Position numbers and translations under genes: made by a program. Below are positions 1 through 57,029 of a stretch of DNA of 57,029 nucleotides, one piece after another. Every line of letters begins with the position of its first letter. Position 1 is the stretch's first letter. The notes under the pieces were generated by a model. That model saw only the letters and a program-made list of their open reading frames with translations. It searched no databases and had not been told where the DNA came from. Source of the stretch: a virus; the IMG/VR virus record IMGVR_UViG_3300043425_000238, positions 1 through 57,029 of that record. One strand, given 5' to 3'.

Positions 1-218
1 GCTGCACCAGCCCAAGGACCACCGATCGCAGTAGCTGCAATAGGTAAAGCAATCTTAGCTACTGATTTAAAGACCTTACCAATAGACTTAAGAATACCTT
101 TTTTAAATTCATGCAAACCAGTGTTAGGGTTAATCGTGCCAGTACCGCCCATACGACGTAAGACTTCTGCTTCACGTGGATTGATATGGGCCAACATTGT
201 GTCACCGCCACGGCCTTG
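1..218. repeat. Terminal overlap, left copy (circular contig)
   Basis: Bases 1-218 match 56812-57029 base for base except position 128 (G) versus 56939 (T). The repeat lies inside one continuous reading frame that closes across the join, so it looks like assembly overlap of a circular or circularly permuted molecule rather than a biological direct terminal repeat. The unique genome is then about 56,811 bp. Confidence 0.9.
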
Positions 219-587
219 AGCAGCTAGATGTTTGGCAGCCTTAGCAAGACCTCCTTTAGCAAAACCTTGACCAGTTGACATACGTGCTTTTAATTCTTCT
301 AGCGCAAGAATCATGACCGCAATAAACATTGGATCAAACTCTGGAGGAGCGTCCTCTGGATCAATAAAACCAGATTGGATAGCAGAGGTAACAACATCCT
401 TGTATGACTCAGGATTCTCAGCAACAAAAGATAGCTGATTGATCAGCTCTTGAATGCCTTGTGCACCATCGGCCATTACTTCAGGATCTTGACTGAGCTC
501 TTGCTCAACCTGATCGACCATTTGTTGTAGTTGCTCAGGATCCATTTGTTGAGCCACGTATTGTAATAAGCTGTCTTTATCTGCCAT
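1..587 (-). CDS. Large internal virion / ejection-type protein, N-terminal part (continues at 56811)
   Basis: This is the first 195 codons of a gene that crosses the contig ends and continues at 56811-55677, about 573 residues in all. I chose the ATG at 587 because AGGTGG lies 4 bases upstream; an ATG at 590 is also possible. The N-terminus is acidic and glutamine-rich and probably helical. It is followed by an FAKGG tag near residue 105 and the segment GGDTMLAHINPREAEVLRRM. Hydrophobic glycine/alanine-rich stretches then begin, as is common in podovirus internal proteins. The start overlaps the end of the upstream acetyltransferase gene by 11 bases. No enzymatic motif is visible. Function as a virion or DNA-ejection protein is inferred from composition and from its place at the head of a four-gene block of similar proteins. 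Confidence 0.75.
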   Translation of the reverse strand, partial: MADKDSLLQYVAQQMDPEQLQQMVDQVEQELSQDPEVMADGAQGIQELINQLSFVAENPESYKDVVTSAIQSGFIDPEDAPPEFDPMFIAVMILALEELKARMSTGQGFAKGGLAKAAKHLAAQGRGGDTMLAHINPREAEVLRRMGGTGTINPNTGLHEFKKGILKSIGKVFKSVAKIALPIAATAIGGPWAGA

Positions 588-1020
588 CATGCCACCTGTG
601 ATTTTCAAAGTCTTCTTTTAAGAAGCCATAAATGCAAAGATCGTCGTCATCAAATGCATGACGCATAATCCCCTCTAATTTAAAACCTAAATGTTCGTCA
701 AACCGTCTTGCTGCTTCGTTTTTAGCTTTTACCAAGCCAGTTACCCGTACTGCGCCTAACTTGTCAAACGCATAGTGAAACACTTCGTTAAACAATTTCA
801 AACCCTCTCTAGGAGAAGCCCACTTAGCACCATCAACTGCAGCTGTATGCATGTCAATGTTTCGTGGCGTAAAATTTGACAGTACTACCACAAAAGCCAG
901 ATCATTAGCAGCGTCAACTGCACTAAGAGCACGACAAAAACCGACAGGGCCGTCAATACCAATACGCGCTTTAGCCCACTGAATCGCTTCATCTTCTCTT
1001 TCAAATCCAATAAATTTCAT
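577..1020 (-). CDS. GNAT-family acetyltransferase-like protein
   Basis: 147 residues with the GNAT pattern: an N-terminal strand-helix region, a central VVVLSNFTPRNI strand, then LGAVRVTGLVKAKNEAARR and HLGFKLEGIMRHAF, which resemble the acetyl-CoA-binding and C-terminal strands of RimJ/RimL-like N-acetyltransferases. GNAT-like proteins occur in structural regions of many podoviruses. Acceptor and role (modification of a virion or host protein, or a structural role) are unknown. The start overlaps the upstream gene end by 4 bases (ATGA), and its own end overlaps the next gene, so it belongs to the late operon. The fold assignment is fairly secure; the function is not. Confidence 0.75.
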   Translation of the reverse strand: MKFIGFEREDEAIQWAKARIGIDGPVGFCRALSAVDAANDLAFVVVLSNFTPRNIDMHTAAVDGAKWASPREGLKLFNEVFHYAFDKLGAVRVTGLVKAKNEAARRFDEHLGFKLEGIMRHAFDDDDLCIYGFLKEDFENHRWHDGR

Positions 1021-1256
1021 GCTTGTAATGTCTTACATAAGGCATCAGCCCACGGATGCCAATCATCAAAATCATAAGGCGTCGGTACGTTATAAGTAGA
1101 CAAGCCTGTTGCTGTCACAAATTGTACCGCCCAGTTTTGCCATTCATCTTCACTCAATAACTTAGACAAACTTGTTTGATTATCTAAGTCAAACGTAATT
1201 TGGTCAGCCCAGTCCATAAGGCCCATGCCAACAGGTAATGTAATATTAAGACTCAT
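1017..1256 (-). CDS. Small virion-region protein, function unknown
   Basis: 79 residues, acidic and tryptophan-rich, with a C-terminal segment around DDWHPWADALC. There are no membrane segments or recognised motifs. It is joined by ATGA overlaps to the nozzle-like gene upstream and to the GNAT gene downstream, so it is translated as part of the tail module. A small tail accessory protein is possible but this is position only. Confidence 0.7.
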   Translation of the reverse strand: MSLNITLPVGMGLMDWADQITFDLDNQTSLSKLLSEDEWQNWAVQFVTATGLSTYNVPTPYDFDDWHPWADALCKTLQA

Positions 1257-3097
1257 CCTGTAATTGTACCGTCACCTGGCTCAACGTGCATTAAAACTTG
1301 ACCCATTTGGTAATCACCGCCAATAGTGTTACTTGTAAATTTAACGCGCATCTCGCGTCGTTGCTCTTTGAATGGCACAATTTGTGCAGCTGGGTCTGAT
1401 CCAGGGTCATCAACAAAAGTCACCACGTTACTTGTCACAGTAGGCGCTCTAGCGTTAGCGCGGCCTATTACCTCAACTGTCATATCACCAACTTGTACAA
1501 AGTCAGGCTCGATATAACTAATTTTTAATTTACGGTTTTGGTTGGCCATCACAGCTAAAGACAAGTCAGACGTTTGGAAGTAAGACACAATTGGATTAAC
1601 TGTGGTGCCGTCAATTTCATCAAGGCCAATCTCATGGCGCCATACTTTGAAACCTAAACCATTTTGGTTAGTCACACCTGTCATGATCGGTGCTGCAAAG
1701 GCAGGGCTAAATGAAGCTGAAGCACGGCCAGAGTTAGGTAGTGGTGTGTCGTACCAAGTATTCTCACGAACGTTGTAAACAATAGCATGGTTGCATTCTG
1801 TACTTGTCCCTTGTGGGAAGCACCACCAGATCTCGCCAAAGCGAGGTACCTTAGTTGCAAATACCTTTTGCTTTTGTTCGTCGTTTAGTGTGTCATAAAA
1901 GTAGTTGATGTTCATGTTGTTTGGCACTTCACGTACCACACCGTTAAACATTAAGAAACGATCAACACCACACCAATAGTAGATACCATCGTATTCGATG
2001 ATTGAGTTTTGTGACAACACAGTGATCTCAGCAGAGATCGTATCAAACTGGAATACAGTAGCACCACCAGTGAAGGTAGAACGAATCAAAGCGTCATAAG
2101 CCCAGAATAAACCAGCAGGAGCTGAACCAGCGCCAGCACGAAGAGGCAAGCCTTTAACAATCTTTTGACCAGCAATACGCGCTTGGCCAGAACCTGAACC
2201 AACAAGATCACGTGGATTGCCAGACACAGACCAACCTACAAAACCAGCAGTGCCGTAGTAAAACAAGTAAGGATGTAATACCACAATGCCGCCTGTTACG
2301 TTACCGTTAGCAGGTAGTGTCACCTCAGATAGAGGAGTAGTTGCTGTAATATCGCCTGTATAAATATGACCTGCACCAGTTGAAGCGATGTTGTCTTCGT
2401 TAGGTGCTGCGTGCGCTACTAGATCATTTGCTAGTGACACAGATGAGAACATGACGTCAAACATCCAGCAGTTGTCTGCATCTGGAGTGTAAGCGTTTTG
2501 ACCGCCGGTCATATCAGTGTCAGACACTGTGATTGTTGTTGCAGTGGCAGCTACGACAAAGCCATTTGGTGTAGGACCAGTTGAAGCAGCGGTAATGGTA
2601 ATAACAGGGCCTACAGCTGTAGCTGAGTAGTTAGGGCTAGAAGTATATGCAGTGATATTGGCTGCCACAGCTGTGGCAGTAGTCGCTAAATCAGTGGTAA
2701 ATGACACAGGCGCAGACATGATACTGACACCGTTCACTGTAATATTGTCTACTGAACCAGACGCTCCACCTGTCAAAGTTACTGTACCAGTTGCAGCAAC
2801 AGCCACAGGGGTACGGTTACTAATAACAGAAGGGTTGCCATCTAAATCTAAAGTAAAACGTTCAACATAAGACTGCGAACCAGAGTGACAATAAACAAGA
2901 TTGCCTTCAGTAAATGTTTGGAAGCCTCTAGAGATCTGTGTTAGATATAGATTTAACGATCTATAGCCCCACATTTTACGAGGCAGACCACGTTGAAAGC
3001 GTACCCACTGACCATCGATGTAAAAGTCTCCCTCAAAAATAGTCCCATCCCGCTTAATGCCAGGACTTGACTTGAGAACCATTACACTGGCTGGCAT
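1253..3097 (-). CDS. Tail nozzle / hub-like structural protein
   Basis: 614 residues, rich in beta structure. The N-terminal part has IDGQWVRFQRGLPRKMWGYR, and the C-terminal half has repeated propeller-like segments such as GEIWWCFPQG followed by IVYNVRENTWYDTPLP. This pattern is typical of podovirus tail tube, nozzle or gp10-like stabilisation proteins that close the tail below the adaptor. Residues of roughly 98-200 look like an inserted Ig-like beta domain rich in T, A and G. The gene follows the 350-residue structural gene with a TAATG stop-start overlap. Assignment as nozzle or hub is inferred from fold impression and from linkage to an SU10-type adaptor gene; a gp10-like DNA stabilisation role is the alternative name for the same position. 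Confidence 0.6.
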   Translation of the reverse strand: MPASVMVLKSSPGIKRDGTIFEGDFYIDGQWVRFQRGLPRKMWGYRSLNLYLTQISRGFQTFTEGNLVYCHSGSQSYVERFTLDLDGNPSVISNRTPVAVAATGTVTLTGGASGSVDNITVNGVSIMSAPVSFTTDLATTATAVAANITAYTSSPNYSATAVGPVITITAASTGPTPNGFVVAATATTITVSDTDMTGGQNAYTPDADNCWMFDVMFSSVSLANDLVAHAAPNEDNIASTGAGHIYTGDITATTPLSEVTLPANGNVTGGIVVLHPYLFYYGTAGFVGWSVSGNPRDLVGSGSGQARIAGQKIVKGLPLRAGAGSAPAGLFWAYDALIRSTFTGGATVFQFDTISAEITVLSQNSIIEYDGIYYWCGVDRFLMFNGVVREVPNNMNINYFYDTLNDEQKQKVFATKVPRFGEIWWCFPQGTSTECNHAIVYNVRENTWYDTPLPNSGRASASFSPAFAAPIMTGVTNQNGLGFKVWRHEIGLDEIDGTTVNPIVSYFQTSDLSLAVMANQNRKLKISYIEPDFVQVGDMTVEVIGRANARAPTVTSNVVTFVDDPGSDPAAQIVPFKEQRREMRVKFTSNTIGGDYQMGQVLMHVEPGDGTITG

Positions 3098-4149
3098 TAG
3101 AACGTCCCTCCAGTGATTGTCCCAGTAACGAAGGCGGTAACAGCAGGAACTACGTCAGAACCGTCAGAATAAACAATAGTTCTAGCACCATTGACCATAG
3201 GAAGAGGCGACACTTGGGTAGCAGTGCCAATAGACACATCAAAACCGCCTGTTGTATTGTCGTAAACCCAATATTGTTGAGTTGTATTTGGCACAATCAC
3301 AGTGATATTTGCGCCAACAGCACCTGTAAATTGGTAAGCAATACGGTTTAATTCGCTGCCTGTTAAAACGTAGTCAGTGCTGCCAGAAATATCGACGACA
3401 ATGTAGTCAAATGCAAAGGTAGCTGATTGACCAAGGCCAATAGTAAAGAAGTCTGTACCGTCAGTGACAATTGTTGCAGAGTCCCCAATAGCCATTTGTA
3501 AGTTAGCAGAACCGTTGATATTAGCAATGCCAGGTGGATCAATTGTAAGCTCGCCTGTACCTGAGTTTCTAACGTTGATGTACCAATCATTGCCAACTAC
3601 AGCAGGGCTAGGCAAGGTAAATGTGCCTAACGCACCTTCCCAGTTGTATAGCTTAGCTCTGTCGGCGGTAACAAAGGTAGTGTTCGTATTAACATTATTA
3701 ACGGCGATCATTGTCTCTAGTGTTGAGCCGTTAGCTTGTAAGCCTGGACCTACTAAAGAGGCAGCGTTAACAAAAGAAGTACCTGCACCAAACTGGTAAA
3801 TGCGCCAAGAACCGTTAGCAGTCGTGTTATTGTATAAGTAGATCTGCCACTGCGTGCCGTTAGTCACTGACAAGATGGTCGTGCCAGCTTGGTTTTTAAC
3901 AGTTATATTAGTGCCAGTTAGATTATTGAATAGGATCGTTTGACCAACAGAAACTTGCGTAGCGTCAGGTAAGATAATTGACCAGGAACCTGTTGTGCTG
4001 GTGATCTCAACAATTTCAGCTGCCGTAGGTTCACCATCTGGTGCTTCGACAGGCCAATACAATTCCACGTTTGCCGTCATGGCAAGTTGAGTGAGAGCTA
4101 CCTCTGATGGATAGATTGTAGAACCAGTAAAGACATTGGTATAAGACAT
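3097..4149 (-). CDS. Beta-rich tail structural protein
   Basis: 350 residues, low in charge and rich in T, N, G, V and I, with alternating beta-strand patterns and no cysteine-rich or enzymatic motif. The N-terminus (MSYTNVFTGSTIYPSE) and the repeated strand-turn pattern are typical of tail-associated proteins made between adaptor and nozzle genes. It starts inside the stop of the adaptor gene (TAATG) and ends inside the start of the nozzle gene. It ends with GTITGGTF; the large fibre protein at 11.7-14.8 kb also ends in GGTF. A tail accessory or short fibre role is inferred from position only. Confidence 0.55.
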   Translation of the reverse strand: MSYTNVFTGSTIYPSEVALTQLAMTANVELYWPVEAPDGEPTAAEIVEITSTTGSWSIILPDATQVSVGQTILFNNLTGTNITVKNQAGTTILSVTNGTQWQIYLYNNTTANGSWRIYQFGAGTSFVNAASLVGPGLQANGSTLETMIAVNNVNTNTTFVTADRAKLYNWEGALGTFTLPSPAVVGNDWYINVRNSGTGELTIDPPGIANINGSANLQMAIGDSATIVTDGTDFFTIGLGQSATFAFDYIVVDISGSTDYVLTGSELNRIAYQFTGAVGANITVIVPNTTQQYWVYDNTTGGFDVSIGTATQVSPLPMVNGARTIVYSDGSDVVPAVTAFVTGTITGGTF

Positions 4150-4796
4150 TAGGCTTCCGTCCTAGCAGCGTCACGATCCACAATTTTCTTAAGATCTTCA
4201 GTGTTCAATGCGTTAGCAGCGGATTGATAATAGTTTTGCCAAGTAGTAATGCGCTCGTCGTTCTTCAAGAACGGCGTAGCTTCTAGCAAAGCTGCGTATA
4301 ACAATAAGTTAGGCGCGTATTCTGTTAGCCAATTTGTTTGCTGCGTAGCATCGAGTAACGCAGGCAATTCGTAGTACAACACCTCTAGATCGTAAGCTGC
4401 ATTTGGCGTAGGGACAAGCAACCAATGAGTGTAGTCGTAGTCAGCGTAAAATTCTGGCTGCCCTGTTTGTGTTTCATCAGGCCAATAATTACGGCAATAC
4501 TCGTAGGATCTAGTAAAGACAGGCACCATGTCATTAGATGCGCCTTTAACTGTCATTGAGATGGTATCACGCCAACGGTTTGGCTTTTGATAGGTAGCAA
4601 CGCCGTTTGTTAGGGTAGTATTGACAGCAACAATGAAACCTTGGATCTTTAGATCACGAGCGATACGACGCTCCGCCATGTTAATTAGGCGAGGTAATTG
4701 TTCGTAGACGTATGGGTCGTCTGCTAAAGTAAAGCCGCGCTCAAGATACCGTCTAAGGTCAACTTGGAGGCTGTCAAAAGTCATGGTATATGCCAT
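4149..4796 (-). CDS. Head-tail adaptor, phiSU10-adaptor-like
   Basis: 215 residues, with an alpha-helical start (FDSLQVDLRRYLERG, LPRLINMAERRIARDL), a central beta part (QKPNRWRDTISM) and a long C-terminal helical region (YAPNLLLYAALLEATPFLKND, ITTWQNYYQSAANAL). This order is characteristic of the phage adaptor family named after phiSU10, which sits under the portal and connects head to tail. It is the first gene after the lysis block, with a CDS-free gap of about 97 bases upstream that may hold its own promoter. The following gene overlaps by TAATG. Family assignment is by recognition of the pattern, not a search. Confidence 0.7.
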   Translation of the reverse strand: MAYTMTFDSLQVDLRRYLERGFTLADDPYVYEQLPRLINMAERRIARDLKIQGFIVAVNTTLTNGVATYQKPNRWRDTISMTVKGASNDMVPVFTRSYEYCRNYWPDETQTGQPEFYADYDYTHWLLVPTPNAAYDLEVLYYELPALLDATQQTNWLTEYAPNLLLYAALLEATPFLKNDERITTWQNYYQSAANALNTEDLKKIVDRDAARTEA

Positions 4797-4858
4797 TGTG
4801 ATCCCTCACTAAAGACTTGCTCCAGACAGCACGTCGACGTTACTAATATTTTCGGCCC

Positions 4859-4864
4859 ATTATA
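4859..4864 (-). promoter_or_regulatory. Possible promoter -10 box before the adaptor/tail genes
   Basis: The 97-base gap between the lysozyme and adaptor genes contains a perfect TATAAT on the minus strand, about 65 bases upstream of the adaptor ATG. No good -35 hexamer is visible at 16-18 bases, so this could be a weak promoter or chance in an AT-rich gap. Confidence 0.3.
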
Positions 4865-4893
4865 AGCCAAAACCTTTGAAAAATATACAGCTC

Positions 4894-5394
4894 TTACTTG
4901 TGAAGGCCCTTGAACATCGCGGCTTCATCTTTCCTACGATTATCCAATCCTTTTAGGACTTTCCCACCAGCCTTGTTATACTTGAGCAAGCTTTCCATAG
5001 CCGCTTCTTTATCGCCCCTATTAAGCGCTTGCCTGAGGGTTGACCGCTGCAGTGTGCCAAGACCAAGATTGAAAGCAAAAGATAGAATAGCATCAAACTC
5101 GTGCTGTGCCAACCGTACAGTGATAAGGCGTTCGACCCCACGCTCAAATCTTTCGACATCTTTAGCCAGTATTGAGTCAACTTCTTCTTTGCTCCATGTT
5201 CGGTTATCTTCAGGTCTTAACGGATATGCTTTACGTCTAGCCATGCCTTCAGGTGTAGATGGTATCTTAGCCTGTTCAGGGTACATTACATGACCCACGC
5301 CAATAGTCCATAGTTTAGCAGGACACTGATAAGGGCGCTGCCTCACGCCCTCGTGGTGTGCCAACATTTTAAGTAGTTTTTTGCTTGCCTTCAT
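4894..5394 (-). CDS. Endolysin, GH24 (T4-type) lysozyme
   Basis: 166 residues from the ATG that overlaps the upstream stop codon (TAATG). The catalytic signature of phage muramidases is complete: E15, then eight residues, C24, then five residues, T30, in EGVRQRPYQCPAKLWTIGVG. A cysteine in the second position is normal in one large subgroup (CPAxxxTIG). The C-terminal helical half has the FDAILSFAFNLG segment and a typical length. It hydrolyses peptidoglycan glycan strands at the end of infection. No signal peptide is visible, so release to the periplasm needs a holin; the gene directly upstream is a good holin candidate. Confidence 0.92.
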   Translation of the reverse strand: MKASKKLLKMLAHHEGVRQRPYQCPAKLWTIGVGHVMYPEQAKIPSTPEGMARRKAYPLRPEDNRTWSKEEVDSILAKDVERFERGVERLITVRLAQHEFDAILSFAFNLGLGTLQRSTLRQALNRGDKEAAMESLLKYNKAGGKVLKGLDNRRKDEAAMFKGLHK

Positions 5395-5912
5395 TATTTC
5401 TTCTGGAACGCTTGTGTACCAAACCAGAATGATACCACTGACGCCCAAATTGTTTGAGTGTCATCATCCCACAAGATATTTAGAGCGACGTCAAAAGGGA
5501 CATTTGTATGGATTGCGTAGTAGAATCCAAAAACATCCACAAACACAAGAAGGCCAAAAAGGCCAAAAGTAATAGCAGGACGGACCGCAGCTCGCATGTT
5601 GATAATCCACTGCGATGCTCCTTGACCAATTGCAATATCATGCGCGTACATTGCACTGCGCTGGTTAGCTTCTGCTTGAATGTCTGCAATGTGAACATCA
5701 GCAGCTGTCTGAGTTTTGATCTCATCGAGTCTTACCTCCTCAAGTTCTTTTTGTGCAACAAAGCCAGCCTTTTGCATCTCTAGCTGTTGCTGGAATTGTA
5801 TCTGAGCCAAGGCAAGCTCGTGTTTTTTGTCAGAGCGATCTTGGAAAAAGCTCAAGAGATTTGGTAAACCTCCTGATAAAAACGAAATAAGTGTAGATAG
5901 TAGTGTCAGCAT
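5394..5912 (-). CDS. Holin-like protein (3TM-type)
   Basis: 172 residues: a hydrophobic N-terminal segment (LLSTLISFLSGGLPNLLSFF), a long charged coiled-coil region of about residues 26-95, then a C-terminal membrane domain with MRAAVRPAITFGLFGLLVFVDVFGFYY-like hydrophobicity and the ending WASVVSFWFGTQAFQKK. The RPxxT ... SFWFGxxAF pattern is that of the 3TM holin superfamily found in phages and gene transfer agents. It sits directly upstream of the endolysin with a stop-start overlap, which supports a pore-forming or lysis-timing role. A structural membrane protein is the alternative. Confidence 0.7.
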   Translation of the reverse strand: MLTLLSTLISFLSGGLPNLLSFFQDRSDKKHELALAQIQFQQQLEMQKAGFVAQKELEEVRLDEIKTQTAADVHIADIQAEANQRSAMYAHDIAIGQGASQWIINMRAAVRPAITFGLFGLLVFVDVFGFYYAIHTNVPFDVALNILWDDDTQTIWASVVSFWFGTQAFQKK

Positions 5913-5913
5913 C

Positions 5914-6393
5914 TTAGTTTCCTAATGGGTTAACGGTAGCTTTTTGAAGCGCTTTCATGCGGGCTTCTAAGCCTTCCCTGGTTGATTTGATCTCTTCACG
6001 AATGCTAGACAGCATTGCCTGGGTTTCACGTTGTGTACCAAGGGCAATAGTTTTAGCTTCAGTTGAAGCAACAGCTGCCTCGCTTGCTTTCTCTTGCACA
6101 CGAGCTAATTGTGTAGAAGCCTGGAGTAAAGCAGTCTTTGCTGTGTCTACTTCAGCTCGAAGTCTAGCATTTTCTTGTTCTAGCGCTGCATTCTTTTCCA
6201 AGATAGAACGTTTAAGATCATTGTCGTCGTAAGGTTTGTATGCTTCAATTGACTCAGTCGCAGCTATAACACGGTTGTAGGTCGTTATACCGACGTAAAG
6301 CGTCGTTCCGCTTGCCGACAGTATCCCACCAATGATCAAAATTGCCTTCAGTGATAAGCCCAAGAAGGAAGTCTTGGTTTCCTCTAAGTTCAT
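5914..6393 (-). CDS. Membrane-anchored coiled-coil protein, possible inner-membrane spanin
   Basis: 159 residues. One N-terminal transmembrane helix (residues about 13-37, SLKAILIIGGILSASGTTLY) is followed by a continuous coiled coil rich in E, K, A and L (residues 60-150). The start is well supported by AGGAG seven bases upstream of the ATG. Topology and place in the lysis block match an i-spanin (Rz-like) protein. I see no separate lipobox-containing o-spanin in another frame; the partly overlapping upstream gene encodes a secreted protein instead. Alternatively it is a holin accessory factor. Confidence 0.6.
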   Translation of the reverse strand: MNLEETKTSFLGLSLKAILIIGGILSASGTTLYVGITTYNRVIAATESIEAYKPYDDNDLKRSILEKNAALEQENARLRAEVDTAKTALLQASTQLARVQEKASEAAVASTEAKTIALGTQRETQAMLSSIREEIKSTREGLEARMKALQKATVNPLGN

Positions 6394-7273
6394 ATGGTAA
6401 CTCCTGTTGGTATTCCAGTAACGTGTTCAACGTCTGTTCTTGTTGTATTATTGGCGCGTTTAGTACTTCTAGGCTCATTACTAACCCGAATCCTGGCACC
6501 AGCTCCCTGCCCTTCGGTGCGGATGGTGCTTGAACTTGTGGCTGCGATGTAGTCTCGGTAGTCCCTGCAGAGGCTGCAGGTGCAGCTGTCGCCGTGGTTG
6601 TTGGGGAGCTTACCGTCGGTGGCGGAGCAGCTTGTGTCATTGTCTGCACAGTCTCCTCTGTCGCAGTTACAGGTCCTGGCGCTGTGACAGGTGCAGGTGT
6701 GTTGACTGGGTTGATTGGACTCGCAGGACTTATTGGACTTGACACATTCCCTGGATTGATCTGATCCATCTTGCAAGTGTTTGCCGTCTCGATCCAAGGT
6801 GCGACCACTGGCGGCCCGTAAGGATCCGGACAAGACGAAGTTTGCAGCTGCGTTATAGATCCCACGTACCCATCTTGACATGCTACTTGCCTTTCTTGCG
6901 AAGAAGGTTGACACGTTGGAGGGTCTGGCGTGCAATTGTTAGAAGTTGTTGTCCAATCTGACCACTGATTATCACTACACGTTTTAGTGCGGCTTTGGTT
7001 AATTGCACCGCTGTAGTTAGGCTGACAAGCAAGACTTTGAAATTCGACAATGTCTTGACAAGGCGGTTGAACAGGTTGGCCACACTCAGGGATGCCAGGA
7101 TAAAGCTGACACGCAAGTTGCTGACAAGCTTGCATAGTCGTACCTTGAGCGACGCCAAGGCTTGAGTAAACCGGGCCATACCATGCCCACTCAGTTGCAT
7201 AACAATACGCTTTAGCATTATTCGCTCCTAGAAGTAACAAGAGGGAGAGTAAAAGTCTTACCATACAAGTCAT
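6254..7273 (-). CDS. Secreted cysteine-rich protein with proline/threonine linker
   Basis: About 339 residues. The N-terminus is a clear signal peptide: a run of leucines (VRLLLSLLLLLGANNAKA) with likely cleavage after AKA. The exported part has regularly spaced cysteines and two related modules (QSLACQPNYSG ... KTCSDNQWSDW ... NNC and QVACQDGYVGS ... SSCPDP ... NTC) that recall thrombospondin-type repeats. A P/T/A/S-rich linker and a charged C-terminal domain follow. The C-terminal 140 bases overlap the next gene in another frame, which is unusual for this compact genome. Position in the lysis block suggests action in the periplasm or outer membrane. The start is uncertain (ATG at 7273 or 7264; neither has a strong ribosome binding site). 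Confidence 0.7.
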   Translation of the reverse strand: MTCMVRLLLSLLLLLGANNAKAYCYATEWAWYGPVYSSLGVAQGTTMQACQQLACQLYPGIPECGQPVQPPCQDIVEFQSLACQPNYSGAINQSRTKTCSDNQWSDWTTTSNNCTPDPPTCQPSSQERQVACQDGYVGSITQLQTSSCPDPYGPPVVAPWIETANTCKMDQINPGNVSSPISPASPINPVNTPAPVTAPGPVTATEETVQTMTQAAPPPTVSSPTTTATAAPAASAGTTETTSQPQVQAPSAPKGRELVPGFGLVMSLEVLNAPIIQQEQTLNTLLEYQQELPYELRGNQDFLLGLITEGNFDHWWDTVGKRNDALRRYNDLQPCYSCD

Positions 7274-7709
7274 GGAACCAATCAGGGTGTATTTCAAACC
7301 AAGCTCTCCTTGCTGCATCGCCAATTGCACCGCCTATAGGACAAGGTGAACCTGACATTTCTAGTGCTTGCCACACTGCTTTATCTGCACCACAAGCTAA
7401 AGATACTGCAGCAACTTTTAAGCCTGAGTCATGTAAGAACTTAGCCCATTTTAGTTTTACGCAATTTTGATCTGTTACCATAGTCCCACCAGCGACAGAA
7501 AATACTCCGCCGTTAACAGCACCAGAGACGCCAATACCACAAACGTCCTGAGAGAAAGCTGACATTGAAGGAGCCATTGCAGAAGGGACAGGCTGCCCTT
7601 TGTAATTGATTGTGGTTTCATCAGCAAAGCACCAGTTAGTAAATACTGCTAAATAGCCACCAATAACTAAGGCAATTAGAAAATACAACGATAGCTTGGC
7701 TGATTTCAT
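7218..7709 (-). CDS. Small exported protein of the lysis block, function unknown
   Basis: 163 residues from the ATG at 7709, which overlaps the upstream stop as ATGA. It has an N-terminal hydrophobic helix or signal (AKLSLYFLIALVIGGYLAVF) followed by a mature part beginning near FADETTINY. It contains SAMAPSMSAFSQDVCGIG and later CGADKAVWQALEM and CPIGGAIGDAARRAW. I recognise this pattern (hydrophobic start, SAMAP, conserved cysteines) from proteins near lysis genes in other phages but know no function. Its end overlaps the next gene by about 56 bases. Confidence 0.65.
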   Translation of the reverse strand: MKSAKLSLYFLIALVIGGYLAVFTNWCFADETTINYKGQPVPSAMAPSMSAFSQDVCGIGVSGAVNGGVFSVAGGTMVTDQNCVKLKWAKFLHDSGLKVAAVSLACGADKAVWQALEMSGSPCPIGGAIGDAARRAWFEIHPDWFHDLYGKTFTLPLVTSRSE

Positions 7710-7867
7710 TTGAGTAGCTGCGCTAACAATAGAACAATGACAAAACCAGCTGTACCGATCATGATCTGTTCTAGTCGCTTTAAACGAGCGTTGATGGTCT
7801 CGTAGCGGAAGGCACAAACGGCCTCGTGCGAGTTAAGCCTCGCTTCGGTTTCGTTTATTGTCGCCAC
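7706..7867 (-). CDS. Tiny single-TM protein, holin/XhlA-like
   Basis: 53 residues starting at a GTG just inside the upstream stop (TAGTGTG). The first half is a short amphipathic coiled coil (NETEARLNSHEAV ... INARLKRLEQ), and the second half is one transmembrane helix (IGTAGFVIVLLLAQLL). This coil-then-membrane layout resembles XhlA-type and other small phage holin accessories. The last codons overlap the next gene by ATGA. Function is inferred from topology and neighbourhood. Confidence 0.6.
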   Translation of the reverse strand: MATINETEARLNSHEAVCAFRYETINARLKRLEQIMIGTAGFVIVLLLAQLLK

Positions 7868-7868
7868 A

Positions 7869-8033
7869 CTAAGCTCCTAAAGCTTGTACTTGCGCAGCTA
7901 ATGCTTGGATCTGTGCTAATAATTGTTCTTTAGTTGGCTGAGGTGGTGCTACTTCAACTGGTACCTCCCAAGTCACAGGAGCATCAGGATGTTCAGTCGT
8001 TTCACCTGTTTCTAAATTAACTTCAATTCTCAT
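7869..8033 (-). CDS. Small proline-rich / coiled-coil protein
   Basis: 54 residues: an acidic N-terminal half (RIEVNLETGETTEHPDAP), a proline-rich hinge and a short C-terminal helix of repeated Q-A-L (LLAQIQALAAQVQAL). It lies between the receptor-binding and lysis genes. The ATG is preceded by AGGATATAGC, a moderate ribosome binding site. Similar tiny proteins often follow fibre genes, but no function can be assigned. Confidence 0.6.
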   Translation of the reverse strand: MRIEVNLETGETTEHPDAPVTWEVPVEVAPPQPTKEQLLAQIQALAAQVQALGA

Positions 8034-8041
8034 GCTATATC

Positions 8042-9016
8042 CTATTCAAAAAGAATATTAAAAAAACCTATATCAAATGTGTCGGTACCGTTGGCTGTGG
8101 TTATACGAATACGGTCGAGTGCTCCACCTGCGGTTGAACCTGCGCCAGCTCCGTGTTCTGTTCTAGCAGAAGCTGCTCCCGTAACCCCCAATATTGACGA
8201 GAATGTCCATATTTGGTCTTCTCTCTGTCTACTTATTGTCATTTGCCCATATCTAACGTATGAAGCACTAGCGCCATCTGTATTTGACATTGCAAATCCA
8301 GTTGTAAAACTATTTGCACCGACAGCAGTTCCTTGAATTGCAGAACCTGTACTTGCATAGCCTGTTGTTAAAATTCCTGATGCGGCTGTTCCTAGTCTAA
8401 CTAATATATTACTTGCTCCATTAGTGCTTACCGCATCAAACATTACCGTAATTCGTCTAACCCAAGAAGGAATACCTGTAAAATCAATAGCTGTACCTGT
8501 TGCTGCAACAGCCGTGCCAGAGCGAACTTGCATACCACCTAGTGTAGATGTAATGGTACCGTCAGTGGCAATTGACATTTGAGTTGTAGCGCCCACATCA
8601 AAGTTAATAGGAAGAAATGTGCCTGTTCCTTGAATTTGTTGCGCAATATAACAGGCTGTACCGTTGTTTCCAAATCTAAATCTAGACGAGTTAGATAAGT
8701 CACTAGCGCTATATACATCTAGTACAGCTCCGCTGCCTGTTCCGTTAGGTATAAAGTTAACAATTGTCCCGCCATTAGTAGTTGACGTTTGAATAGCTGT
8801 TCTGTTAGCAATAGTAGATTGCGACCAATCTGCTTGAATACGTGGGATGCCCGCAGAAGTAGTTAAAGTTTCTACTGTTACACCGCTCGTCGACAAGGCT
8901 ACAGTATTGGTGCCAAAGTACATACCTGAATCGGTATCAGTTCCTGTGATTGCTGGCGCTGCAGCGGTACCATTGACGTTGGTGATCCCTGAGTCGCCGT
9001 TAAGTGTTATTGCCAT
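8042..9016 (-). CDS. Tail fibre / receptor-binding-type protein
   Basis: 324 residues. The N-terminus (MAITLNGDSGITNVNGTAA) is the common opening of phage fibre and appendage proteins. A middle beta-rich part rich in T, G, A and S follows, and then a C-terminal domain ending FDIGFFNILFE. The ATG has AAGGAG five to six bases upstream. It is the last in a run of seven fibre-related genes. The C-terminal domain (from about residue 170, SGTAVAATGTAIDFTGIP) resembles jelly-roll-like domains of fibre tips. Host-receptor specificity is inferred. Confidence 0.65.
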   Translation of the reverse strand: MAITLNGDSGITNVNGTAAAPAITGTDTDSGMYFGTNTVALSTSGVTVETLTTSAGIPRIQADWSQSTIANRTAIQTSTTNGGTIVNFIPNGTGSGAVLDVYSASDLSNSSRFRFGNNGTACYIAQQIQGTGTFLPINFDVGATTQMSIATDGTITSTLGGMQVRSGTAVAATGTAIDFTGIPSWVRRITVMFDAVSTNGASNILVRLGTAASGILTTGYASTGSAIQGTAVGANSFTTGFAMSNTDGASASYVRYGQMTISRQREDQIWTFSSILGVTGAASARTEHGAGAGSTAGGALDRIRITTANGTDTFDIGFFNILFE

Positions 9017-9017
9017 G

Positions 9018-9242
9018 TTATGCTCCTTCTACTGGAGGGGTTGGTTCTACTGGCTTAGGCTCACAATTGTCAGAAGCCGTGCTGTAATACCACTGATCAG
9101 CTACGCAGTCGTCAGGGCAGTCTGTCCAAAACAATGGTGACGCAACCTCAAAGGTCTGTGTTGCTACTTCCGCTACGCGATAACCTGTTGTCCCATCCCA
9201 GTTTTGTACTGGTTCGTTAGGTGAAACTAATGCATTTTTCAT
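9018..9242 (-). CDS. Small fibre-cluster protein
   Basis: 74 residues: MKNALVSPNEPV, then GYRVAEVATQTFEVASPLFWTDCPDDCVADQWYY-type sequence and a proline-rich tail. I have seen this pattern (ALVSP ... RVAEV ... FEVA.PLFW) in small proteins beside phage fibre genes, often annotated only as hypothetical. It lies between two fibre genes with almost no spacing. A fibre accessory or assembly role is a guess from position. Confidence 0.6.
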   Translation of the reverse strand: MKNALVSPNEPVQNWDGTTGYRVAEVATQTFEVASPLFWTDCPDDCVADQWYYSTASDNCEPKPVEPTPPVEGA

Positions 9243-9245
9243 ATC

Positions 9246-10043
9246 TTAATACTCCACTATAACTACGCCAGCCGCGCCAGCAGGGCCTGCTGAACCAGAC
9301 CTAGTACCAGCACCACCGCCATATTGACTTCCTGCAGAACCTGAAACACCACTAGACATGCCTCCTAATATTGTACTGCCGCCGTATCCACCCTGACCAG
9401 AGCTTCCAGATATGTTTAGGTCTCCACCAGACCCAATACCGCCATTATTATTAGAGCCATTCCAACCACTGCCACCAGTTGCAGAGCAGTAAGCGCCAAA
9501 TGATGAAGTTCCTCCTGCTGAAGCAGTGCTTACGCCACCAGCTCCACCACCACCAACTGTAACTGCAACAGTTCCACCAGGAGTAAGCCCTGAAATAATT
9601 TCAATTGCTGCGCCACCACCACCACCACCTTGGTTAGTAGTTGTTTGTGTGCCACCACCACCTCCGCCAATGACAGTGACTTTAACTTTAGTAATGCCAG
9701 CAGGGACAGTAAATGTTCCGCTTGATGTGAATACTTGCATATTGCCAAAGCCACCAGCAGGAGCTGCGGCACTTGTCCACGTTGTGCCGTTAGATGTTAG
9801 GATGTTACCGCTAGTGCCAGGTGCTACTGTTTGCACAGCGCTAGTGCCATTGCCTAGGATCACAGCGTTGGCTGAGAGGGAAGATGCACCTGTGCCGCCT
9901 GACGTGACAGCTGTTACACCGCCAGCACCTGTAATGATCGTGCCAGACGTGGCTGGTAAATTAAGTGTCGTTGTGCCTGCAATCGCTGGCGCTTGCAAGG
10001 TAACGGTACCGGATGTATCTCCGGCGATGACTACTGAACTCAT
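9246..10043 (-). CDS. Glycine-rich tail fibre / adhesin protein
   Basis: About 265 residues from the ATG at 10043 (GGAG six bases upstream). The N-terminal part carries an SGGTG module (VTSGGTGASSLSANAVILG ... APGTSGNILTSNG) shared with the 207- and 1027-residue fibre proteins. The C-terminal half is extremely glycine-rich, with runs such as IGGGGGG and VGGGGAGG, and ends GVVIVEY. Glycine-rich tips of this kind are known from phage adhesins such as T2 gp38, where they fold as packed polyglycine helices and bind receptors. It overlaps the upstream gene by ATGA. A receptor-binding role is a reasonable inference. Confidence 0.7.
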   Translation of the reverse strand: MSSVVIAGDTSGTVTLQAPAIAGTTTLNLPATSGTIITGAGGVTAVTSGGTGASSLSANAVILGNGTSAVQTVAPGTSGNILTSNGTTWTSAAAPAGGFGNMQVFTSSGTFTVPAGITKVKVTVIGGGGGGTQTTTNQGGGGGGAAIEIISGLTPGGTVAVTVGGGGAGGVSTASAGGTSSFGAYCSATGGSGWNGSNNNGGIGSGGDLNISGSSGQGGYGGSTILGGMSSGVSGSAGSQYGGGAGTRSGSAGPAGAAGVVIVEY

Positions 10044-10477
10044 AGTGTACTCCATTGTTCTGTTGGCTGTGTAGGCCAGTCTAAGTTACCTGCTACGGGG
10101 TTAAGTGCAATCTGACGAACTGCATTGCGGTAAGCAATAAACTCACCTTGATTTGCTAGGTAAGGATTTGATAACTGAGGATTACCCACGTCAGCAATAG
10201 TAGTCCAATCTGTTTGTTGTAACAGCGTTACCGCTGTTGATTTGTTACCTTCAGCAGTTGGTACATAAGGTGGCGGTGGTACGTATTCAGCTATAGGGCC
10301 ATAATCACCTGCTACGCATTGATCGTATATTTCTAGTGATGCAGGGTTAGCAGTGTCTAAAGGGTTAGCAGTAAAAGGTACTAGCTCTTCTTGTAAATCA
10401 TCAAAGTCTACGTCGCAGTTAATTGCTGTATGTTCTGCATCTGCCCAAGTAGGGTTTGTTACGTTTGTATAATTCAT
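10040..10477 (-). CDS. Tail fibre assembly chaperone-like protein
   Basis: About 145 residues. The C-terminal part (STAVTLLQQTDWTTIADV ... NPYLANQGEFIAYRNAVRQIALNP) fits the phage tail assembly chaperone family (Phage_tail_APC pattern: ATDWT, then NP.L.NQ..F..YR..VR.IA..P). The N-terminal half is acidic with a proline-rich hinge. AAGGA lies six bases before the second ATG, which I chose. It lies between two fibre genes, as expected for a fibre-folding or trimerisation partner. Confidence 0.65.
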   Translation of the reverse strand: MNYTNVTNPTWADAEHTAINCDVDFDDLQEELVPFTANPLDTANPASLEIYDQCVAGDYGPIAEYVPPPPYVPTAEGNKSTAVTLLQQTDWTTIADVGNPQLSNPYLANQGEFIAYRNAVRQIALNPVAGNLDWPTQPTEQWSTL

Positions 10478-10486
10478 CATTTATCC

Positions 10487-11110
10487 TTAACTAATGCGAA
10501 CCCAAAGACCACAACCAAAATAAGTAGCTGTTCCTTCTGCTGCCGACATTGCCCGCCATGTCCCAGTATTAACTAATGTTTGAGTAAACCCAGAAGTTGC
10601 ACCGTCTTTTATTTTGGCAAAATTATTTACTGCCGCAGTAACATATTCCACATTGCCAGTTACTGTATATAATGAACTTCCTGCAACGGTACTATTTATA
10701 GCATAATTTGTACCATTTTTAGGCCTTCCCCATACATAGCTACCAATTGCATATTGGTCAGTATTAGTAATCGCACCTGTTTGACCATTAAGTGATGTAA
10801 CACCACCTGCTGGAAGTGCAGTAGAAGTCCAAGTAGTACCATTAGATGTAAGTACGTTACCTGATGTGCCAGGAGCTACGGCTTGCACTGCAGAAGTACC
10901 GTTACCTAAAAGAACGTTGTTAGCTGTTAATGTAGCCGCACCTGTGCCGCCAGAAGCAACAGGGAGGGCGTTAGTCAAAGTTACAGCTTGCGATGCATCA
11001 ACAGAGATGGCTGTCGTCCCTGCTGTTTGAATATTTAAAACCCCAGAAGAGTCAGCAGTGGAAATTAAACCACCTGCTCCTGAGGTACTTGCGTTGATTG
11101 ATGAAGCCAT
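10487..11110 (-). CDS. Tail fibre-type protein with SGGTG module
   Basis: 207 residues. The first about 100 residues contain an SGGTG module (PVASGGTGAATLTANNVLLG, then APGTSGNVLTSNGTTW) nearly identical to that of the downstream glycine-rich fibre gene. The C-terminal 90 residues are a different beta-rich domain with INGQTGAITNTDQYAIG-like sequence ending FGCGLWVRIS. This mix of shared module and variable tip is typical of modular appendage genes. Its target is unknown. Confidence 0.6.
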   Translation of the reverse strand: MASSINASTSGAGGLISTADSSGVLNIQTAGTTAISVDASQAVTLTNALPVASGGTGAATLTANNVLLGNGTSAVQAVAPGTSGNVLTSNGTTWTSTALPAGGVTSLNGQTGAITNTDQYAIGSYVWGRPKNGTNYAINSTVAGSSLYTVTGNVEYVTAAVNNFAKIKDGATSGFTQTLVNTGTWRAMSAAEGTATYFGCGLWVRIS

Positions 11111-11119
11111 TTATATCTC

Positions 11120-11710
11120 CTAAAGAACTACCCAGCGTGAACCTGCTGGAAGGGTAACAGTGACACCAGCATCAACAGTGATTGGTCCTGATGACATAGC
11201 GCTGTAGCCCGTAGTAACTGTGTAGTTAGCTGTAATATTTTGTGAGTTTTCCCACAAGCCTTTGCTCGTAGTATTACCACCACCTAACGCTCCCCAAGCT
11301 GATCCTGAGTAACCCTCAAAGCCAGGAGTGTCGGTGTTATAACGGATCATACCTTGAGTAGGCGTTCCTGGTTGCTGTGCAGCGGTACCCGCTGGGATCT
11401 TAACAGCACCAGTCGATGTAAAGGCAGAATCAGCAGTAGCAGTCAAGGTCGTCACAGTGGCAGCAGCTGCAGAGGCATTACCGATCACTGTGCCGTTAAT
11501 ATTGCCGCCTGTGACAGCAACAGCGTTGGCATTTTGGTTACCTAAGGTACCAACAACAGTGATTAGGGCACCGCCACCGTCTTTACTGTAGACCTTCTTG
11601 TCGGTAACGTTAATCGCTAACTCACCAACCTCAAGGTTGCTTGTGCTAGGCTGAGCCGCAGCAGTCGTGCTGTGGTACAAAATTATGGGGGTAGCTCCAG
11701 GTGCGGCCAT
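11120..11710 (-). CDS. Tail fibre / appendage protein
   Basis: 196 residues. The N-terminus (MAAPGATPIILYHSTTAAAQPS, then LEVGELAINVTDKKVYSKDGGG) is the well-known fibre opening in which GELAINxxDxxxY marks a phage tail-fibre attachment repeat. A T/A/G-rich spacer follows, and a C-terminal segment (TPGFEGYSGSAWGALGGGN ... LPAGSRWVVL) is typical of fibre tips. It starts inside the stop of the 1027-residue fibre gene (TAATG). Confidence 0.65.
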   Translation of the reverse strand: MAAPGATPIILYHSTTAAAQPSTSNLEVGELAINVTDKKVYSKDGGGALITVVGTLGNQNANAVAVTGGNINGTVIGNASAAAATVTTLTATADSAFTSTGAVKIPAGTAAQQPGTPTQGMIRYNTDTPGFEGYSGSAWGALGGGNTTSKGLWENSQNITANYTVTTGYSAMSSGPITVDAGVTVTLPAGSRWVVL

Positions 11711-14700
11711 TAAAATGTTCCTCCGTCGATATTCGCAGCAACGGTAATTGTACCACTTCCGTTAGTAATGTTTATTCCTGTTCCTGCAGTTAATGTAGCT
11801 TTTGCTAGGGTGTTACCAGTAGAATTACCGATCAACAATTCGCCATCAACAAAAGATGATTGTCCTGTACCACCGTTACTTACGCCAAGTTGACCTGACA
11901 CCGCAGCAGCTTGATTTAATGCAACAGCATTCCACTCAACGTTGGTGCCCGTAGCATCCATCACTAATGATTTGTAGCCAATACCTTTAGCTAGTTTTGA
12001 CCAAGTATTAGCAGCAGAACCGTAAAGCAAATCACCAGTAGTGACAGTGTTAGTTCCAGTACCACCATTTGTAGCAGCAACAGTACCAGTGAGAGAAATA
12101 GTTTGACCTGTAACATCAATGTTTGTCCCACCTGTATAAGTCACAGCACCACTAAATTGAGTATACGTCAATGTCGTATAGCCAATAATCATGGTGTTAG
12201 GTTCAGTGGTTAATACGTGAGAATCGCCAGCGTTTAAGTCACCGTCTTGAGTGTAGTAATAGTCACCTGTACCTACACCGTTAGGATCAGCTGGATCAAC
12301 ACGGTTTGAGTCAGTCGCTCTTGTTAATACCCAGTTTGTAGAACCATCACCAACAGTAGTAACTGTGTAGACGCCGTTCTCAAAGCCGTTAGTTTGTAAG
12401 CGTACCATTACGCGGTCACTAGTACTTAGCGACACGCCATCGATCTCAATCGCAGCTTGAGTGCCAGCGTTAGTCAATGTAGCGCCAACACCTGAGTTAG
12501 CACGAGTGTTGTAAGTCAAGCCTGAAGCGTTTGTCAAGCCAGTGATTTGAGCACCGCCAAAGGTCAATGACAAGGTCAATTGGTTTAAGGCAGGTGTTGA
12601 ATAAACGAAGTAAGCTGTATTAGTAGACAAGCCATTGCCTGCTGAAGTGTACAACCAGATTTGATCACCTATAGACAAGCCATGGTTAACTGACGTAGTC
12701 ACTGTATCTGTTCCAGTGATGTCTGTAATATCAAACGTTGTACCGCCTTGAGCGTAGGTAGCGTTTAAGTTACCAGTGGTCTCTACTAAAACAGGGTCAT
12801 GCAAGTGCAAGCCTGCAGTTACTTGATTGTCTACATATTGCTTAGTTGCAGCTTGTAAAGCTAGCGTAGGATCAGCGTTCAATAACACAGTTGAGCCAAA
12901 CGTTGCAGCACCACCTAAGTAAGTAGTGCCAACATTGTTAAGTCCGTAGCCTGTATCTGTAGCAGTACCTAGCAAGAAGTTACCAGTGTTACCCTTGATC
13001 GTTGCTCTGACAGAGCTAGTAAGCACATCGCCTGTGAAGAACACTAGGTCAGAGGCAGCATTACTTGTACCAATAAACAAGTCAGCTTCTTGGCCAGAAG
13101 TACCACCGCCAGTAAACAAGTAGCCTGAGTTAGCTGTAAAGATTGGGTAAGACACAGAACTAAAGTTAGAGCTGTTCATCCCCATATCAATGAAGTATGA
13201 GTTAACGTCTGAAGCATCGTTGTATGCTACAAAGTCAAACGACGCATCTGATCCATTATTTAAGTTAACGCCGTAAGCAATCTGGAAGTTGTTTTCATCA
13301 GCTGCCATGCTCAATAATGAGTCAGCAAAAGGCGTATAACCCGTTACAGCTGAAGAGTTAATCTCTAGAATGTCGTTAACTAAAGGCGTGGTCAGTGTTT
13401 TATTCGTAAGCGTTTGAACGCCAGTCAATGTCGCTACTGTTGAATCGATAGCAATAGTGACAGGCGCTGCGCCAGTGTAGCTAGTACCAGTTAAGCCGGT
13501 GCCAATAGTCAAAGCATCTGAAGATGTAGATCCACCTAGTGAAACAGACTTGCCGTTAACTGTGATTGAGCTGTTATCTAACGAAGCATTAGGAATAGCA
13601 GTTAATGTATTAGTCGCACCTGAAATAGATGTACCAGCCAATGTAGTGATCGTGCCGCCTAAAGCAACAGCTGTAGATCCAATTGTGATTGAGTTGTTTG
13701 TCAATGCACTGTTAGGAATATTTGACAAGCTGTTAGTTGCACCAGAGATAGAAGTGCCAACTAGCGTAGTAATTGTGCTGCCTAAGGTAACTAATGAACT
13801 ACCAATTGTGATTGAGCTATATTGCAAGTTAGCGTTAGTCAACGAAACAACTGTGTTCGTTACGCCTGTCAATACGCCCTTGCTATTCACAGCAAATACA
13901 GGGATTGTTGCAGCTGTGCCATAAGTATTAGCGCTAACGCCAGAGTTAGGTAAGTCAGCGTTAACTAACGTACGGAAAGCTGTAGGTGCATCAGGGCCAC
14001 TAGCAGGACCTGCATAAATGTAGTTAGCTGGTTGATCTGTCAATAGAACAGCAGAACCCCATGTAGGAGCGCCTGCACCAGTTGAAACTAATACTTGACC
14101 ATTAGATCCAGCAGTTGATACTTGTAGGGAGTTACCATCAGAGTAAACCATCCCGCCGTTAGCTGGTGAAGTTAGTGCTGTACCAGTACCACCACGAGAG
14201 ATGTCTAATTCGTTAGCTGTTTGCTGCGTGTCAGATAAGTCGATAGCAGGGTGAACGTGGTCAGCACGGCTCATCTCTTGGCTCGTACCTGGACCTTCTG
14301 CACCTACAGGTTCAGGAGTAGCATCTGACAAGTCTGCATTAAGCGTCACATTAGTTGTTAACGCGCCACCGCCAGATAAACCAATGCCTGCGATCACTTC
14401 TCGTGAAGTTGGAACGAAGCCACTAGGTGAAGGGAACGCTAACTCAGTTGCAGCGGTAATACGACCATTTGCATCAACTGTAATAACAGGATAGTTAGCA
14501 GAATCGCCATAAACGCCTGCACCAACGCCAGTTGCGTCAAGTTCGGTCGCACCAATGCCGCCAGGCGCAACAGAAAGAGTCACGTTAGATGCTAATGTTC
14601 CACCACCTGCTAAACCTGTACCAGCGATGATGGCGCGCGTGGTTGGCACGCCAGACACATTTAGGACTGCATTTACTTGTACTTTATATGTCACACCATT

Positions 14701-14793
14701 GTTAACATACATCATCCAGCCAGTATCGGATGGAGATGGGTCTTCTGGCAGCTGCAGAATCCTGGTAGGGACTAAATTTGATGGCACACTCAT
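11710..14793 (-). CDS. Long tail fibre protein
   Basis: 1027 residues of low-complexity, beta-rich fibre sequence rich in T, S, G, N and A. Near the middle are three to four tandem repeats of about 40 residues (SITIGSTAVALGGTITTL with AGTSISGATNTLTAIPNA) encoded around 13560-13840. They are followed by the standard fibre motif LTGVQTLTNKTLTTP. The last quarter holds an NGGTGTNTVTTGDLLYGSA module related to those of the two shorter fibre genes. The C-terminus is IDGGTF. It is the first and longest gene in the fibre cluster and probably forms the shaft connecting tail and tips. No intramolecular chaperone or lyase domain was recognised. Confidence 0.75.
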   Translation of the reverse strand: MSVPSNLVPTRILQLPEDPSPSDTGWMMYVNNGVTYKVQVNAVLNVSGVPTTRAIIAGTGLAGGGTLASNVTLSVAPGGIGATELDATGVGAGVYGDSANYPVITVDANGRITAATELAFPSPSGFVPTSREVIAGIGLSGGGALTTNVTLNADLSDATPEPVGAEGPGTSQEMSRADHVHPAIDLSDTQQTANELDISRGGTGTALTSPANGGMVYSDGNSLQVSTAGSNGQVLVSTGAGAPTWGSAVLLTDQPANYIYAGPASGPDAPTAFRTLVNADLPNSGVSANTYGTAATIPVFAVNSKGVLTGVTNTVVSLTNANLQYSSITIGSSLVTLGSTITTLVGTSISGATNSLSNIPNSALTNNSITIGSTAVALGGTITTLAGTSISGATNTLTAIPNASLDNSSITVNGKSVSLGGSTSSDALTIGTGLTGTSYTGAAPVTIAIDSTVATLTGVQTLTNKTLTTPLVNDILEINSSAVTGYTPFADSLLSMAADENNFQIAYGVNLNNGSDASFDFVAYNDASDVNSYFIDMGMNSSNFSSVSYPIFTANSGYLFTGGGTSGQEADLFIGTSNAASDLVFFTGDVLTSSVRATIKGNTGNFLLGTATDTGYGLNNVGTTYLGGAATFGSTVLLNADPTLALQAATKQYVDNQVTAGLHLHDPVLVETTGNLNATYAQGGTTFDITDITGTDTVTTSVNHGLSIGDQIWLYTSAGNGLSTNTAYFVYSTPALNQLTLSLTFGGAQITGLTNASGLTYNTRANSGVGATLTNAGTQAAIEIDGVSLSTSDRVMVRLQTNGFENGVYTVTTVGDGSTNWVLTRATDSNRVDPADPNGVGTGDYYYTQDGDLNAGDSHVLTTEPNTMIIGYTTLTYTQFSGAVTYTGGTNIDVTGQTISLTGTVAATNGGTGTNTVTTGDLLYGSAANTWSKLAKGIGYKSLVMDATGTNVEWNAVALNQAAAVSGQLGVSNGGTGQSSFVDGELLIGNSTGNTLAKATLTAGTGINITNGSGTITVAANIDGGTF

Positions 14794-15092
14794 GGGATTA
14801 AGTACCCTTCGTCATTTTGCGTAATAATAAACATGTTGTCTTCTTCGTTTACCACACCGGCAGGATCCGTATTAAGTGGTAAGTCAGGACGAACAAATGG
14901 TAAAACAATTTGATCAGCAGGTCTAGGCGCCAAACGGTACGGATCGTACTGATCGACGTCATCACGACAAACCATCAAATTTGGGTAATTTGGATCTGAC
15001 ATCAACTCACCCAACGGGAACTTACGACTGCACCTTGCGCATATCGCAATCCCTAGTGTACTGTTGCCTGTTGTATCTAAGTATAAAGGCAT
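14790..15092 (-). CDS. Small conserved head-tail region protein with zinc-ribbon-like cysteines
   Basis: 100 residues, with CARCSRKFPLGELMSDPNYP followed by a further cysteine (MVCRDD) and DPYRLAPRPADQIVL. The spaced cysteines (CxxC ... C) suggest metal binding. The layout is familiar from small conserved proteins next to phage connector genes, but I know no function. It overlaps the fibre gene downstream by ATGA and the connector gene upstream by a single base. Confidence 0.65.
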   Translation of the reverse strand: MPLYLDTTGNSTLGIAICARCSRKFPLGELMSDPNYPNLMVCRDDVDQYDPYRLAPRPADQIVLPFVRPDLPLNTDPAGVVNEEDNMFIITQNDEGYLIP

Positions 15093-16075
15093 TATCTAGT
15101 GTACGGTGCAATCCACGGCTGGATAGTAGTTGCGCTGCCGTCGTTATCACCGTCCCATGCAATTCTTAATGAATCTGCTGCAAGTGGAGTTAGCAACTGA
15201 ATCATGCTAGGGTCCACAATGTCGATCTCTAAAGCTAACCTAGAAGCTAACTTCATCACAATAGCGTCATACCATCTTTGTGGGATCTCTAACTCTTGTT
15301 GTAATGTTCCTACATCCATGATCTGACGATGACGCCAAACGATCAATTGTGCACCTTCGGCTGCCAAGTTAGGAGCTGGCCATAAATGCAAGATTGGCTG
15401 GTTAATATCACGTTGGAACCAGTAAGTTGTAGGACGACCTGCAAAAATCTGATTTGACTGAGCTACGTATGAATCACGGTTTAATACGCCAAATGGAATT
15501 TCAGATGGAGTATTGCCTAGTGTGATCGTTGTGTAGTTTAGCGTGCCTGAGGTAGCAGTGATCTTAAAGTACGGATAAGCTAGTGCAGGATAAATATCGT
15601 ACCAAGTGATCTGACCAGCAGAAGCAGTTGGCGTTACTGTATCAACGACTGTCCAAGTGGATCCGTCGGTAGACACTGAAAAAGATAGTGGCACAGCTGC
15701 GGCTGACCATTTAATACCAACAGTGCTAACCACAGTGCTACTAGAGAAGTTAACTTGGTAGACTGTTGATGATGTTACGTTTGAACCAGTAACCGGTTGA
15801 ATATAGCGGTAGTTAGCGTTTAAAACTTCTTCAGTCCCTAGCGGCAAAGTCACGTTAGGCTGACCTTCATAGAAAGGCAAGATTAGTTTTTCTATACACC
15901 AAGAAGGTGTTTTTGTGCTAGCTAACTCGGAAAGTAATAGGTAAAGACAGTCGGTAGCAATGTCTTGCATTTCTGCGGTAACACGCTGCGCTGTAATGCG
16001 ACAACGACGGAAGGCGTGATCTACAACCTTCCGTGTATTAAATGTCGTGGTGCTAATTGTCCCAGAAAAAGCCAT
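15092..16075 (-). CDS. Head-tail connector / P22 gp4-like protein with inserted beta-sandwich domain
   Basis: 327 residues from the ATG at 16075. The N-terminal helices (VVDHAFRRCRITAQRVT ... DCLYLLLSELAS) and C-terminal segment (QRWYDAIVMKLASRLALE ... DPSMIQLLTPLAADSL) resemble connector proteins of the P22 gp4 / packaged-DNA-stabilisation type. Residues about 85-190 look like an inserted discoidin or F5/8-type beta-sandwich (IKWSAAAVPLSFSVSTDGST, then VDTVTPTASAGQ, then YPYFKITATSG). The insertion could be a surface-exposed carbohydrate-binding module. Two connector-like genes (this and 4149-4796) lie 11 kb apart. Family assignment is moderate; the insertion is clear by comparison with typical short connectors. 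Confidence 0.6.
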   Translation of the reverse strand: MAFSGTISTTTFNTRKVVDHAFRRCRITAQRVTAEMQDIATDCLYLLLSELASTKTPSWCIEKLILPFYEGQPNVTLPLGTEEVLNANYRYIQPVTGSNVTSSTVYQVNFSSSTVVSTVGIKWSAAAVPLSFSVSTDGSTWTVVDTVTPTASAGQITWYDIYPALAYPYFKITATSGTLNYTTITLGNTPSEIPFGVLNRDSYVAQSNQIFAGRPTTYWFQRDINQPILHLWPAPNLAAEGAQLIVWRHRQIMDVGTLQQELEIPQRWYDAIVMKLASRLALEIDIVDPSMIQLLTPLAADSLRIAWDGDNDGSATTIQPWIAPYTR

Positions 16076-16156
16076 CAATATCCCTCAATAGTTGATGGCC
16101 GCTGTTGCAGCAAGCCCATTTTTCGTCTCATTATACTACATTACTATGAAAAAATA

Positions 16157-16312
16157 CTACTTTTTCGGCTTCTTAGCTGTTTTGGCAGCATCTTTGAAGT
16201 CTTGCTTAGTTGGTGCTGCTTTGGAGCCAACTTTATTCATTTTTTCGCCAGATCCTTCTTCAATTCTCTTGCGTTTAGCGTGAATATTCGCGTATAGACC
16301 TTGTTTAGCCAT
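16157..16312 (-). CDS. Small basic conserved phage protein
   Basis: 51 residues, very lysine-rich: MAKQGLYANIHAKRKRIEEG, then SGEKMNKVGSKAAPTKQDF. I recognise the ANIHAKRKRI ... GSGEKM pattern as a small domain of unknown function common in phage structural regions (DUF6321-like). It may bind nucleic acid because of its charge, but no role is established to my knowledge. It lies after the 212-residue KGG-rich gene with a two-base gap. Confidence 0.65.
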   Translation of the reverse strand: MAKQGLYANIHAKRKRIEEGSGEKMNKVGSKAAPTKQDFKDAAKTAKKPKK

Positions 16313-16314
16313 GA

Positions 16315-16953
16315 TTATTTGCCTTTTTTGCGTGCTTCTGAATAACCAATAGCAACTGCCTGCTTAGGATTAGTCACAATTGGGCCTTTTTTAGAACCGG
16401 AGTGCAATTCACCCTTGCCAAACTCCTTCATTACCTTACCAACCTTAGCTTTTACATTACCACCTTTGCCATAAGCCGGTGGTGCTACTGAAGAAGCGCT
16501 AGGAGGTAGCATTGGAGCGCGAGGATCACGACCAGCAGCCATAGCTGGACCTCTAACGACGCGTTTTTGTACCATTTCATCTCTACGCATGCGAGGTGTT
16601 TCCATCATTTCTTGCTTAACCATCGCTTTTTTGCTAGCATAACCGCCTTTTTTCATGGCGTGTTCTTTCGCCTCTTCAGCTTTGGTCTCTTTTTTCTCAT
16701 GGCGCATCATTGCAGCCTTAGAAGCGTACTTTTCGCCAGTACCTTTTTCAATAATGCCGCCTTTTGCATAACCTTTACCAACACATCCACCTTTTTTCAT
16801 TGGTGTTAGCGGTTCTTTTGGATGCATGTTGCGCTCGTGACGATGTACTGCCTCGCGTACTTCAGGATCTACCTTACCACCTTTAGCAAAACCTGCTCCT
16901 TTTGGCTTTACAGCTGCGCCAAAATCAAACTCTTTTACATATTTACAGCCCAT
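16315..16953 (-). CDS. Basic KGG-repeat protein with DUF6496-like C-terminus
   Basis: 212 residues, strongly basic. It opens with MGCKYVKEFDF, a peptide shared with the next gene upstream. It holds several [FY]xKGG motifs (GFAKGGKV, GYAKGGII, YGKGGNV). The C-terminal 45 residues (VMKEFGKGELHSGSKKGPIV, then NPKQAVAIGYSEARKKGK) match the lysine-rich DUF6496-like pattern seen in many phages. The middle is low-complexity, rich in K, M, E and R. It may be a DNA-associated head protein, but this is inference from charge and from location behind the capsid genes. Confidence 0.65.
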   Translation of the reverse strand: MGCKYVKEFDFGAAVKPKGAGFAKGGKVDPEVREAVHRHERNMHPKEPLTPMKKGGCVGKGYAKGGIIEKGTGEKYASKAAMMRHEKKETKAEEAKEHAMKKGGYASKKAMVKQEMMETPRMRRDEMVQKRVVRGPAMAAGRDPRAPMLPPSASSVAPPAYGKGGNVKAKVGKVMKEFGKGELHSGSKKGPIVTNPKQAVAIGYSEARKKGK

Positions 16954-16966
16954 GATATTTTCCTTT

Positions 16967-17251
16967 TTAACATTTCCAACGTTTTAGTGAAGCTGCCTTG
17001 CGCGTAGGGTTCCCATTTTCGTCTTTCATAGGACCAGGCATTCCTGACATACGGGCACAAAATGACTTCTTACGTGGTCCGCCTTCAGGTTGAGGTGCTT
17101 TTAAATTTGACCCAGTTGCTTTGTTATACTTTGCACGACCTTTTGCTGTAAGTCCTGCTCCTTGAGATGTTGGTAATTTCTCACCTCGACCTACTGATAA
17201 GGCAGGTCCACCTTTAGCAAACTCAAATTCTTTCACGTATTTACAGCCCAT
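16967..17251 (-). CDS. Small conserved basic phage protein
   Basis: 94 residues. After a MGCKYVKEFEFAKGG opening it has SQGAGLTAKGRAKYNKATGS, then PRKKSFCARMSGM and the ending KAASLKRWKC. This GLTAKGRAKYN ... KKSFCARMSG ... SLKRW pattern is very widespread in tailed phages as an uncharacterised protein. The first 11 residues are nearly identical to those of the following gene, and the flanking bases are also similar, suggesting a local duplication. Confidence 0.7.
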   Translation of the reverse strand: MGCKYVKEFEFAKGGPALSVGRGEKLPTSQGAGLTAKGRAKYNKATGSNLKAPQPEGGPRKKSFCARMSGMPGPMKDENGNPTRKAASLKRWKC

Positions 17252-17262
17252 GATCGTTTCCT

Positions 17263-17997
17263 TTAAGTGATGTTATTTTTAACTAAGTAACCTTCAGCAG
17301 AAACGCTTACTGCTCCAGTTGAAGAGTTAACTAAAGCTTGCAGTTGAATGTCTGTCTTTTCTACGAAAGGTCTTGGCATTACACGCTGAGCGTTATAGAC
17401 AGTGGCAAAAGGTGCTTGCTGCGTCAAAGTGACAACGCCTGATACAGAAGCTGATCTATTGCGATAAGTCACGAAGTTATTACCATTTAGCGAAGTGTTT
17501 AAGTCAACACGACTTAGGTAGAACGTGTATCCAGCAGGGACAGTGTAAATTGCAGCTTGAGTACGGCCAACACCTGCATTGATCTGTGCATAGATTGTCG
17601 TGTTAGTTAAGTCTTTTAATGTCACCACGCCAGCAGGGTTCGTTGCACTACCAACTGACACGCTCATTGAATTGATGCGTAAGTAAGAGTTAACTGTTGG
17701 GACTGGCGTTGTTCCATTTAGTACGACTGACTCAGAAATAAGCTCGTAAAGCGCGTTTAACCCACTAATTAAGATCGTCGCAGTATCACCATTAGATCCG
17801 GCTAAATTCATAACCGTAGCTGCTACTGGATAAGTGTAAGCAGTAGCGTTTTCCCACAGCGGTATAAAAGTCTGAGCAACAGACGGTTGATAGCCATAGA
17901 TGTTGACTGTACTGTGTCCTGCAATTAAACCTCGAGCAACTTGAAGATCAAATTGCCCTGGTTCACCATACAAGTTACTTGAGGTAGGTATTCCCAT
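17263..17997 (-). CDS. Structural protein downstream of the capsid
   Basis: 244 residues, beta-rich and low in charge, with an N-terminal GIPTSSNLYGEPGQFDLQVARG and regular strand-turn patterns ending VSVSAEGYLVKNNIT. It follows the 139- and 195-residue structural genes with short gaps and has no enzymatic motif. It may be a head decoration or tail-associated protein. I do not recognise the family. Confidence 0.55.
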   Translation of the reverse strand: MGIPTSSNLYGEPGQFDLQVARGLIAGHSTVNIYGYQPSVAQTFIPLWENATAYTYPVAATVMNLAGSNGDTATILISGLNALYELISESVVLNGTTPVPTVNSYLRINSMSVSVGSATNPAGVVTLKDLTNTTIYAQINAGVGRTQAAIYTVPAGYTFYLSRVDLNTSLNGNNFVTYRNRSASVSGVVTLTQQAPFATVYNAQRVMPRPFVEKTDIQLQALVNSSTGAVSVSAEGYLVKNNIT

Positions 17998-18006
17998 ACT
18001 ATTCCC

Positions 18007-18426
18007 CTAGTACGTAGTTGGGTTAGCGTACGTCTTGATGCATTCTAAGATGATTGTGTATCGGTCACCATTTGAAGCACCTACTGTGGTAAACATTACG
18101 TCACCAGTTTTACCTGTGCCTGCATTGTTTGAAATACCACCAAAGTCTGAGTAGCACATTTTGTACATTATGTCAGCTGGAATAGTTTCGCAGATAACGT
18201 CTGTGTCAGCATCCCAAAGGATGTCTACGCCCATACCGTATGTTTGGGCCCAGATCTTATTGATCTTTACGCCATTACAAGCATGACCGTTTGAATCTAC
18301 TTTAAGCGTTGAAACATCGATCTTTAAAGCAGCAGCTTCGCCTGTGCCGTCAGAGATGTCTGTGAATTTTGCGATGTATAAACGATCGCCGTCTAAAATT
18401 ACTTGTGAGGTTACTGCATCAGCCAT
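18007..18426 (-). CDS. Structural protein downstream of the capsid
   Basis: 139 residues with MADAVTSQVILDGDRLYIAK, then WAQTYGMGVDILWDADTD and GDRYTIILECIKTY. Predominantly beta. I recognise the general pattern (LDGDR ... W....Y... .I.WDA) from small virion proteins encoded behind major capsid genes, but with no assigned role. It lies between the 195-residue gene, from which it is separated by a UUCG hairpin, and the 244-residue gene. Confidence 0.6.
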   Translation of the reverse strand: MADAVTSQVILDGDRLYIAKFTDISDGTGEAAALKIDVSTLKVDSNGHACNGVKINKIWAQTYGMGVDILWDADTDVICETIPADIMYKMCYSDFGGISNNAGTGKTGDVMFTTVGASNGDRYTIILECIKTYANPTTY

Positions 18427-18455
18427 TTTGTTCTCCTAACTTCAGTAGAGTAAGT

Positions 18456-18471
18456 GGGGACCGAAGTCCCC
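18456..18471 (-). other. UUCG tetraloop hairpin in mRNA
   Basis: On the minus strand this reads GGGGAC-TTCG-GTCCCC, a 6 bp GC-rich stem closed by C(UUCG)G, the most stable tetraloop. It begins 8 bases after the stop of the 195-residue gene. There is no U-tract, so it is more likely an mRNA-stabilising or processing element, or a partial terminator, than a full Rho-independent terminator. Confidence 0.7.
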
Positions 18472-18479
18472 TGCGTTTA

Positions 18480-19067
18480 TTACGGTGCTACAGTTGTTGC
18501 CATGAGGTAGTACACATCGCCAGAAGCATCCACAAATTTGATTTTGTGTGTTGTGCCGCCAGTGTCTACGTCGGCTTGAACCATCGCGTCAGGTAAGTTT
18601 AATAAGTTACCTAATGCAGTAGCGCCAGAGTTACTTACACGGATGAATGCAGCTGTACCTGGAACAGTTACGCCAGAAGCGATGTCTGAGTCAGCTTGAA
18701 TAGCTGCCAAAGTACCACCTGGAGTTACGCCAGAAGCTACACCTAAAGTTGCACGCAATGCGTTAGCTGCGCCAGAGATTGTGCCGCCTGTAATAACAGA
18801 CATAGAAATGTGTGCACCGTTAATTGTGCCGCCTGTTGCAGCGCTAGCGCCAGATACTCGTGAGAACGCACGTAATGTTTCACCAGAACCTGTAGAAGTA
18901 AATGTCAAACGATCATAAACTAAACGAGTGTCGCCTGTTGCAGCAGATGTCGTAGCGTATGATGAGTTAATGTTACCAGCTGTTGTTACAGCAACTGGAG
19001 CTGAAGAAGTGCCAGATGTAAAGCCGTTTAAGCTAGTGACTGGACCTGTAAAGGTGGTTTGTGCCAT
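18480..19067 (-). CDS. Low-complexity structural protein behind the capsid gene
   Basis: 195 residues rich in T, A, S and G: MAQTTFTGPVTSLNGFTSGT, central ISGAANALRATLGVASGVTP, and ending KIKFVDASGDVYYLMATTVAP. Such proteins follow capsid genes in many phages and are likely virion components such as head fibres or decoration. The gene is bracketed by two strong UUCG hairpins and preceded by a structured 125-base leader, which suggests its expression is set separately from that of the capsid gene. Confidence 0.6.
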   Translation of the reverse strand: MAQTTFTGPVTSLNGFTSGTSSAPVAVTTAGNINSSYATTSAATGDTRLVYDRLTFTSTGSGETLRAFSRVSGASAATGGTINGAHISMSVITGGTISGAANALRATLGVASGVTPGGTLAAIQADSDIASGVTVPGTAAFIRVSNSGATALGNLLNLPDAMVQADVDTGGTTHKIKFVDASGDVYYLMATTVAP

Positions 19068-19094
19068 GATTAGTTTCCTCTTGCATGAGTTTCA

Positions 19095-19137
19095 CTTATT
19101 AGTCTATGCAACGTCCGCCTGGAAACGGTCTAATAAG
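19095..19137 (-). other. Stem-loop in the leader between capsid and next gene
   Basis: Exact 8-base arms CTTATTAG (19095-19102) and CTAATAAG (19130-19137) enclose 27 bases that contain a further short CCG/CGG pairing. It lies between the capsid hairpin and the ribosome binding site of the next gene (AGAGGAAACTAATC-ATG). It could be an RNA structure tuning translation; no known riboswitch class is recognised. Confidence 0.4.
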
Positions 19138-19164
19138 CTAAAATAAATTATTCCAGAAAGTAGT

Positions 19165-19182
19165 AGGGGGCCGAAGCCCCCT
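19165..19182 (-). other. UUCG tetraloop hairpin after the capsid gene
   Basis: The minus strand reads AGGGGGC-TTCG-GCCCCCT, a perfect 7 bp stem with a C(UUCG)G loop starting 11 bases after the capsid stop codon. No uridine tract follows, so termination would be partial at most. Its design matches the hairpin at 18456-18471 and suggests 3-prime end protection of the abundant capsid message. Confidence 0.75.
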
Positions 19183-19192
19183 GCTTTACAAC

Positions 19193-20107
19193 TTAGATAC
19201 CAGGAGTACCGAAAGCAGCACGTGGATCTGTCCAGCCTAATGAGTAACGCTCTGTCGCTTTGTAGCGCATTGAGTCAGTCTCAAAATCACCTTCCATAGA
19301 TTTCTCTAAACCACGACGCATAACGATTTTCAAGCCTTCAGGAGCATCTGTCTTCACCCACCAAGCAGTGTTTGAAGTCAAACGTGACATGTTAGCTTGA
19401 CCACCAGCTAATAGACCCATTGATTTAATTGGGTTCAAGTCGTTGTCTGCTGTACCAGCGCGCAATACGCTGTTCAACAATACTTCGCCTTGGAACACAT
19501 TTGATGGGCTCAATACTAGTTTTTGTGGTGTTAAACGGATACGCTTGCCGTTGTTGTCAACAGCTTGACGGATCTGGATCAAGATTTGTTCCAATGATGT
19601 TTGTGACAATGCAGCTGCAGTTGTTAACTGATTGCTGAATGTACCATTCACGATTGGGTGTGATGCGTTAATCAATGACACACCGTCGCCACCTTGGTAA
19701 GCGTTATTGAATGAGTTATTCAATACGTTAGCTGCCAAAGTTTCTTTAGTTTCAATCAATGATTGAGCTAAGTGACGAGCGTATGTTTGACCGATACGGA
19801 TATGGTCACCATCTTCTACCAAGACTTTAGTCAAGGCAAAAGCTAGGCCATATACTTTGTACCAGTAGCGTTGTGCAAATAACACACCGCCTGATTGGTA
19901 TGTAACTGCCATACCGTCAGGTAGTTCAGGAGCAGCGCCAAAACCGTAAAGAACTGGTTCTTCATGGTAGTTACGTTTGATACCTTGAACTTCGTCAAAT
20001 ACACCTTTCCATTCGTCAGCACGTTGGGTATAAATACCGTCAAAGCTTTCGTTTAGAATTGGTTCTACAATACTACGGAAGTCCGTACTTCTCATTGGGG
20101 TAGCCAT
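19193..20107 (-). CDS. Major capsid protein (HK97-fold, Mu gpT-like pattern)
   Basis: 304 residues: MATPMRSTDFRSIVEPILNE, then IYTQRADEWKGVFDE, LFAQRYWYKVYGLAFALTKV, LIETKETLAANVLNNSFNN, and LTPQKLVLSPSNVFQGEVLL near residues 190-212. The C-terminal segment is TDSMRYKATERYSLGWTDPR. The order of E-loop-like, spine-helix-like and P-domain strands, and the ending on a YSLGWTDPRAAFG-type strand, fit a phage major head protein. It sits after scaffold and a 201-residue structural gene, and its message ends in a strong hairpin. This is the best capsid candidate in the window. Confidence 0.8.
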   Translation of the reverse strand: MATPMRSTDFRSIVEPILNESFDGIYTQRADEWKGVFDEVQGIKRNYHEEPVLYGFGAAPELPDGMAVTYQSGGVLFAQRYWYKVYGLAFALTKVLVEDGDHIRIGQTYARHLAQSLIETKETLAANVLNNSFNNAYQGGDGVSLINASHPIVNGTFSNQLTTAAALSQTSLEQILIQIRQAVDNNGKRIRLTPQKLVLSPSNVFQGEVLLNSVLRAGTADNDLNPIKSMGLLAGGQANMSRLTSNTAWWVKTDAPEGLKIVMRRGLEKSMEGDFETDSMRYKATERYSLGWTDPRAAFGTPGI

Positions 20108-20120
20108 TTGTCAGACCTCC

Positions 20121-20726
20121 TTAGATTGAAGCTGTTGGATACTTGTAAGCTGCTTCGTTCAATCGAACGTATGCAACAACATAAGCATCTGTTAGCGTTT
20201 GGTTAATATTAGTTGCGAAGCCAGTGATTTGGAACTGACCAGTACCTGAACCTTGGATAGCACCTAAATAAGCGCTAGACAAGCCAGTACGAGTAGAACC
20301 ACCTGGAGCTGTAAAGCCGTCCCAGTCACATTGCTCACCCACAGCTGTTTGTACTGAATCAGTACCTGCTGTACCTGGGTTAGTATATTGAGCCTCAAAC
20401 AAAGTTTCAGGATCATCGTATACGTACGCTGTAATTTCAGTAGCAGTTGTACCACCAATCCAGTATGGAGAGATAGAAGGTTTGCCAGTTGAATCACGGT
20501 ATTCAACACCAGCTAATGTACCCAAAAGAGTAACACCGCCAGTTGTACCAGTACGTGTACCATCGGTAGTACCCAATTGGATAACACCGTTGTCAGTCAA
20601 CTTAACAGGATCACCAGAGAAGATGTTCGTTGCGTAAGTTGAAGTAATTGTATAAGCTTTCGGACGAATCTGACCACTGTTGTGGAAAGAAGGGCGGAAG
20701 CCAAAAGGTGCGCTTGTAGAAGGCAT
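20121..20726 (-). CDS. Probable head decoration / minor capsid protein
   Basis: 201 residues, beta-rich: SAPFGFRPSFHNSGQIRPKA, then TNIFSGDPVKLTDNGVIQLG, LLGTLAGVEYRD, ITAYVYDDPETLFEAQ, and the ending DAYVVAYVRLNEAAYKYPTASI. The SGDPV.L...G ... FLGV...V.Y.D pattern is common in proteins encoded immediately before capsid genes and is usually treated as a decoration or cement protein. It is separated from the capsid gene by 13 bases. Function is inferred from position and pattern. Confidence 0.65.
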   Translation of the reverse strand: MPSTSAPFGFRPSFHNSGQIRPKAYTITSTYATNIFSGDPVKLTDNGVIQLGTTDGTRTGTTGGVTLLGTLAGVEYRDSTGKPSISPYWIGGTTATEITAYVYDDPETLFEAQYTNPGTAGTDSVQTAVGEQCDWDGFTAPGGSTRTGLSSAYLGAIQGSGTGQFQITGFATNINQTLTDAYVVAYVRLNEAAYKYPTASI

Positions 20727-20753
20727 CTTAATACTCCTTAAATTAAGTCAAAA

Positions 20754-21293
20754 TTAGGACAAGTCAAACTGAGCTCGTCCACGGTTTTGCCTCAAGTCCT
20801 GCATACCATCACCTTCGAATATACGCGTGCCTTGACCTTCTGCTTGGTCCTTCATGAACTCAGCAGTGTCTGTTAGTTTTTCAAGTTCACGCAATGGCGC
20901 ATCGTGGTGAGCCTCTTGCATGTATTTCTCATAAAGAGAAAGTGGCAACTTAAACGCTAACATTTCGTTAACACCGATAAACCCTGTCCATTCGCCAGAT
21001 TTAATTGACGTGGCTTCCCAGCCTGGAATATCTTCCGGCTTCACAGGTTCATAACCCAAACGCATACGCATATTAACAGTGTCGCGTGGGTTAGTAGTAG
21101 TTAACCAGCATACGTGATAGCCTGGTATCTTTGGTAAATCAGGAAGTGCGGCTTGGAAGAACTGTTGTCGAAACATGTCTAGACGGTCTGCATCACTGAT
21201 CTCACGGTTCTCCGTGACTGCACGATCTTCCATCGCACGATCTTCTCGACCTTCACCTTTTGTTTTCTTTAAACGTTCGTCGTTAGTGCTCAT
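20754..21293 (-). CDS. Conserved head-region protein, function unknown
   Basis: 179 residues. The first 45 are highly charged. The core has YHVCWLTTTNPRDTVNMRMR, then GYEPVKPEDIPGWEATSIKS and the segment GVNEMLAFKLPLSLYEKYMQ. The HVCWL(T)TTN ... M..RL.GYEPV pattern is widespread in podoviruses between scaffold and capsid genes, without a defined role. The ATG has AAGGAG 6 to 7 bases upstream. A scaffold partner or prohead protein is possible. Confidence 0.6.
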   Translation of the reverse strand: MSTNDERLKKTKGEGREDRAMEDRAVTENREISDADRLDMFRQQFFQAALPDLPKIPGYHVCWLTTTNPRDTVNMRMRLGYEPVKPEDIPGWEATSIKSGEWTGFIGVNEMLAFKLPLSLYEKYMQEAHHDAPLRELEKLTDTAEFMKDQAEGQGTRIFEGDGMQDLRQNRGRAQFDLS

Positions 21294-21355
21294 TACTTGC
21301 TCCTTTTCAGCAATTAGAAAAATTATATTCTAAGTTTTTAAATAAATATACAAAA

Positions 21356-22318
21356 TTAGTTACTTGAATGCTCTCGGTCGTACTCAGCGTAGCGCTTAGC
21401 ATAACGTTGACGCAAGACTGGATCATCCCAAACACCTGCTTCCATCATCGCTGCTTTACGCTCTGGTGAGATGTAGATCTCCTTGCGAGTTGATGTTGGT
21501 GCATGTTCACGGCCAGATCCTACAGCAGGTCCGCCTGTTGGCTTACGCACAGGTTTAGACTGCTTACTAAACTTCTCAGGAAGTCTACGCTCAATACGGG
21601 TTTGAAGTTCATCCCAATATTCTTCGCTGCGTGGGTCATAACCTTCTTGCGCAAGCTTAGCATCAATAGCCAGTACAATAGCTGAGTCTTCATCACGACC
21701 TTGTGGGTCATACCAACTATTTGACTCCATGAACTCAGAAGCGTAATGCTCAACAGCTTTATCGATGCTAGGTTGTTGGCGTTGCTGACCTTGTTGAGTT
21801 GCTTGTTGCTTAGCGTAGTTAAGTTGATTTGCCTTGGCAATAGCTTGGTCACGGAATTTCAAAGCTTTCGCTACGTCTTCACCGTTACCTGCTTCAACCG
21901 CTTTAGCAATAATGCGTTCAGCTGTCTCTGCTTCGTTAACCGCTTCTTGTAACTGACGGTCAATGTCGCTAATAGAGATCTTGTGCGAATTATTTTCTAG
22001 ATTAGCCATGCGGCGTTCTAGTTCGTCATTGCGCTGACGCAAGAAGTTAAGCTCAACTTTGTCTCGGCCAATGGCCTTTTGTTGACGTTCTTTGCGTTCT
22101 TTTTTCTCTAGACGTCGACGTTCACGAATAGCAGCACGTTCGTCATCGTCGCCATCGTCGTTTGATTTGGCAGATGCTTCGTCCTCGTCATCATCGTCGT
22201 CTTGTTGTTCGTTAGCAGGTTTTTCAACAGCTACGTACTCTGTATCCTGACCTTGCTTCTCATTTTCGTCCTCATCATCCTCGATCAGGACTAACTCATT
22301 TTCTTTATCTTCAGCCAT
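21356..22318 (-). CDS. Scaffolding-like protein
   Basis: 320 residues. The first 85 are extremely acidic (runs of D and E such as EDDEDENEKQ and QQDDDDDEDEA). A charged helical middle follows (RRRLEKKERKERQQKAIG ... FLRQRNDELERRMANLE), and a Q-rich helix and a basic C-terminal region with RRLPEKFSKQSKPVRKPTGG come after that. Acidic, coiled-coil, Q-rich composition just upstream of the capsid gene is the usual profile of a phage scaffold that shapes the prohead and leaves or is degraded. No protease is recognisable nearby. Confidence 0.7.
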   Translation of the reverse strand: MAEDKENELVLIEDDEDENEKQGQDTEYVAVEKPANEQQDDDDDEDEASAKSNDDGDDDERAAIRERRRLEKKERKERQQKAIGRDKVELNFLRQRNDELERRMANLENNSHKISISDIDRQLQEAVNEAETAERIIAKAVEAGNGEDVAKALKFRDQAIAKANQLNYAKQQATQQGQQRQQPSIDKAVEHYASEFMESNSWYDPQGRDEDSAIVLAIDAKLAQEGYDPRSEEYWDELQTRIERRLPEKFSKQSKPVRKPTGGPAVGSGREHAPTSTRKEIYISPERKAAMMEAGVWDDPVLRQRYAKRYAEYDREHSSN

Positions 22319-22334
22319 AACTAGCTCCTTTCAG

Positions 22335-22736
22335 CTATATGAAGGCACGGATTGCTAATGGGTCAGATGTAACTTTACCAATTAGATCAGTGTCTTTAAA
22401 AATTACGAACAACGCGGCAGTCTCTTTATCTACAGGGACTTCCCATCGATCGCCGCCATATTTGGCTACTCGAACATAATCACCCTCTTTGCACCACGCT
22501 CCTTCAGGCCAAGAATCCATAGTATTTCGATTTTTGAATGCTAAAGGACCAACAGAAACAACTCGACCGATCTGCGTATTCCACTTTTCAGTGTCACGCG
22601 TATCAGAGACAAGCTCGATGCCACTCTTAGTTTTTGTGATTGCATTGCGGATTTGAATTAAGACATAACTACCAAACGGTTGAACGCCTGGATCTGCCTT
22701 AGGAAAAGCTTCTTCTAACGTCTGTTCACTAGACAT
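22335..22736 (-). CDS. GroES-like co-chaperonin domain protein
   Basis: About 133 residues from the third of three ATGs, which has GAAGAGG six bases upstream. The core fits a GroES fold: PFGSYVLIQIRNAITKTKSG, IELVSDTRDTEKWNTQIGRV, VSVGPLAF, then EGDYVRVAKYGGDRWEVPVD and AALFVIFKDTDLIGKV. The K(T/S)xGGI.L ... GxVVxVGP ... Y.GxxW pattern is the GroES signature with a mobile-loop-like segment. It lies in the head module between portal and scaffold, so it may recruit host GroEL to fold the capsid, as T4 Gp31 and related phage co-chaperonins do. The first residues overlap the upstream gene. Confidence 0.75.
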   Translation of the reverse strand: MSSEQTLEEAFPKADPGVQPFGSYVLIQIRNAITKTKSGIELVSDTRDTEKWNTQIGRVVSVGPLAFKNRNTMDSWPEGAWCKEGDYVRVAKYGGDRWEVPVDKETAALFVIFKDTDLIGKVTSDPLAIRAFI

Positions 22737-22914
22737 CATCATCCTCTTCTTTATTGATTGACAAAAGTATTGCGATAGCACGCTCATAACCAGCGTACAT
22801 CCCGGAAACCCGTCCATATTCGAACGAATCTCTAGAATTTGGGCTGCGAAGAGCAGCGGCTGCCAATTCCGCTTGCTCTTGCTGTAATTTCATTACTGCT
22901 TTTTCTACACTCAT
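22729..22914 (-). CDS. Small head-region protein
   Basis: 61 residues: MSVEKAVMKLQQEQAELAAA, then LRSPNSRDSFEYGRVSGMYA and GYERAIAILLSINKEEDDDV. It is mostly helical. The RD.FEYGR..G...G...AI pattern is familiar from small phage proteins beside portal genes, function unknown. It overlaps the 43-residue gene upstream by ATGA and the GroES-like gene downstream by 8 bases, indicating coupled translation. Confidence 0.7.
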   Translation of the reverse strand: MSVEKAVMKLQQEQAELAAAALRSPNSRDSFEYGRVSGMYAGYERAIAILLSINKEEDDDV

Positions 22915-23042
22915 GCTGGTGTTTTTGGTGTCTTAACCGGTGTACCAGTTTGAGTCTTACCATTCACATTGCCGCCCATCGCCATACGGTGATGTTGTTT
23001 AACGCCTTGTGAATTCTTTTGCTCTTGATCTGATGTTGCCAT
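22911..23042 (-). CDS. Tiny basic protein between portal and head genes
   Basis: 43 residues: MATSDQEQKNSQGVKQHHRM, then AMGGNVNGKTQTGTP and a KTPKTPA tail. It has an excellent ribosome binding site (AAGGAG, six bases before the ATG) and an ATGA overlap with the following gene, so it is very likely translated. Low complexity and no family recognised. Confidence 0.6.
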   Translation of the reverse strand: MATSDQEQKNSQGVKQHHRMAMGGNVNGKTQTGTPVKTPKTPA

Positions 23043-23052
23043 GATTAGCTCC

Positions 23053-25524
23053 TTAAGGATTAGGGTTAATACCGGTACCAGTCGACAAGGAAGTCTTCTC
23101 GCCTGATGCTACTTCAACTGCTACCAATTCCTTAGCAGTGTCGTTGTCTTCTTGGTTCATCTTCATACGTGCTAGAACCTCAAGTTTAGTACGTTCGTCT
23201 TCACGATCTTGTTTCAATGTTTCCATTGCCATTTCAACTTGTGGTTTGACTTGCATGTCTTGTTGTTTCATCGCAAGCTCTTGCTGCTTGATTGCAACAG
23301 TTTGACTTGCTTGCTCACGACGCTGTTCAACAGACATTTGTTGTACTTGGGCAGCCAACTGAGCAGGATCTGCTGGTTGTTGTGGTTGATATTGCTGTGC
23401 CTCTTGGAAGGCTTGCGTCATCAACTGCAAGAACTCAGGCGGGATTGCTTGCTCAAGTGTTTGCATAATCTCAACAGCTGCATTTGCTTGACTCATCTCG
23501 TCATTGCCGTCAACCAAGCCACGTTCTTCAGCCAAATCAAGACCTTTAACAGACATTTTGAGGTAATGCAACAACAAGTGGTCTTTAATGTGAGCCACAA
23601 TTGCTGGCAAGAACATAGGTGCAATGGCTGGATTCTTACCAAACAATGGTGATTGTAAGAATGCCATGTGAACCCGTAAGTGGGCAATATGATCTTGATG
23701 AGGTAGAGCGCCGATTGGTTTGCCAACTGATGCTGCTACGTTCTCTTGCATTGGATCTGTATCTTTAGGCTCAGGCTGAGGGATCAATAAGTCGTCAGCT
23801 TCTGGCACTTTCATCTGTTTCAAGAACAGTTGCTCAACTTTACGAATGTCGTAGATCTGTGGGAACTGGGCAGCACGCTGCTGGATAGCCGAGATCTGCG
23901 CGAAACGTTGTGTTTCACTAAAGATCGCAGGGTCTGAGACTGGTATCACATCCATTGGACCATCGAAGTCTTCTGGGCGCACCATCTCTTCGCCAGTTTC
24001 GTCAATTACGTCTTCTTCAGTCAAATATGCGCTATTTAAGCGATGCACGACCTTCAAAACTTGGGCCATTGAGTTGTGCAAGCGGGCATGAATTGATGAG
24101 AATACCACCATGCCTTGCTCGATTAACGCCAATGTTGTACCAACTGGCATGTTTGGATTGGTATCTGATAGCTTCTCGAAAGAAGTTTGTACCACGCCTT
24201 TGCCTGAGTCAACAAGGAAGCCTAACAGTGTCATCAATACTGATGAAGGTGGGTTGAAAGGCATTGGCATTGCGATCTTACGAACGTCGTCAATGTTCAC
24301 ACCGCCTTCGATCTCAACTACTTCAGTTGGCTGAGGATTCAAGTTCTGACCGTTTGGTCCGCCTTTTAGCTTCAACATCGTTGGAATGTTGTTGATATGG
24401 GCTGAATCTAACAAGGCGCGTAACGCACCTGTTGCAGCACCACTCAAACCACCGATCATTTGTGTTAGACCGATTGGGTAAGCACCACGCCAAGGGATGA
24501 ATGGGAACTCAACCATGTTGATGAGCTCTTCGTGTGTTTCGTCGTCTGGCAGCCAGTTACGGTAGACAGATAAAACCTTACGAGTTGCTTTATCAATTGA
24601 GATAATGTACGGATCAAACATGTCACCTTCAAGGTCCGCATATGCAGTGATCTCAAAGATCGTTCTTAATCCGTCTTCGTTGTAGGTATCCTCTGTACGA
24701 CCTTCAATCTTGTCGTTAGCTTTAGTTGCTTTAGAGTAGTCGATGTCATCAGGGAGACCAAGATCTACTTCACGATACATGCCTGAAGCTACGCGCTTCT
24801 GATATTCAAATGCTGTGATGTATTGAACGTGAGTCTTGCGCTCTGCTGAATAATAGTTTGACGCTGCAAACGGCAAGTACACATCATCAACAGGAACGAA
24901 TTCAGTTGTGATACGACGTTTGCCATGGTCATAATAGACTTTAAGATATTGCACACCGCCTAGTGGCAGTTGTGTTGTTAGCTGTTCCAGGTCAGACCTA
25001 AACTCAGGGATCTGTTCAGTAAGCTGCCAATTCATGTATTTGGTTTTGCGTTCAGCTTTTTCCAGCTTGCCTTTGTCGGTCTTACCTGGGATCTTGGAGC
25101 GAACAGGTCCGTTTGGTGGAAACAACTCTTTCATAGCTCTCGCTGAGAAGTCCACACAAGCTTCAGTCATCATAGGATGAACGACCTTGTTTGCGCCTGT
25201 GAATTGAGCACCGCCTGGAGCGTCATCGCCAAGACCAGTTCTGCGGATACCTTCTTCGTATTGTTCGTCACGCTTCTTACGAGCGTCTTTATCTCTAGTG
25301 ATCTTGTCTAACAGGTCGTTAGCAACGACGTCTAACTCGCGTTGATCAAGGTCATCAACAATGTTAGCAAAGTGTTCTGTTTGGAATTGACGGTCTGCTT
25401 CATTCTCTTCTAGAGAAATGATAGCTCCACCCTCTTCGGTCTCTTCTACGTCGCTCTTATCATCCTCGAGCTCGACCATTTGGTCTTCCATCTCATCTTC
25501 AAAGTCTTGTGGATCTTGCGCCAT
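23053..25524 (-). CDS. Portal protein
   Basis: 823 residues. After an acidic N-terminus come AGGAQFTGANKVVHPMMTEA, then CVDFSARAMKELFPPNGPVR, then a long mixed region with YYSAERKTHVQYITAFEYQK and WLPDDETHEELINMVEFPFI, a helical wing or stem region (MIGGLSGAATGALRALLDSA), and a C-terminal Q/E/K-rich coiled coil (residues about 690-800). The layout matches long podovirus portal / head-tail connector proteins that form the dodecameric DNA gate. GGAG lies upstream of the ATG. It directly follows the 1298-residue gene and precedes the small head genes and scaffold. Confidence 0.85.
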   Translation of the reverse strand: MAQDPQDFEDEMEDQMVELEDDKSDVEETEEGGAIISLEENEADRQFQTEHFANIVDDLDQRELDVVANDLLDKITRDKDARKKRDEQYEEGIRRTGLGDDAPGGAQFTGANKVVHPMMTEACVDFSARAMKELFPPNGPVRSKIPGKTDKGKLEKAERKTKYMNWQLTEQIPEFRSDLEQLTTQLPLGGVQYLKVYYDHGKRRITTEFVPVDDVYLPFAASNYYSAERKTHVQYITAFEYQKRVASGMYREVDLGLPDDIDYSKATKANDKIEGRTEDTYNEDGLRTIFEITAYADLEGDMFDPYIISIDKATRKVLSVYRNWLPDDETHEELINMVEFPFIPWRGAYPIGLTQMIGGLSGAATGALRALLDSAHINNIPTMLKLKGGPNGQNLNPQPTEVVEIEGGVNIDDVRKIAMPMPFNPPSSVLMTLLGFLVDSGKGVVQTSFEKLSDTNPNMPVGTTLALIEQGMVVFSSIHARLHNSMAQVLKVVHRLNSAYLTEEDVIDETGEEMVRPEDFDGPMDVIPVSDPAIFSETQRFAQISAIQQRAAQFPQIYDIRKVEQLFLKQMKVPEADDLLIPQPEPKDTDPMQENVAASVGKPIGALPHQDHIAHLRVHMAFLQSPLFGKNPAIAPMFLPAIVAHIKDHLLLHYLKMSVKGLDLAEERGLVDGNDEMSQANAAVEIMQTLEQAIPPEFLQLMTQAFQEAQQYQPQQPADPAQLAAQVQQMSVEQRREQASQTVAIKQQELAMKQQDMQVKPQVEMAMETLKQDREDERTKLEVLARMKMNQEDNDTAKELVAVEVASGEKTSLSTGTGINPNP

Positions 25525-25527
25525 GCT

Positions 25528-28500
25528 TTATGCTCCAAGTAATTGGTCAGCTAAGTTGTTGATTTCTTCGTCATTATATACTAAACCACCCTTTGCGTAC
25601 TTAGGACCTTTAGTACCGCCGCCCATATTGGCTGGTCCTGAAACTCCGCCCATGCCTATGTTGGTATTAGTTGGTGTGTATCCGCTAGATCCTGAGCTAG
25701 ATGAAGTTGAGGATGAGGATCCTGAACGGGTGCTAGGTGATGCATACCCAAAGTTATATCCTGAAGAACCGCCACCGTAAGAAATAGACGCTTGCATAGC
25801 TTGTTCTGCGGCGGCTTCTGCTTCCATTCTAGCCAAGAATTCTTCCTCTAACTCGTCTATTTCGCTGTTTTCTTTATCTACGCTAATGTTATTTTGTTGA
25901 CCCCATGCGATGTTATTTGCTCGCATCCTGTCGTAGTAGCTTCGAGTATTAGCTATTTGGTTTGTTCTACTTTGAGCTGCCGCCGCTCTTGCTTTAGGTG
26001 ACATGTAGTTTTGCTTTGCTGGGTGGTTATTATCATATATACCTTGAGCCATGGCATTGTACGCAGCGGCATTATATTCCTTGTACGCTTCAGGATCAAA
26101 TTTTTCTGTGTTACTTGTTGGATTCCATTTTGATAAGTTCATGTTATATGCCAACACAGCATCCCAGTATCCTTCAGGAACGGTTATTCCTTCAACAAGA
26201 GGTGTAGTAGAGTTCCAAGCCCAAGATAAATTATCTACAGGATTTGCTCCTGACGCATCCCAACTGTGCGCATACAATGGCAACTTAGATATTGGATTAG
26301 TAGTATCTAGCGTAGCCCAATCAGGCGTATCTGTACGACCTGAAGCTTGGTATTGCTTATACAAATTTGGTAAATCTGAATCTGGTCCAAAAACCCTTGC
26401 TTGCGTCATTAAGAAGTTATGGTATGGATCTGCATATTGACCCCCTACATTCTGAGCATACCTGTCGTAGAAGTCATCACCAAACAACATGCCTTCATGT
26501 TTTGTGTACATTGGCGCTTTTGTTACAGACTGGACAGTAGGCGTAGCTACTGGTGCAGTTGCTTGCGGCATAGTTGCTGCTGGTGCAACAGGTTTAGGTA
26601 CAGCTGACTGCTCAGCATAGTACTTAGCTAACTCGTTAAGGTCAGGGTTTACTGTAACAGGTTTTGCTTGATTGTAGTTTTGCAGCCAGTTAGATGAGTC
26701 TGCCAAGTTGTTTAGTTGCTGAAATTGGTTAGAGCTAATGCCATACTTAGCTAGGTCAGGTTGTGCAATTGGCGTGCTAAGTGTTGGTGAATAACTAGGT
26801 AACGTTGGTGAATAACTAGGTAACGTTGTAGACGAGTAGCTATTCATCAATGGTGCTATGGGTGTAGGAGCACTAAACGTAGCTAAAGGTGTGTAGTACT
26901 TAGCTTGCAGATCAGTAAGTCCTGGCATGCTTGCGTTTGTGTAGTATTTACTAATGTCTGTATTCACGGCGCCTCCTTCGGCGTAACCTGGCTCCTCGTA
27001 TTGAGGTAACATCTTAGAAGTACGTCGACCGTATTCCGCTGATCTACGCGCTATGTCTGCTTCACTTGCACGACGTGCTCGTTCCTTAATTCCTGCTTCA
27101 ACGCCTGCCATGTTCTCGTAGTAGTCGCCAACAGCATCGGCTTTAGGACCAGTAAATGGCGAGAAGAAGTAGTCGGTATATTGATACGCTTTAGCCATGT
27201 CTCTAGCAACATCAATAGGTATGTCGCCTCGAACGCCAAAGTCATAACCTCCACCGTAGTTGATTGCTGCATCTAAGGGTGAACGATTCACTCTTGAGTT
27301 GCCTACTTCGTCTAGGTACTTCTCTTTGAGCGCTGATGACAAGATGTCTGGATACTTGCCATGCTCTTTAGCTTGTTTGTTGTACTGAACACGATACTTG
27401 GCTGCCTTAGCTAAGAGCTTTGCTTTGTCAATGACTGACAAGTCAGCAAATGGATCTTTGACTTCACCGCCTTTAGCAAAGCCTGTTGGATTCTTAAACG
27501 CTGACTCACCATGTCTTGCTTGTAAGTCACGCCATTCAACTGCCTTCTTATAGATCTCTGGAGTCATGTTACCTGCTGCAACAGCATCGATCTCATCAAG
27601 GCTTAGCAAAGGATTGATTGAAGGGAAGCTACCACGTTCGTCGTCCATTGAATACTCGGTGACTGTTGAACCTTTAAGATTACCTCGACCTCTTTGTTCT
27701 CCTGCCCATCCTTCGGCTTTAGGTAGCATTTCACCACCGTAGGAACCGTCTTTATTTCGATATGCACGGAGACCGTATGGGTTTGGGTAGTCACGATATG
27801 ATACTCCTCCTTCGCTAGGTGCTGTCTCAAAGATTGAATCACTTAGCTTGTCGATCTGTTCTTCGTCATAGTCTGATGCTACAAGACCGCCTGCTGCGTA
27901 GCCAGGTACTTGCTGACCTGGTCCTGTAAGAATGTATTCGCGTGCTTCAGGAGATAGCTTGATCTCGTGGTAGTAAGGTGCATCAACAATGTCAAGGTTA
28001 CGTTTAAGATGACGCCCTTCTAGTGTATTGATCTCAATCCCTGGGATCTTACGAAGTGGATCTAGTCCTTCCTTCATTACAGCCTTGTCGTAAATGGCAG
28101 CGTAGTCTTCAGGTATACTAAGTCCTCGTGTATCAGATATTGGATACGAGGTAGGAACGTAAACATAATCGGCGCCACGCTCTGCTGCATCTTGTACAGC
28201 TGACTTGAGAAGGGTGCCGTGCACTTGATGTAACGGTCCTGTTTGCTCAACACCTTTTTGTGCGTCTGATTGGATCTCTTCGATTACGTAGCTGTTAGGC
28301 TTTGTAGTGATACCACCTTTAAGTTCAAGTGGTTCAGTCGATGCGTATGAACCACGGACATGTCCAACAAGTCCTTCAGGAGCTTCGCCTGATCTGTAGT
28401 GCTTGTATTCGCCTGTTTGAGAAGGGTGCGTCACGCCAAATTCAAAGTAGTCATGCGGTGCTTGTGACTGTACTAAGCGCTGTATGCCTTCGTAAGGGTA

Positions 28501-29424
28501 GCCTGCTGCCATGACGTCGTCTTCGGCTAAACGCATTGCTGTATCTTGGATCGTGTCATGAAAGTATTCGTAGTTGATGTCCTCAACTGTGTTCATGATG
28601 TCATTTGGGTCCATCGTATCATCAATGCCGTAGATTCTACCAAGGATTCTTTGCGACTGCGGATCTAACTGACTGAACTCAATATCACCGTATTGCAACA
28701 TCAACGCATCATTGTGAAACCGATCTGGAATGCCCGCTTGACGTACTGCATCGTCCATTGTCACCATGTCGTGAGCCATGTCCATGTATTGGTCTATGTC
28801 GCCTTGAGCTGCTTGCTTTAGGTCGACCTTGCTGTACTGTGAAGGTGGAATTGATTGAGCAAACTCTTGCTTAGTAATTCTAGCTGCAGAGTCTGGGTAG
28901 TTTTGTGCTATTACCTTAAGACCTTCCTTCGTCACGCCAGGTTTGCCTTGCACTTGCTTGAGTAGGTCGAACACTGTCTGTGTTTCAGGCCCTTTGATCT
29001 GCTCATCAAGTCTGGTTGTTAAGTTAAGGTTACCTTGAGGTGGAATGATGTTCATCGTAGGGCTGACGCCGTATCGTTCGGCTATGTTGACTGCTTGTCT
29101 TGCTGCGATCGGTGCAGTTGCTTTCAAGGCAGGCTTGACAAGGGGCAAAGCAGGAGCAACGTCCATTGCGCCAAAGCCTAGATCAGTAATGGCTTGACCT
29201 GCGCGTTGTAGATCTTGACGAGGTGTTTGTGAGATTTGGTATTTGCCCATCAATGCATCTTTGATTGCGCCGAAGTCAGTGTTTGCTAATGTCTTTGCGC
29301 CACGATACAACATGGCAGGAGGGAATACGTTGGCTAATGTGTCAAACGTCTCTACGTTACGAGGATTGTTGCCGAATCCTTGCCATAACTCAGAAGCAAT
29401 AGTCGAGAGAGATTTGTCAGCCAT
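25528..29424 (-). CDS. Large polyvalent-type internal virion protein between TerL and portal
   Basis: 1298 residues. Residues about 1-110 are hydrophobic and helical. Around 335-390 is a domain with HYRSGEAPEGLVGHVRGSYA and the motif YVIEEIQSDAQKGVEQTG, followed by LLKSAVQDAAERGADYVYVP. The EEIQSD ... ALK.A...A...G.D..... pattern marks an uncharacterised domain of phage large polyvalent proteins. Four [FY]A[AKE]GG tags are spread along the chain, two of them followed by related acidic helices (DEEQIDKLSDSIFE, DEEINNLADQLLG). The C-terminal third is P, T, S and Y rich. It is probably packaged in the head and delivered with DNA. No protease or transglycosylase motif was found. Confidence 0.65.
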   Translation of the reverse strand: MADKSLSTIASELWQGFGNNPRNVETFDTLANVFPPAMLYRGAKTLANTDFGAIKDALMGKYQISQTPRQDLQRAGQAITDLGFGAMDVAPALPLVKPALKATAPIAARQAVNIAERYGVSPTMNIIPPQGNLNLTTRLDEQIKGPETQTVFDLLKQVQGKPGVTKEGLKVIAQNYPDSAARITKQEFAQSIPPSQYSKVDLKQAAQGDIDQYMDMAHDMVTMDDAVRQAGIPDRFHNDALMLQYGDIEFSQLDPQSQRILGRIYGIDDTMDPNDIMNTVEDINYEYFHDTIQDTAMRLAEDDVMAAGYPYEGIQRLVQSQAPHDYFEFGVTHPSQTGEYKHYRSGEAPEGLVGHVRGSYASTEPLELKGGITTKPNSYVIEEIQSDAQKGVEQTGPLHQVHGTLLKSAVQDAAERGADYVYVPTSYPISDTRGLSIPEDYAAIYDKAVMKEGLDPLRKIPGIEINTLEGRHLKRNLDIVDAPYYHEIKLSPEAREYILTGPGQQVPGYAAGGLVASDYDEEQIDKLSDSIFETAPSEGGVSYRDYPNPYGLRAYRNKDGSYGGEMLPKAEGWAGEQRGRGNLKGSTVTEYSMDDERGSFPSINPLLSLDEIDAVAAGNMTPEIYKKAVEWRDLQARHGESAFKNPTGFAKGGEVKDPFADLSVIDKAKLLAKAAKYRVQYNKQAKEHGKYPDILSSALKEKYLDEVGNSRVNRSPLDAAINYGGGYDFGVRGDIPIDVARDMAKAYQYTDYFFSPFTGPKADAVGDYYENMAGVEAGIKERARRASEADIARRSAEYGRRTSKMLPQYEEPGYAEGGAVNTDISKYYTNASMPGLTDLQAKYYTPLATFSAPTPIAPLMNSYSSTTLPSYSPTLPSYSPTLSTPIAQPDLAKYGISSNQFQQLNNLADSSNWLQNYNQAKPVTVNPDLNELAKYYAEQSAVPKPVAPAATMPQATAPVATPTVQSVTKAPMYTKHEGMLFGDDFYDRYAQNVGGQYADPYHNFLMTQARVFGPDSDLPNLYKQYQASGRTDTPDWATLDTTNPISKLPLYAHSWDASGANPVDNLSWAWNSTTPLVEGITVPEGYWDAVLAYNMNLSKWNPTSNTEKFDPEAYKEYNAAAYNAMAQGIYDNNHPAKQNYMSPKARAAAAQSRTNQIANTRSYYDRMRANNIAWGQQNNISVDKENSEIDELEEEFLARMEAEAAAEQAMQASISYGGGSSGYNFGYASPSTRSGSSSSTSSSSGSSGYTPTNTNIGMGGVSGPANMGGGTKGPKYAKGGLVYNDEEINNLADQLLGA

Positions 29425-29480
29425 GTTAGGATCCTTGGACGGTTTCCCGTGATTGTATTCTCGTTTTACGTAAAAAGAAA

Positions 29481-31040
29481 CTATGCCGCGTAAGGATTCA
29501 CTCTCGGTCTCGGTGGTGCGTAGTCCTCTTGGAATTTATCTTCGTCCAATGACAACATGCCAGAGTCTCTGAAGTAGATGATTGCTTGAGTCATTGTGTC
29601 GACCAAGTCATCATGCTCACCGTTAGGGAACACTAGAACCTGTTGAACTAACTGTTCAGCCCAAGCAGGGAATGCACCCTCACGCTTCTTGGATTCAGGG
29701 ATGTAAACCTTACCAGCTTCGATAAATGGCGTGGCAGCGTGAAGCCTTGTCATCTTGTCTGCTCTGCCTGGATTGTAAGTACGAACAGGAACTCCTGCTC
29801 TTCGAAGATCCTGTGCAAGACTGATGCCTGATCCTTTCTCTTCGATCAACACAGCATCAACGCCTTTGTCTTTGTCACCGTACTTAGCTTTGTAGTCGTC
29901 ATACATCTTCTTGCGTAAGTCAGGATAGCCTAGATGTTCTTGCCATGCATCAAGCAGCACAACACATTTGCCTTCGTTGGTGTTGAATAAGCCCCAACAA
30001 GTGTGAGCTGTCGGGTCGCCTGTTGTTCGTTCAGTAAAGGCCGTGTCGTAAGACTGAAGCACAAACTGTAGCTTAGGTAATGGATCAGCGATCTTAACTG
30101 TCTTGAACCATGCACGCTTGACAAGTCCGCCTTCAGCTGGTGATGGACGTTGTTGCAACTGACCTGATGCACCGTAGTCGCCTAGTTGCACCTTGAGCTG
30201 CTCAACCTCTTTGCGACCGAAACGTTCAGGCCACAATAGTTCGCCTTCTTTCTTACGTGGATCTTCCCAACCAAGGCTGGTCACGATCCTTCGACCTGGC
30301 TCAAACTCGGCAGGCAAACAAAGATGTTCCCATCCGCCTTGACGAAGTACATGGCCTGACAGATCAAGCTCATGTAGACGTTGCATGACTAGAACCTTAG
30401 CACCCGTCTTAGGGTTGTTGAGACGTGTTGACATAGCTTGGTCCCACCACTCAAGAGTCGATTCACGCATGACATCCGACTGAGCTTCCATAGCATTATG
30501 TGGGTCATCACATACAATAGCATCGCCACCATGACCAGTAGTACTGGCACCAACAGAAGTAGCAAAGCGATAACCGTATTGATCGTTCTCGAAAAACGTC
30601 TTGGCATTTTGATCACCTGTTAAAGCAAATCTATGACCCCATCGTTCTTGGAACCAAGGACTCTCAATCAACCGTCTACACTTCAATGAGTCACGAACAG
30701 ACAATGAGCCTGCATATGAAGCAAACAGCCAACGGAATGATGGGTTCTCGATCCAAACCCAAACAGGCCACATAACGGCAGCCTGAATAGATTTCATGTG
30801 ACGAGGAGGAATGTTGATAAGTAAGTTACGAATGTCACCTGATGTGACAGCTTCTAGATGTTCAGAGATGGCTTGCAAATGCCAACCATCAACGAACTCT
30901 GTGCCAGGCTCAATGACATGCCAAGCCTGTTTAGTGAATTCATGTAGACTACGTTCTGCTGCCCGCTTCTCTTTCTCAAGCTTAACTGCTCGATAGAACC
31001 TAGGGTCAGAGACCAATGATAGTTGAGGACTATTCTCCAT
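29481..31040 (-). CDS. terL: Terminase large subunit
   Basis: About 519 residues from the ATG at 31040; a TTG at 31058 is possible. The ATPase domain has Walker A-like NIPPRHMKS (residues 76-84, the PPRHxKS variant) and Walker B AIVCDDPHN (about 174-182) with the catalytic acidic pair. The C-terminal nuclease part has QSYDTAFTERTTGDPTA and VDAVLIEEKGSGISLAQDLR, where the spaced acidic residues fit the RNase H-like nuclease. It packages DNA into proheads together with TerS. It overlaps the TerS end by 11 bases. The PPRHGKS-class ATPase relates it to terminase 6-type proteins. Confidence 0.92.
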   Translation of the reverse strand: MENSPQLSLVSDPRFYRAVKLEKEKRAAERSLHEFTKQAWHVIEPGTEFVDGWHLQAISEHLEAVTSGDIRNLLINIPPRHMKSIQAAVMWPVWVWIENPSFRWLFASYAGSLSVRDSLKCRRLIESPWFQERWGHRFALTGDQNAKTFFENDQYGYRFATSVGASTTGHGGDAIVCDDPHNAMEAQSDVMRESTLEWWDQAMSTRLNNPKTGAKVLVMQRLHELDLSGHVLRQGGWEHLCLPAEFEPGRRIVTSLGWEDPRKKEGELLWPERFGRKEVEQLKVQLGDYGASGQLQQRPSPAEGGLVKRAWFKTVKIADPLPKLQFVLQSYDTAFTERTTGDPTAHTCWGLFNTNEGKCVVLLDAWQEHLGYPDLRKKMYDDYKAKYGDKDKGVDAVLIEEKGSGISLAQDLRRAGVPVRTYNPGRADKMTRLHAATPFIEAGKVYIPESKKREGAFPAWAEQLVQQVLVFPNGEHDDLVDTMTQAIIYFRDSGMLSLDEDKFQEDYAPPRPRVNPYAA

Positions 31041-31332
31041 CGACTTGTGCTTTAGCAATCAAGTCATGTAGACTGTTCAAGTCTTTGTCGGTCAGGTTCT
31101 TAAGATCTATGCCGAACTCCATCTTCAACGGATTGTTAGGATCCCCTGAGATCGTGTGCTCAATAGCTTTACGCTTAGCATAACCATAAGATGCTGCAGT
31201 CTCAAGAGCCTTCAAACGAATGTTTGCCTCTTCATCAAGGTCCATGCCGATTCGGAAGATCTCTTCTAATGGATCGCCGATGGTCTCGACCAGCATCTCA
31301 AATTTTTCTTCCAACTTGTCTTTGGCAGCCAT
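31030..31332 (-). CDS. Terminase small subunit-like protein
   Basis: 100 residues from the ATG at 31332, which has AGGAG seven bases upstream. It is helical and charged: AAKDKLEEKFEMLVETIGDP, then NIRLKALETAASYGYAKRKA and a C-terminal LTDKDLNSLHDLIAKAQV. The IRL.AL..A..YGY.KRKA segment and the acidic LxDxDL ending are typical of small DNA-recognition subunits of terminases. It is the first gene of the late unit and overlaps terL. Assignment rests on position and pattern. Confidence 0.7.
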   Translation of the reverse strand: MAAKDKLEEKFEMLVETIGDPLEEIFRIGMDLDEEANIRLKALETAASYGYAKRKAIEHTISGDPNNPLKMEFGIDLKNLTDKDLNSLHDLIAKAQVDGE

Positions 31333-31361
31333 TCTATTCTCCTTTGTCCAACGGCGAGGAT

Positions 31362-31391
31362 ATTGTACATCAGCATTGCGCCAATCAACAA
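31362..31391 (-). promoter_or_regulatory. Candidate late promoter upstream of terS
   Basis: Minus strand -35 TTGTTG (31386-31391) and -10 TACAAT (31362-31367) with an 18-base spacer. The predicted start is about 20 bases before the terS ribosome binding site. Both hexamers keep three to five consensus positions. It would drive the late packaging and structural unit using a host sigma-70-type polymerase; no phage RNA polymerase gene was seen. Confidence 0.4.
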
Positions 31392-31484
31392 CAATTCTAG
31401 GGAAGTGGCTAGAAAGCACTCAAAACAGTATCAGCAGAGCCAATGTTAACAGTTTGCTAATATAAATCTAGTCCGCGTGAGACT

Positions 31485-31689
31485 TTGACCAGGCTTTGTA
31501 TATATGGGAGAAATATTAGCATATCAGTAATAATCAGCTCAAAAAGCCGCACAACAAATAGTAATAGTGTTCTTTTTTTCCTATATAGAGAGCACTTTTT
31601 CATTGTTTTTACGCGCAAAACGAGACTATTGTTGCCTCTGTGGCTAATCAGGAACCTGTTTACTTTGCTAATATCTGCTGATACTGCTA
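31485..31689 (+). repeat. Inverted control-region element, copy 1 (iteron-rich)
   Basis: About 205 bases that align collinearly with the reverse complement of 50493-50700. Conserved blocks in order are TTGACCAGG, TATATATRGGAG, an iteron pair of RTATTAGCA/TATCAGYA, CGCACAACAA, TTCCTATATA, CTGTGGCTAATYAGGA and CTGTTTAC, ending with tandem TGCTRATA repeats. The same order and length with diverged sequence between blocks indicates conserved function. Possible roles are replication origin, packaging site or transcriptional control. Confidence 0.7.
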
Positions 31690-31697
31690 ATTAGCAG
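31684..31697. repeat. Perfect 14-base palindrome
   Basis: CTGCTAATTAGCAG equals its own reverse complement. Its 10-base core GCTAATTAGC recurs at 50709-50718 beside the other control-region copy, suggesting a dimeric protein binding site. Confidence 0.55.
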
Positions 31698-31760
31698 CGA
31701 GAATTTATTTAATGATTACAACTACTTAGAAACTTACGGGGAACCGCGTGCTGATACTGC

Positions 31761-31790
31761 ACAAAAAACAAAAGAGACCGAAGTCTCTTT
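31761..31790 (-). terminator. Rho-independent terminator of the early unit
   Basis: Minus strand AAAGAGAC-TTCG-GTCTCTTT: an 8 bp stem with C(UUCG)G loop, followed directly by TGTTTTTTG. It lies about 77 bases after the last early gene and before the late control region. This is the strongest terminator in the window. Confidence 0.88.
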
Positions 31791-31866
31791 GAAAGTTTGC
31801 AGCATGATGTTAAGGATTATCATGGCGCCAAATATAAATGGTTTTTTAAATAAAGTAAATCGATTT

Positions 31867-32028
31867 TTAAGCTGGATTCACTTCATGCCAGGTGATTTGC
31901 ACTTTTATGACTTCAGGATGGTTAAAGAGGAAGCCTTCAAGTTGTTCTATGCTGCTAAAGAGTTCTATAAAGTCATGTTTGAAGTCGGTGCGTTTGCCAT
32001 GTAAGATAAAGATGTGTTGTTGTTTCAT
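31867..32028 (-). CDS. Last early gene, small protein
   Basis: 53 residues: MKQQHIFILHGKRTDFKHDF, then IELFSSIEQLEGFLFNHPEV and IKVQITWHEVNPA. I chose the ATG at 32028 with AAAGG six bases upstream, because a promoter -10 box at 32069 would place the transcript start below the alternative ATGs at 32055 and 32070. It has its own promoter with the shared CTGTTTACA element. No family recognised. Confidence 0.6.
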   Translation of the reverse strand: MKQQHIFILHGKRTDFKHDFIELFSSIEQLEGFLFNHPEVIKVQITWHEVNPA

Positions 32029-32068
32029 TTCTAACCTTTCTAGTATAGTTGTCATTATTGACGCCTCC

Positions 32069-32097
32069 ATTCTACACGTTTAAAGATACCTTGTAAA
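32069..32097 (-). promoter_or_regulatory. Promoter with shared TTTACA element
   Basis: Minus strand -35 TTTACA (32092-32097) and -10 TAGAAT (32069-32074) with a 17-base spacer, inside the last codons of the nuclease gene. The -35 lies in the recurring element CTGTTTACAA found at four other places. It would drive the last early gene. Confidence 0.6.
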
Positions 32098-32505
32098 CAG
32101 TTTGAGATACAAGTCCTCCCATCCAGTGATCTTGTGCCCCTTCTTGAACCAGTCTTCACTGACCCAGCCATTCACTTCCTTGGCCTCAGTCCCACGAGCA
32201 AGATACATCTCCTTGCCCACACCTACCAAGATCCAGCTGCTTCCACCCGCTCTTGCCTGCCGTAAGTGCCAGTTGATCTGTTCAGGCCTCAGTCCGTAGT
32301 CTCCCAGCACCCTGGTGTTCGCTCGTGATGGCCATTTGGCCACGTATTTAAGCTCGATCCATGTGTCTACACCACCAGCACAAGCAGAAACGTCAGGCAT
32401 GCCTTCGACCACGCCATTTTCAACCCGGTCCATGCGGCCACCGACACCGTCGATGACCTGCCCGAACCCTCGTTGAATCTTTTTCCAAAGATCCTTTTCA
32501 ATCAT
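32080..32505 (-). CDS. VRR-NUC-type nuclease
   Basis: 141 residues. The core VENGVVEGMPDVSACAGGVD, followed by TWIELKYV, gives the PD-(D/E)xK arrangement of VRR-NUC enzymes: D38 and E51-x-K53, with GMPD as the usual first motif. The C-terminal half has LRPEQINWHLRQARAGGSSW, matching the conserved Q..W...... G.. region of this family. Phage VRR-NUC proteins act in replication or recombination on branched or flap DNA. It is encoded alone near the end of the early unit, after the small-gene cluster. Confidence 0.85.
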   Translation of the reverse strand: MIEKDLWKKIQRGFGQVIDGVGGRMDRVENGVVEGMPDVSACAGGVDTWIELKYVAKWPSRANTRVLGDYGLRPEQINWHLRQARAGGSSWILVGVGKEMYLARGTEAKEVNGWVSEDWFKKGHKITGWEDLYLKLFTRYL

Positions 32506-32507
32506 GA

Positions 32508-32651
32508 CTACAGATTCGCTAAGTATTTATCAGCCAAAGCTTCAGCCATGACAAACACATTATCGATCGACTCTTTGCTGAAGTTAACTGCACCTGACTC
32601 AGCCAAGGCCACCATGAATGTCAACACTAACTCTTGTCTAGTTGGTGCCAT
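32508..32651 (-). CDS. Very small early protein
   Basis: 47 residues from the ATG at 32651 (AAGGA seven bases upstream): MAPTRQELVLTFMVALAESG, then AVNFSKESIDNVFVMAEALAD. Helical, no family known. It overlaps the upstream gene by 14 bases and ends two bases before the nuclease gene. Confidence 0.6.
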   Translation of the reverse strand: MAPTRQELVLTFMVALAESGAVNFSKESIDNVFVMAEALADKYLANL

Positions 32652-32895
32652 TTTCTGTTCCTTCCAATGGTAATTCAGACTGACCTGCTTCGGCTGCTGC
32701 CTTAACTTGTGCAGCTTGCATAGCTTCAACCTGTTGTTGATGGAGCACTGCCTGAGCCAAGCGAACGTTCATTACTTCTGCTTGAACCTTTAACACTGCA
32801 AAGACTTCGTCAATTGAAGCACCACCAGCAAAGGCTGCTTGAATGCCTTTCGTTACTTCAGTTGATGCTAAGATATATCCATTTTGATCACTCAT
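32638..32895 (-). CDS. Small helical early protein
   Basis: 85 residues: MSDQNGYILASTEVTKGIQA, then AFAGGASIDEVFAVLKVQAE and a long Q/A-rich helix (VLHQQQVEAMQAAQVKAAAE) probably forming a coiled coil. AGGGA lies upstream of the ATG. The start overlaps the upstream gene by 8 bases. Function unknown. Confidence 0.6.
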   Translation of the reverse strand: MSDQNGYILASTEVTKGIQAAFAGGASIDEVFAVLKVQAEVMNVRLAQAVLHQQQVEAMQAAQVKAAAEAGQSELPLEGTENGTN

Positions 32896-33127
32896 TGTCG
32901 TTCCCTTCTTCGTTTAAATAATGCAGACCAGTGCTGCCGTTTTGCCCTATCACGTCCATCCGGCTTTCATCCCATGCATCAGGATCTTCCGGATATTCGT
33001 TCAAGTCAATCTTTCTACCGCGATAGTCACGTTTGCCAAAGATCTGGTCAAATGCGTCTTCGCCTTCCTTACTAAGCATCCCTCGTGTTTTAATGAAGTC
33101 GCCAGTAATGTCGTTCTTCGCTGCCAT
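32888..33127 (-). CDS. Small acidic early protein
   Basis: 79 residues from the ATG at 33127 (GGAGG six bases upstream): MAAKNDITGDFIKTRGMLSK, then EDAFDQIFGKRDYRGRK and EDPDAWDESRMDVIGQNG. Acidic with no recognised motif. It overlaps the upstream gene by 38 bases in another frame. Confidence 0.6.
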   Translation of the reverse strand: MAAKNDITGDFIKTRGMLSKEGEDAFDQIFGKRDYRGRKIDLNEYPEDPDAWDESRMDVIGQNGSTGLHYLNEEGNDNE

Positions 33128-33287
33128 ATTCTTCCTCCAACATAAAGTCTCGACCGTCAAATGCATTGTGCGTCCATACATTCCCATCCAAGGTAGGTCT
33201 GCAAGGACACTTACATGAATAGTGATGAACCATTAGATCCATCACAGGGATCACATGTAGATACTCCTGTCCATCGTCAAACGGCAT
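33090..33287 (-). CDS. Small conserved phage protein (HVIP ... HNAFDGR type)
   Basis: 65 residues: YLHVIPVMDLMVHHYSCKCP, then CRPTLDGNVWTHNAFDGRDF. The pattern HVIP..DL..H.....C.C.P.......W.HN..DGR is well conserved among small phage proteins of unknown function. Histidine and two cysteines (CKCPC) could bind a metal. Start at the ATG of MPFDDG (33287), overlapping the upstream gene by 11 bases. Confidence 0.65.
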   Translation of the reverse strand: MPFDDGQEYLHVIPVMDLMVHHYSCKCPCRPTLDGNVWTHNAFDGRDFMLEEEYGSEERHYWRLH

Positions 33288-33483
33288 CTTCTTCAATCAT
33301 CTCTTTAGCCATCACTGCTACTAAAGTAGAGAGATCCTTGAGCCGGTCAACCATCATCATCAGGACTACGTCAGGACCTAAGTCGCCACCGTCTTCAATG
33401 ACCATTTGCTGCATGTCCTTGACCCGGTCTTCATCCCGCTTCTTAAATTCTTCAAGCGTATTCTTAATTTTTTCTTTGTTCAT
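33277..33483 (-). CDS. Small helical early protein
   Basis: 68 residues from the ATG at 33483: MNKEKIKNTLEEFKKRDEDR, then VKDMQQMVIEDGGDLGPDVV and LMMMVDRLKDLSTLVAVMAK. Two charged helices with no recognised motif. GGAG lies ten bases upstream, within the end of the previous gene. Confidence 0.55.
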   Translation of the reverse strand: MNKEKIKNTLEEFKKRDEDRVKDMQQMVIEDGGDLGPDVVLMMMVDRLKDLSTLVAVMAKEMIEEDAV

Positions 33484-33488
33484 TATAT

Positions 33489-33668
33489 TTATGCTCCGCA
33501 CGGGATTGCAGTAGTTGTTCCAAAAGAAGAATATGGATACGCCACTCCTGGTTTAGGGTCAGAAATGGATAGCTGTTTTTCTAACCCACAAAGTAAAATC
33601 TCTCTTACTTCTTTATCGTCTGTTACTTTAATAAGCTCTACAAGCTTTTCTACCGCTTGAATATCCAT
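33489..33668 (-). CDS. Very small early protein
   Basis: 59 residues: MDIQAVEKLVELIKVTDDKE, then VREILLCGLEKQLSISDPKP and a C-terminal ATPCGA-like tail. It has one of the best ribosome binding sites in the cluster (AGGAGG, four bases before the ATG). No family recognised. Confidence 0.6.
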   Translation of the reverse strand: MDIQAVEKLVELIKVTDDKEVREILLCGLEKQLSISDPKPGVAYPYSSFGTTTAIPCGA

Positions 33669-33686
33669 GGTTCCTCCTGCGTATTC

Positions 33687-33884
33687 TTAATTTTTTCTTT
33701 GTTCATGCTCGTACATCTCCCTGCAATCAGCATCGCACCATCTGCGCCCGTCTGTAACAGGCTCAAGACAATACAAGCATTTGCCACTCGTATTCGTAGG
33801 TATCTCCAAGCCACCAGCCTTAGCCACTGCCCTGGAGATCTGCGCTTCCATCATATCTGAAGCTAGGTCTATCTCATCGGCCAC
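33687..33884 (-). CDS. DksA/TraR-like zinc-finger protein
   Basis: About 65 residues starting at GTG (33884). The N-terminal helix ADEIDLASDMMEAQISRAVA is followed by a C4 cluster: CLYC (36, 39) and C50 with C54 in RRWCDADCREMYE. This is the short phage form of the TraR/DksA family, whose larger members bind the secondary channel of RNA polymerase. It overlaps the upstream gene by 11 bases. A transcription-modulating role is inferred from the family. Confidence 0.7.
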   Translation of the reverse strand: MADEIDLASDMMEAQISRAVAKAGGLEIPTNTSGKCLYCLEPVTDGRRWCDADCREMYEHEQRKN

Positions 33885-34029
33885 GACTCGCTGCCTTCCG
33901 CGCACGTTTAGCGTCAGCATAACGTCGCCATCTTGCACGGTTAGCTTCCTTAGCTTCTTCTTCCATGTACTTCTTACCTAGTACAAACCCAATTACTGTA
34001 CCAACTAACAAACCAATTAGCAATTCCAT
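33874..34029 (-). CDS. Tiny single-TM protein with basic tail
   Basis: 51 residues: membrane helix ELLIGLLVGTVIGFVLGKKY followed by a strongly basic tail with repeated R and K (RARWRRYADAKRARKAASRG). AGGAGG lies five bases before the ATG. Function unknown; topology suggests a membrane-bound accessory protein. Confidence 0.65.
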   Translation of the reverse strand: MELLIGLLVGTVIGFVLGKKYMEEEAKEANRARWRRYADAKRARKAASRGR

Positions 34030-34040
34030 ACTTCCCTCCT

Positions 34041-34178
34041 TTACTTGCCAACAAGAACCGTGGTCACATTACCACGACTAAATTCCACGGTACATCCTCT
34101 GCCTTTTTCTACAACCACCACAGCAAATGCCCCGCAGATAAAACTGAACGCACAACAAGCCAAGACTAATTTACCCAT
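34041..34178 (-). CDS. Tiny membrane or exported protein
   Basis: 45 residues from ATG 34178 (34181 also possible; GGAGAGAA upstream). A hydrophobic helix GKLVLACCAFSFICGAFAVV with two cysteines could be a signal or anchor. The remainder (KGRGCTVEFSRGNVTTVLVG) is short. It overlaps the upstream stop. Confidence 0.55.
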   Translation of the reverse strand: MGKLVLACCAFSFICGAFAVVVVEKGRGCTVEFSRGNVTTVLVGK

Positions 34179-34414
34179 CATTTCTCTCCATAACTCACAG
34201 GAGGTGCCAGCAGCTTCCTGCATTGCTCTTTAACCTGTACAGGATAGTCAACACTGATCTCAGCCAAGCGGCAGTCGTATTGCACAGTCAACTTGGTCCT
34301 AGGTGCTTGGTTTGACATCCCTTCCACTTGCGTCATCGCCCACAGCGCAAACAAGCCAGCACCCACCAGCGCAGCAATAAAGAAGATAGCCATTATTCCG
34401 TCGTCTTTATTCAT
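34178..34414 (-). CDS. Small single-TM protein
   Basis: 78 residues: one membrane helix (IMAIFFIAALVGAGLFALWA) after a short charged start, then an exported or cytoplasmic domain with two cysteines (YDCRLAEISVDYPVQVKEQC). AAGGAGG lies four bases before the ATG. The CRL.EIS.D.P...K..CR pattern occurs in small phage proteins near replication genes. Function unknown. Confidence 0.65.
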   Translation of the reverse strand: MNKDDGIMAIFFIAALVGAGLFALWAMTQVEGMSNQAPRTKLTVQYDCRLAEISVDYPVQVKEQCRKLLAPPVSYGEK

Positions 34415-34423
34415 GATCCCTCC

Positions 34424-34672
34424 TTAATAAGCAAACAAGATCTCACCAGGTCTGCCAATGCCTTCCATAGAGTTAAGCGTACGGATAGCCTTTTCCAATG
34501 CAGCCACGGTTAATGGCACCTTCTTGCGATGCCATCTGGTAATGTTTGGACGACGGCCATATTGCATCCGCACACGAAAAGCAGTGTACGCTAAGAATCT
34601 AACATTATGGCGTAGGTGATCTCGCCTGTGCGCTGCCATGCGCGTCTTGCTATAGCGTCTTCGGATAATCAA
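34424..34672 (-). CDS. Small very basic protein
   Basis: About 82 residues if it starts at the TTG overlapping the upstream stop (GAGAGG seven bases before); the frame is open further upstream, and an internal ATG at 34639 is another choice. Arginine-rich: RRRYSKTRMAAHRRDHLRHN, then YGRRPNITRWHRKKVPLTVA. Probably binds nucleic acid by charge. No family recognised and start uncertain. Confidence 0.45.
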   Translation of the reverse strand: MIIRRRYSKTRMAAHRRDHLRHNVRFLAYTAFRVRMQYGRRPNITRWHRKKVPLTVAALEKAIRTLNSMEGIGRPGEILFAY

Positions 34673-34821
34673 AATGGTGCCTCTCCACAAATTTCCATCA
34701 TTTCTTTATAAGTCAGCTTCTTGACCACTACTTCCACGGTGCCAGGAGCAGGATGGTCGAACCTACGCACGACCTCCCCTTCCTCGTCAAGCAAGACCCA
34801 TTTCTTTACAGCGGAAACCAT
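34669..34821 (-). CDS. Very small early protein
   Basis: 50 residues from the ATG at 34821: MVSAVKKWVLLDEEGEVVRR, then FDHPAPGTVEVVVKKLTYKE. A KWVLLDEEGEVVRRF ... W/V pattern of this kind is seen in small phage proteins of unknown function. It overlaps the upstream gene by 16 bases. Confidence 0.55.
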   Translation of the reverse strand: MVSAVKKWVLLDEEGEVVRRFDHPAPGTVEVVVKKLTYKEMMEICGEAPF

Positions 34822-34994
34822 CTGACCAATGCCGGCAAGCCAAACAACAAGAACATACACCCTAACCAGTAGCCTACAAACTTCCAATTGATGGTCCAGC
34901 GTTTAGGCTCATCGGCAAAAGGGATCCAAGGCTTAGGATCAGTCCTGTGGAACTCAAAGTTCTCACGATCCCATGGTTCATAGTACTTCTTCAT
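34806..34994 (-). CDS. Small single-TM protein
   Basis: 62 residues: a polar, aromatic N-terminal part (KKYYEPWDRENFEFHRTDPK) and a C-terminal membrane helix (NWKFVGYWLGCMFLLFGLPA). GGAG lies seven bases before the ATG. It overlaps genes on both sides by 16-17 bases. Function unknown. Confidence 0.6.
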   Translation of the reverse strand: MKKYYEPWDRENFEFHRTDPKPWIPFADEPKRWTINWKFVGYWLGCMFLLFGLPALVRWFPL

Positions 34995-35160
34995 TTTGCT
35001 TCTCCAACAGACTAAGTTTATATTCAAGCACGTCGATCTTTTGCAGCACAACCATCATGTGGTTCTGTAGACCGTTGATCACGCCAATTAAAGCTGTGAT
35101 CTTGTCATCACCTACACCGTCATACTTACCGAACGGAAAAACGTTGTCTTGCTCGCTCAT
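34978..35160 (-). CDS. Small coiled-coil protein
   Basis: 60 residues: MSEQDNVFPFGKYDGVGDDK, then a helical zipper-like half (LQKIDVLEYKLSLLEKQNEE). GGAG lies seven bases before the ATG. It overlaps the upstream gene by 35 bases. Function unknown. Confidence 0.6.
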   Translation of the reverse strand: MSEQDNVFPFGKYDGVGDDKITALIGVINGLQNHMMVVLQKIDVLEYKLSLLEKQNEEVL

Positions 35161-35290
35161 TTTCTCTCTCCTCTGCTAGATTGTTTTCTTCTTCAAATTC
35201 TTGGCGCATTGCCTGTAAGTTAGCCACGATGGAACGTAGTTCGTCATCGTCGTCCATAGGTTCGTACATCATTTCGAAGAGATTAGCCAC
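35126..35290 (-). CDS. Small acidic early protein
   Basis: 54 residues from a GTG at 35290 with GGAG seven bases upstream. Acidic core YEPMDDDDELRSIVANLQAM followed by a charged helix (EFEEENNLAEERENERARQR). It overlaps both neighbours. Function unknown. Confidence 0.55.
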   Translation of the reverse strand: MANLFEMMYEPMDDDDELRSIVANLQAMRQEFEEENNLAEERENERARQRFSVR

Positions 35291-35471
35291 GATTCTGCTC
35301 CTTCCATGACAAACCATCTTTTGCAGTGATGACGTTAATAGTATCATTTTTGCGGTCGTAAACTACACGTGGCAACGATCTAGCCATCTTTTCTTGCATT
35401 GCCATGATAGATTGAAGGTGTTCACGACGTTCGTCGTCGTCCATAAAATCTGTAGGATGAATATTTCGCAT
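35283..35471 (-). CDS. Small early protein
   Basis: 62 residues from the ATG at 35471 (AAGGAG six bases upstream, overlapping the previous stop): MRNIHPTDFMDDDERREHLQ, then SIMAMQEKMARSLPRVVYDR and DTINVITAKDGL. It shares the acidic MDDDE-R-L..I.A.Q motif with the next protein (MDDDDELRSIVANLQ), so the two may be distant duplicates. Confidence 0.6.
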   Translation of the reverse strand: MRNIHPTDFMDDDERREHLQSIMAMQEKMARSLPRVVYDRKNDTINVITAKDGLSWKEQNRG

Positions 35472-35481
35472 GTTGATCTCC

Positions 35482-35652
35482 TTAGTAAGCAAACACTAGA
35501 TCAGCATAAGCTGACTTAGCTTCACGTTTAAGTACGCGTTCAGATGAACCACTGAAGTCAATGCCGTAGCATTCCATCTTGTACTGCACTTCTGCAGCAA
35601 CTTCTAAGGTAACATTCAACCATGCAGCAATTTCGTGTGTCAATTTATTCAT
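35482..35652 (-). CDS. Small early protein
   Basis: 56 residues: MNKLTHEIAAWLNVTLEVAA, then EVQYKMECYGIDFSGSSERV and LKREAKSAYADLVFAY. GGAG lies seven bases before the ATG. Mostly helical, possibly a small HTH-like fold, but I cannot assign it. Confidence 0.6.
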   Translation of the reverse strand: MNKLTHEIAAWLNVTLEVAAEVQYKMECYGIDFSGSSERVLKREAKSAYADLVFAY

Positions 35653-35675
35653 AATCTTTCTCCGCTTTCTAGATG

Positions 35676-35693
35676 AGGGGGCCTGAGCCCCCT
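35676..35693 (-). other. GC-rich hairpin after an early gene
   Basis: AGGGGGC-TCAG-GCCCCCT, a perfect 7 bp stem six bases after the stop of the 102-residue gene, with no U-tract. The stem is identical to that of the capsid hairpin at 19165-19182; only the loop differs. Confidence 0.65.
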
Positions 35694-35698
35694 GTGAA

Positions 35699-36007
35699 TT
35701 AAAAGTTATAGTCGTAATGTTTTACAGGTTTGTCGCTAAGTCCGAATTTACGACCGCTTGCATCTTTCCAGCCTTTTTTACCTAGGCGGATGCGGATGAC
35801 GCGGTTGTTTTCGTTAGACTTGATGTTCCACTCTTGATCGTTGTTATTAACACAGTGAGCTGAAAAACCACCAGGAATGAATTCTGGTTTCCATGATTCT
35901 GAACGTTCTGCATCCATAGCACGAATTTCCATAGTTTTTTCAGATACTACACGAACAACTTCAAATGGATTAACATCTGACCAACCGTAATGATTTGCAT
36001 ACAACAT
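35699..36007 (-). CDS. Conserved small phage protein, function unknown
   Basis: 102 residues: MLYANHYGWSDVNPFEVVRV, then SEKTMEIRAMDAERSESWKP, FIPGGFSAHCVNNNDQEWNI and VIRIRLGKKGWKDASGRKFG. I recognise this ANHYG.SD..PFEVV ... GGF.AHC.N...Q.W pattern from phages and plasmids as an uncharacterised protein. It has AGGAG and its own promoter, and is followed by a strong hairpin, so it may be made abundantly early. Confidence 0.7.
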   Translation of the reverse strand: MLYANHYGWSDVNPFEVVRVVSEKTMEIRAMDAERSESWKPEFIPGGFSAHCVNNNDQEWNIKSNENNRVIRIRLGKKGWKDASGRKFGLSDKPVKHYDYNF

Positions 36008-36049
36008 AACTTTCTCCTCTTTCTAATCGTTCACATTGAACGTGGAACC

Positions 36050-36080
36050 ATTATAAACGGAAGAAATATCACTTGTAAAC
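36050..36080 (-). promoter_or_regulatory. Promoter with shared TTTACA element
   Basis: Minus strand TTTACA (36075-36080) and a perfect -10 TATAAT (36050-36055), spacer 19 bases (18 if the -35 is taken as TTACAA). It directly follows the TrfB-like gene and drives the 102-residue gene and small-gene cluster. The surrounding CGCTAAAGCTGTTTACAA is almost identical to the element at 43998-44015. Confidence 0.6.
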
Positions 36081-36084
36081 AGCT

Positions 36085-36303
36085 TTAGCGCAAATATTTA
36101 TCTCTTTTTAGCATTCTTTTGTAAAAATCATTGACGGTTCTTGTAACATGTTGACGTGAAACACCTATTTCCTTTGCCACATGAGCCTTACAACGACCTC
36201 CAATGACAACCATTCTGATGGCTTTTTCCATATTTTCATGATACCAGCTTCGTTCAATGATAGCCTCAACTAGCTCTAACTCAACACCGGTCATATTCTG
36301 CAT
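36085..36303 (-). CDS. TrfB/KorA-like HTH regulator
   Basis: 72 residues from the ATG at 36303, which overlaps the polymerase stop (TAATG). Helical N-terminal half, then a helix-turn-helix at residues about 38-58: CKAHVAKEIGVSRQHVTRTV. The AIR.VVI.G..KA.VAKE.GVSRQ.V pattern is that of TrfB/KorA-type plasmid repressors. It lies immediately before a promoter and may regulate promoters carrying the CTGTTTACAA element. The operator is not known. Confidence 0.75.
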   Translation of the reverse strand: MQNMTGVELELVEAIIERSWYHENMEKAIRMVVIGGRCKAHVAKEIGVSRQHVTRTVNDFYKRMLKRDKYLR

Positions 36304-38120
36304 TACTTTACACTCCCCCAATTTTCTCCACGTTCGTCATCAATAGCTAAAGGGATCTTTAAATCAAAGCCACACATAATCCTGCCTGCATGTTCTAGTG
36401 CCTCAATCCCTTCTTTTGTATTCGGCGCTGTCCACACCAATTCATCATGAACCGTCATCAATGGCATGCCAATGGATCCAGTCACACCTTCTTCAACCAT
36501 TTTAATCATGGCCATCTTGTTAATATCAGCTGCAGAGCCTTGCAGGATCCTGTTCAGTGCCTTATGCGTATACGCTCTGCGGACTCTCCCCCACTTATCG
36601 ATTGCAAGACCTTTATCTTCAATGGCATCTTCTCTAACTCCCCACTGATCTGCTTCCCACATATTAAACCTGGCCCTGCGTCCAAGTATAGTCTTGACAT
36701 ATCCACGGGAGCCTGCCCTCTTGGCTGCCAGATTATACGTCTCACGGACAAATGGCATCTTGTCATGGTAAATACTAAAGATCCCTTCAGCTTCCGCCAC
36801 TGTCATGCCTAACTCAGACGCTAACTTAGCTTTGCCCATCCCGTAGACAAGACCAAAGTTAATGGATTTTGCCGGCTTACGAGCAACGCCAGTGATCTCC
36901 GACACCATGGTATGAAAGTCAGTGGTTGGATCCTCACGATACATAGACCTTGCAAGCTCTGCGCCACGGCCAACACCATAATGGGTCAGCATTCTAAATT
37001 CGATTTGACTCCAGTCTTGTGCCGACATGATCTCCCCTTCGTCAGGTAAGAACAGACTCCTGACCAAAGGCCCAATCTCTTCATCACGCGCTGGAATATT
37101 TTGAAGGTTAGGGTTAGAACTACTAAGTCGACCGCTAACAGTGCCATACTCATCAGAACGTAATTGATTAAATGTTCCATACAATCTCCCATCCACATGC
37201 TTGTCTAATATATAGCCACGAACAAAGGTATCTCTTGCCTTTAGAAGCCTGCGGATCTCATATACAATAGGTAGATTAGCCTTGAGCCATGCCCCTTCAA
37301 AAGAAGGATTGCCTTTACCTGTAGTAGGATACTGGATCCCCTTCTTGTCACAATACGCCTTTAACGCAGCAGCCTTGTTAACGTCTTCAATAGGAAACTC
37401 TTGACCATACACTTCAATTTGCGCTGACCAGTCATCGTCCAACTGCTTAGCTTTCTCAACGTCAACACGAACTCCCCTCAAGCGCATGTCAACCAGCATA
37501 GGACAGAGCTTAGCTTCTACCTCGTACACTCGCCACAAGTCTTGTGCTTCTAACTCAGCCTTTTGCAGCAAGAACAGGTCAGCCAGACGGTCCACGTCAC
37601 CTCTAGCATATTCCTCTACCCAACTTGCCGGTGCTTTCCAGATGTTGCCAGCTTGACGACGACCTTTAGGTCCGCCAAATGCTGCCCGCAGCCGTTCGTA
37701 CATCTCGTCTTGTACCTTGCCACCTAAACCATACTTGCCTAACAATGAATCCAATGAATAAGATCTAGCGTATTCATCCAACAAAGGTTCAGCCAGCTGC
37801 ACATCCCAGATAGGCCCGTTCACTGTCACGCCTTCCCACTTCAGCCAACCTAGATCGTAGTTAGCATTGGCAAAGACCTTTGGCTCATCGCCACTAAACT
37901 GCTCGTTAGCCCATCTCAGTACCTGATCACGGTCCATGTTGCCACCACCTTCATGGCGGATAGGTAGGTAATAACTCTCACCGCCGGCTGCCACGCAAAT
38001 GCCAACAATGTAGCCTTTACCACGACCCCATCCTGGTCCATTGTCTAGTAGTTCAGGATCGCACGTCTCCGTGTCGATAGCAATAGGGCCTTTACCTCTT
38101 AACTCCGGTAATACATTCAT
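36303..38120 (-). CDS. polA: Family A DNA polymerase with 3'-5' exonuclease domain
   Basis: 605 residues, without a 5'-nuclease domain. Exonuclease motifs: AIDTET (D16, E18), FANANYDLGWL, and YARGDVDRLADLF near residue 170. Polymerase motifs: A, AQDWSQIEFRMLTHYG; B, RKPAKSINFGLVYGMG; C, MTVHDELVW. The residue equivalent to E. coli F762 is phenylalanine. It replicates the phage genome with the primase and helicases of the same unit. It overlaps the dCMP deaminase gene upstream by one base and the TrfB-like gene downstream by TAATG. This is one of the most secure assignments here. Confidence 0.97.
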   Translation of the reverse strand: MNVLPELRGKGPIAIDTETCDPELLDNGPGWGRGKGYIVGICVAAGGESYYLPIRHEGGGNMDRDQVLRWANEQFSGDEPKVFANANYDLGWLKWEGVTVNGPIWDVQLAEPLLDEYARSYSLDSLLGKYGLGGKVQDEMYERLRAAFGGPKGRRQAGNIWKAPASWVEEYARGDVDRLADLFLLQKAELEAQDLWRVYEVEAKLCPMLVDMRLRGVRVDVEKAKQLDDDWSAQIEVYGQEFPIEDVNKAAALKAYCDKKGIQYPTTGKGNPSFEGAWLKANLPIVYEIRRLLKARDTFVRGYILDKHVDGRLYGTFNQLRSDEYGTVSGRLSSSNPNLQNIPARDEEIGPLVRSLFLPDEGEIMSAQDWSQIEFRMLTHYGVGRGAELARSMYREDPTTDFHTMVSEITGVARKPAKSINFGLVYGMGKAKLASELGMTVAEAEGIFSIYHDKMPFVRETYNLAAKRAGSRGYVKTILGRRARFNMWEADQWGVREDAIEDKGLAIDKWGRVRRAYTHKALNRILQGSAADINKMAMIKMVEEGVTGSIGMPLMTVHDELVWTAPNTKEGIEALEHAGRIMCGFDLKIPLAIDDERGENWGSVK

Positions 38121-38563
38121 CAGACTTCCAATTCGTTATGGTGCCACTCACGTCCAGCCTTTTCCCATAGTGCCTTGCTAGTTTCACTATGCGGATAGTC
38201 TTGGTTGAACACAATTCGTTGGCAGCCGGTATTTAAGAGCAGCTTCAAGCAATGAATGCATGGCGCTGTCGTACAATAAGCAGTCTTGATCAGCTTCACG
38301 TCAGTCACCTGCAGCAGAGCATTCTGTTCAGCATGGATAGCTTCACACTTATCAAGGCCAAGGCCTGATCGATACTTAGCACCTTCACATGGCTCGTCAA
38401 TGCAATGAGCAAAGCCACTAGGCACGCCGTTGTAGCCAGTTGCCAAGACTTTGTTGTCTTCTGACACTAGCACGCAGCCAACTGTGCGTCTAGGACAAGT
38501 ACCTCTTGAAGAGACTACCTCGGCCATGACGCCAAAGTATTCATCCAGGCTAGGGCGTCGCAT
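38120..38563 (-). CDS. Deoxycytidylate deaminase
   Basis: 147 residues from the ATG at 38563 (MRRPSLDEYFG); an ATG at 38599 is possible but overlaps more. It converts dCMP to dUMP. Zinc and catalytic residues are all present: H77-A-E79 in AIHAEQN and C102xxC105 in PCIHC, with the usual RGTCPRRTVGCVLV near residue 20 and TGYNGVPSG. In the neighbouring cassette it would supply dUMP for hydroxymethylation or methylation. It overlaps the thymidylate-synthase-like gene by 14 bases. Confidence 0.95.
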   Translation of the reverse strand: MRRPSLDEYFGVMAEVVSSRGTCPRRTVGCVLVSEDNKVLATGYNGVPSGFAHCIDEPCEGAKYRSGLGLDKCEAIHAEQNALLQVTDVKLIKTAYCTTAPCIHCLKLLLNTGCQRIVFNQDYPHSETSKALWEKAGREWHHNELEV

Positions 38564-39212
38564 AGTCTTCAACCAATTTAAAGTGTCGTTCGTAAACATG
38601 TAAGCTTGCTACATTCCAATAAATGTCACCTGCAGGGACGCCAATGTTATTTGATACCTGGTCTAGCACATACTTCTGCCAGGCATAGTCATTCTTGTAG
38701 CCAAACACAGCATCATTAGATCTCATGTACACTAGCGCATGAACCTTACCTTTCCTGATCAGGTACTGAACGGTGTTGGTACACATGAAGTCGCTCATGC
38801 CGCCTGTACTATATTCCCATTGCATCGATGGTCTTGTATAGATCATGATGGCTCTGCGAGAGTCATGGTTTCTTTTTAACTCAGTTACGCAATTGATAAA
38901 CTGATCATGGTTTTCTACTGAGTAGATGCACCAGCCATAGTTAGAGTTAATCCAACCTTCAGGCGATGCTACAGCTTTCCAAATAGCAGGGATTGGCTCA
39001 GGGATGTCGTTCACATTAAGTGACTTGGACAAATACCAATCAAGCTCACGCTTAACGTAGTCTTCGTTGACAAACCCAAACAATGCCTCGTCATCAGCCA
39101 AAAAAGAAGCATTCATGATCTCAATGGTTTTCACACCTGACTTGTCAATGACAAACTCACCTTTGCGAAGCTTCTTAACAAGCTTGTTGCAAATGTCTTT
39201 AGTCTTCTTCAT
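38550..39212 (-). CDS. Thymidylate synthase-fold enzyme, probable deoxypyrimidine hydroxymethylase
   Basis: 220 residues, shorter than cellular ThyA. Landmarks: INSNYGWCIY, DSRRAIMIY (phosphate-binding arginines 119-120), catalytic C144 in DFMCTNTVQY, RSND at 164-167 and GYKND at 171-175, then IYWNVASLHVYERHF. C144 to D175 is 31 residues, exactly the spacing from the catalytic Cys to N177 of E. coli ThyA or D179 of T4 dCMP hydroxymethylase. So the base-recognition position here is Asp, as in dCMP-specific members. The proline usually before the catalytic Cys is Met. In this cassette it probably makes 5-hydroxymethyl-dCMP or -dUMP; substrate is open. Confidence 0.85.
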   Translation of the reverse strand: MKKTKDICNKLVKKLRKGEFVIDKSGVKTIEIMNASFLADDEALFGFVNEDYVKRELDWYLSKSLNVNDIPEPIPAIWKAVASPEGWINSNYGWCIYSVENHDQFINCVTELKRNHDSRRAIMIYTRPSMQWEYSTGGMSDFMCTNTVQYLIRKGKVHALVYMRSNDAVFGYKNDYAWQKYVLDQVSNNIGVPAGDIYWNVASLHVYERHFKLVEDYATP

Positions 39213-40068
39213 AATGACCTCGTAATAAATTCACTAACGGATATTGATCCGCATGGCGGAAACGTTTCCAATATTGTGGATGTTCCACGCGAGTGTGTTT
39301 AAGATCTGCAATCTCACACCATCTTGCTGCTTCTTCACCTAACGCAATGATTAGTCTTGGATTAAGCTCATCCACGAAGTCTTTTGATTGGATCCCACCG
39401 TCAAGACGGAAGCCGTTAACCCAGTAAAGCTCTGACTCTGGCACACCTGCATAGTCCAATTGCATGGCAAGCCAAGGACTGCAGCCCTCCCAATGAACGA
39501 ATGGCAAGTCAAGGTTATCGATGAGTGGGTTTGATGCTGTGTCTCCAACAATAAGGATGTTTCCTGGTTTGAAGTTGCCAATGCCTGGTCCTTTGTTTTC
39601 GTAGATCTCAACTGCTGCTAACTTCTCAGCAAGATCGTTTAATGTTTCCTTTGTCCAGTCATAAGTCACATGAGGCGTGTTGTATTTCATGGCAGCGTAA
39701 CCATCATAGATAGCTTTGAACTGTGCCTCGTCAGATACCATCTCTTCACGACCACTAGACCAAGCTTTATGACAAGTCTCGTAGTCAGGTAAGCAGGCAA
39801 TAACAATACGGCCTTCAGACAAGATCATGCGGTCAAGCATACGAGTGCGATGGCCATAACGCTGTGGCGTCTTGTGATAGATCGGTGAATAGACTAACTC
39901 AGAATAGTACATGCGGTCTACTGATTTGGCATCACTAATGACTGACTTAAGCGTTTCAGTAAACATCACACGAGCATCTGGGTAGTAGCTATGGTGCCAA
40001 GAATCACCTAGACTGTCAGCTAGCGTAGTCTTACCAGCTCCATCAGGGCCTTCTAAAATATATCTCAT
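39199..40068 (-). CDS. P-loop nucleotide/DNA kinase fused to a UDG-like domain
   Basis: 289 residues. Residues 1-150 are a dNMP/thymidylate-kinase-type P-loop domain: Walker A EGPDGAGKTT (6-15), then RMLDRMILSEGRIVIACLPD. Residues 168-289 look like a uracil-DNA-glycosylase superfamily domain: NILIVGDTASNP, LPFVHWEGCSPWLAMQLDYA, YWVNGF, PRLIIALGEEA and VEHPQYW at 261-267. It starts in an ATGA overlap with the 54-residue gene. The kinase could phosphorylate a hydroxymethyl nucleotide, or hydroxymethyluracil within DNA; the UDG-like part may recognise the base in DNA or protect or edit it. The fusion is inferred by eye and needs a profile search. Confidence 0.65.
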   Translation of the reverse strand: MRYILEGPDGAGKTTLADSLGDSWHHSYYPDARVMFTETLKSVISDAKSVDRMYYSELVYSPIYHKTPQRYGHRTRMLDRMILSEGRIVIACLPDYETCHKAWSSGREEMVSDEAQFKAIYDGYAAMKYNTPHVTYDWTKETLNDLAEKLAAVEIYENKGPGIGNFKPGNILIVGDTASNPLIDNLDLPFVHWEGCSPWLAMQLDYAGVPESELYWVNGFRLDGGIQSKDFVDELNPRLIIALGEEAARWCEIADLKHTRVEHPQYWKRFRHADQYPLVNLLRGHYEED

Positions 40069-40229
40069 CGAGGTAGCTCCAAGTGTTTAGTATCAACTTC
40101 CACGATCTTATCATCTGGCAGCTGCACCATGGCTGTGTCAGGATAATGACCTGTCTTTAAAACTTTAACTACACATTCAAACTCTCTATGCCATAACCAC
40201 TGTGGCAATGTTTTATTATTTGGCTGCAT
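40065..40229 (-). CDS. Small protein in the modification cassette
   Basis: 54 residues: MQPNNKTLPQWLWHREFECV, then VKVLKTGHYPDTAMVQLPDD and KIVEVDTKHLELPR. It overlaps the MazG-like gene upstream and the kinase gene downstream (ATGA). A short beta-barrel-like pattern (W.H.....V..L..G.YPDTA.V.LPDD..VEV) suggests a small SH3-like fold, possibly a partner of one of the enzymes. Function unknown. Confidence 0.65.
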   Translation of the reverse strand: MQPNNKTLPQWLWHREFECVVKVLKTGHYPDTAMVQLPDDKIVEVDTKHLELPR

Positions 40230-40629
40230 TCAGCACCCCTTCAATGTCAGGTCCTTGCCAGCCTCTCGGCTTAATTACATCTAGCGAGGATCCACGTTTA
40301 GATTCGTCAGCGCTACTTGCTCTGACCTTGCTCATGTTTGCTCGTTGAACCTCAGCCCACAATTGCTGCCATGGCAAGCCCATCATGTAAGCTGTGCCCA
40401 TAGCTACGTAGACTAGATCAATCAAAGCGTCTGCCATGCCTGGTAAATCATCAGAAATAGCACTCACACGGAATTCCATGAGCTCTTCTTCCAAGAATTT
40501 AAGACGGAATTTAACTGTCTCTTGGTCCAAGAGTCTAGGTTTGCCGTCATAAGTTAGGCCAAACTTTTCATGGAAGGCTGCCACATCTTCATAGTTGGAC
40601 AATGGTCCAAAGGTATCGTCTATGCTCAT
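40216..40629 (-). CDS. MazG-like nucleotide pyrophosphohydrolase
   Basis: 137 residues. The helical all-alpha NTP-PPase pattern is present: RLKFLEEELMEFRVS (EExxE) and MADALIDLVYVAMGTAYMMG (DxxxD), with a C-terminal RANMSKVRA segment typical of phage MazG-like proteins. Such enzymes hydrolyse (d)NTPs to (d)NMP. In this cassette it could clear an unmodified dNTP from the pool so that the modified one is used. Substrate not predictable. Overlaps its neighbours by 4 and 14 bases. Confidence 0.8.
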   Translation of the reverse strand: MSIDDTFGPLSNYEDVAAFHEKFGLTYDGKPRLLDQETVKFRLKFLEEELMEFRVSAISDDLPGMADALIDLVYVAMGTAYMMGLPWQQLWAEVQRANMSKVRASSADESKRGSSLDVIKPRGWQGPDIEGVLNAAK

Positions 40630-40883
40630 GATATTCTTTTCACCTTAACTTTGTTTTTTGCACGAATGATCGTGGTGTTTGCTGAACCACGTCCCCAATT
40701 TTTAACTGCGTAGCTAGAGATGCTGCTTCTAAGCACCTCAATGTCAAACTCACCTTGCGGAATAAACGCAGTGTTGCCTACCTGAAGTGTACTGATTTTC
40801 TTACGGTAATGGTTAGTGATAGCTCCATGCTTTTTACGTTCTTGAGCTTTTGACTTAAATAATGCTAATAGTTTTTCAAACAT
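40626..40883 (-). CDS. Small basic protein, first gene after the PLP enzyme
   Basis: 85 residues. Helical basic start (LLALFKSKAQERKKHGAITN), then ISTLQVGNTAFIPQGEFDIE, VLRSSISSYAVKNWGRGS and TTIIRAKNKVKVKRIS. The VG.T..IP ... R..I..YA...GR ... T.....VKV.RI pattern is familiar from small phage proteins thought to bind DNA. AAGGA lies upstream of the ATG. The shared CTGTTTACAA element lies only 32 bases upstream, but a good -10 box is not visible there. Confidence 0.6.
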   Translation of the reverse strand: MFEKLLALFKSKAQERKKHGAITNHYRKKISTLQVGNTAFIPQGEFDIEVLRSSISSYAVKNWGRGSANTTIIRAKNKVKVKRIS

Positions 40884-40914
40884 TTCTATTCCTTTCTAGT
40901 GTTGGAATGGTTAT

Positions 40915-40920
40915 TGTAAA
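40915..40920 (-). promoter_or_regulatory. TTTACA element (shared motif), role unclear
   Basis: The 42-base gap after the PLP-enzyme gene contains CTTAAAACTGTTTACAATAA on the minus strand, the same element found at the promoters at 43999, 36075 and 32092. The best -10 here is only TAGAAA (16-base spacer), and transcription would start at the ribosome binding site, so it may instead be an operator or vestigial promoter. Confidence 0.4.
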
Positions 40921-40925
40921 CAGTT

Positions 40926-41837
40926 TTAAGGTTTAAGTAAATCTGACCTGTCACCCCACTCGCGGTATGAGTTGATGGTTGCAGCATCCATTGACACGTG
41001 GTGATCTTTACCAGTGTTCCAGAAGAAGGCACCATCACTAGCATGCTCTCTCATAAAGCGCAGGACTTTAAGATCGTAGGTCTTGACTGATGGGAATGGT
41101 GCAGTCTCAAGATCTTCACCACGGCCAAACTCGTAAGGATGGCTGTAGATCTTAGCTCTTCCTGCTTCGCCTGCTTTAATGTTACGGGCAACAGCTACAC
41201 AATGGAAGTCAGTATCTGGCCAGCCTACTTGCATGGATCTGCTCATGACGCCTGTTGAGATGGCTGTCCACATTTCCTTAGGTTGACCATGCTTCTTCAT
41301 GTAGTTATCACAGGCTCTGGTCATGACTGCAGTGACTAGCGGATGCTTCAAACCAAATGGGAAGAAGGTTGCATTGTTACGGTCAGCCCAAGCTTTTGCT
41401 TCTCTATTGAGATTAGGCATGGCAGCCGAACGAACCCAGCGTAGTTCACCGCCTAACTCCATGGCGTGCATTTGATGGGTTGATGCTTCTTGTCGGGCTG
41501 GTGCAAATAGCACCAAGCGTTTGTTGTACTTCTTAGCCAAGATTGCCAACGCTGCAGGCGCATGGCCTTGTCTAGGTGCTACATAGGTAATGGTATCAGT
41601 CTTGATGGTTGACATCAACAACTCACCAAGACGACCTTTTGTGCCACCTAGTGGGTTCAGATCTTCACGAACCACATGGAAGGTTCTACCCTTTTCATCG
41701 TTAGTCAACTGAAATGGCTCAACAACAAAGTCACCGCAAGGGTCGACCCAGTCTTTTGTCATTTCCAAATACTCTTCTCTGCTATGCAGCGTTAAGTCAT
41801 AGTTTATCCCGTCAAGGATATGGTTGTTATGCGCCAT
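40926..41837 (-). CDS. PLP-dependent enzyme (tryptophan synthase beta / cysteine synthase fold)
   Basis: 303 residues. The motif VREDLNPLGGTKGRLGELLM places the Schiff-base lysine at K67 with the classic N(P)xGGxKxR context of fold-type II PLP enzymes. The chain continues with ITYVAPRQGHAPAALAILAK (cofactor-binding loop) and RLVLFAPARQEASTHQM, as in cysteine-synthase-like proteins. It is embedded in the modification cassette, overlapping the upstream gene by 11 bases with AGGAG inside that gene. PLP enzymes act in thymidine hypermodification of phages such as ViI, removing a carboxyl group or rearranging an amino acid attached to the base. The same kind of step is inferred here. Confidence 0.75.
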   Translation of the reverse strand: MAHNNHILDGINYDLTLHSREEYLEMTKDWVDPCGDFVVEPFQLTNDEKGRTFHVVREDLNPLGGTKGRLGELLMSTIKTDTITYVAPRQGHAPAALAILAKKYNKRLVLFAPARQEASTHQMHAMELGGELRWVRSAAMPNLNREAKAWADRNNATFFPFGLKHPLVTAVMTRACDNYMKKHGQPKEMWTAISTGVMSRSMQVGWPDTDFHCVAVARNIKAGEAGRAKIYSHPYEFGRGEDLETAPFPSVKTYDLKVLRFMREHASDGAFFWNTGKDHHVSMDAATINSYREWGDRSDLLKP

Positions 41838-42960
41838 CTTTTACTCTCCTTTGATATTCGTCTACTGACATGTTAGCTCTGGACAAGACATAGTCATCAG
41901 AAGGGTGCACATTGATGTCGTTGAAACTACCAACAAGGCCCAATTCCAAATGCTTCCGCTGCCTTCCATAAGGGTGATGACCGACACGGTGACTGCTAAA
42001 TACACGATCCCGATCAAGATGCTCATAATCATGCCCTGGCCGGACATAAGATTCAATCCAGCGAATATAATCACAAGCAATATCTTCTGCATCATAGGGG
42101 ACTGATCCAGTGTCTTCATAAATTCTCTCCATAATGTTGTCTAGAAATTGTATTGGCTTCATCTTCTTTGGCTTGTCAAACAAGTAGCTCAAGCATTCCA
42201 CGGCGTTTGTGCCATAAAAGAAGTGGCTATCCCTTTTGACCAGCTCAGGGAAAAAGTCAGCAATGTCAGCAACTACCGCTGCATACTGGAATTTGTAGGC
42301 CCGTAGATCACGTGACCTGTTCCACTCAAACATCCATTCGCCAATCTCTCTCAAACCTTTAGGCTCCCCTGACGTTAACCAATCAGCTAAGCTACGGGCC
42401 AAGACAGGAGCGTACACGGCCAAGAAGAAGTCACCGCCTCGTTTGAAGCCACGACCTGGTCTAGGGAACGCGGGGAATTGGTAACCAACAGAAGTGTAGA
42501 ACGTAGACTGAGACCACTGGATCTTCTCAGCCATTTCCTCAATACTAAGCCCAATGATCTCTGGCAGCAGAGTGTTGTGGTAGCCTGAATGCTTCTTGCC
42601 ATAGTTAATTCCTGAGCCTGTCAGTCTGTGGAGCATAAATACATACAACCACTCAGGCAAGGACCAAACACCATGAACACCCGTAGCTTCTTCCGCAATT
42701 GGCAAACGAATGCCATGCATCTTATGATCGTATGGATGCTCCTCGGCTTTCCCATACCACAAGTCAAGCAAGATCTGTGTAAACCCGGCGTACTTACGGT
42801 TGACAACGTCGTAGAGGTGGACGTTCTTCATAAGGTCGTCGTCAAAAGGCGAGTCCTCGTGACGTGTCGTCCCTAGATTGCAATGTTCCTGCTGCCACGT
42901 CGCCATCTGATGGTAGCGTAGGAATTCAGGATAGTATTCGGTCATGACAAGATTTGTCAT
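41827..42960 (-). CDS. aGPT-PPlase / 5-hmdU DNA kinase helical-type base-modification protein
   Basis: 377 residues, mostly helical. Residues 8-70 (EYYPEFLRYHQMATWQQEHC, then DSPFDDDLMKNVHLYDVVNR and KYAGFTQILLDLWYG) match the conserved core of the helical families called alpha-glutamyl/putrescinyl thymine pyrophosphorylase and 5-hmdU DNA kinase helical domain: a conserved aromatic-R segment, D-D-L, N-x-x-x-Y-D-V-x-R, then GFTQ. Later come GYHNTLLPEIIGLSIEEMAE, AFPRPGRGFKRGGDFFLAVY and HFFYGTNAVECLSYLFDKPK. These enzymes attach phosphate or an amino acid/amine to hydroxymethyl pyrimidines in DNA. Which of these it does here cannot be told. ATGA overlap with the SGNH-like gene. Confidence 0.65.
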   Translation of the reverse strand: MTNLVMTEYYPEFLRYHQMATWQQEHCNLGTTRHEDSPFDDDLMKNVHLYDVVNRKYAGFTQILLDLWYGKAEEHPYDHKMHGIRLPIAEEATGVHGVWSLPEWLYVFMLHRLTGSGINYGKKHSGYHNTLLPEIIGLSIEEMAEKIQWSQSTFYTSVGYQFPAFPRPGRGFKRGGDFFLAVYAPVLARSLADWLTSGEPKGLREIGEWMFEWNRSRDLRAYKFQYAAVVADIADFFPELVKRDSHFFYGTNAVECLSYLFDKPKKMKPIQFLDNIMERIYEDTGSVPYDAEDIACDYIRWIESYVRPGHDYEHLDRDRVFSSHRVGHHPYGRQRKHLELGLVGSFNDINVHPSDDYVLSRANMSVDEYQRRVKDGA

Positions 42961-43931
42961 TCTGCTTCCCCTCTTAATAATCTATTCATACGGCCATGTG
43001 CCCATGAAACATGAACTGAACCTGGTTTTTCCATGTACTCTTCATCCATCTCGCCTTTGCTATTCTTAAAGTAGAACGGATAGCGCAGGTAGGTCCAACC
43101 ATTGTTAATACACATCTCGCTAAACAACTCGTCCATCTTACGACGTAAGAAGTCACGCTCCTCCCAAGATCCTGCAAACGGCGTGCCTTTGTAGTAGCCA
43201 GTCTTCGGGAGCTTACGACTCTCGTTCTCAATGTAGATCGGCTGCACAACTTGAATGCCACAGCCGGAGTCCCGCTGAATATCAATGAGCTGCTGCTGAA
43301 GTCGCACGACTAAGTCAACTAGCGCAGGAATTGGATGAGCTTGTCTATGTAAATGATGACGGATGTCGATATTACCGAAGCAAACCGCTAATTCGTCAGG
43401 AATGTACTCCAAAAAGCTAGAAATACCGCTTTCAAGTGCCCCAAAAAGAGTTTTCCCATCATGGCGTATGACTGACGCGCCTGGCACATACCAGTTCAAA
43501 CTATGACTGTCTCCTAATATAATATAACTCGAGGCTTTTTGTGTGTGGACAGGTGCGCTTGTGGCGCGAGCATTTAGAGTATCTTTTGGAAAATTTGGCC
43601 ATCTCCTAGCAATGAGGTCGCCAAAGCCGACTGGACGCTCATCTAACCACTCAAGTTTGTCACCGAAGCCGATCATGCGGTCAAACTTCTCACGATTCTC
43701 GTCAGAGGCGCCACCGAACAAGTTAAGAGTGCCTGACCATTCCATGCCGAGGTAGCAATAGATCTTGTCGTACTGCTCCCAATTAGTTTTAGATTCGTCT
43801 TTTGTGTAGATGACGTCGACGTCGTTGCCTTCACGACTAATTTGATCTGCGCGCATTAAAGCCCATGCAGTGCGGTGAGATCCTTCTTTAGGTGTTAAAG
43901 TCCCGTTCGGACTGTAGATTGCTATTTTCAT
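42957..43931 (-). CDS. SGNH/GDSL-hydrolase-like protein, first gene of the modification cassette
   Basis: 324 residues. N-terminal 130 residues form an alpha/beta region of unclear family (KIAIYSPNGTLTPKEGSHRT, then DVDVIYTKDESKTN). From residue 137 an SGNH-type core is visible: GDSHSLNW (S142), a glycine-containing second block near 164-170, FGNIDIRHH with N187, and a C-terminal histidine in GSVHVSWAH (H307 or H312). The Asp that normally precedes the His is not obvious. SGNH enzymes are esterases or acyltransferases. Its promoter and coupled translation with the helical enzyme suggest it acts in the same pathway, perhaps adding or removing an acyl group. This is inference. Confidence 0.55.
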   Translation of the reverse strand: MKIAIYSPNGTLTPKEGSHRTAWALMRADQISREGNDVDVIYTKDESKTNWEQYDKIYCYLGMEWSGTLNLFGGASDENREKFDRMIGFGDKLEWLDERPVGFGDLIARRWPNFPKDTLNARATSAPVHTQKASSYIILGDSHSLNWYVPGASVIRHDGKTLFGALESGISSFLEYIPDELAVCFGNIDIRHHLHRQAHPIPALVDLVVRLQQQLIDIQRDSGCGIQVVQPIYIENESRKLPKTGYYKGTPFAGSWEERDFLRRKMDELFSEMCINNGWTYLRYPFYFKNSKGEMDEEYMEKPGSVHVSWAHGRMNRLLRGEAE

Positions 43932-43952
43932 GCCTTTCTTCCTCTTTCTATC

Positions 43953-43966
43953 CAGTCAGATGACTG
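43953..43966. promoter_or_regulatory. Palindrome at the transcription start of the modification operon
   Basis: CAGTCA-GA-TGACTG, 6-base arms around a 2-base centre, lies 9-22 bases downstream of the -10 box at 43975. The location overlaps the predicted transcript start region, so it is a candidate operator, or a short 5' hairpin on the mRNA. Confidence 0.4.
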
Positions 43967-43974
43967 TACGACAC

Positions 43975-44004
43975 AGTATACCACGTTTCTTATTTTGTTG
44001 TAAA
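43975..44004 (-). promoter_or_regulatory. Promoter of the modification operon
   Basis: Minus strand -35 TTTACA (43999-44004) and -10 TATACT (43975-43980), 18-base spacer, in the 78-base gap between the SF1 helicase and the SGNH-like gene. The upstream context CGCTAAAACTGTTTACAA is nearly identical to the element at 36074-36091. The ribosome binding site AGAGGAAGAAAGGC follows. Confidence 0.7.
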
Positions 44005-44009
44005 CAGTT

Positions 44010-45539
44010 TTAGCGATACTCATTAAAATACATGTTAGTCTGTGGCAGCACAATGTGCAAGTGCTTCTTGGCTCTGGTAACGCCTACATAAAACACTCGG
44101 ATCTCGTCATCAGGATTCTTAGTGTATTCTGCATAGCTACGCTTTGCCAGATCAGTAAACACAACCACATGGTCAGCTTCTCCGCCTTTCACGCCATGGA
44201 TGGTTGAAACATGGTGCCTAGGATGCTGCGATAAAGCTTTAGGGCCTCCTTGACGCAGTACCATTAAATAGTACTCACGCTGCTCAAGAGGGATCCCTGT
44301 TAGAGCATCATGCCAAGGACCATCTACTAAGATGCCGTGATCTCGTTTAAGATCTTCCATTTTGTACTCGGCATCATCCAACAATGTCTTGCCGTCTTTG
44401 AATCCCCTCTTGATGCCAACACCAACCTCTAAGAATTCCAAGAAGTTTTTGATGTCATTGCCCAATTGAGGTTTGCCTGCTCTGAGCCGTTCCCAATAAA
44501 CAATAGCTTTGTGTTCCTTGGCTTTGACAGAGCTGCCTTGACTAGTGGTAAAAGTAATGCCTTGCTCAAATAGGTTTCTTTTAATCCCACTTAGTTGATA
44601 CGCATTCCTAGCTAGGTATAGCCAGGTCCCTTCAGCATCAGGGATCATGGTAGGATTCAAATAGTAACTAACAGCGCCTTTGTCTTCTCTAGACGCAAAT
44701 GCCTTATCAAACCTTTTGCCCACTCTCTTGATAATCTTTTGACTAAGCTTGTGGATAGAACTCGGCAGCCGCCATGACTTGGCTAATACTTCCCTCTCGC
44801 CTTCTAAGCTTAGGAATGAATCAACATCTGCACCTGACCATTTATAGATGGCCTGATCATCATCTCCTGCAATATAGATCTCAAGGCAGCCGTTAAATGC
44901 CCGCTTGATCACTTCCCATTGCACCTTGGACAGATCTTGTGCTTCATCAATAATGGCTATGTCAACCTTGGCAGGACGACCTTCAATCAAGTATTCTCTG
45001 AGCATGTCAGTAAAATCCATGAGCCCAGAGTCAAGCTTGTATTCTTTTAGTGCCTTACTAAATTGATTAAGCTGATGCCAACTAAAGTCAGGATACTCCA
45101 ACGAGTCGTACGTCTTCTTTAATGAATCTCCGGTAGACCGTGCAAGATTATCCACAAAGAGCATTTGATCGCCCACAGTACCACCAACAGGCAGTCCTGT
45201 TCCTTCTTCATCGAGTCTTCCATTTAGTGAAATGCCAAGGATCCTAGCAAGATCTTGATAATGCGCAGGACCCATGACAGAGGATCTACTAGCACCGGTT
45301 TGACGAAAACAAAAGCTGTGGACTGTCCTAAAGAATGGTAGATCCTTCTTTGTGAAGCCAAACTTCTTTTCAGCCCTACTAATAGCTTCGTTGACCGCCT
45401 TAGTAGTGAATGACATGTAGGCAATCCTATCAGGAGGAATTCCTGCTGCCAACTTTTGCTCAACTATATCTAGGAGTCTGGTTGTCTTACCACAACCAGG
45501 TGCCCCTAAGATCAGCGTTTGATGCTGACCTATCTTCAT
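44010..45539 (-). CDS. SF1 (UvrD/PcrA-type) DNA helicase
   Basis: 509 residues. Motif I LGAPGCGKTT (11-20), motif Ia YMSFTTKAVNEA, motif II IIDEAQDLS (196-204), motif III IAGDDDQAIYKWSGAD, and C-terminal motifs V-VI STIHGVKGGEADHVVVFTD and VFYVGVTRAKKHL. All motifs of a superfamily 1A 3'-5' helicase are present, in a compact form. It likely works with the primase encoded immediately upstream (TAATG overlap) and the family A polymerase. The gene is the last before the modification operon promoter. Confidence 0.93.
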   Translation of the reverse strand: MKIGQHQTLILGAPGCGKTTRLLDIVEQKLAAGIPPDRIAYMSFTTKAVNEAISRAEKKFGFTKKDLPFFRTVHSFCFRQTGASRSSVMGPAHYQDLARILGISLNGRLDEEGTGLPVGGTVGDQMLFVDNLARSTGDSLKKTYDSLEYPDFSWHQLNQFSKALKEYKLDSGLMDFTDMLREYLIEGRPAKVDIAIIDEAQDLSKVQWEVIKRAFNGCLEIYIAGDDDQAIYKWSGADVDSFLSLEGEREVLAKSWRLPSSIHKLSQKIIKRVGKRFDKAFASREDKGAVSYYLNPTMIPDAEGTWLYLARNAYQLSGIKRNLFEQGITFTTSQGSSVKAKEHKAIVYWERLRAGKPQLGNDIKNFLEFLEVGVGIKRGFKDGKTLLDDAEYKMEDLKRDHGILVDGPWHDALTGIPLEQREYYLMVLRQGGPKALSQHPRHHVSTIHGVKGGEADHVVVFTDLAKRSYAEYTKNPDDEIRVFYVGVTRAKKHLHIVLPQTNMYFNEYR

Positions 45540-47059
45540 TAGAATTCGCCTTCAACCGATGGTAAGTCAAACTCACTGTCTTGTGCTGTAAAGGCTGGCA
45601 CTGACCAACACTGTACACACTTAGCTTTAATGTTGAACGAATGGTGTTCTGCACCACGTCGACGTAACGCTGACCAGATCTCTTTGCTAGACATGCTTCT
45701 AAAGTGTTGCTGTTCAAGGTATCGTTGGAAGTCAGATCCACGGAAGTAAGTACGACCTTCCTCTGTCCAAGGTTTGCCCATCAGCATCTCTTCTTTAACT
45801 CTAGCTTGTACCATACCTGTACAGAAGTTGTCAAGCATAAACCACATACGGCCTTCTGCCCCTGCATCATCTGGTGCTTCAATGATCTCAACATTACGTA
45901 GCTTTTCACGGATCATCTTTTCCCAAGTGATCGGTTTAATTCTGTTTGGATAGTTGTTGATTCGTTCCATACAGATCTTAGCAAACCTAGCTTGACTTAA
46001 CAAGTCATCAGTATCCAATTCCATACGAACACCGTCAACGTCAATGATCCAAATAGGTGGTTCTGTCATTAGCTTAACCAACGAACCAATGTTGACCATA
46101 GGATCATCTTCATTGCCTTCGCCAATACCAAATTGACGTCCTCGGCATAACTCTTTTGAGCAATGCTCATTCAGTGGAAACTTGTCGCATGGATAGAAAT
46201 AGCTTTTGCGTGATACTGATCTAGTCAGCATCAATACTTCTTTAGATGGCAATGGCGGATTCATAAACTTCTGATTGAATGGATCCATCTCCTTTTCCCA
46301 GTCGTCCGGAAACTTCATTCGGAGGTACACACCAACGGCAAACATGCCTGAGTTACGAGAGCCTTGTGGGAAACCTTGACTGGCTAATGACTGCAAACAC
46401 GGAGGGCCATCCATGAAGTCGTCATCGCCAGTCTTGGTTATTACCAGCTCTTTGAGCTCGTCTTCCGACACTCGCTTAGATTCAGCAAGGTCTAGGAATT
46501 CTTCTAATGTTTTCTTTTCATCGCCAACAATACAATAGCGCTCGGTCTTATCACCAGCAAAGTAAGGCATATTTAGCCAGTTACCTACGTCATTCTTAGA
46601 CGCTAGTCTTACTTGCTTAGGGAAGATCTCAACCTTAGGATAGCCTAACGCTGCTGCGTAGACCATTAACTTAGATCTCATTAGCGTAGCAGGAATTGGT
46701 TCAGAACCAAACAAGTACAAGTGAGCACCGCCTGATTTAGTACGGCAGATAATTAACGGCAGCTTAAACTCGTCAATCTTGTCTTGAATCTTCTTAAAGT
46801 CTATAGGATAGACGTCGATGTCAATGGCACCCCAATTACATGTGCCATCATCCTTGATAGGTACTACGCCTACACCAAGTGTTCCTTGCAAATGTTCTAG
46901 CCAATGTCCTTCAGACACACGGCCTAAAACAGTAGTTGCACGGCCTTCAATCTTACCAGAGCCTTTGACTCCAGTAATGATAAATTGTCCATGGGCTCTG
47001 TCCAAGCCTTCGTATAATACAGCTAGTCTATTCACTAGCTTATTTGTTTTTTCTTTCAT
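45539..47059 (-). CDS. AEP-superfamily primase (TOTE-like)
   Basis: 506 residues. The AEP catalytic signature is clear: NWGAIDIDVYP (D80, D82) and ICRTKSGGAHLYLFGSE (H113), as in the primase of TOTE-type and related systems. A later segment, YPCDKFPLNEHCSKELCRGR at about 305-325, is a cysteine cluster of the kind that follows AEP domains (PriCT-like). The C-terminal part, from about 440, has FRSMSSKEIWSALRRRGAEH, a winged-helix-like domain. It synthesises primers at the replication fork. ATG is preceded by CTAGAAAG. An archaeo-eukaryotic-type primase beside a bacterial-type polymerase is typical of some podoviruses. Confidence 0.85.
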   Translation of the reverse strand: MKEKTNKLVNRLAVLYEGLDRAHGQFIITGVKGSGKIEGRATTVLGRVSEGHWLEHLQGTLGVGVVPIKDDGTCNWGAIDIDVYPIDFKKIQDKIDEFKLPLIICRTKSGGAHLYLFGSEPIPATLMRSKLMVYAAALGYPKVEIFPKQVRLASKNDVGNWLNMPYFAGDKTERYCIVGDEKKTLEEFLDLAESKRVSEDELKELVITKTGDDDFMDGPPCLQSLASQGFPQGSRNSGMFAVGVYLRMKFPDDWEKEMDPFNQKFMNPPLPSKEVLMLTRSVSRKSYFYPCDKFPLNEHCSKELCRGRQFGIGEGNEDDPMVNIGSLVKLMTEPPIWIIDVDGVRMELDTDDLLSQARFAKICMERINNYPNRIKPITWEKMIREKLRNVEIIEAPDDAGAEGRMWFMLDNFCTGMVQARVKEEMLMGKPWTEEGRTYFRGSDFQRYLEQQHFRSMSSKEIWSALRRRGAEHHSFNIKAKCVQCWSVPAFTAQDSEFDLPSVEGEF

Positions 47060-47120
47060 CTTTCTAGCCCTTAAATAATTGCCGGTTACGTTTATCCGGC
47101 GTCTTTCGACCGGTTACCGC
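47060..47120 (-). other. Gap with small hairpins and CCGGTTAC repeats
   Basis: The gap holds two direct copies of CCGGTTAC (47082-47089, 47110-47117) and a possible hairpin with arms GCCGG and CCGGC (47081-47100, 10-base loop). It may set the relative expression of the ssDNA-binding-like and primase genes. No promoter is evident. Confidence 0.3.
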
Positions 47121-47924
47121 TTAAAAGTCTTCTGTTATCTCAACACCAGCGTCAGACATAGGTTGTTGAACCTTGACTTCGCCTGCAGTGATTGATTTTT
47201 GGAATGCTTTGGCAGCAGCGTACAATGCAGGGCTTACAGCACTGACTTCTTCGCCTAAAGTAATCTTATAACCAAACCATGAACCAGCGTCATTTGACTC
47301 AGGCACAGTAGTTAAGGTATACAAATGACTAAACATTGGCTTAGTTTTTACTTGGCCATCTTTACCAGTAAATTTTAAACCGTCCATTTTACTCATCCAT
47401 TGACGCGACTTTTTCAATTGTGAACTAGTCATTGACACTACTGCAGGACTGAATGAACCGTCTGCTTTAGCAATCAACACATAGTGATTGCGTGTATCAA
47501 CTAACACGTCACTAGTCTTAGGATTGATCTCACCTTTATCATCTTGGAAGTATGAACGACCATCGATGTTTTTAACAGTTGAGATAATTGGATCATCTGG
47601 TGTGTATTCAGCTTTAAAACCACCGCCAGTTTCACGAGCGCCCCAGCGAACAAATCGACGAGTGTAGTAACAAGGAATAACTTGTACACCTACATCACCG
47701 CCAACAACTTCTTGAGTAACGCTATTAAATAGTGAGCCTTCTTCTGCGCCTTTAATATAGGCACCATCAGATTTTTTCACTTGAGGTGAACCAGATTGCA
47801 ACACGCTTAAGAACGGTATTGCATAGGCGTCCTTATCAGCTTGCTCAAAACCACTACCAGCATCTTCGTCATAATCAACAACTGCTAATGCCGTATTCTT
47901 TTTTAAATCTACATCTGTAGCCAT
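47121..47924 (-). CDS. Putative single-stranded DNA-binding protein
   Basis: 267 residues with an acidic C-terminal tail (MSDAGVEITEDF), a feature of many SSBs. The core is beta-rich: YAIPFLSVLQSGSPQVKKSD, VGVQVIPCYYTRRFVRWGAR, SDVLVDTRNHYVLIAKADGS and MTSSQLKKSRQWMSKMDGLK. A similar protein lies near the primase and helicase genes of many phages and is often annotated only as hypothetical or as SSB. AGGAG lies upstream of the ATG. The ssDNA-binding role is inferred from the acidic tail and gene neighbourhood. Confidence 0.5.
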   Translation of the reverse strand: MATDVDLKKNTALAVVDYDEDAGSGFEQADKDAYAIPFLSVLQSGSPQVKKSDGAYIKGAEEGSLFNSVTQEVVGGDVGVQVIPCYYTRRFVRWGARETGGGFKAEYTPDDPIISTVKNIDGRSYFQDDKGEINPKTSDVLVDTRNHYVLIAKADGSFSPAVVSMTSSQLKKSRQWMSKMDGLKFTGKDGQVKTKPMFSHLYTLTTVPESNDAGSWFGYKITLGEEVSAVSPALYAAAKAFQKSITAGEVKVQQPMSDAGVEITEDF

Positions 47925-47986
47925 AATATTACTCCTAACTTTCTAAAATAACTGCCAAGTTTAGCCTCCGGCAATCTCAAGAGGTA

Positions 47987-48511
47987 CTACTTAATCACAG
48001 CCTTCGAATATGGATAGGCTCCAAACAATTCCAAAGGAACGTCTACACCCTTAGCCATTTGCTCTTTAATAAAAGCTTTTAGCGTTTGAGCATGAACACC
48101 CTCTTTGTCACTGTAATTCATACCATGCTCTTGACAATACTCTTTTAAAGCTTCGGCACTGTCGTCTTCGCCACGCCCAAAGTCAATTGCCACGGTATTT
48201 TTAATCAAATCGCCAAAGCCACTTTCACGCAGCCATGCGTAGGCATCTCTCTTTTTATCAGCCGGAACTGACACAGCCACATCGTCCTTAATGGTGATCT
48301 TGGCTCCATTGTCAAGAGTGAATGCTTTCATGCCGGCTTCCGCCATAGCTGTTGGCAATAGATCTTCTTGCACTAACCTAAGTTCAGCTTCCGCTTGCTT
48401 AAGTTCGTCTTCTTTAACCAATACTGCTCTCTCAGCTTCTTGCTGTCTCTTAGCGAGATTAGCAATTTGCTTTAAGGCATTGTTGGATACACTAATTTCT
48501 AAATCTTCCAT
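47987..48511 (-). CDS. Early coiled-coil protein of the replication module
   Basis: 174 residues: a helical start (NNALKQIANLAKRQQEAERA), a beta segment MKAFTLDNGAKITIKDDVAV, then AYAWLRESGFGDLIKNTVAI and a C-terminal AQTLKAFIKEQMAKGVDVPL. The coil ... F.L..G.KI.I..... ... A..WL...GFGDLIKN pattern is widely conserved in phages without a defined role. It sits between the SNF2-helicase pair and the SSB-like gene, with a TAATG overlap upstream. Confidence 0.65.
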   Translation of the reverse strand: MEDLEISVSNNALKQIANLAKRQQEAERAVLVKEDELKQAEAELRLVQEDLLPTAMAEAGMKAFTLDNGAKITIKDDVAVSVPADKKRDAYAWLRESGFGDLIKNTVAIDFGRGEDDSAEALKEYCQEHGMNYSDKEGVHAQTLKAFIKEQMAKGVDVPLELFGAYPYSKAVIK

Positions 48512-48855
48512 TATACTGCCTTTCCTGATGTATCAAGTTGAACTGGGATATAAGCCTGTTGGAAACGATCCCACTTTAATAACTTAATCCTTCCGCCTGT
48601 TTTTTCACCTGCAATCATGGCAGCGGCAACCATAATAGATGGATCTCCAATTGGCAACAAATAGTCGTCATCTGAAAAATCTTTAAGCTTCTCACGCAAA
48701 GCTCTAATTACTGGAACAGGTGAGAAGAAAGAATGACCAGGTGGCATTAAGATCTCAACTTGTCCAAACTCTATAGCTGGTGTTAAGTCAAACTCTGATA
48801 CCCACTGGCCATCAACTTTCCTAGCTTTTTCTTGTGTTACGTATACTGCAGGCAT
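48511..48855 (-). CDS. Small protein linked to the SNF2 helicase
   Basis: About 114 residues from the ATG at 48855: MPAVYVTQEKARKVDGQWVS, then FDLTPAIEFGQVEILMPPGH and DDYLLPIGDPSIMVAAAMIA. Beta-rich N-terminal half; GDP.....A..IA pattern near residues 75-90. It starts within the last codons of the helicase gene. I recognise the P.ILMPPG/GDP pattern as common downstream of phage helicases, function unknown. Confidence 0.6.
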   Translation of the reverse strand: MPAVYVTQEKARKVDGQWVSEFDLTPAIEFGQVEILMPPGHSFFSPVPVIRALREKLKDFSDDDYLLPIGDPSIMVAAAMIAGEKTGGRIKLLKWDRFQQAYIPVQLDTSGKAV

Positions 48856-48856
48856 C

Positions 48857-50341
48857 TTAAATCCAATCAATTAAAGGGTCTTTTGTTATTAGGTTTGCAA
48901 CGTCTTTTTTCATTCTTAGCGCTGCAATAATTCTTTTATCTATCGTGTCAACTGCTTCAATGTCGTAGTATGTCACAGTATTCTTTTGACCAATACGGTG
49001 AGCACGATCCTCAGATTGCAAGCGATCTTCCAAGCTAAATGTGTTGGAATAGTAGATCACGGTACTAGCTTCTGTCAAAGTCAAACCAGTACCGCCAGCT
49101 GCTTGCGTACCAACAAAGAATCTAATCTTGTTGTCTTCTTGGAAGTCCTTCATGGCCTTAGCACGATCGTCTGATGACACGTCGCCATAATACAAGACTG
49201 TCTGGCCTGGATATTCTTCCTCTAGAGCTTCATAAATCAACTGAATGTCTTTTCTAAACCTTGCCCAGATAATAGCTTTGCCTGATGTTTCCTCAAGCAA
49301 TTCCATTAGAGTGCGGATTCTTGGGTTTAAGCTGCCTTTCTCAAAAATAGGAGTCTCGCCATTTTCACCAGGAATAAAGCCGCAAGTGACTTGTTGCAAA
49401 CGCAATACAGCTGTTAGCTTTGACATTGCTTCAAAGTCGCCATTAGCAAATTCAATCCGTAAGTTTTCTTTAATGTCTTTGTAGACAGCTTTTTGTTCTG
49501 GTGCCAAATCAAAGTATCGACGTTGGTAAACCTTGTCAGGTAAATCCAAACAGTCTTTTTTCAATACGCGAAATGAATGTGGCGCTATAAGCTTCTGTAA
49601 TTCGTCTAGATTCTTGTATAAAGGACGACCTTCTTTGTCAGTAGCAATGATCTGTGGAGCACGTCTACCGCCTGTTCTTTGCATAATATGGCGTAAGATA
49701 GGTGATGACTCATCTAACAATTGTGCATATCTAGCTTTAAAGATAAAGAAGCTTGACGTACCTAATATGTCTTCATCTAAAAACATGAACTGACCAAATA
49801 TGTCTAACGGACTTTGAGTGACAGGGGTACCTGTAGCAATAGTCTTGTACTTAGCTAACTTACCAAGTTTAATAATATGCTTTGTACGCTGCGTAGAAAA
49901 GTGTTTAATCTTACTAGATTCATCAACAATCATGTGTGCGCTAAAGGTTCGTAAGAACTTTTCTGCTATCTTCCGGCCTTTCTCAGTGGATAAAGCCTCA
50001 ATGTTCATAGCAAGGACGCGCAGATCAGCACCTGGATCGTATAGTTTTTCGTACGTCTTACGTTCTTCTACCTTCATAGAAGATGCGTACCACGCGCTTC
50101 TGGCACACGCATAATCTGGCATGTGCTTAGGGATCTCGTTAATAATCCAATTACGATGCACTCCGTTAGGCGCAATAACTAACAATGCATTGATCTGACC
50201 TTTACCGTATAGGTATGCAGTCTTGTCAATAGCAATTTTTGTCTTACCTGTTCCTTGCTCACACAACAATGCAAACGACTTTAAATCTTTAGAGACGTTA
50301 AATGCTTCTAATTGATGTGCCAATGGTTTTGTCTTAAACAC
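48857..50341 (-). CDS. SNF2-type DNA helicase
   Basis: 494 residues starting at GTG (50341) with AAAGGATAGAAC upstream. Superfamily 2 SNF2-like motifs: I, CEQGTGKTKIA (28-38); II, HMIVDESSKIKHF (D140-ESS); III, KTIATGTPVTQSP; C-terminal RGAAGGTGLTLTEA-like IVGTQAAGGTGLTL and VI, LQSEDRAHRIGQKNTVTYYD. The DESS and RAHRIGQ forms are typical of phage SNF2 proteins such as the T4 UvsW relatives and others in podovirus replication modules. It is the first gene of the early unit. A hairpin with arms CCATCA/TGATGG lies just before its ribosome binding site. Confidence 0.93.
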   Translation of the reverse strand: MFKTKPLAHQLEAFNVSKDLKSFALLCEQGTGKTKIAIDKTAYLYGKGQINALLVIAPNGVHRNWIINEIPKHMPDYACARSAWYASSMKVEERKTYEKLYDPGADLRVLAMNIEALSTEKGRKIAEKFLRTFSAHMIVDESSKIKHFSTQRTKHIIKLGKLAKYKTIATGTPVTQSPLDIFGQFMFLDEDILGTSSFFIFKARYAQLLDESSPILRHIMQRTGGRRAPQIIATDKEGRPLYKNLDELQKLIAPHSFRVLKKDCLDLPDKVYQRRYFDLAPEQKAVYKDIKENLRIEFANGDFEAMSKLTAVLRLQQVTCGFIPGENGETPIFEKGSLNPRIRTLMELLEETSGKAIIWARFRKDIQLIYEALEEEYPGQTVLYYGDVSSDDRAKAMKDFQEDNKIRFFVGTQAAGGTGLTLTEASTVIYYSNTFSLEDRLQSEDRAHRIGQKNTVTYYDIEAVDTIDKRIIAALRMKKDVANLITKDPLIDWI

Positions 50342-50359
50342 GTTCTATCCTTTCTAATG

Positions 50360-50375
50360 CCATCATGCTTGATGG
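50360..50375 (-). other. Hairpin before the SNF2-helicase ribosome binding site
   Basis: CCATCA-AGCA-TGATGG on the minus strand, six perfect base pairs, ending a few bases before ATTAGAAAGGATAG. It could modulate translation of the first early gene. Confidence 0.4.
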
Positions 50376-50376
50376 T

Positions 50377-50470
50377 GTGACCAATATATCAAAGATCTTT
50401 TACGTCGTATACAGGATTTTTAACAAAAAAAGTTGTTTTACTTCTCTAAAACGCGTGATATATTGGTCAC
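50377..50470. promoter_or_regulatory. Exact 15-base inverted repeat (candidate operator pair)
   Basis: GTGACCAATATATCA at 50377-50391 and its exact reverse complement TGATATATTGGTCAC at 50456-50470, 64 bases apart, lie between the iteron element and the first early gene. The spacing of centres (79 bases) and identity suggest two binding sites of one regulator able to loop DNA over the early promoter region. Confidence 0.6.
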
Positions 50471-50492
50471 GTCAACATTCGTTGACTCCAAA

Positions 50493-50700
50493 CAATATCA
50501 GCAGTATTAGCAAAATATCAGCAAAGTGCGCAATGTAAACAGCTTCCTAATTAGCCACAGACCAAAGATGGGTCTAGCTTTTGCTCAAAAAGTATTTGCT
50601 TGTATATATAGGAATAAATGATACTAATTGTTGTGCGTTTTTATTTCGCGGTTTTACTAATACTGCTGATATTTGCTCCTATATATGTAGACCTGGTCAA
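50493..50700 (-). repeat. Inverted control-region element, copy 2 (iteron-rich)
   Basis: Minus strand of this segment aligns block by block with 31485-31689 on the plus strand. At its 50493-50525 end it carries three tandem repeats (TTTGCTGATA, TTTTGCTAATA, CTGCTGATATTG). At the other end it has AATATCAGCAGTATTAG on the opposite strand, so iterons face each other across the element. It also includes CTGTGGCTAATTAGGA and CTGTTTACATTG. Confidence 0.7.
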
Positions 50701-50708
50701 CCTTTCGG

Positions 50709-50718
50709 GCTAATTAGC
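50709..50718. repeat. Palindrome GCTAATTAGC
   Basis: A perfect 10-base palindrome, also the core of the 14-base palindrome at 31684-31697 beside copy 1. Probably a shared protein binding site. Confidence 0.45.
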
Positions 50719-50833
50719 TAGTTTTAAAAACTATATCAGGAAACGCGTACTAATATCTTAATAAAATCAACAAGTTATCTCTTCAAAAAACTAAGAAATA
50801 TTAGTAAGTTTGTAAGTTATTGAATTTTAAATA

Positions 50834-50861
50834 ATAAAAAACCCGCAACTTTGTGCGGGTT
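50834..50861 (-). terminator. Rho-independent terminator of the late unit
   Basis: Minus strand AACCCGCA-CAAAGT-TGCGGGTT, 8 bp stem, followed by TTTTATT. It lies about 22 bases after the stop of the last late gene (50883) and before the early control region. Confidence 0.88.
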
Positions 50862-50882
50862 CCTTGTGTTTCCTACTAGCTT

Positions 50883-52901
50883 TTAACGTTCACCGCCACC
50901 ACCGCCTGATCCTTGTTTCCAAGAATTGTAGTAGTCCATGAGTTCGTTTAGCATGATGTCGCCACCTGAAACTTCACTTGAATCAACCATCGGGGTAGCA
51001 GTACCGCCAGTTGTACCACCAATCGTGCCTTTAACAACAGCTTCACCGGCAATACGCTTAGCGTTTTCAGCTTTCTCACGTTTTTCAATTGCTTTAACAA
51101 CAGCAGCAACTTCAGTAGGGGATCCTGCAGACAACATGTCAGCCATCTTACCCATGACTTGAGGCGAGACCTTGTCTTCACCGTGAACCAGGAATTTAAC
51201 AATTGATCCCACGATGTTACCAGGACCAGTTGATGGCGCAGCTTCTACCCTTTGAATAGCTTCAGCTTTAGGTGTTGTACGGGATCCTGCTAAAGCGTCG
51301 CCTGCTCTACTATAGAATAGTGCTTCTTTTTCCAAGGCTGCTTTAATCAACGCGTATTCTTCAGGTGTATCAAACATCGCCTGCAGTTTATTGCCCATTT
51401 TGTCAGAACGCAAAATTGTGCCAGCAGCGTTAGGTTTATCAAAGATAGTGTCTTGTAAGTATCTCATGGCACCCGTTCTAAATGCTTGTTTTTCAGCATC
51501 AGATGCGGTAGACAAGAATTTAGTGATCTCTTCTTGTTTTAACTTGTTAAAGTCTTTCATGCCCATAGTTAAAGCATCTTTGACTTCAAGGTCGCCTGCA
51601 TACTTAGCTCTAGCAGCGGCATAAGCAGGAACGTTCTCATCGATAGCGTTAACAAATTCTTTGCGTAAGTTCTTCAAGGCGTTAGCTTCAGCTGAAGACA
51701 TGCCTTCGCCTTTGTAGCCTTTTTCAATGACAGAATCAATACCGCGCTTGATATAGTCTAACGTGCGAACATCAGGGATCTCTTTCAATTCCATCTCAAA
51801 GATGCCAGGCTTAACTTCCTTAGGTACATACACTTCTTTTAGTTTGTACTTAGCTGGATCTTCACCACGCAATTTTGCAGCTGCAGCTTCAGTAGAAGCA
51901 ATAGACTTAGCATCTTCGAAGGCAGCTTTAAACTTAGGATGGTTTAATACTTCTAAGATCCTTGGATCCTTAACTTCGCCAAAGTCGTAAGCTTCATCGT
52001 ACATAGTCTTGGCATTAGTACGAAGCTCTGAAGTCAATTCGTCAGATGTAGTAAAGTAGTCTTTTGGTTTTAACTTGTCTTTGAAACGCTGCTCAACTCG
52101 TTTTGTTTCACCACGTTGTTGTGTTTGTAGTTTACCTGCAAGCTTGCCAGCTTCTTGTGTACCAGCCTTCGCCACGACAGCCTCAGTAGTAGAAGGAAGG
52201 TAGTTAGCCACCATAGAAGGAATGCCAAGACGTTGATAGTCTTCTTGACTAAAGTTCTTAAGATCTTCAGTGGTCAAGCCAGCATTACGCATCTCATCAA
52301 TTAGTTTATTTGTACCTACATTAGTAGCACCACGCTCTGATGGACCTGTTAAATTGCGCAAAGCAAAGCTACCAATATTCTTACCAGCAGTTGCTAAGAT
52401 AGGAAGGCCTGCACCGAACAATGTACCGCCTAGGCCGCCGATCACAGCGCCAGTTCCACGGCTGCCAGGTTCAGCAGACAAGGCACCACCAACTGTGCCA
52501 TAACCTGCACCAACCTTAGCACCACTAAGAACAGGATTAGCAGGATTAAATGCTACGCCTTGACGAAGACGGTCTAATGCACCGATTAAACGTGGAGCAG
52601 TCACAGATTCTAGAGGTGGAATAAACGAAGTCAAGACTGAAGGAACAGCCGCGCCAAGGAATTCTTGGGTAGCTGCTGCAGCTGGATACTGCGCTGCAAA
52701 GCTTCTAACCTTGCCAATTGCTTTTTGACGTTCTTCTTCGTATGGACGACCGGTTAACTTAGATTTAACCCAAGCTTCTAGTTCATCGCCACCTCCCATG
52801 GCCATACCTTGACCAAAGAAGGTACGAGCGTCAAAAGGGGCGCTAGGAGTATAGTCCCTGACCTCTCCGCCTGGTAAAACGTACTGACGTTGTTCAGCCA
52901 T
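50883..52901 (-). CDS. Large internal / ejection-type virion protein
   Basis: 672 residues. The N-terminal 130 residues have membrane-active features (RQKAIGKVRSFAAQYPAAAA, then FLGAAVPSVLTSFIPPLESV, and a long G/A-rich region with GSRGTGAVIGGLGGTLFGAG). A long charged helical middle follows (residues about 190-560, with ITKFLSTASDAEKQAFRTGA), and the C-terminal 60 residues contain GEAVVKGTIGGTTGGTATPM and a glycine-rich end. The hydrophobic plus coiled-coil design is that of podovirus internal proteins that leave the capsid with DNA and span the envelope. It is the last late gene, followed by the terminator. Confidence 0.65.
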   Translation of the reverse strand: MAEQRQYVLPGGEVRDYTPSAPFDARTFFGQGMAMGGGDELEAWVKSKLTGRPYEEERQKAIGKVRSFAAQYPAAAATQEFLGAAVPSVLTSFIPPLESVTAPRLIGALDRLRQGVAFNPANPVLSGAKVGAGYGTVGGALSAEPGSRGTGAVIGGLGGTLFGAGLPILATAGKNIGSFALRNLTGPSERGATNVGTNKLIDEMRNAGLTTEDLKNFSQEDYQRLGIPSMVANYLPSTTEAVVAKAGTQEAGKLAGKLQTQQRGETKRVEQRFKDKLKPKDYFTTSDELTSELRTNAKTMYDEAYDFGEVKDPRILEVLNHPKFKAAFEDAKSIASTEAAAAKLRGEDPAKYKLKEVYVPKEVKPGIFEMELKEIPDVRTLDYIKRGIDSVIEKGYKGEGMSSAEANALKNLRKEFVNAIDENVPAYAAARAKYAGDLEVKDALTMGMKDFNKLKQEEITKFLSTASDAEKQAFRTGAMRYLQDTIFDKPNAAGTILRSDKMGNKLQAMFDTPEEYALIKAALEKEALFYSRAGDALAGSRTTPKAEAIQRVEAAPSTGPGNIVGSIVKFLVHGEDKVSPQVMGKMADMLSAGSPTEVAAVVKAIEKREKAENAKRIAGEAVVKGTIGGTTGGTATPMVDSSEVSGGDIMLNELMDYYNSWKQGSGGGGGER

Positions 52902-52903
52902 GT

Positions 52904-54781
52904 TTATTTTTCCTCTGTTTTCTTGCGATAACCACCAGTTTCAATCTTAGAAATACGAGCACTGCGGTAGTCAGCTGCTTCTTCAAGTGCTTTGGCAGCA
53001 CGCTTCATGATAGCTTTACGAACATCCTTGTTAGCTGAACCTAGGCCACCAAGTTCTTGCAATGCACGACGTTCGCCTTCAGTTGGGTTACCACCAAATG
53101 TTGTTTTCAAGCTACCAACCACGTTTTGACCAATCAAGTTTTCTAACTCTTCAGTTGCTTTCACGCGTGGATCGTTAGGGTTAGTTTGTTTAAGCTTCTT
53201 ATACTGTGCTTGATCTGCTGCAGTATTAGTAAAGGCTTGGTCAACATAGCTAAGAGCAGTGTTAAGGTTCTTAATAGTAGACTTGGCAGCAAACATAGCA
53301 TCTTCGTCATCGCGGATTGCTTTGCGTTCATCTGGTTCAAGTTTAATTGCTTCTCGTTGTGCTTTTTCTTGTTGAATACCAAGGTTAGCCAAGGCAATGT
53401 TACCTGTTTGCAACTGAGCTTTAATTGCGCCAATAGTTTTCTCAATCTCCAAGTTAACTTGTTTGTCAACTTCTTCTTGATATTCCTTGGTGCCAGGTGT
53501 AAGACCTTTATCTTTAGCAATCTTACCAGCGTTAGACTGAGGTTTGCCTGAGTCAATAAGCTCTTTAACTTGTGCTTTAATAAACTCGCGACGATCCTTG
53601 TTAGCTTCAGACTGAAGACCAAGTAATGTTTTCTCTGTATCCTTAGCAGCTTCAAGAGCCAACTCTTGTTTCTTCATGGCAATGTCAGCAGCAAGTTTAC
53701 GTTTAGCTGTGCCTGATATGCGTTCTTCTTTCTTAGTCTCAGCCATTGCACCAGCAGCCTGAGCTAGACCTTCGCCAAAAGCGCCTGTCTTAGAAGGTGT
53801 GCCAAAGGCAGCAGCAAGACGGAAGTACATCTCTGCTTTAGAAGGACCGCCATCAGCTGACGTCATCAATGAATCAAGTGTTTTACCAAATGCTGCTTCA
53901 CTAGCTTTGCGATCTGCTCTTGCTTGTTTTAACTCAGGGCTATAATCAACGTCTGAGGTATATTGTGCAAGCAACGCATTTAACGCTGGGTTAGATGTAG
54001 CAGATGTAGGCATAGCCATAGGAGCTTGACTAGGAACATATCCACCACCAGTTGGTTCTACTTGACCAGTAGCAACTGGCATAAAGTTAGGTGCCATAGT
54101 TTGTTGCATGTCTGGTACTTGAATAGGAGCGTAAGCGTATGGATCCTCTTCTTTTTCACCGCCTTCAGCGTAGCCTTTAACCATACCGCCTCGAGCAAAT
54201 CCACCGCGAACAGAGTTTCCTACCTTAAATGGATCACTGCCCATACCTGCCATAGAGAGACCTCCTAAAGATCCGCCAAACAATTGTGGCTTCATGCCAA
54301 TGTTACGACCGTATTCGTCCCATTCGTATAAGCGTGGGTCATATTCGTATTGCAAGCGATAGCCAGGTTCTTTCACATCTTTGTAAACGTATTTAGCACC
54401 TTGGTCGCCGCCTAGCATACCTAAATTTTTGTAAGGCTCGCCGCTAGCAGTGTATACTCCACTTTCCGGCATACCAAAACCAGCAGGTTGAAAACTGCCC
54501 ATCGTACCGCCCGCCATTCCCATAGGAACCAGCTGACGAGTCGTAGTGTCTGGCACATCTTCTTCCCACTTACCTTCGCCTTCTAAGTATTTAAGTGGGT
54601 AGCCTTTGTAGTAGTATTTTTCTTTAGTGATCTTAGGACGATTAGCTAAAGCTTCTTCGTAAGCTTTTAAGTTAGCTTCATGCGCAGGAACGTTACCGCC
54701 TGTAGCGTAGCCTTGAGCAGGTTGTGGTAAATACTGACCGTAGTCAGCCATCACCCTATCTAATAAAGGATTGTAAGCCAT
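52904..54781 (-). CDS. Internal / ejection-type virion protein
   Basis: 625 residues. The first 260 residues are G, P, Y and A rich, with GYATGGNVPAHEANLKAYEE and FARGGMVKGYAEGGEKEEDP tags. The second half is a long coiled coil (residues about 285-625) with KKEERISGTAKRKLAADIAM, AKDTEKTLLGLQSEANKDRR and AEGERRALQELGGLGSANKD-like sequence. The disordered-then-coiled layout fits an internal virion protein. It follows the 297-residue gene by two bases and precedes the 672-residue gene by two bases, so all are translated together. Confidence 0.65.
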   Translation of the reverse strand: MAYNPLLDRVMADYGQYLPQPAQGYATGGNVPAHEANLKAYEEALANRPKITKEKYYYKGYPLKYLEGEGKWEEDVPDTTTRQLVPMGMAGGTMGSFQPAGFGMPESGVYTASGEPYKNLGMLGGDQGAKYVYKDVKEPGYRLQYEYDPRLYEWDEYGRNIGMKPQLFGGSLGGLSMAGMGSDPFKVGNSVRGGFARGGMVKGYAEGGEKEEDPYAYAPIQVPDMQQTMAPNFMPVATGQVEPTGGGYVPSQAPMAMPTSATSNPALNALLAQYTSDVDYSPELKQARADRKASEAAFGKTLDSLMTSADGGPSKAEMYFRLAAAFGTPSKTGAFGEGLAQAAGAMAETKKEERISGTAKRKLAADIAMKKQELALEAAKDTEKTLLGLQSEANKDRREFIKAQVKELIDSGKPQSNAGKIAKDKGLTPGTKEYQEEVDKQVNLEIEKTIGAIKAQLQTGNIALANLGIQQEKAQREAIKLEPDERKAIRDDEDAMFAAKSTIKNLNTALSYVDQAFTNTAADQAQYKKLKQTNPNDPRVKATEELENLIGQNVVGSLKTTFGGNPTEGERRALQELGGLGSANKDVRKAIMKRAAKALEEAADYRSARISKIETGGYRKKTEEK

Positions 54782-54783
54782 AG

Positions 54784-55677
54784 TTATGTTCCTAATGCTT
54801 TAGAAGTGAAGTACGCAGATGCAATTTGTGACAGTGGGCTAGGTGCAAACTGTGTAGTAGCACCAACTTGGTTAGTTGTTGTAGGTACAGCAGCAGGTGG
54901 CAAACCACGTAAAGTTGTAGACATAGCATTGATTTGCTGCTGTGGGAATTGCATTTGATTTACAAAGTCTTGGTAAGCTACGTCTAAACCGCGCTGTTGT
55001 TGACCTTGTTGTTCTGCACCAATTGATTGTAATTGAGCAGCGTCTGAAGCAGATAAACCTTGACGTAACTTAGCAAGTTCTGCAGTCTGGCCAAGGGCTG
55101 CTTGTTGACGTTGTAGGTCAGCTTGACTAGCACCTAGGGCTTGAGTGTATCCTTGTTGCAGAGCGTTAGCTTGTTGGTTCAAGATAGATTCTTGAGTATC
55201 TCGAACAGCGCGGTTACCAAACTCGCCCATGCGAGAACCGCCAAACGAACCAGCTCTGATAAACTGGTCAGAGACGCCAGGTAACAAGTTTTCTGTTAAG
55301 TTACGAGCACCAAGTTTAGCAATCTGATCAGTTACAGCTTGATTGTATGGGTTCATGTAGTTGCCTACGTTAGCGTAAGAACCAGTCCCAGCTAAGTTTT
55401 GTGTCCCTGTGATTGCTGATGTTACTGGCTGCTCAAATTGACCAATTGACTGGCCAACTACGTCGTATGCTCGCTGCGTAGGAGCCGTAGTTTGCGCAAT
55501 ACGGGGTAATTGGTATTGTTGGTAAGGCAAAGCTGATACAGCACGTTGCTGACTAAACAAGTCAACGGTATAGTCTTGCAGCCACTTAGGTACATCTGAT
55601 GTTGAAGTGGTATAAGATGGCGCTGCCTGAGGCGTGCCTTGAAATAATCCAGATAGTGCGTCTGTCCAAGAGGCCAT
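54784..55677 (-). CDS. Internal / ejection-type virion protein
   Basis: 297 residues rich in A, Q, G and T: ASWTDALSGLFQGTPQAAPS, QQRAVSALPYQQYQLPRIAQ, then QAVTDQIAKLGARNLTENLL, PGVSDQFIRAGSFGGSRMGE and a long Q-rich helix (QQGYTQALGASQADLQRQQA). The NLTENLLPGV..QFI..G.FGG.R ... Q....LN QQ..AL.QGY.QA pattern is shared by many podovirus proteins annotated as internal or DNA-transfer proteins. The start codon overlaps the upstream stop by one base (TAATG). Confidence 0.7.
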   Translation of the reverse strand: MASWTDALSGLFQGTPQAAPSYTTSTSDVPKWLQDYTVDLFSQQRAVSALPYQQYQLPRIAQTTAPTQRAYDVVGQSIGQFEQPVTSAITGTQNLAGTGSYANVGNYMNPYNQAVTDQIAKLGARNLTENLLPGVSDQFIRAGSFGGSRMGEFGNRAVRDTQESILNQQANALQQGYTQALGASQADLQRQQAALGQTAELAKLRQGLSASDAAQLQSIGAEQQGQQQRGLDVAYQDFVNQMQFPQQQINAMSTTLRGLPPAAVPTTTNQVGATTQFAPSPLSQIASAYFTSKALGT

Positions 55678-57029
55678 TATTTTACCCCTCCTTTCAAATA
55701 TGCTAATGGTGACTTAGCGTCTGGGCTAAACTTACCCTTGGCTAAGGACTTACCTTTTTGTTTACGAAGTTGTTCGCGCATTTGGTCAAGAGCAGAAGCT
55801 CCAGCCTTGGTGCTACCGTTACCCAGCAACGCTACGGTTTCAGCATCGATCACGTATTCACCATCAGACAATCTGGCGTTTATTGTATCACTTCTGCCGT
55901 GACCTGTACCACGCGCTAGCATAGCTACATTTGACAATGCTCCGCCTTTAGCCATCGCAGTTTGAGGCGTTGTGATAGTAGGATTCATAAAGTTAACGCC
56001 AATACCACGTTGAATACGGTCCATCAATTCAGTATATTCAGGGGTGCCTGATTGAGGTAGCGTTGTAGTATTCCAACGTGCTGTATAGTCAGTTAACTCA
56101 CGATTCATTGCTGCTTTTTGTTCTTCTGTTAACCCAGCATTTTGGATTGCCATTTGTGCATCAGGGATTGACATGCCACCAAGTGCATTTAGTGCTGTCA
56201 AACCTGTTAATACGTTACCAGCAGAAATTCCTGAACCAAACAATCCAGTACTTGGCGCAGCTCCTGCTACGTTACCTGCATTTGCAGCAGCGGTGCTGCC
56301 ACTACCCAAGTTTGTTAGAATGTTTCCGGTTGAATCTTTAATCGCAGCGCCTGGATCAAAAGTACCTAAGTTAACGCCAGGACCTGTTGCATTAGCCAAG
56401 TTAACTCCTGCTCCGCCTGCTGGAACATTACCCAAGTTAATACCTGTACCACCAGCTTGAGATGAGAACACTCCGCCAGGTCCAGTCAAATAGTTCTTAG
56501 CGCTGCCAACCAAACCTTCAACGGTAGGTGCCATAGCTGACATACCGCCTGCCATTAAAGCACCAGGCAAGAATCCTTTACCTAAAACAGTAGAACCTAG
56601 ACCGCCGAGGACTGTAGAACCTAATGTAGCAGGGCTAATTACGCTTGTTAGCGCGTTACCGATACTAGATGGCAGCATGCTAGTTATGCCAGAACCTACA
56701 GTTTTAGAGAAGCCTCCTAGTACGCCACCAGGAGCTAAACCACCGCTAAGACCACCTAAGATAGCACCTTTTAAACCACCACCGTCCATGGCACCTAGAC
56801 CAGCACCAACTGCTGCACCAGCCCAAGGACCACCGATCGCAGTAGCTGCAATAGGTAAAGCAATCTTAGCTACTGATTTAAAGACCTTACCAATAGACTT
56901 AAGAATACCTTTTTTAAATTCATGCAAACCAGTGTTAGTGTTAATCGTGCCAGTACCGCCCATACGACGTAAGACTTCTGCTTCACGTGGATTGATATGG
57001 GCCAACATTGTGTCACCGCCACGGCCTTG
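55677..57029 (-). CDS. Large internal virion / ejection-type protein, C-terminal part (starts at 587 across the join)
   Basis: The frame is open to the window end at 57029 and joins bases 587-1 of the same gene, about 573 residues in total; the ATG at 57008 is internal. This part has glycine/alanine-rich hydrophobic stretches (LPIAATAIGGPWAGAAVGAG and similar, residues about 170-330), then a conserved-looking C-terminal domain RGTGHGRSDTINARLSDGEY, VIDAETVALLGNGSTKAGAS and LDQMREQLRKQKGKSL. The G.SD.I.A.LSDGEYV.DA..V..LG.GS...G.. pattern is widespread at the ends of phage internal proteins. In the repeat copy at 56939, codon AAC-ACT-AAC encodes Thr where position 128 encodes Pro. Confidence 0.75.
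   Translation of the reverse strand, partial: QGRGGDTMLAHINPREAEVLRRMGGTGTINTNTGLHEFKKGILKSIGKVFKSVAKIALPIAATAIGGPWAGAAVGAGLGAMDGGGLKGAILGGLSGGLAPGGVLGGFSKTVGSGITSMLPSSIGNALTSVISPATLGSTVLGGLGSTVLGKGFLPGALMAGGMSAMAPTVEGLVGSAKNYLTGPGGVFSSQAGGTGINLGNVPAGGAGVNLANATGPGVNLGTFDPGAAIKDSTGNILTNLGSGSTAAANAGNVAGAAPSTGLFGSGISAGNVLTGLTALNALGGMSIPDAQMAIQNAGLTEEQKAAMNRELTDYTARWNTTTLPQSGTPEYTELMDRIQRGIGVNFMNPTITTPQTAMAKGGALSNVAMLARGTGHGRSDTINARLSDGEYVIDAETVALLGNGSTKAGASALDQMREQLRKQKGKSLAKGKFSPDAKSPLAYLKGGVK
56812..57029. repeat. Terminal overlap, right copy
   Basis: Matches 1-218 with one difference (56939 T versus 128 G). See the left copy; it marks circular closure of the contig within one gene. Confidence 0.9.

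Follow-up and report, generated by a model that had tools for sequence, protein, structure and literature searches.

The window analyzed here comprises all 57,029 bases of the IMG/VR virus record IMGVR_UViG_3300043425_000238, with its DNA and nucleotide genes on the minus strand. A preliminary description of this DNA had proposed a hypermodification cassette at 38120-43931, and every part that it listed is present there on the minus strand. In the window, the cassette is flanked by a PolA-type DNA polymerase gene on one side and by SF1 helicase and primase genes on the other. A DNA-level search of the window against phage isolates yielded no match. The cassette features are:

38120-38599, minus strand: dCMP deaminase (PF00383, E 7e-20; phrog_174)
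38550-39212, minus strand: T4 gp42-type dCMP hydroxymethylase (PF00303; PDB 1b49, E 3e-82)
39199-40068, minus strand: 289-aa P-loop dNMP-kinase-like protein fused to a UDG-like domain (phrog_761 thymidylate kinase, E 5e-16)
39202-39576, minus strand: UDG-like domain, residues 165-289 of the kinase (IIALG...HPQYWKRF; hhalign)
40216-40629, minus strand: MazG/PRA-PH-type nucleotide pyrophosphohydrolase (PF01503, E 7e-15)
40626-40883, minus strand: 85-aa ORF (no Pfam or PHROG family)
40926-41837, minus strand: 303-aa fold-type II PLP enzyme (PALP, E 9e-8; phrog_7093, E 3e-39)
41827-42960, minus strand: 377-aa helical protein, called HEL, of a virus-only family (AlphaFold: all-helical)
42957-43931, minus strand: 324-aa two-domain SGNH protein (AlphaFold, Foldseek/VIA, hhalign)
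43551-43931, minus strand: residues 1-127 of the SGNH protein, like the N-domain of T4 beta-GT (hhalign)
42960-43550, minus strand: residues 128-324 of the SGNH protein, the SGNH domain (VIA structure match)

The 85-aa ORF was missing from the earlier parts list. It probably lies outside the pathway; L012, the nearest relative of the window, has no room for it between the PLP and MazG genes.

The enzyme first described as having a thymidylate-synthase fold does have that fold and is, more specifically, a T4-type dCMP hydroxymethylase: in addition to matching 1b49, it shares 60% identity with T4 gp42 over 208 aa (E 9e-94). Thymidylate synthases possess Asn at the specificity position. The window enzyme has Asp175 at the place of Asn177 in E. 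coli ThyA, and Asp occupies this position in 51 of 51 cassette hydroxymethylases, the window's included. The enzyme of phage M6, which hypermodifies thymidine, has Asn at the same dCMP-specificity position; the dUMP-type hydroxymethylase (Asn177) of the M6/ViI pathway is thus not what the window encodes. In an experimental metagenome study, Asp177 was found mostly in modified-cytosine contigs, whereas Asn occurred for the most part in contigs without modification (PMC8670742). Because the hydroxymethylase is gp42-type with Asp at the specificity position, the target base is most likely 5-hydroxymethylcytosine (hmC), not hydroxymethyluracil, and we infer that the enzyme produces hm-dCMP.

The preliminary description had also implied a thymidine route of the ViI/M6/SP10 type. 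Both the dCMP-type hydroxymethylase and the kinase search speak against it. Specifically, neither the window nor any of 11 HEL-bearing records, some of which are fragments, yielded a 5-hmdU DNA kinase (PF18748); the positive control, M6, matched with E 1e-19. Thus, either something else must activate hmC, or HEL acts without activation.

A second, separate pointer to hmC comes from the SGNH protein, whose AlphaFold model has a pLDDT of 91.8. The hhalign comparison of residues 1-127 with T4 BGT gives 82%, E 1e-5, and a score of 46.1; none of 100 shuffled versions scored above 29.8, and none of 11 other T4 sequences, one a short fragment, above 21.6. PF09198 is matched by 15 of 45 members (best E 5e-4), and S18, G62, G67, N70, G73, and G74 are invariant in this domain. 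The beta-GT-like N-domain is a link to hmC-acting enzymes that is independent of the hydroxymethylase. The C-terminal, nucleotide-sugar-binding GT-B domain of T4 beta-GT is not present in the SGNH protein; residues 128-324 are SGNH instead. That fold, which had been suggested from the letters, is borne out by the Foldseek and VIA matches and by the Ser (GDS), Gly, Asn, and His blocks. The structural kin are O-acetylesterases, PAF acetylhydrolase, and the O-acetyltransferase PatB: VIA pairs the domain with 2hsj (Z 15.0, rmsd 4.0, 178 aligned), with sialate O-acetylesterases (Z 14), and with PatB 8tlb (Z 13.3). Ser142 (GDSH), Gly164, Glu301, and His307 are invariant in 45 members, and N187 is replaced by Ser in 10 of the 45. 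The usual Asp before His is absent, and it is E301 that is invariant. A PDB sequence search with the SGNH profile gave nothing useful.

Neither Pfam nor PHROG recognizes HEL, which also lacks relatives among 50,697 cultured-phage isolate records and is encoded by at least 582 IMG/VR stretches (582 of 600 candidates). Among GTDB genomes it occurs in six MAG contigs only, so no bacterial host is assigned. The AlphaFold model (pLDDT 76, pTM 0.79) is all-helical. Its top VIA match is PUGT, 8z2n (Z 10.8, rmsd 3.5, 204 aligned), the 5-phosphomethyl-dU glycinyltransferase, a glycine:DNA transferase, of phage PaMx11; AGOG-type DNA glycosylases follow at Z 8.4 and below. Among the viral models of BFVD, the named matches (E <2, probability >0.5) are amino acid:DNA transferase (ADDT), aGPT-PPlase, and HMUDK_hel, with E values from 1e-28 to 2e-3. 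The proposal that this protein is of the aGPT-PPlase/5-hmdU-DNA-kinase type therefore holds for the fold, as PUGT and BFVD indicate, but not for the sequence families: none of 26 HEL members matches PF18724 or PF18723. Likewise, the HEL profile finds nothing in M6 ADDT, M6 HMUDK_hel, or the 44RR protein, whether with shallow or deep alignments or with restricted regions judged against shuffles. ADDT and HMUDK_hel themselves reach a probability of only 1.9% against each other, making profile comparison too weak to exclude kinship. Between HEL and HEL2, one region gives a weak signal that no shuffle out of 60 reproduced. We regard HEL as amino-acid:DNA-transferase-like at the fold level only; for a helical model, a Z of about 11 is no more than suggestive.

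The PLP-dependent enzyme named in the preliminary description is confirmed by its PALP and phrog_7093 matches and by its kinship with M6 gp052 (hhalign 97.4%, E 1e-11), whose gene has ADDT, radical SAM, and HMUDK_hel genes as neighbors. Lys67 is kept in 70 of 70 sequences.

These genes travel together. PLP is present in 69 and SGNH in 68 of 90 HEL loci, a sample made of the best-scoring 80 among the matches listed plus ten others, so that the proportions hold for close relatives only. Among 20 non-redundant HEL loci with at least 5.5 kb of flank on both sides, 17 have PLP, SGNH, and hydroxymethylase together. Gene order varies: hydroxymethylase-HEL-PLP-SGNH, hydroxymethylase-SGNH-PLP-HEL, SGNH-HEL-PLP-hydroxymethylase, and others. 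In several T4-like contigs, the order is hydroxymethylase-dCD-HEL-PLP-SGNH-UvsX, and HEL-PLP-SGNH thus occupies the slot between gene 42 and uvsX in which T4 keeps beta-gt. The grouping of the four genes is not chance, because they recur together in unrelated contigs and in several orders, and the gene set is common to dozens of uncultured phages. This recurrence upholds the idea, drawn at first from the window's letters, of a hypermodification cassette with an unrecognized combination of parts. Some HEL loci are instead arranged HhHGPD-HEL-c25-HEL2. Because these show no hydroxymethylase, PLP, or SGNH nearby, HEL may also be active on another base. Where HEL loci have no hydroxymethylase nearby, a search for one found none, those records being fragments.

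The kinase-UDG fusion is peripheral to the cassette: it occurs in only 2 of 91 HEL cassettes, those of the window and its near relative L012. Full-length relatives exist in phages AXL3, PW916, and ctUtU524. In AXL3 and ctUtU524, they accompany hydroxymethylase-like enzymes that also have Asp, which fits a role as an hm-dCMP kinase. We considered the protein as the pathway's DNA kinase and find this unlikely, given its presence in two cassettes and its thymidylate-kinase type. The UDG-like nature of its tail, proposed earlier, is backed by profile comparison with a stand-alone UDG-like family (hhalign 88%, E 3e-6; controls at most 0.2%) with representatives close to HEL in 20 loci. One of its members reaches PF03167 with E 0.0023 and 18.5 bits, below the 24.3 cut-off; a Pfam search with the window protein gave no match to PF03167, canonical UDG motifs are not evident by eye in the tail, and PDB sequence searches with the kinase and UDG-like parts returned nothing useful. 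Many related loci have the MazG-like gene upstream of the hydroxymethylase, and its product is possibly a dCTPase-like pool cleaner.

Unlike HEL, which has no match among the isolate records searched, the SGNH protein also exists in culture. Specifically, T4-like phages have it: 38 records from Aeromonas phages and two from IME13. In three Tenacibaculum records, the match is limited to its C-terminal part. In the four phages tested, 44RR, 25, IME13, and AS4, the hydroxymethylases are gp42-type (57-60% identity), and none of the four matches PF09198, for which the T4 positive control did match. Phages 44RR, 31, and 25 possess gene 42 and lack known glucosyltransferases, and how gp42-bearing phages of this kind might further modify hmC is a question already raised (PMC2993671). 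In 44RR, the SGNH protein is fused to a weakly HMUDK_hel-like domain (PF18723, E 0.0009 with that part alone), and a sodium/glucose symporter gene adjoins its gene. A UDP-galactopyranose mutase gene lies near the SGNH gene in phages 25 and IME13, an observation that, for this group, points more to sugars than to amino acids. By tblastn, no PLP or HEL homolog was found in 44RR, 31, or 25.

Taken together, we think it probable that the cassette generates a hypermodified cytosine in virion DNA through a cytosine version of the amino-acid-type pathway. The notion is that the hydroxymethylase converts dCMP to hm-dCMP, while the MazG-like enzyme and the kinase could shape the nucleotide pool. Phosphorylation of hm-dCMP, for which the window phage may use its kinase-UDG fusion, would precede its incorporation as hmC. 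The SGNH protein would then bind hmC via its beta-GT-like domain and act on the hydroxyl. Here, O-acylation is favored over de-esterification of a later intermediate, and the acyl leaving group would replace the DNA kinase step; this is the weakest step of the scheme. HEL would flip out the base and, in the manner of PUGT on phosphomethyl-dU, attach an amino acid at the 5-methylene carbon; subsequent trimming of that amino acid would fall to the PLP enzyme. We tentatively favor a role for the SGNH protein at the hydroxymethyl group that would substitute for the kinase, given that no PF18748 kinase was found in the window or the 11 HEL-bearing records and that 44RR fuses SGNH to a weakly HMUDK_hel-like part. 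SGNH enzymes are usually hydrolases, and sequence comparisons do not tie HEL to ADDT or HMUDK_hel; both observations weigh against the pathway.

Three other explanations deserve consideration. The strongest of them, although we think it unlikely, is based on sugar: hmC would be sugared, the beta-GT-like/SGNH protein would acylate or deacylate the sugar or would have become a transferase, and HEL would be a base-flipping accessory. The beta-GT-like N-domain, the mutase gene of 25 and IME13, the symporter gene of 44RR, the sialate O-acetylesterases and PatB among the closest solved SGNH structures, and the presence near many cassettes of a gene that is GT-like by a weak Pfam match all lean this way. 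The window cassette, however, contains no glycosyltransferase or sugar-nucleotide gene, and sugars leave the PLP enzyme and the ADDT-like fold unexplained.

Those two features are precisely what would commend thymidine hypermodification of the M6/ViI kind, in which 5-hmdU within DNA receives first a phosphate and then an amino acid, which a PLP enzyme trims: the cassette PLP enzyme is related to M6 gp052, and HEL has an ADDT-like fold. We nonetheless hold this explanation to be very improbable in view of the dCMP-type hydroxymethylase with Asp, the absence of the PF18748 kinase from the window and 11 relatives, and the failure of HEL to match PF18724 or PF18723. A further explanation, which we rank marginally lower still, has hmC as the sole modification and assigns HEL, PLP, and SGNH to host takeover or lysis metabolism. 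Such a role outside DNA modification is conceivable for the three proteins, but their tight, reshuffled linkage with the hydroxymethylase, the position in the T4 modification slot, and the beta-GT-like DNA-modification domain all count against it.

The proposed cytosine pathway resembles several known systems in part. With the T4 hmC/glucosyl-hmC system (gp42, gp56, gp1, beta-gt), the cassette shares the gp42-type hydroxymethylase at 60%, the beta-GT-like N-domain, and, for several T4-like relatives, a placement between 42 and uvsX, where T4 has beta-gt; unlike T4, it has no glucosyltransferase catalytic domain and has SGNH, PLP, and ADDT-like proteins instead. With M6, PaMx11, and ViI (HMUDK kinase, ADDT/PUGT, and PLP, with radical SAM in M6), it shares a PLP enzyme of the gp052 family and a helical protein that comes closest in structure to PUGT. 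In contrast to these systems, the cassette probably works on dCMP-derived hmC, has no HMUDK kinase, and includes SGNH, and the ADDT and HMUDK_hel models do not recognize HEL. An O-linked modification of hmC has a precedent in the 5-hmC carbamoyltransferase system (5cmdC), in which one enzyme, from a sewage phage contig, puts a carbamoyl group on hmC; there, too, an Asp177-type hydroxymethylase accompanies PRA-PH (MazG-like) and dCMP deaminase genes, but with a carbamoyltransferase where the cassette has SGNH, HEL, and PLP (PMC8670742). CmoX/CmoY likewise place an amino acid on a cytosine C5 substituent, in 5-carboxymethylcytosine-glycine, but do so with unrelated enzymes, a Cx-SAM methyltransferase and an AMP-forming ligase (PMC12783734). 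Finally, Aeromonas phages 44RR, 31, and 25 have gp42 and the same beta-GT-like/SGNH protein, and differ in that tblastn found no PLP or HEL homolog (PMC2993671).

The DNA modification cassette in the window is real and widespread, and it most likely represents the cytosine counterpart of a pathway type already known. We tentatively suggest, at rather low confidence, that it represents an undescribed cytosine branch, in which O-acylation by SGNH, not phosphorylation, activates hmC, the acyl group is exchanged for an amino acid by an ADDT-fold enzyme, and trimming by a PLP enzyme follows, although the combination has possibly been mentioned before. With equal reserve, we speculate that this branch is widespread in uncultured phages, with its SGNH part in cultured Aeromonas phages. 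44RR ORF233c and its relatives are concrete candidate genes for the hmC-modification question raised for gp42-bearing phages (PMC2993671). As 44RR, 31, and 25 are in culture, a direct test is possible. Thymine is the base on which amino-acid-type hypermodification has been elucidated, and the hmC of T4-like phages receives sugars. If true, a pathway that applies ADDT-fold, PLP, and SGNH proteins to cytosine would bring both kinds together and would predict a new base.

Relatives of the cassette's SGNH protein, which carries a T4 beta-GT-like N-domain, exist in cultured phages. Specifically, ORF233c of Aeromonas phage 44RR (L006:8001-10388; 795 aa) is a beta-GT-like/SGNH protein fused to a domain weakly resembling HMUDK_hel, the helical domain of 5-hmdU DNA kinase. 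Phage 44RR possesses gp42 and lacks a known glucosyltransferase. ORF233c is a candidate 5-hydroxymethylcytosine-modifying enzyme of cultured phages. In Aeromonas phage 25 (L180:2761-6032) and phage IME13 (L181:270-4047), genes for UDP-galactopyranose mutase and an uncharacterised 358-aa protein directly precede a stand-alone SGNH gene, which suggests that a sugar is involved in these two phages. In the thymidine-hypermodifying phage M6, gp054 (L098:21686-22249) is annotated as a terminase small subunit but hits PF18748, the profile for 5-hmdU DNA kinases, at E 8e-18.

The helical family HEL is adjoined in 40 of 90 loci by a second uncharacterised conserved family, HEL2 (e.g., L091:3190-4194), absent from the window. 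Another layout (L088-L096, L047-L050) comprises an HhH-GPD glycosylase gene, HEL, c25, HEL2, and a GIY gene, with no PLP, SGNH, or hydroxymethylase gene in the vicinity; its target may be another base. In the window, 40626-40883 is an uncharacterised 85-aa ORF for which the near relative L012 leaves no space, and a TOTE-type archaeo-eukaryotic primase family member (PF22548; 45539-47059) adjoins the cassette.

The PLP family also occurs elsewhere. Erythrobacter phage R6L (L001:10774-13205) encodes an N6/N4-type DNA methyltransferase fused to a PLP-family enzyme, an arrangement for which the annotation of Erythrobacter phage ZS04 (L002:2326-4764) is similar, with a PAPS reductase gene close by. 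In Microcystis phage Mae-JY30, the PLP-family gene (L003:8354-10672) adjoins ParB/sulfiredoxin genes. These three loci possibly represent another DNA modification system.
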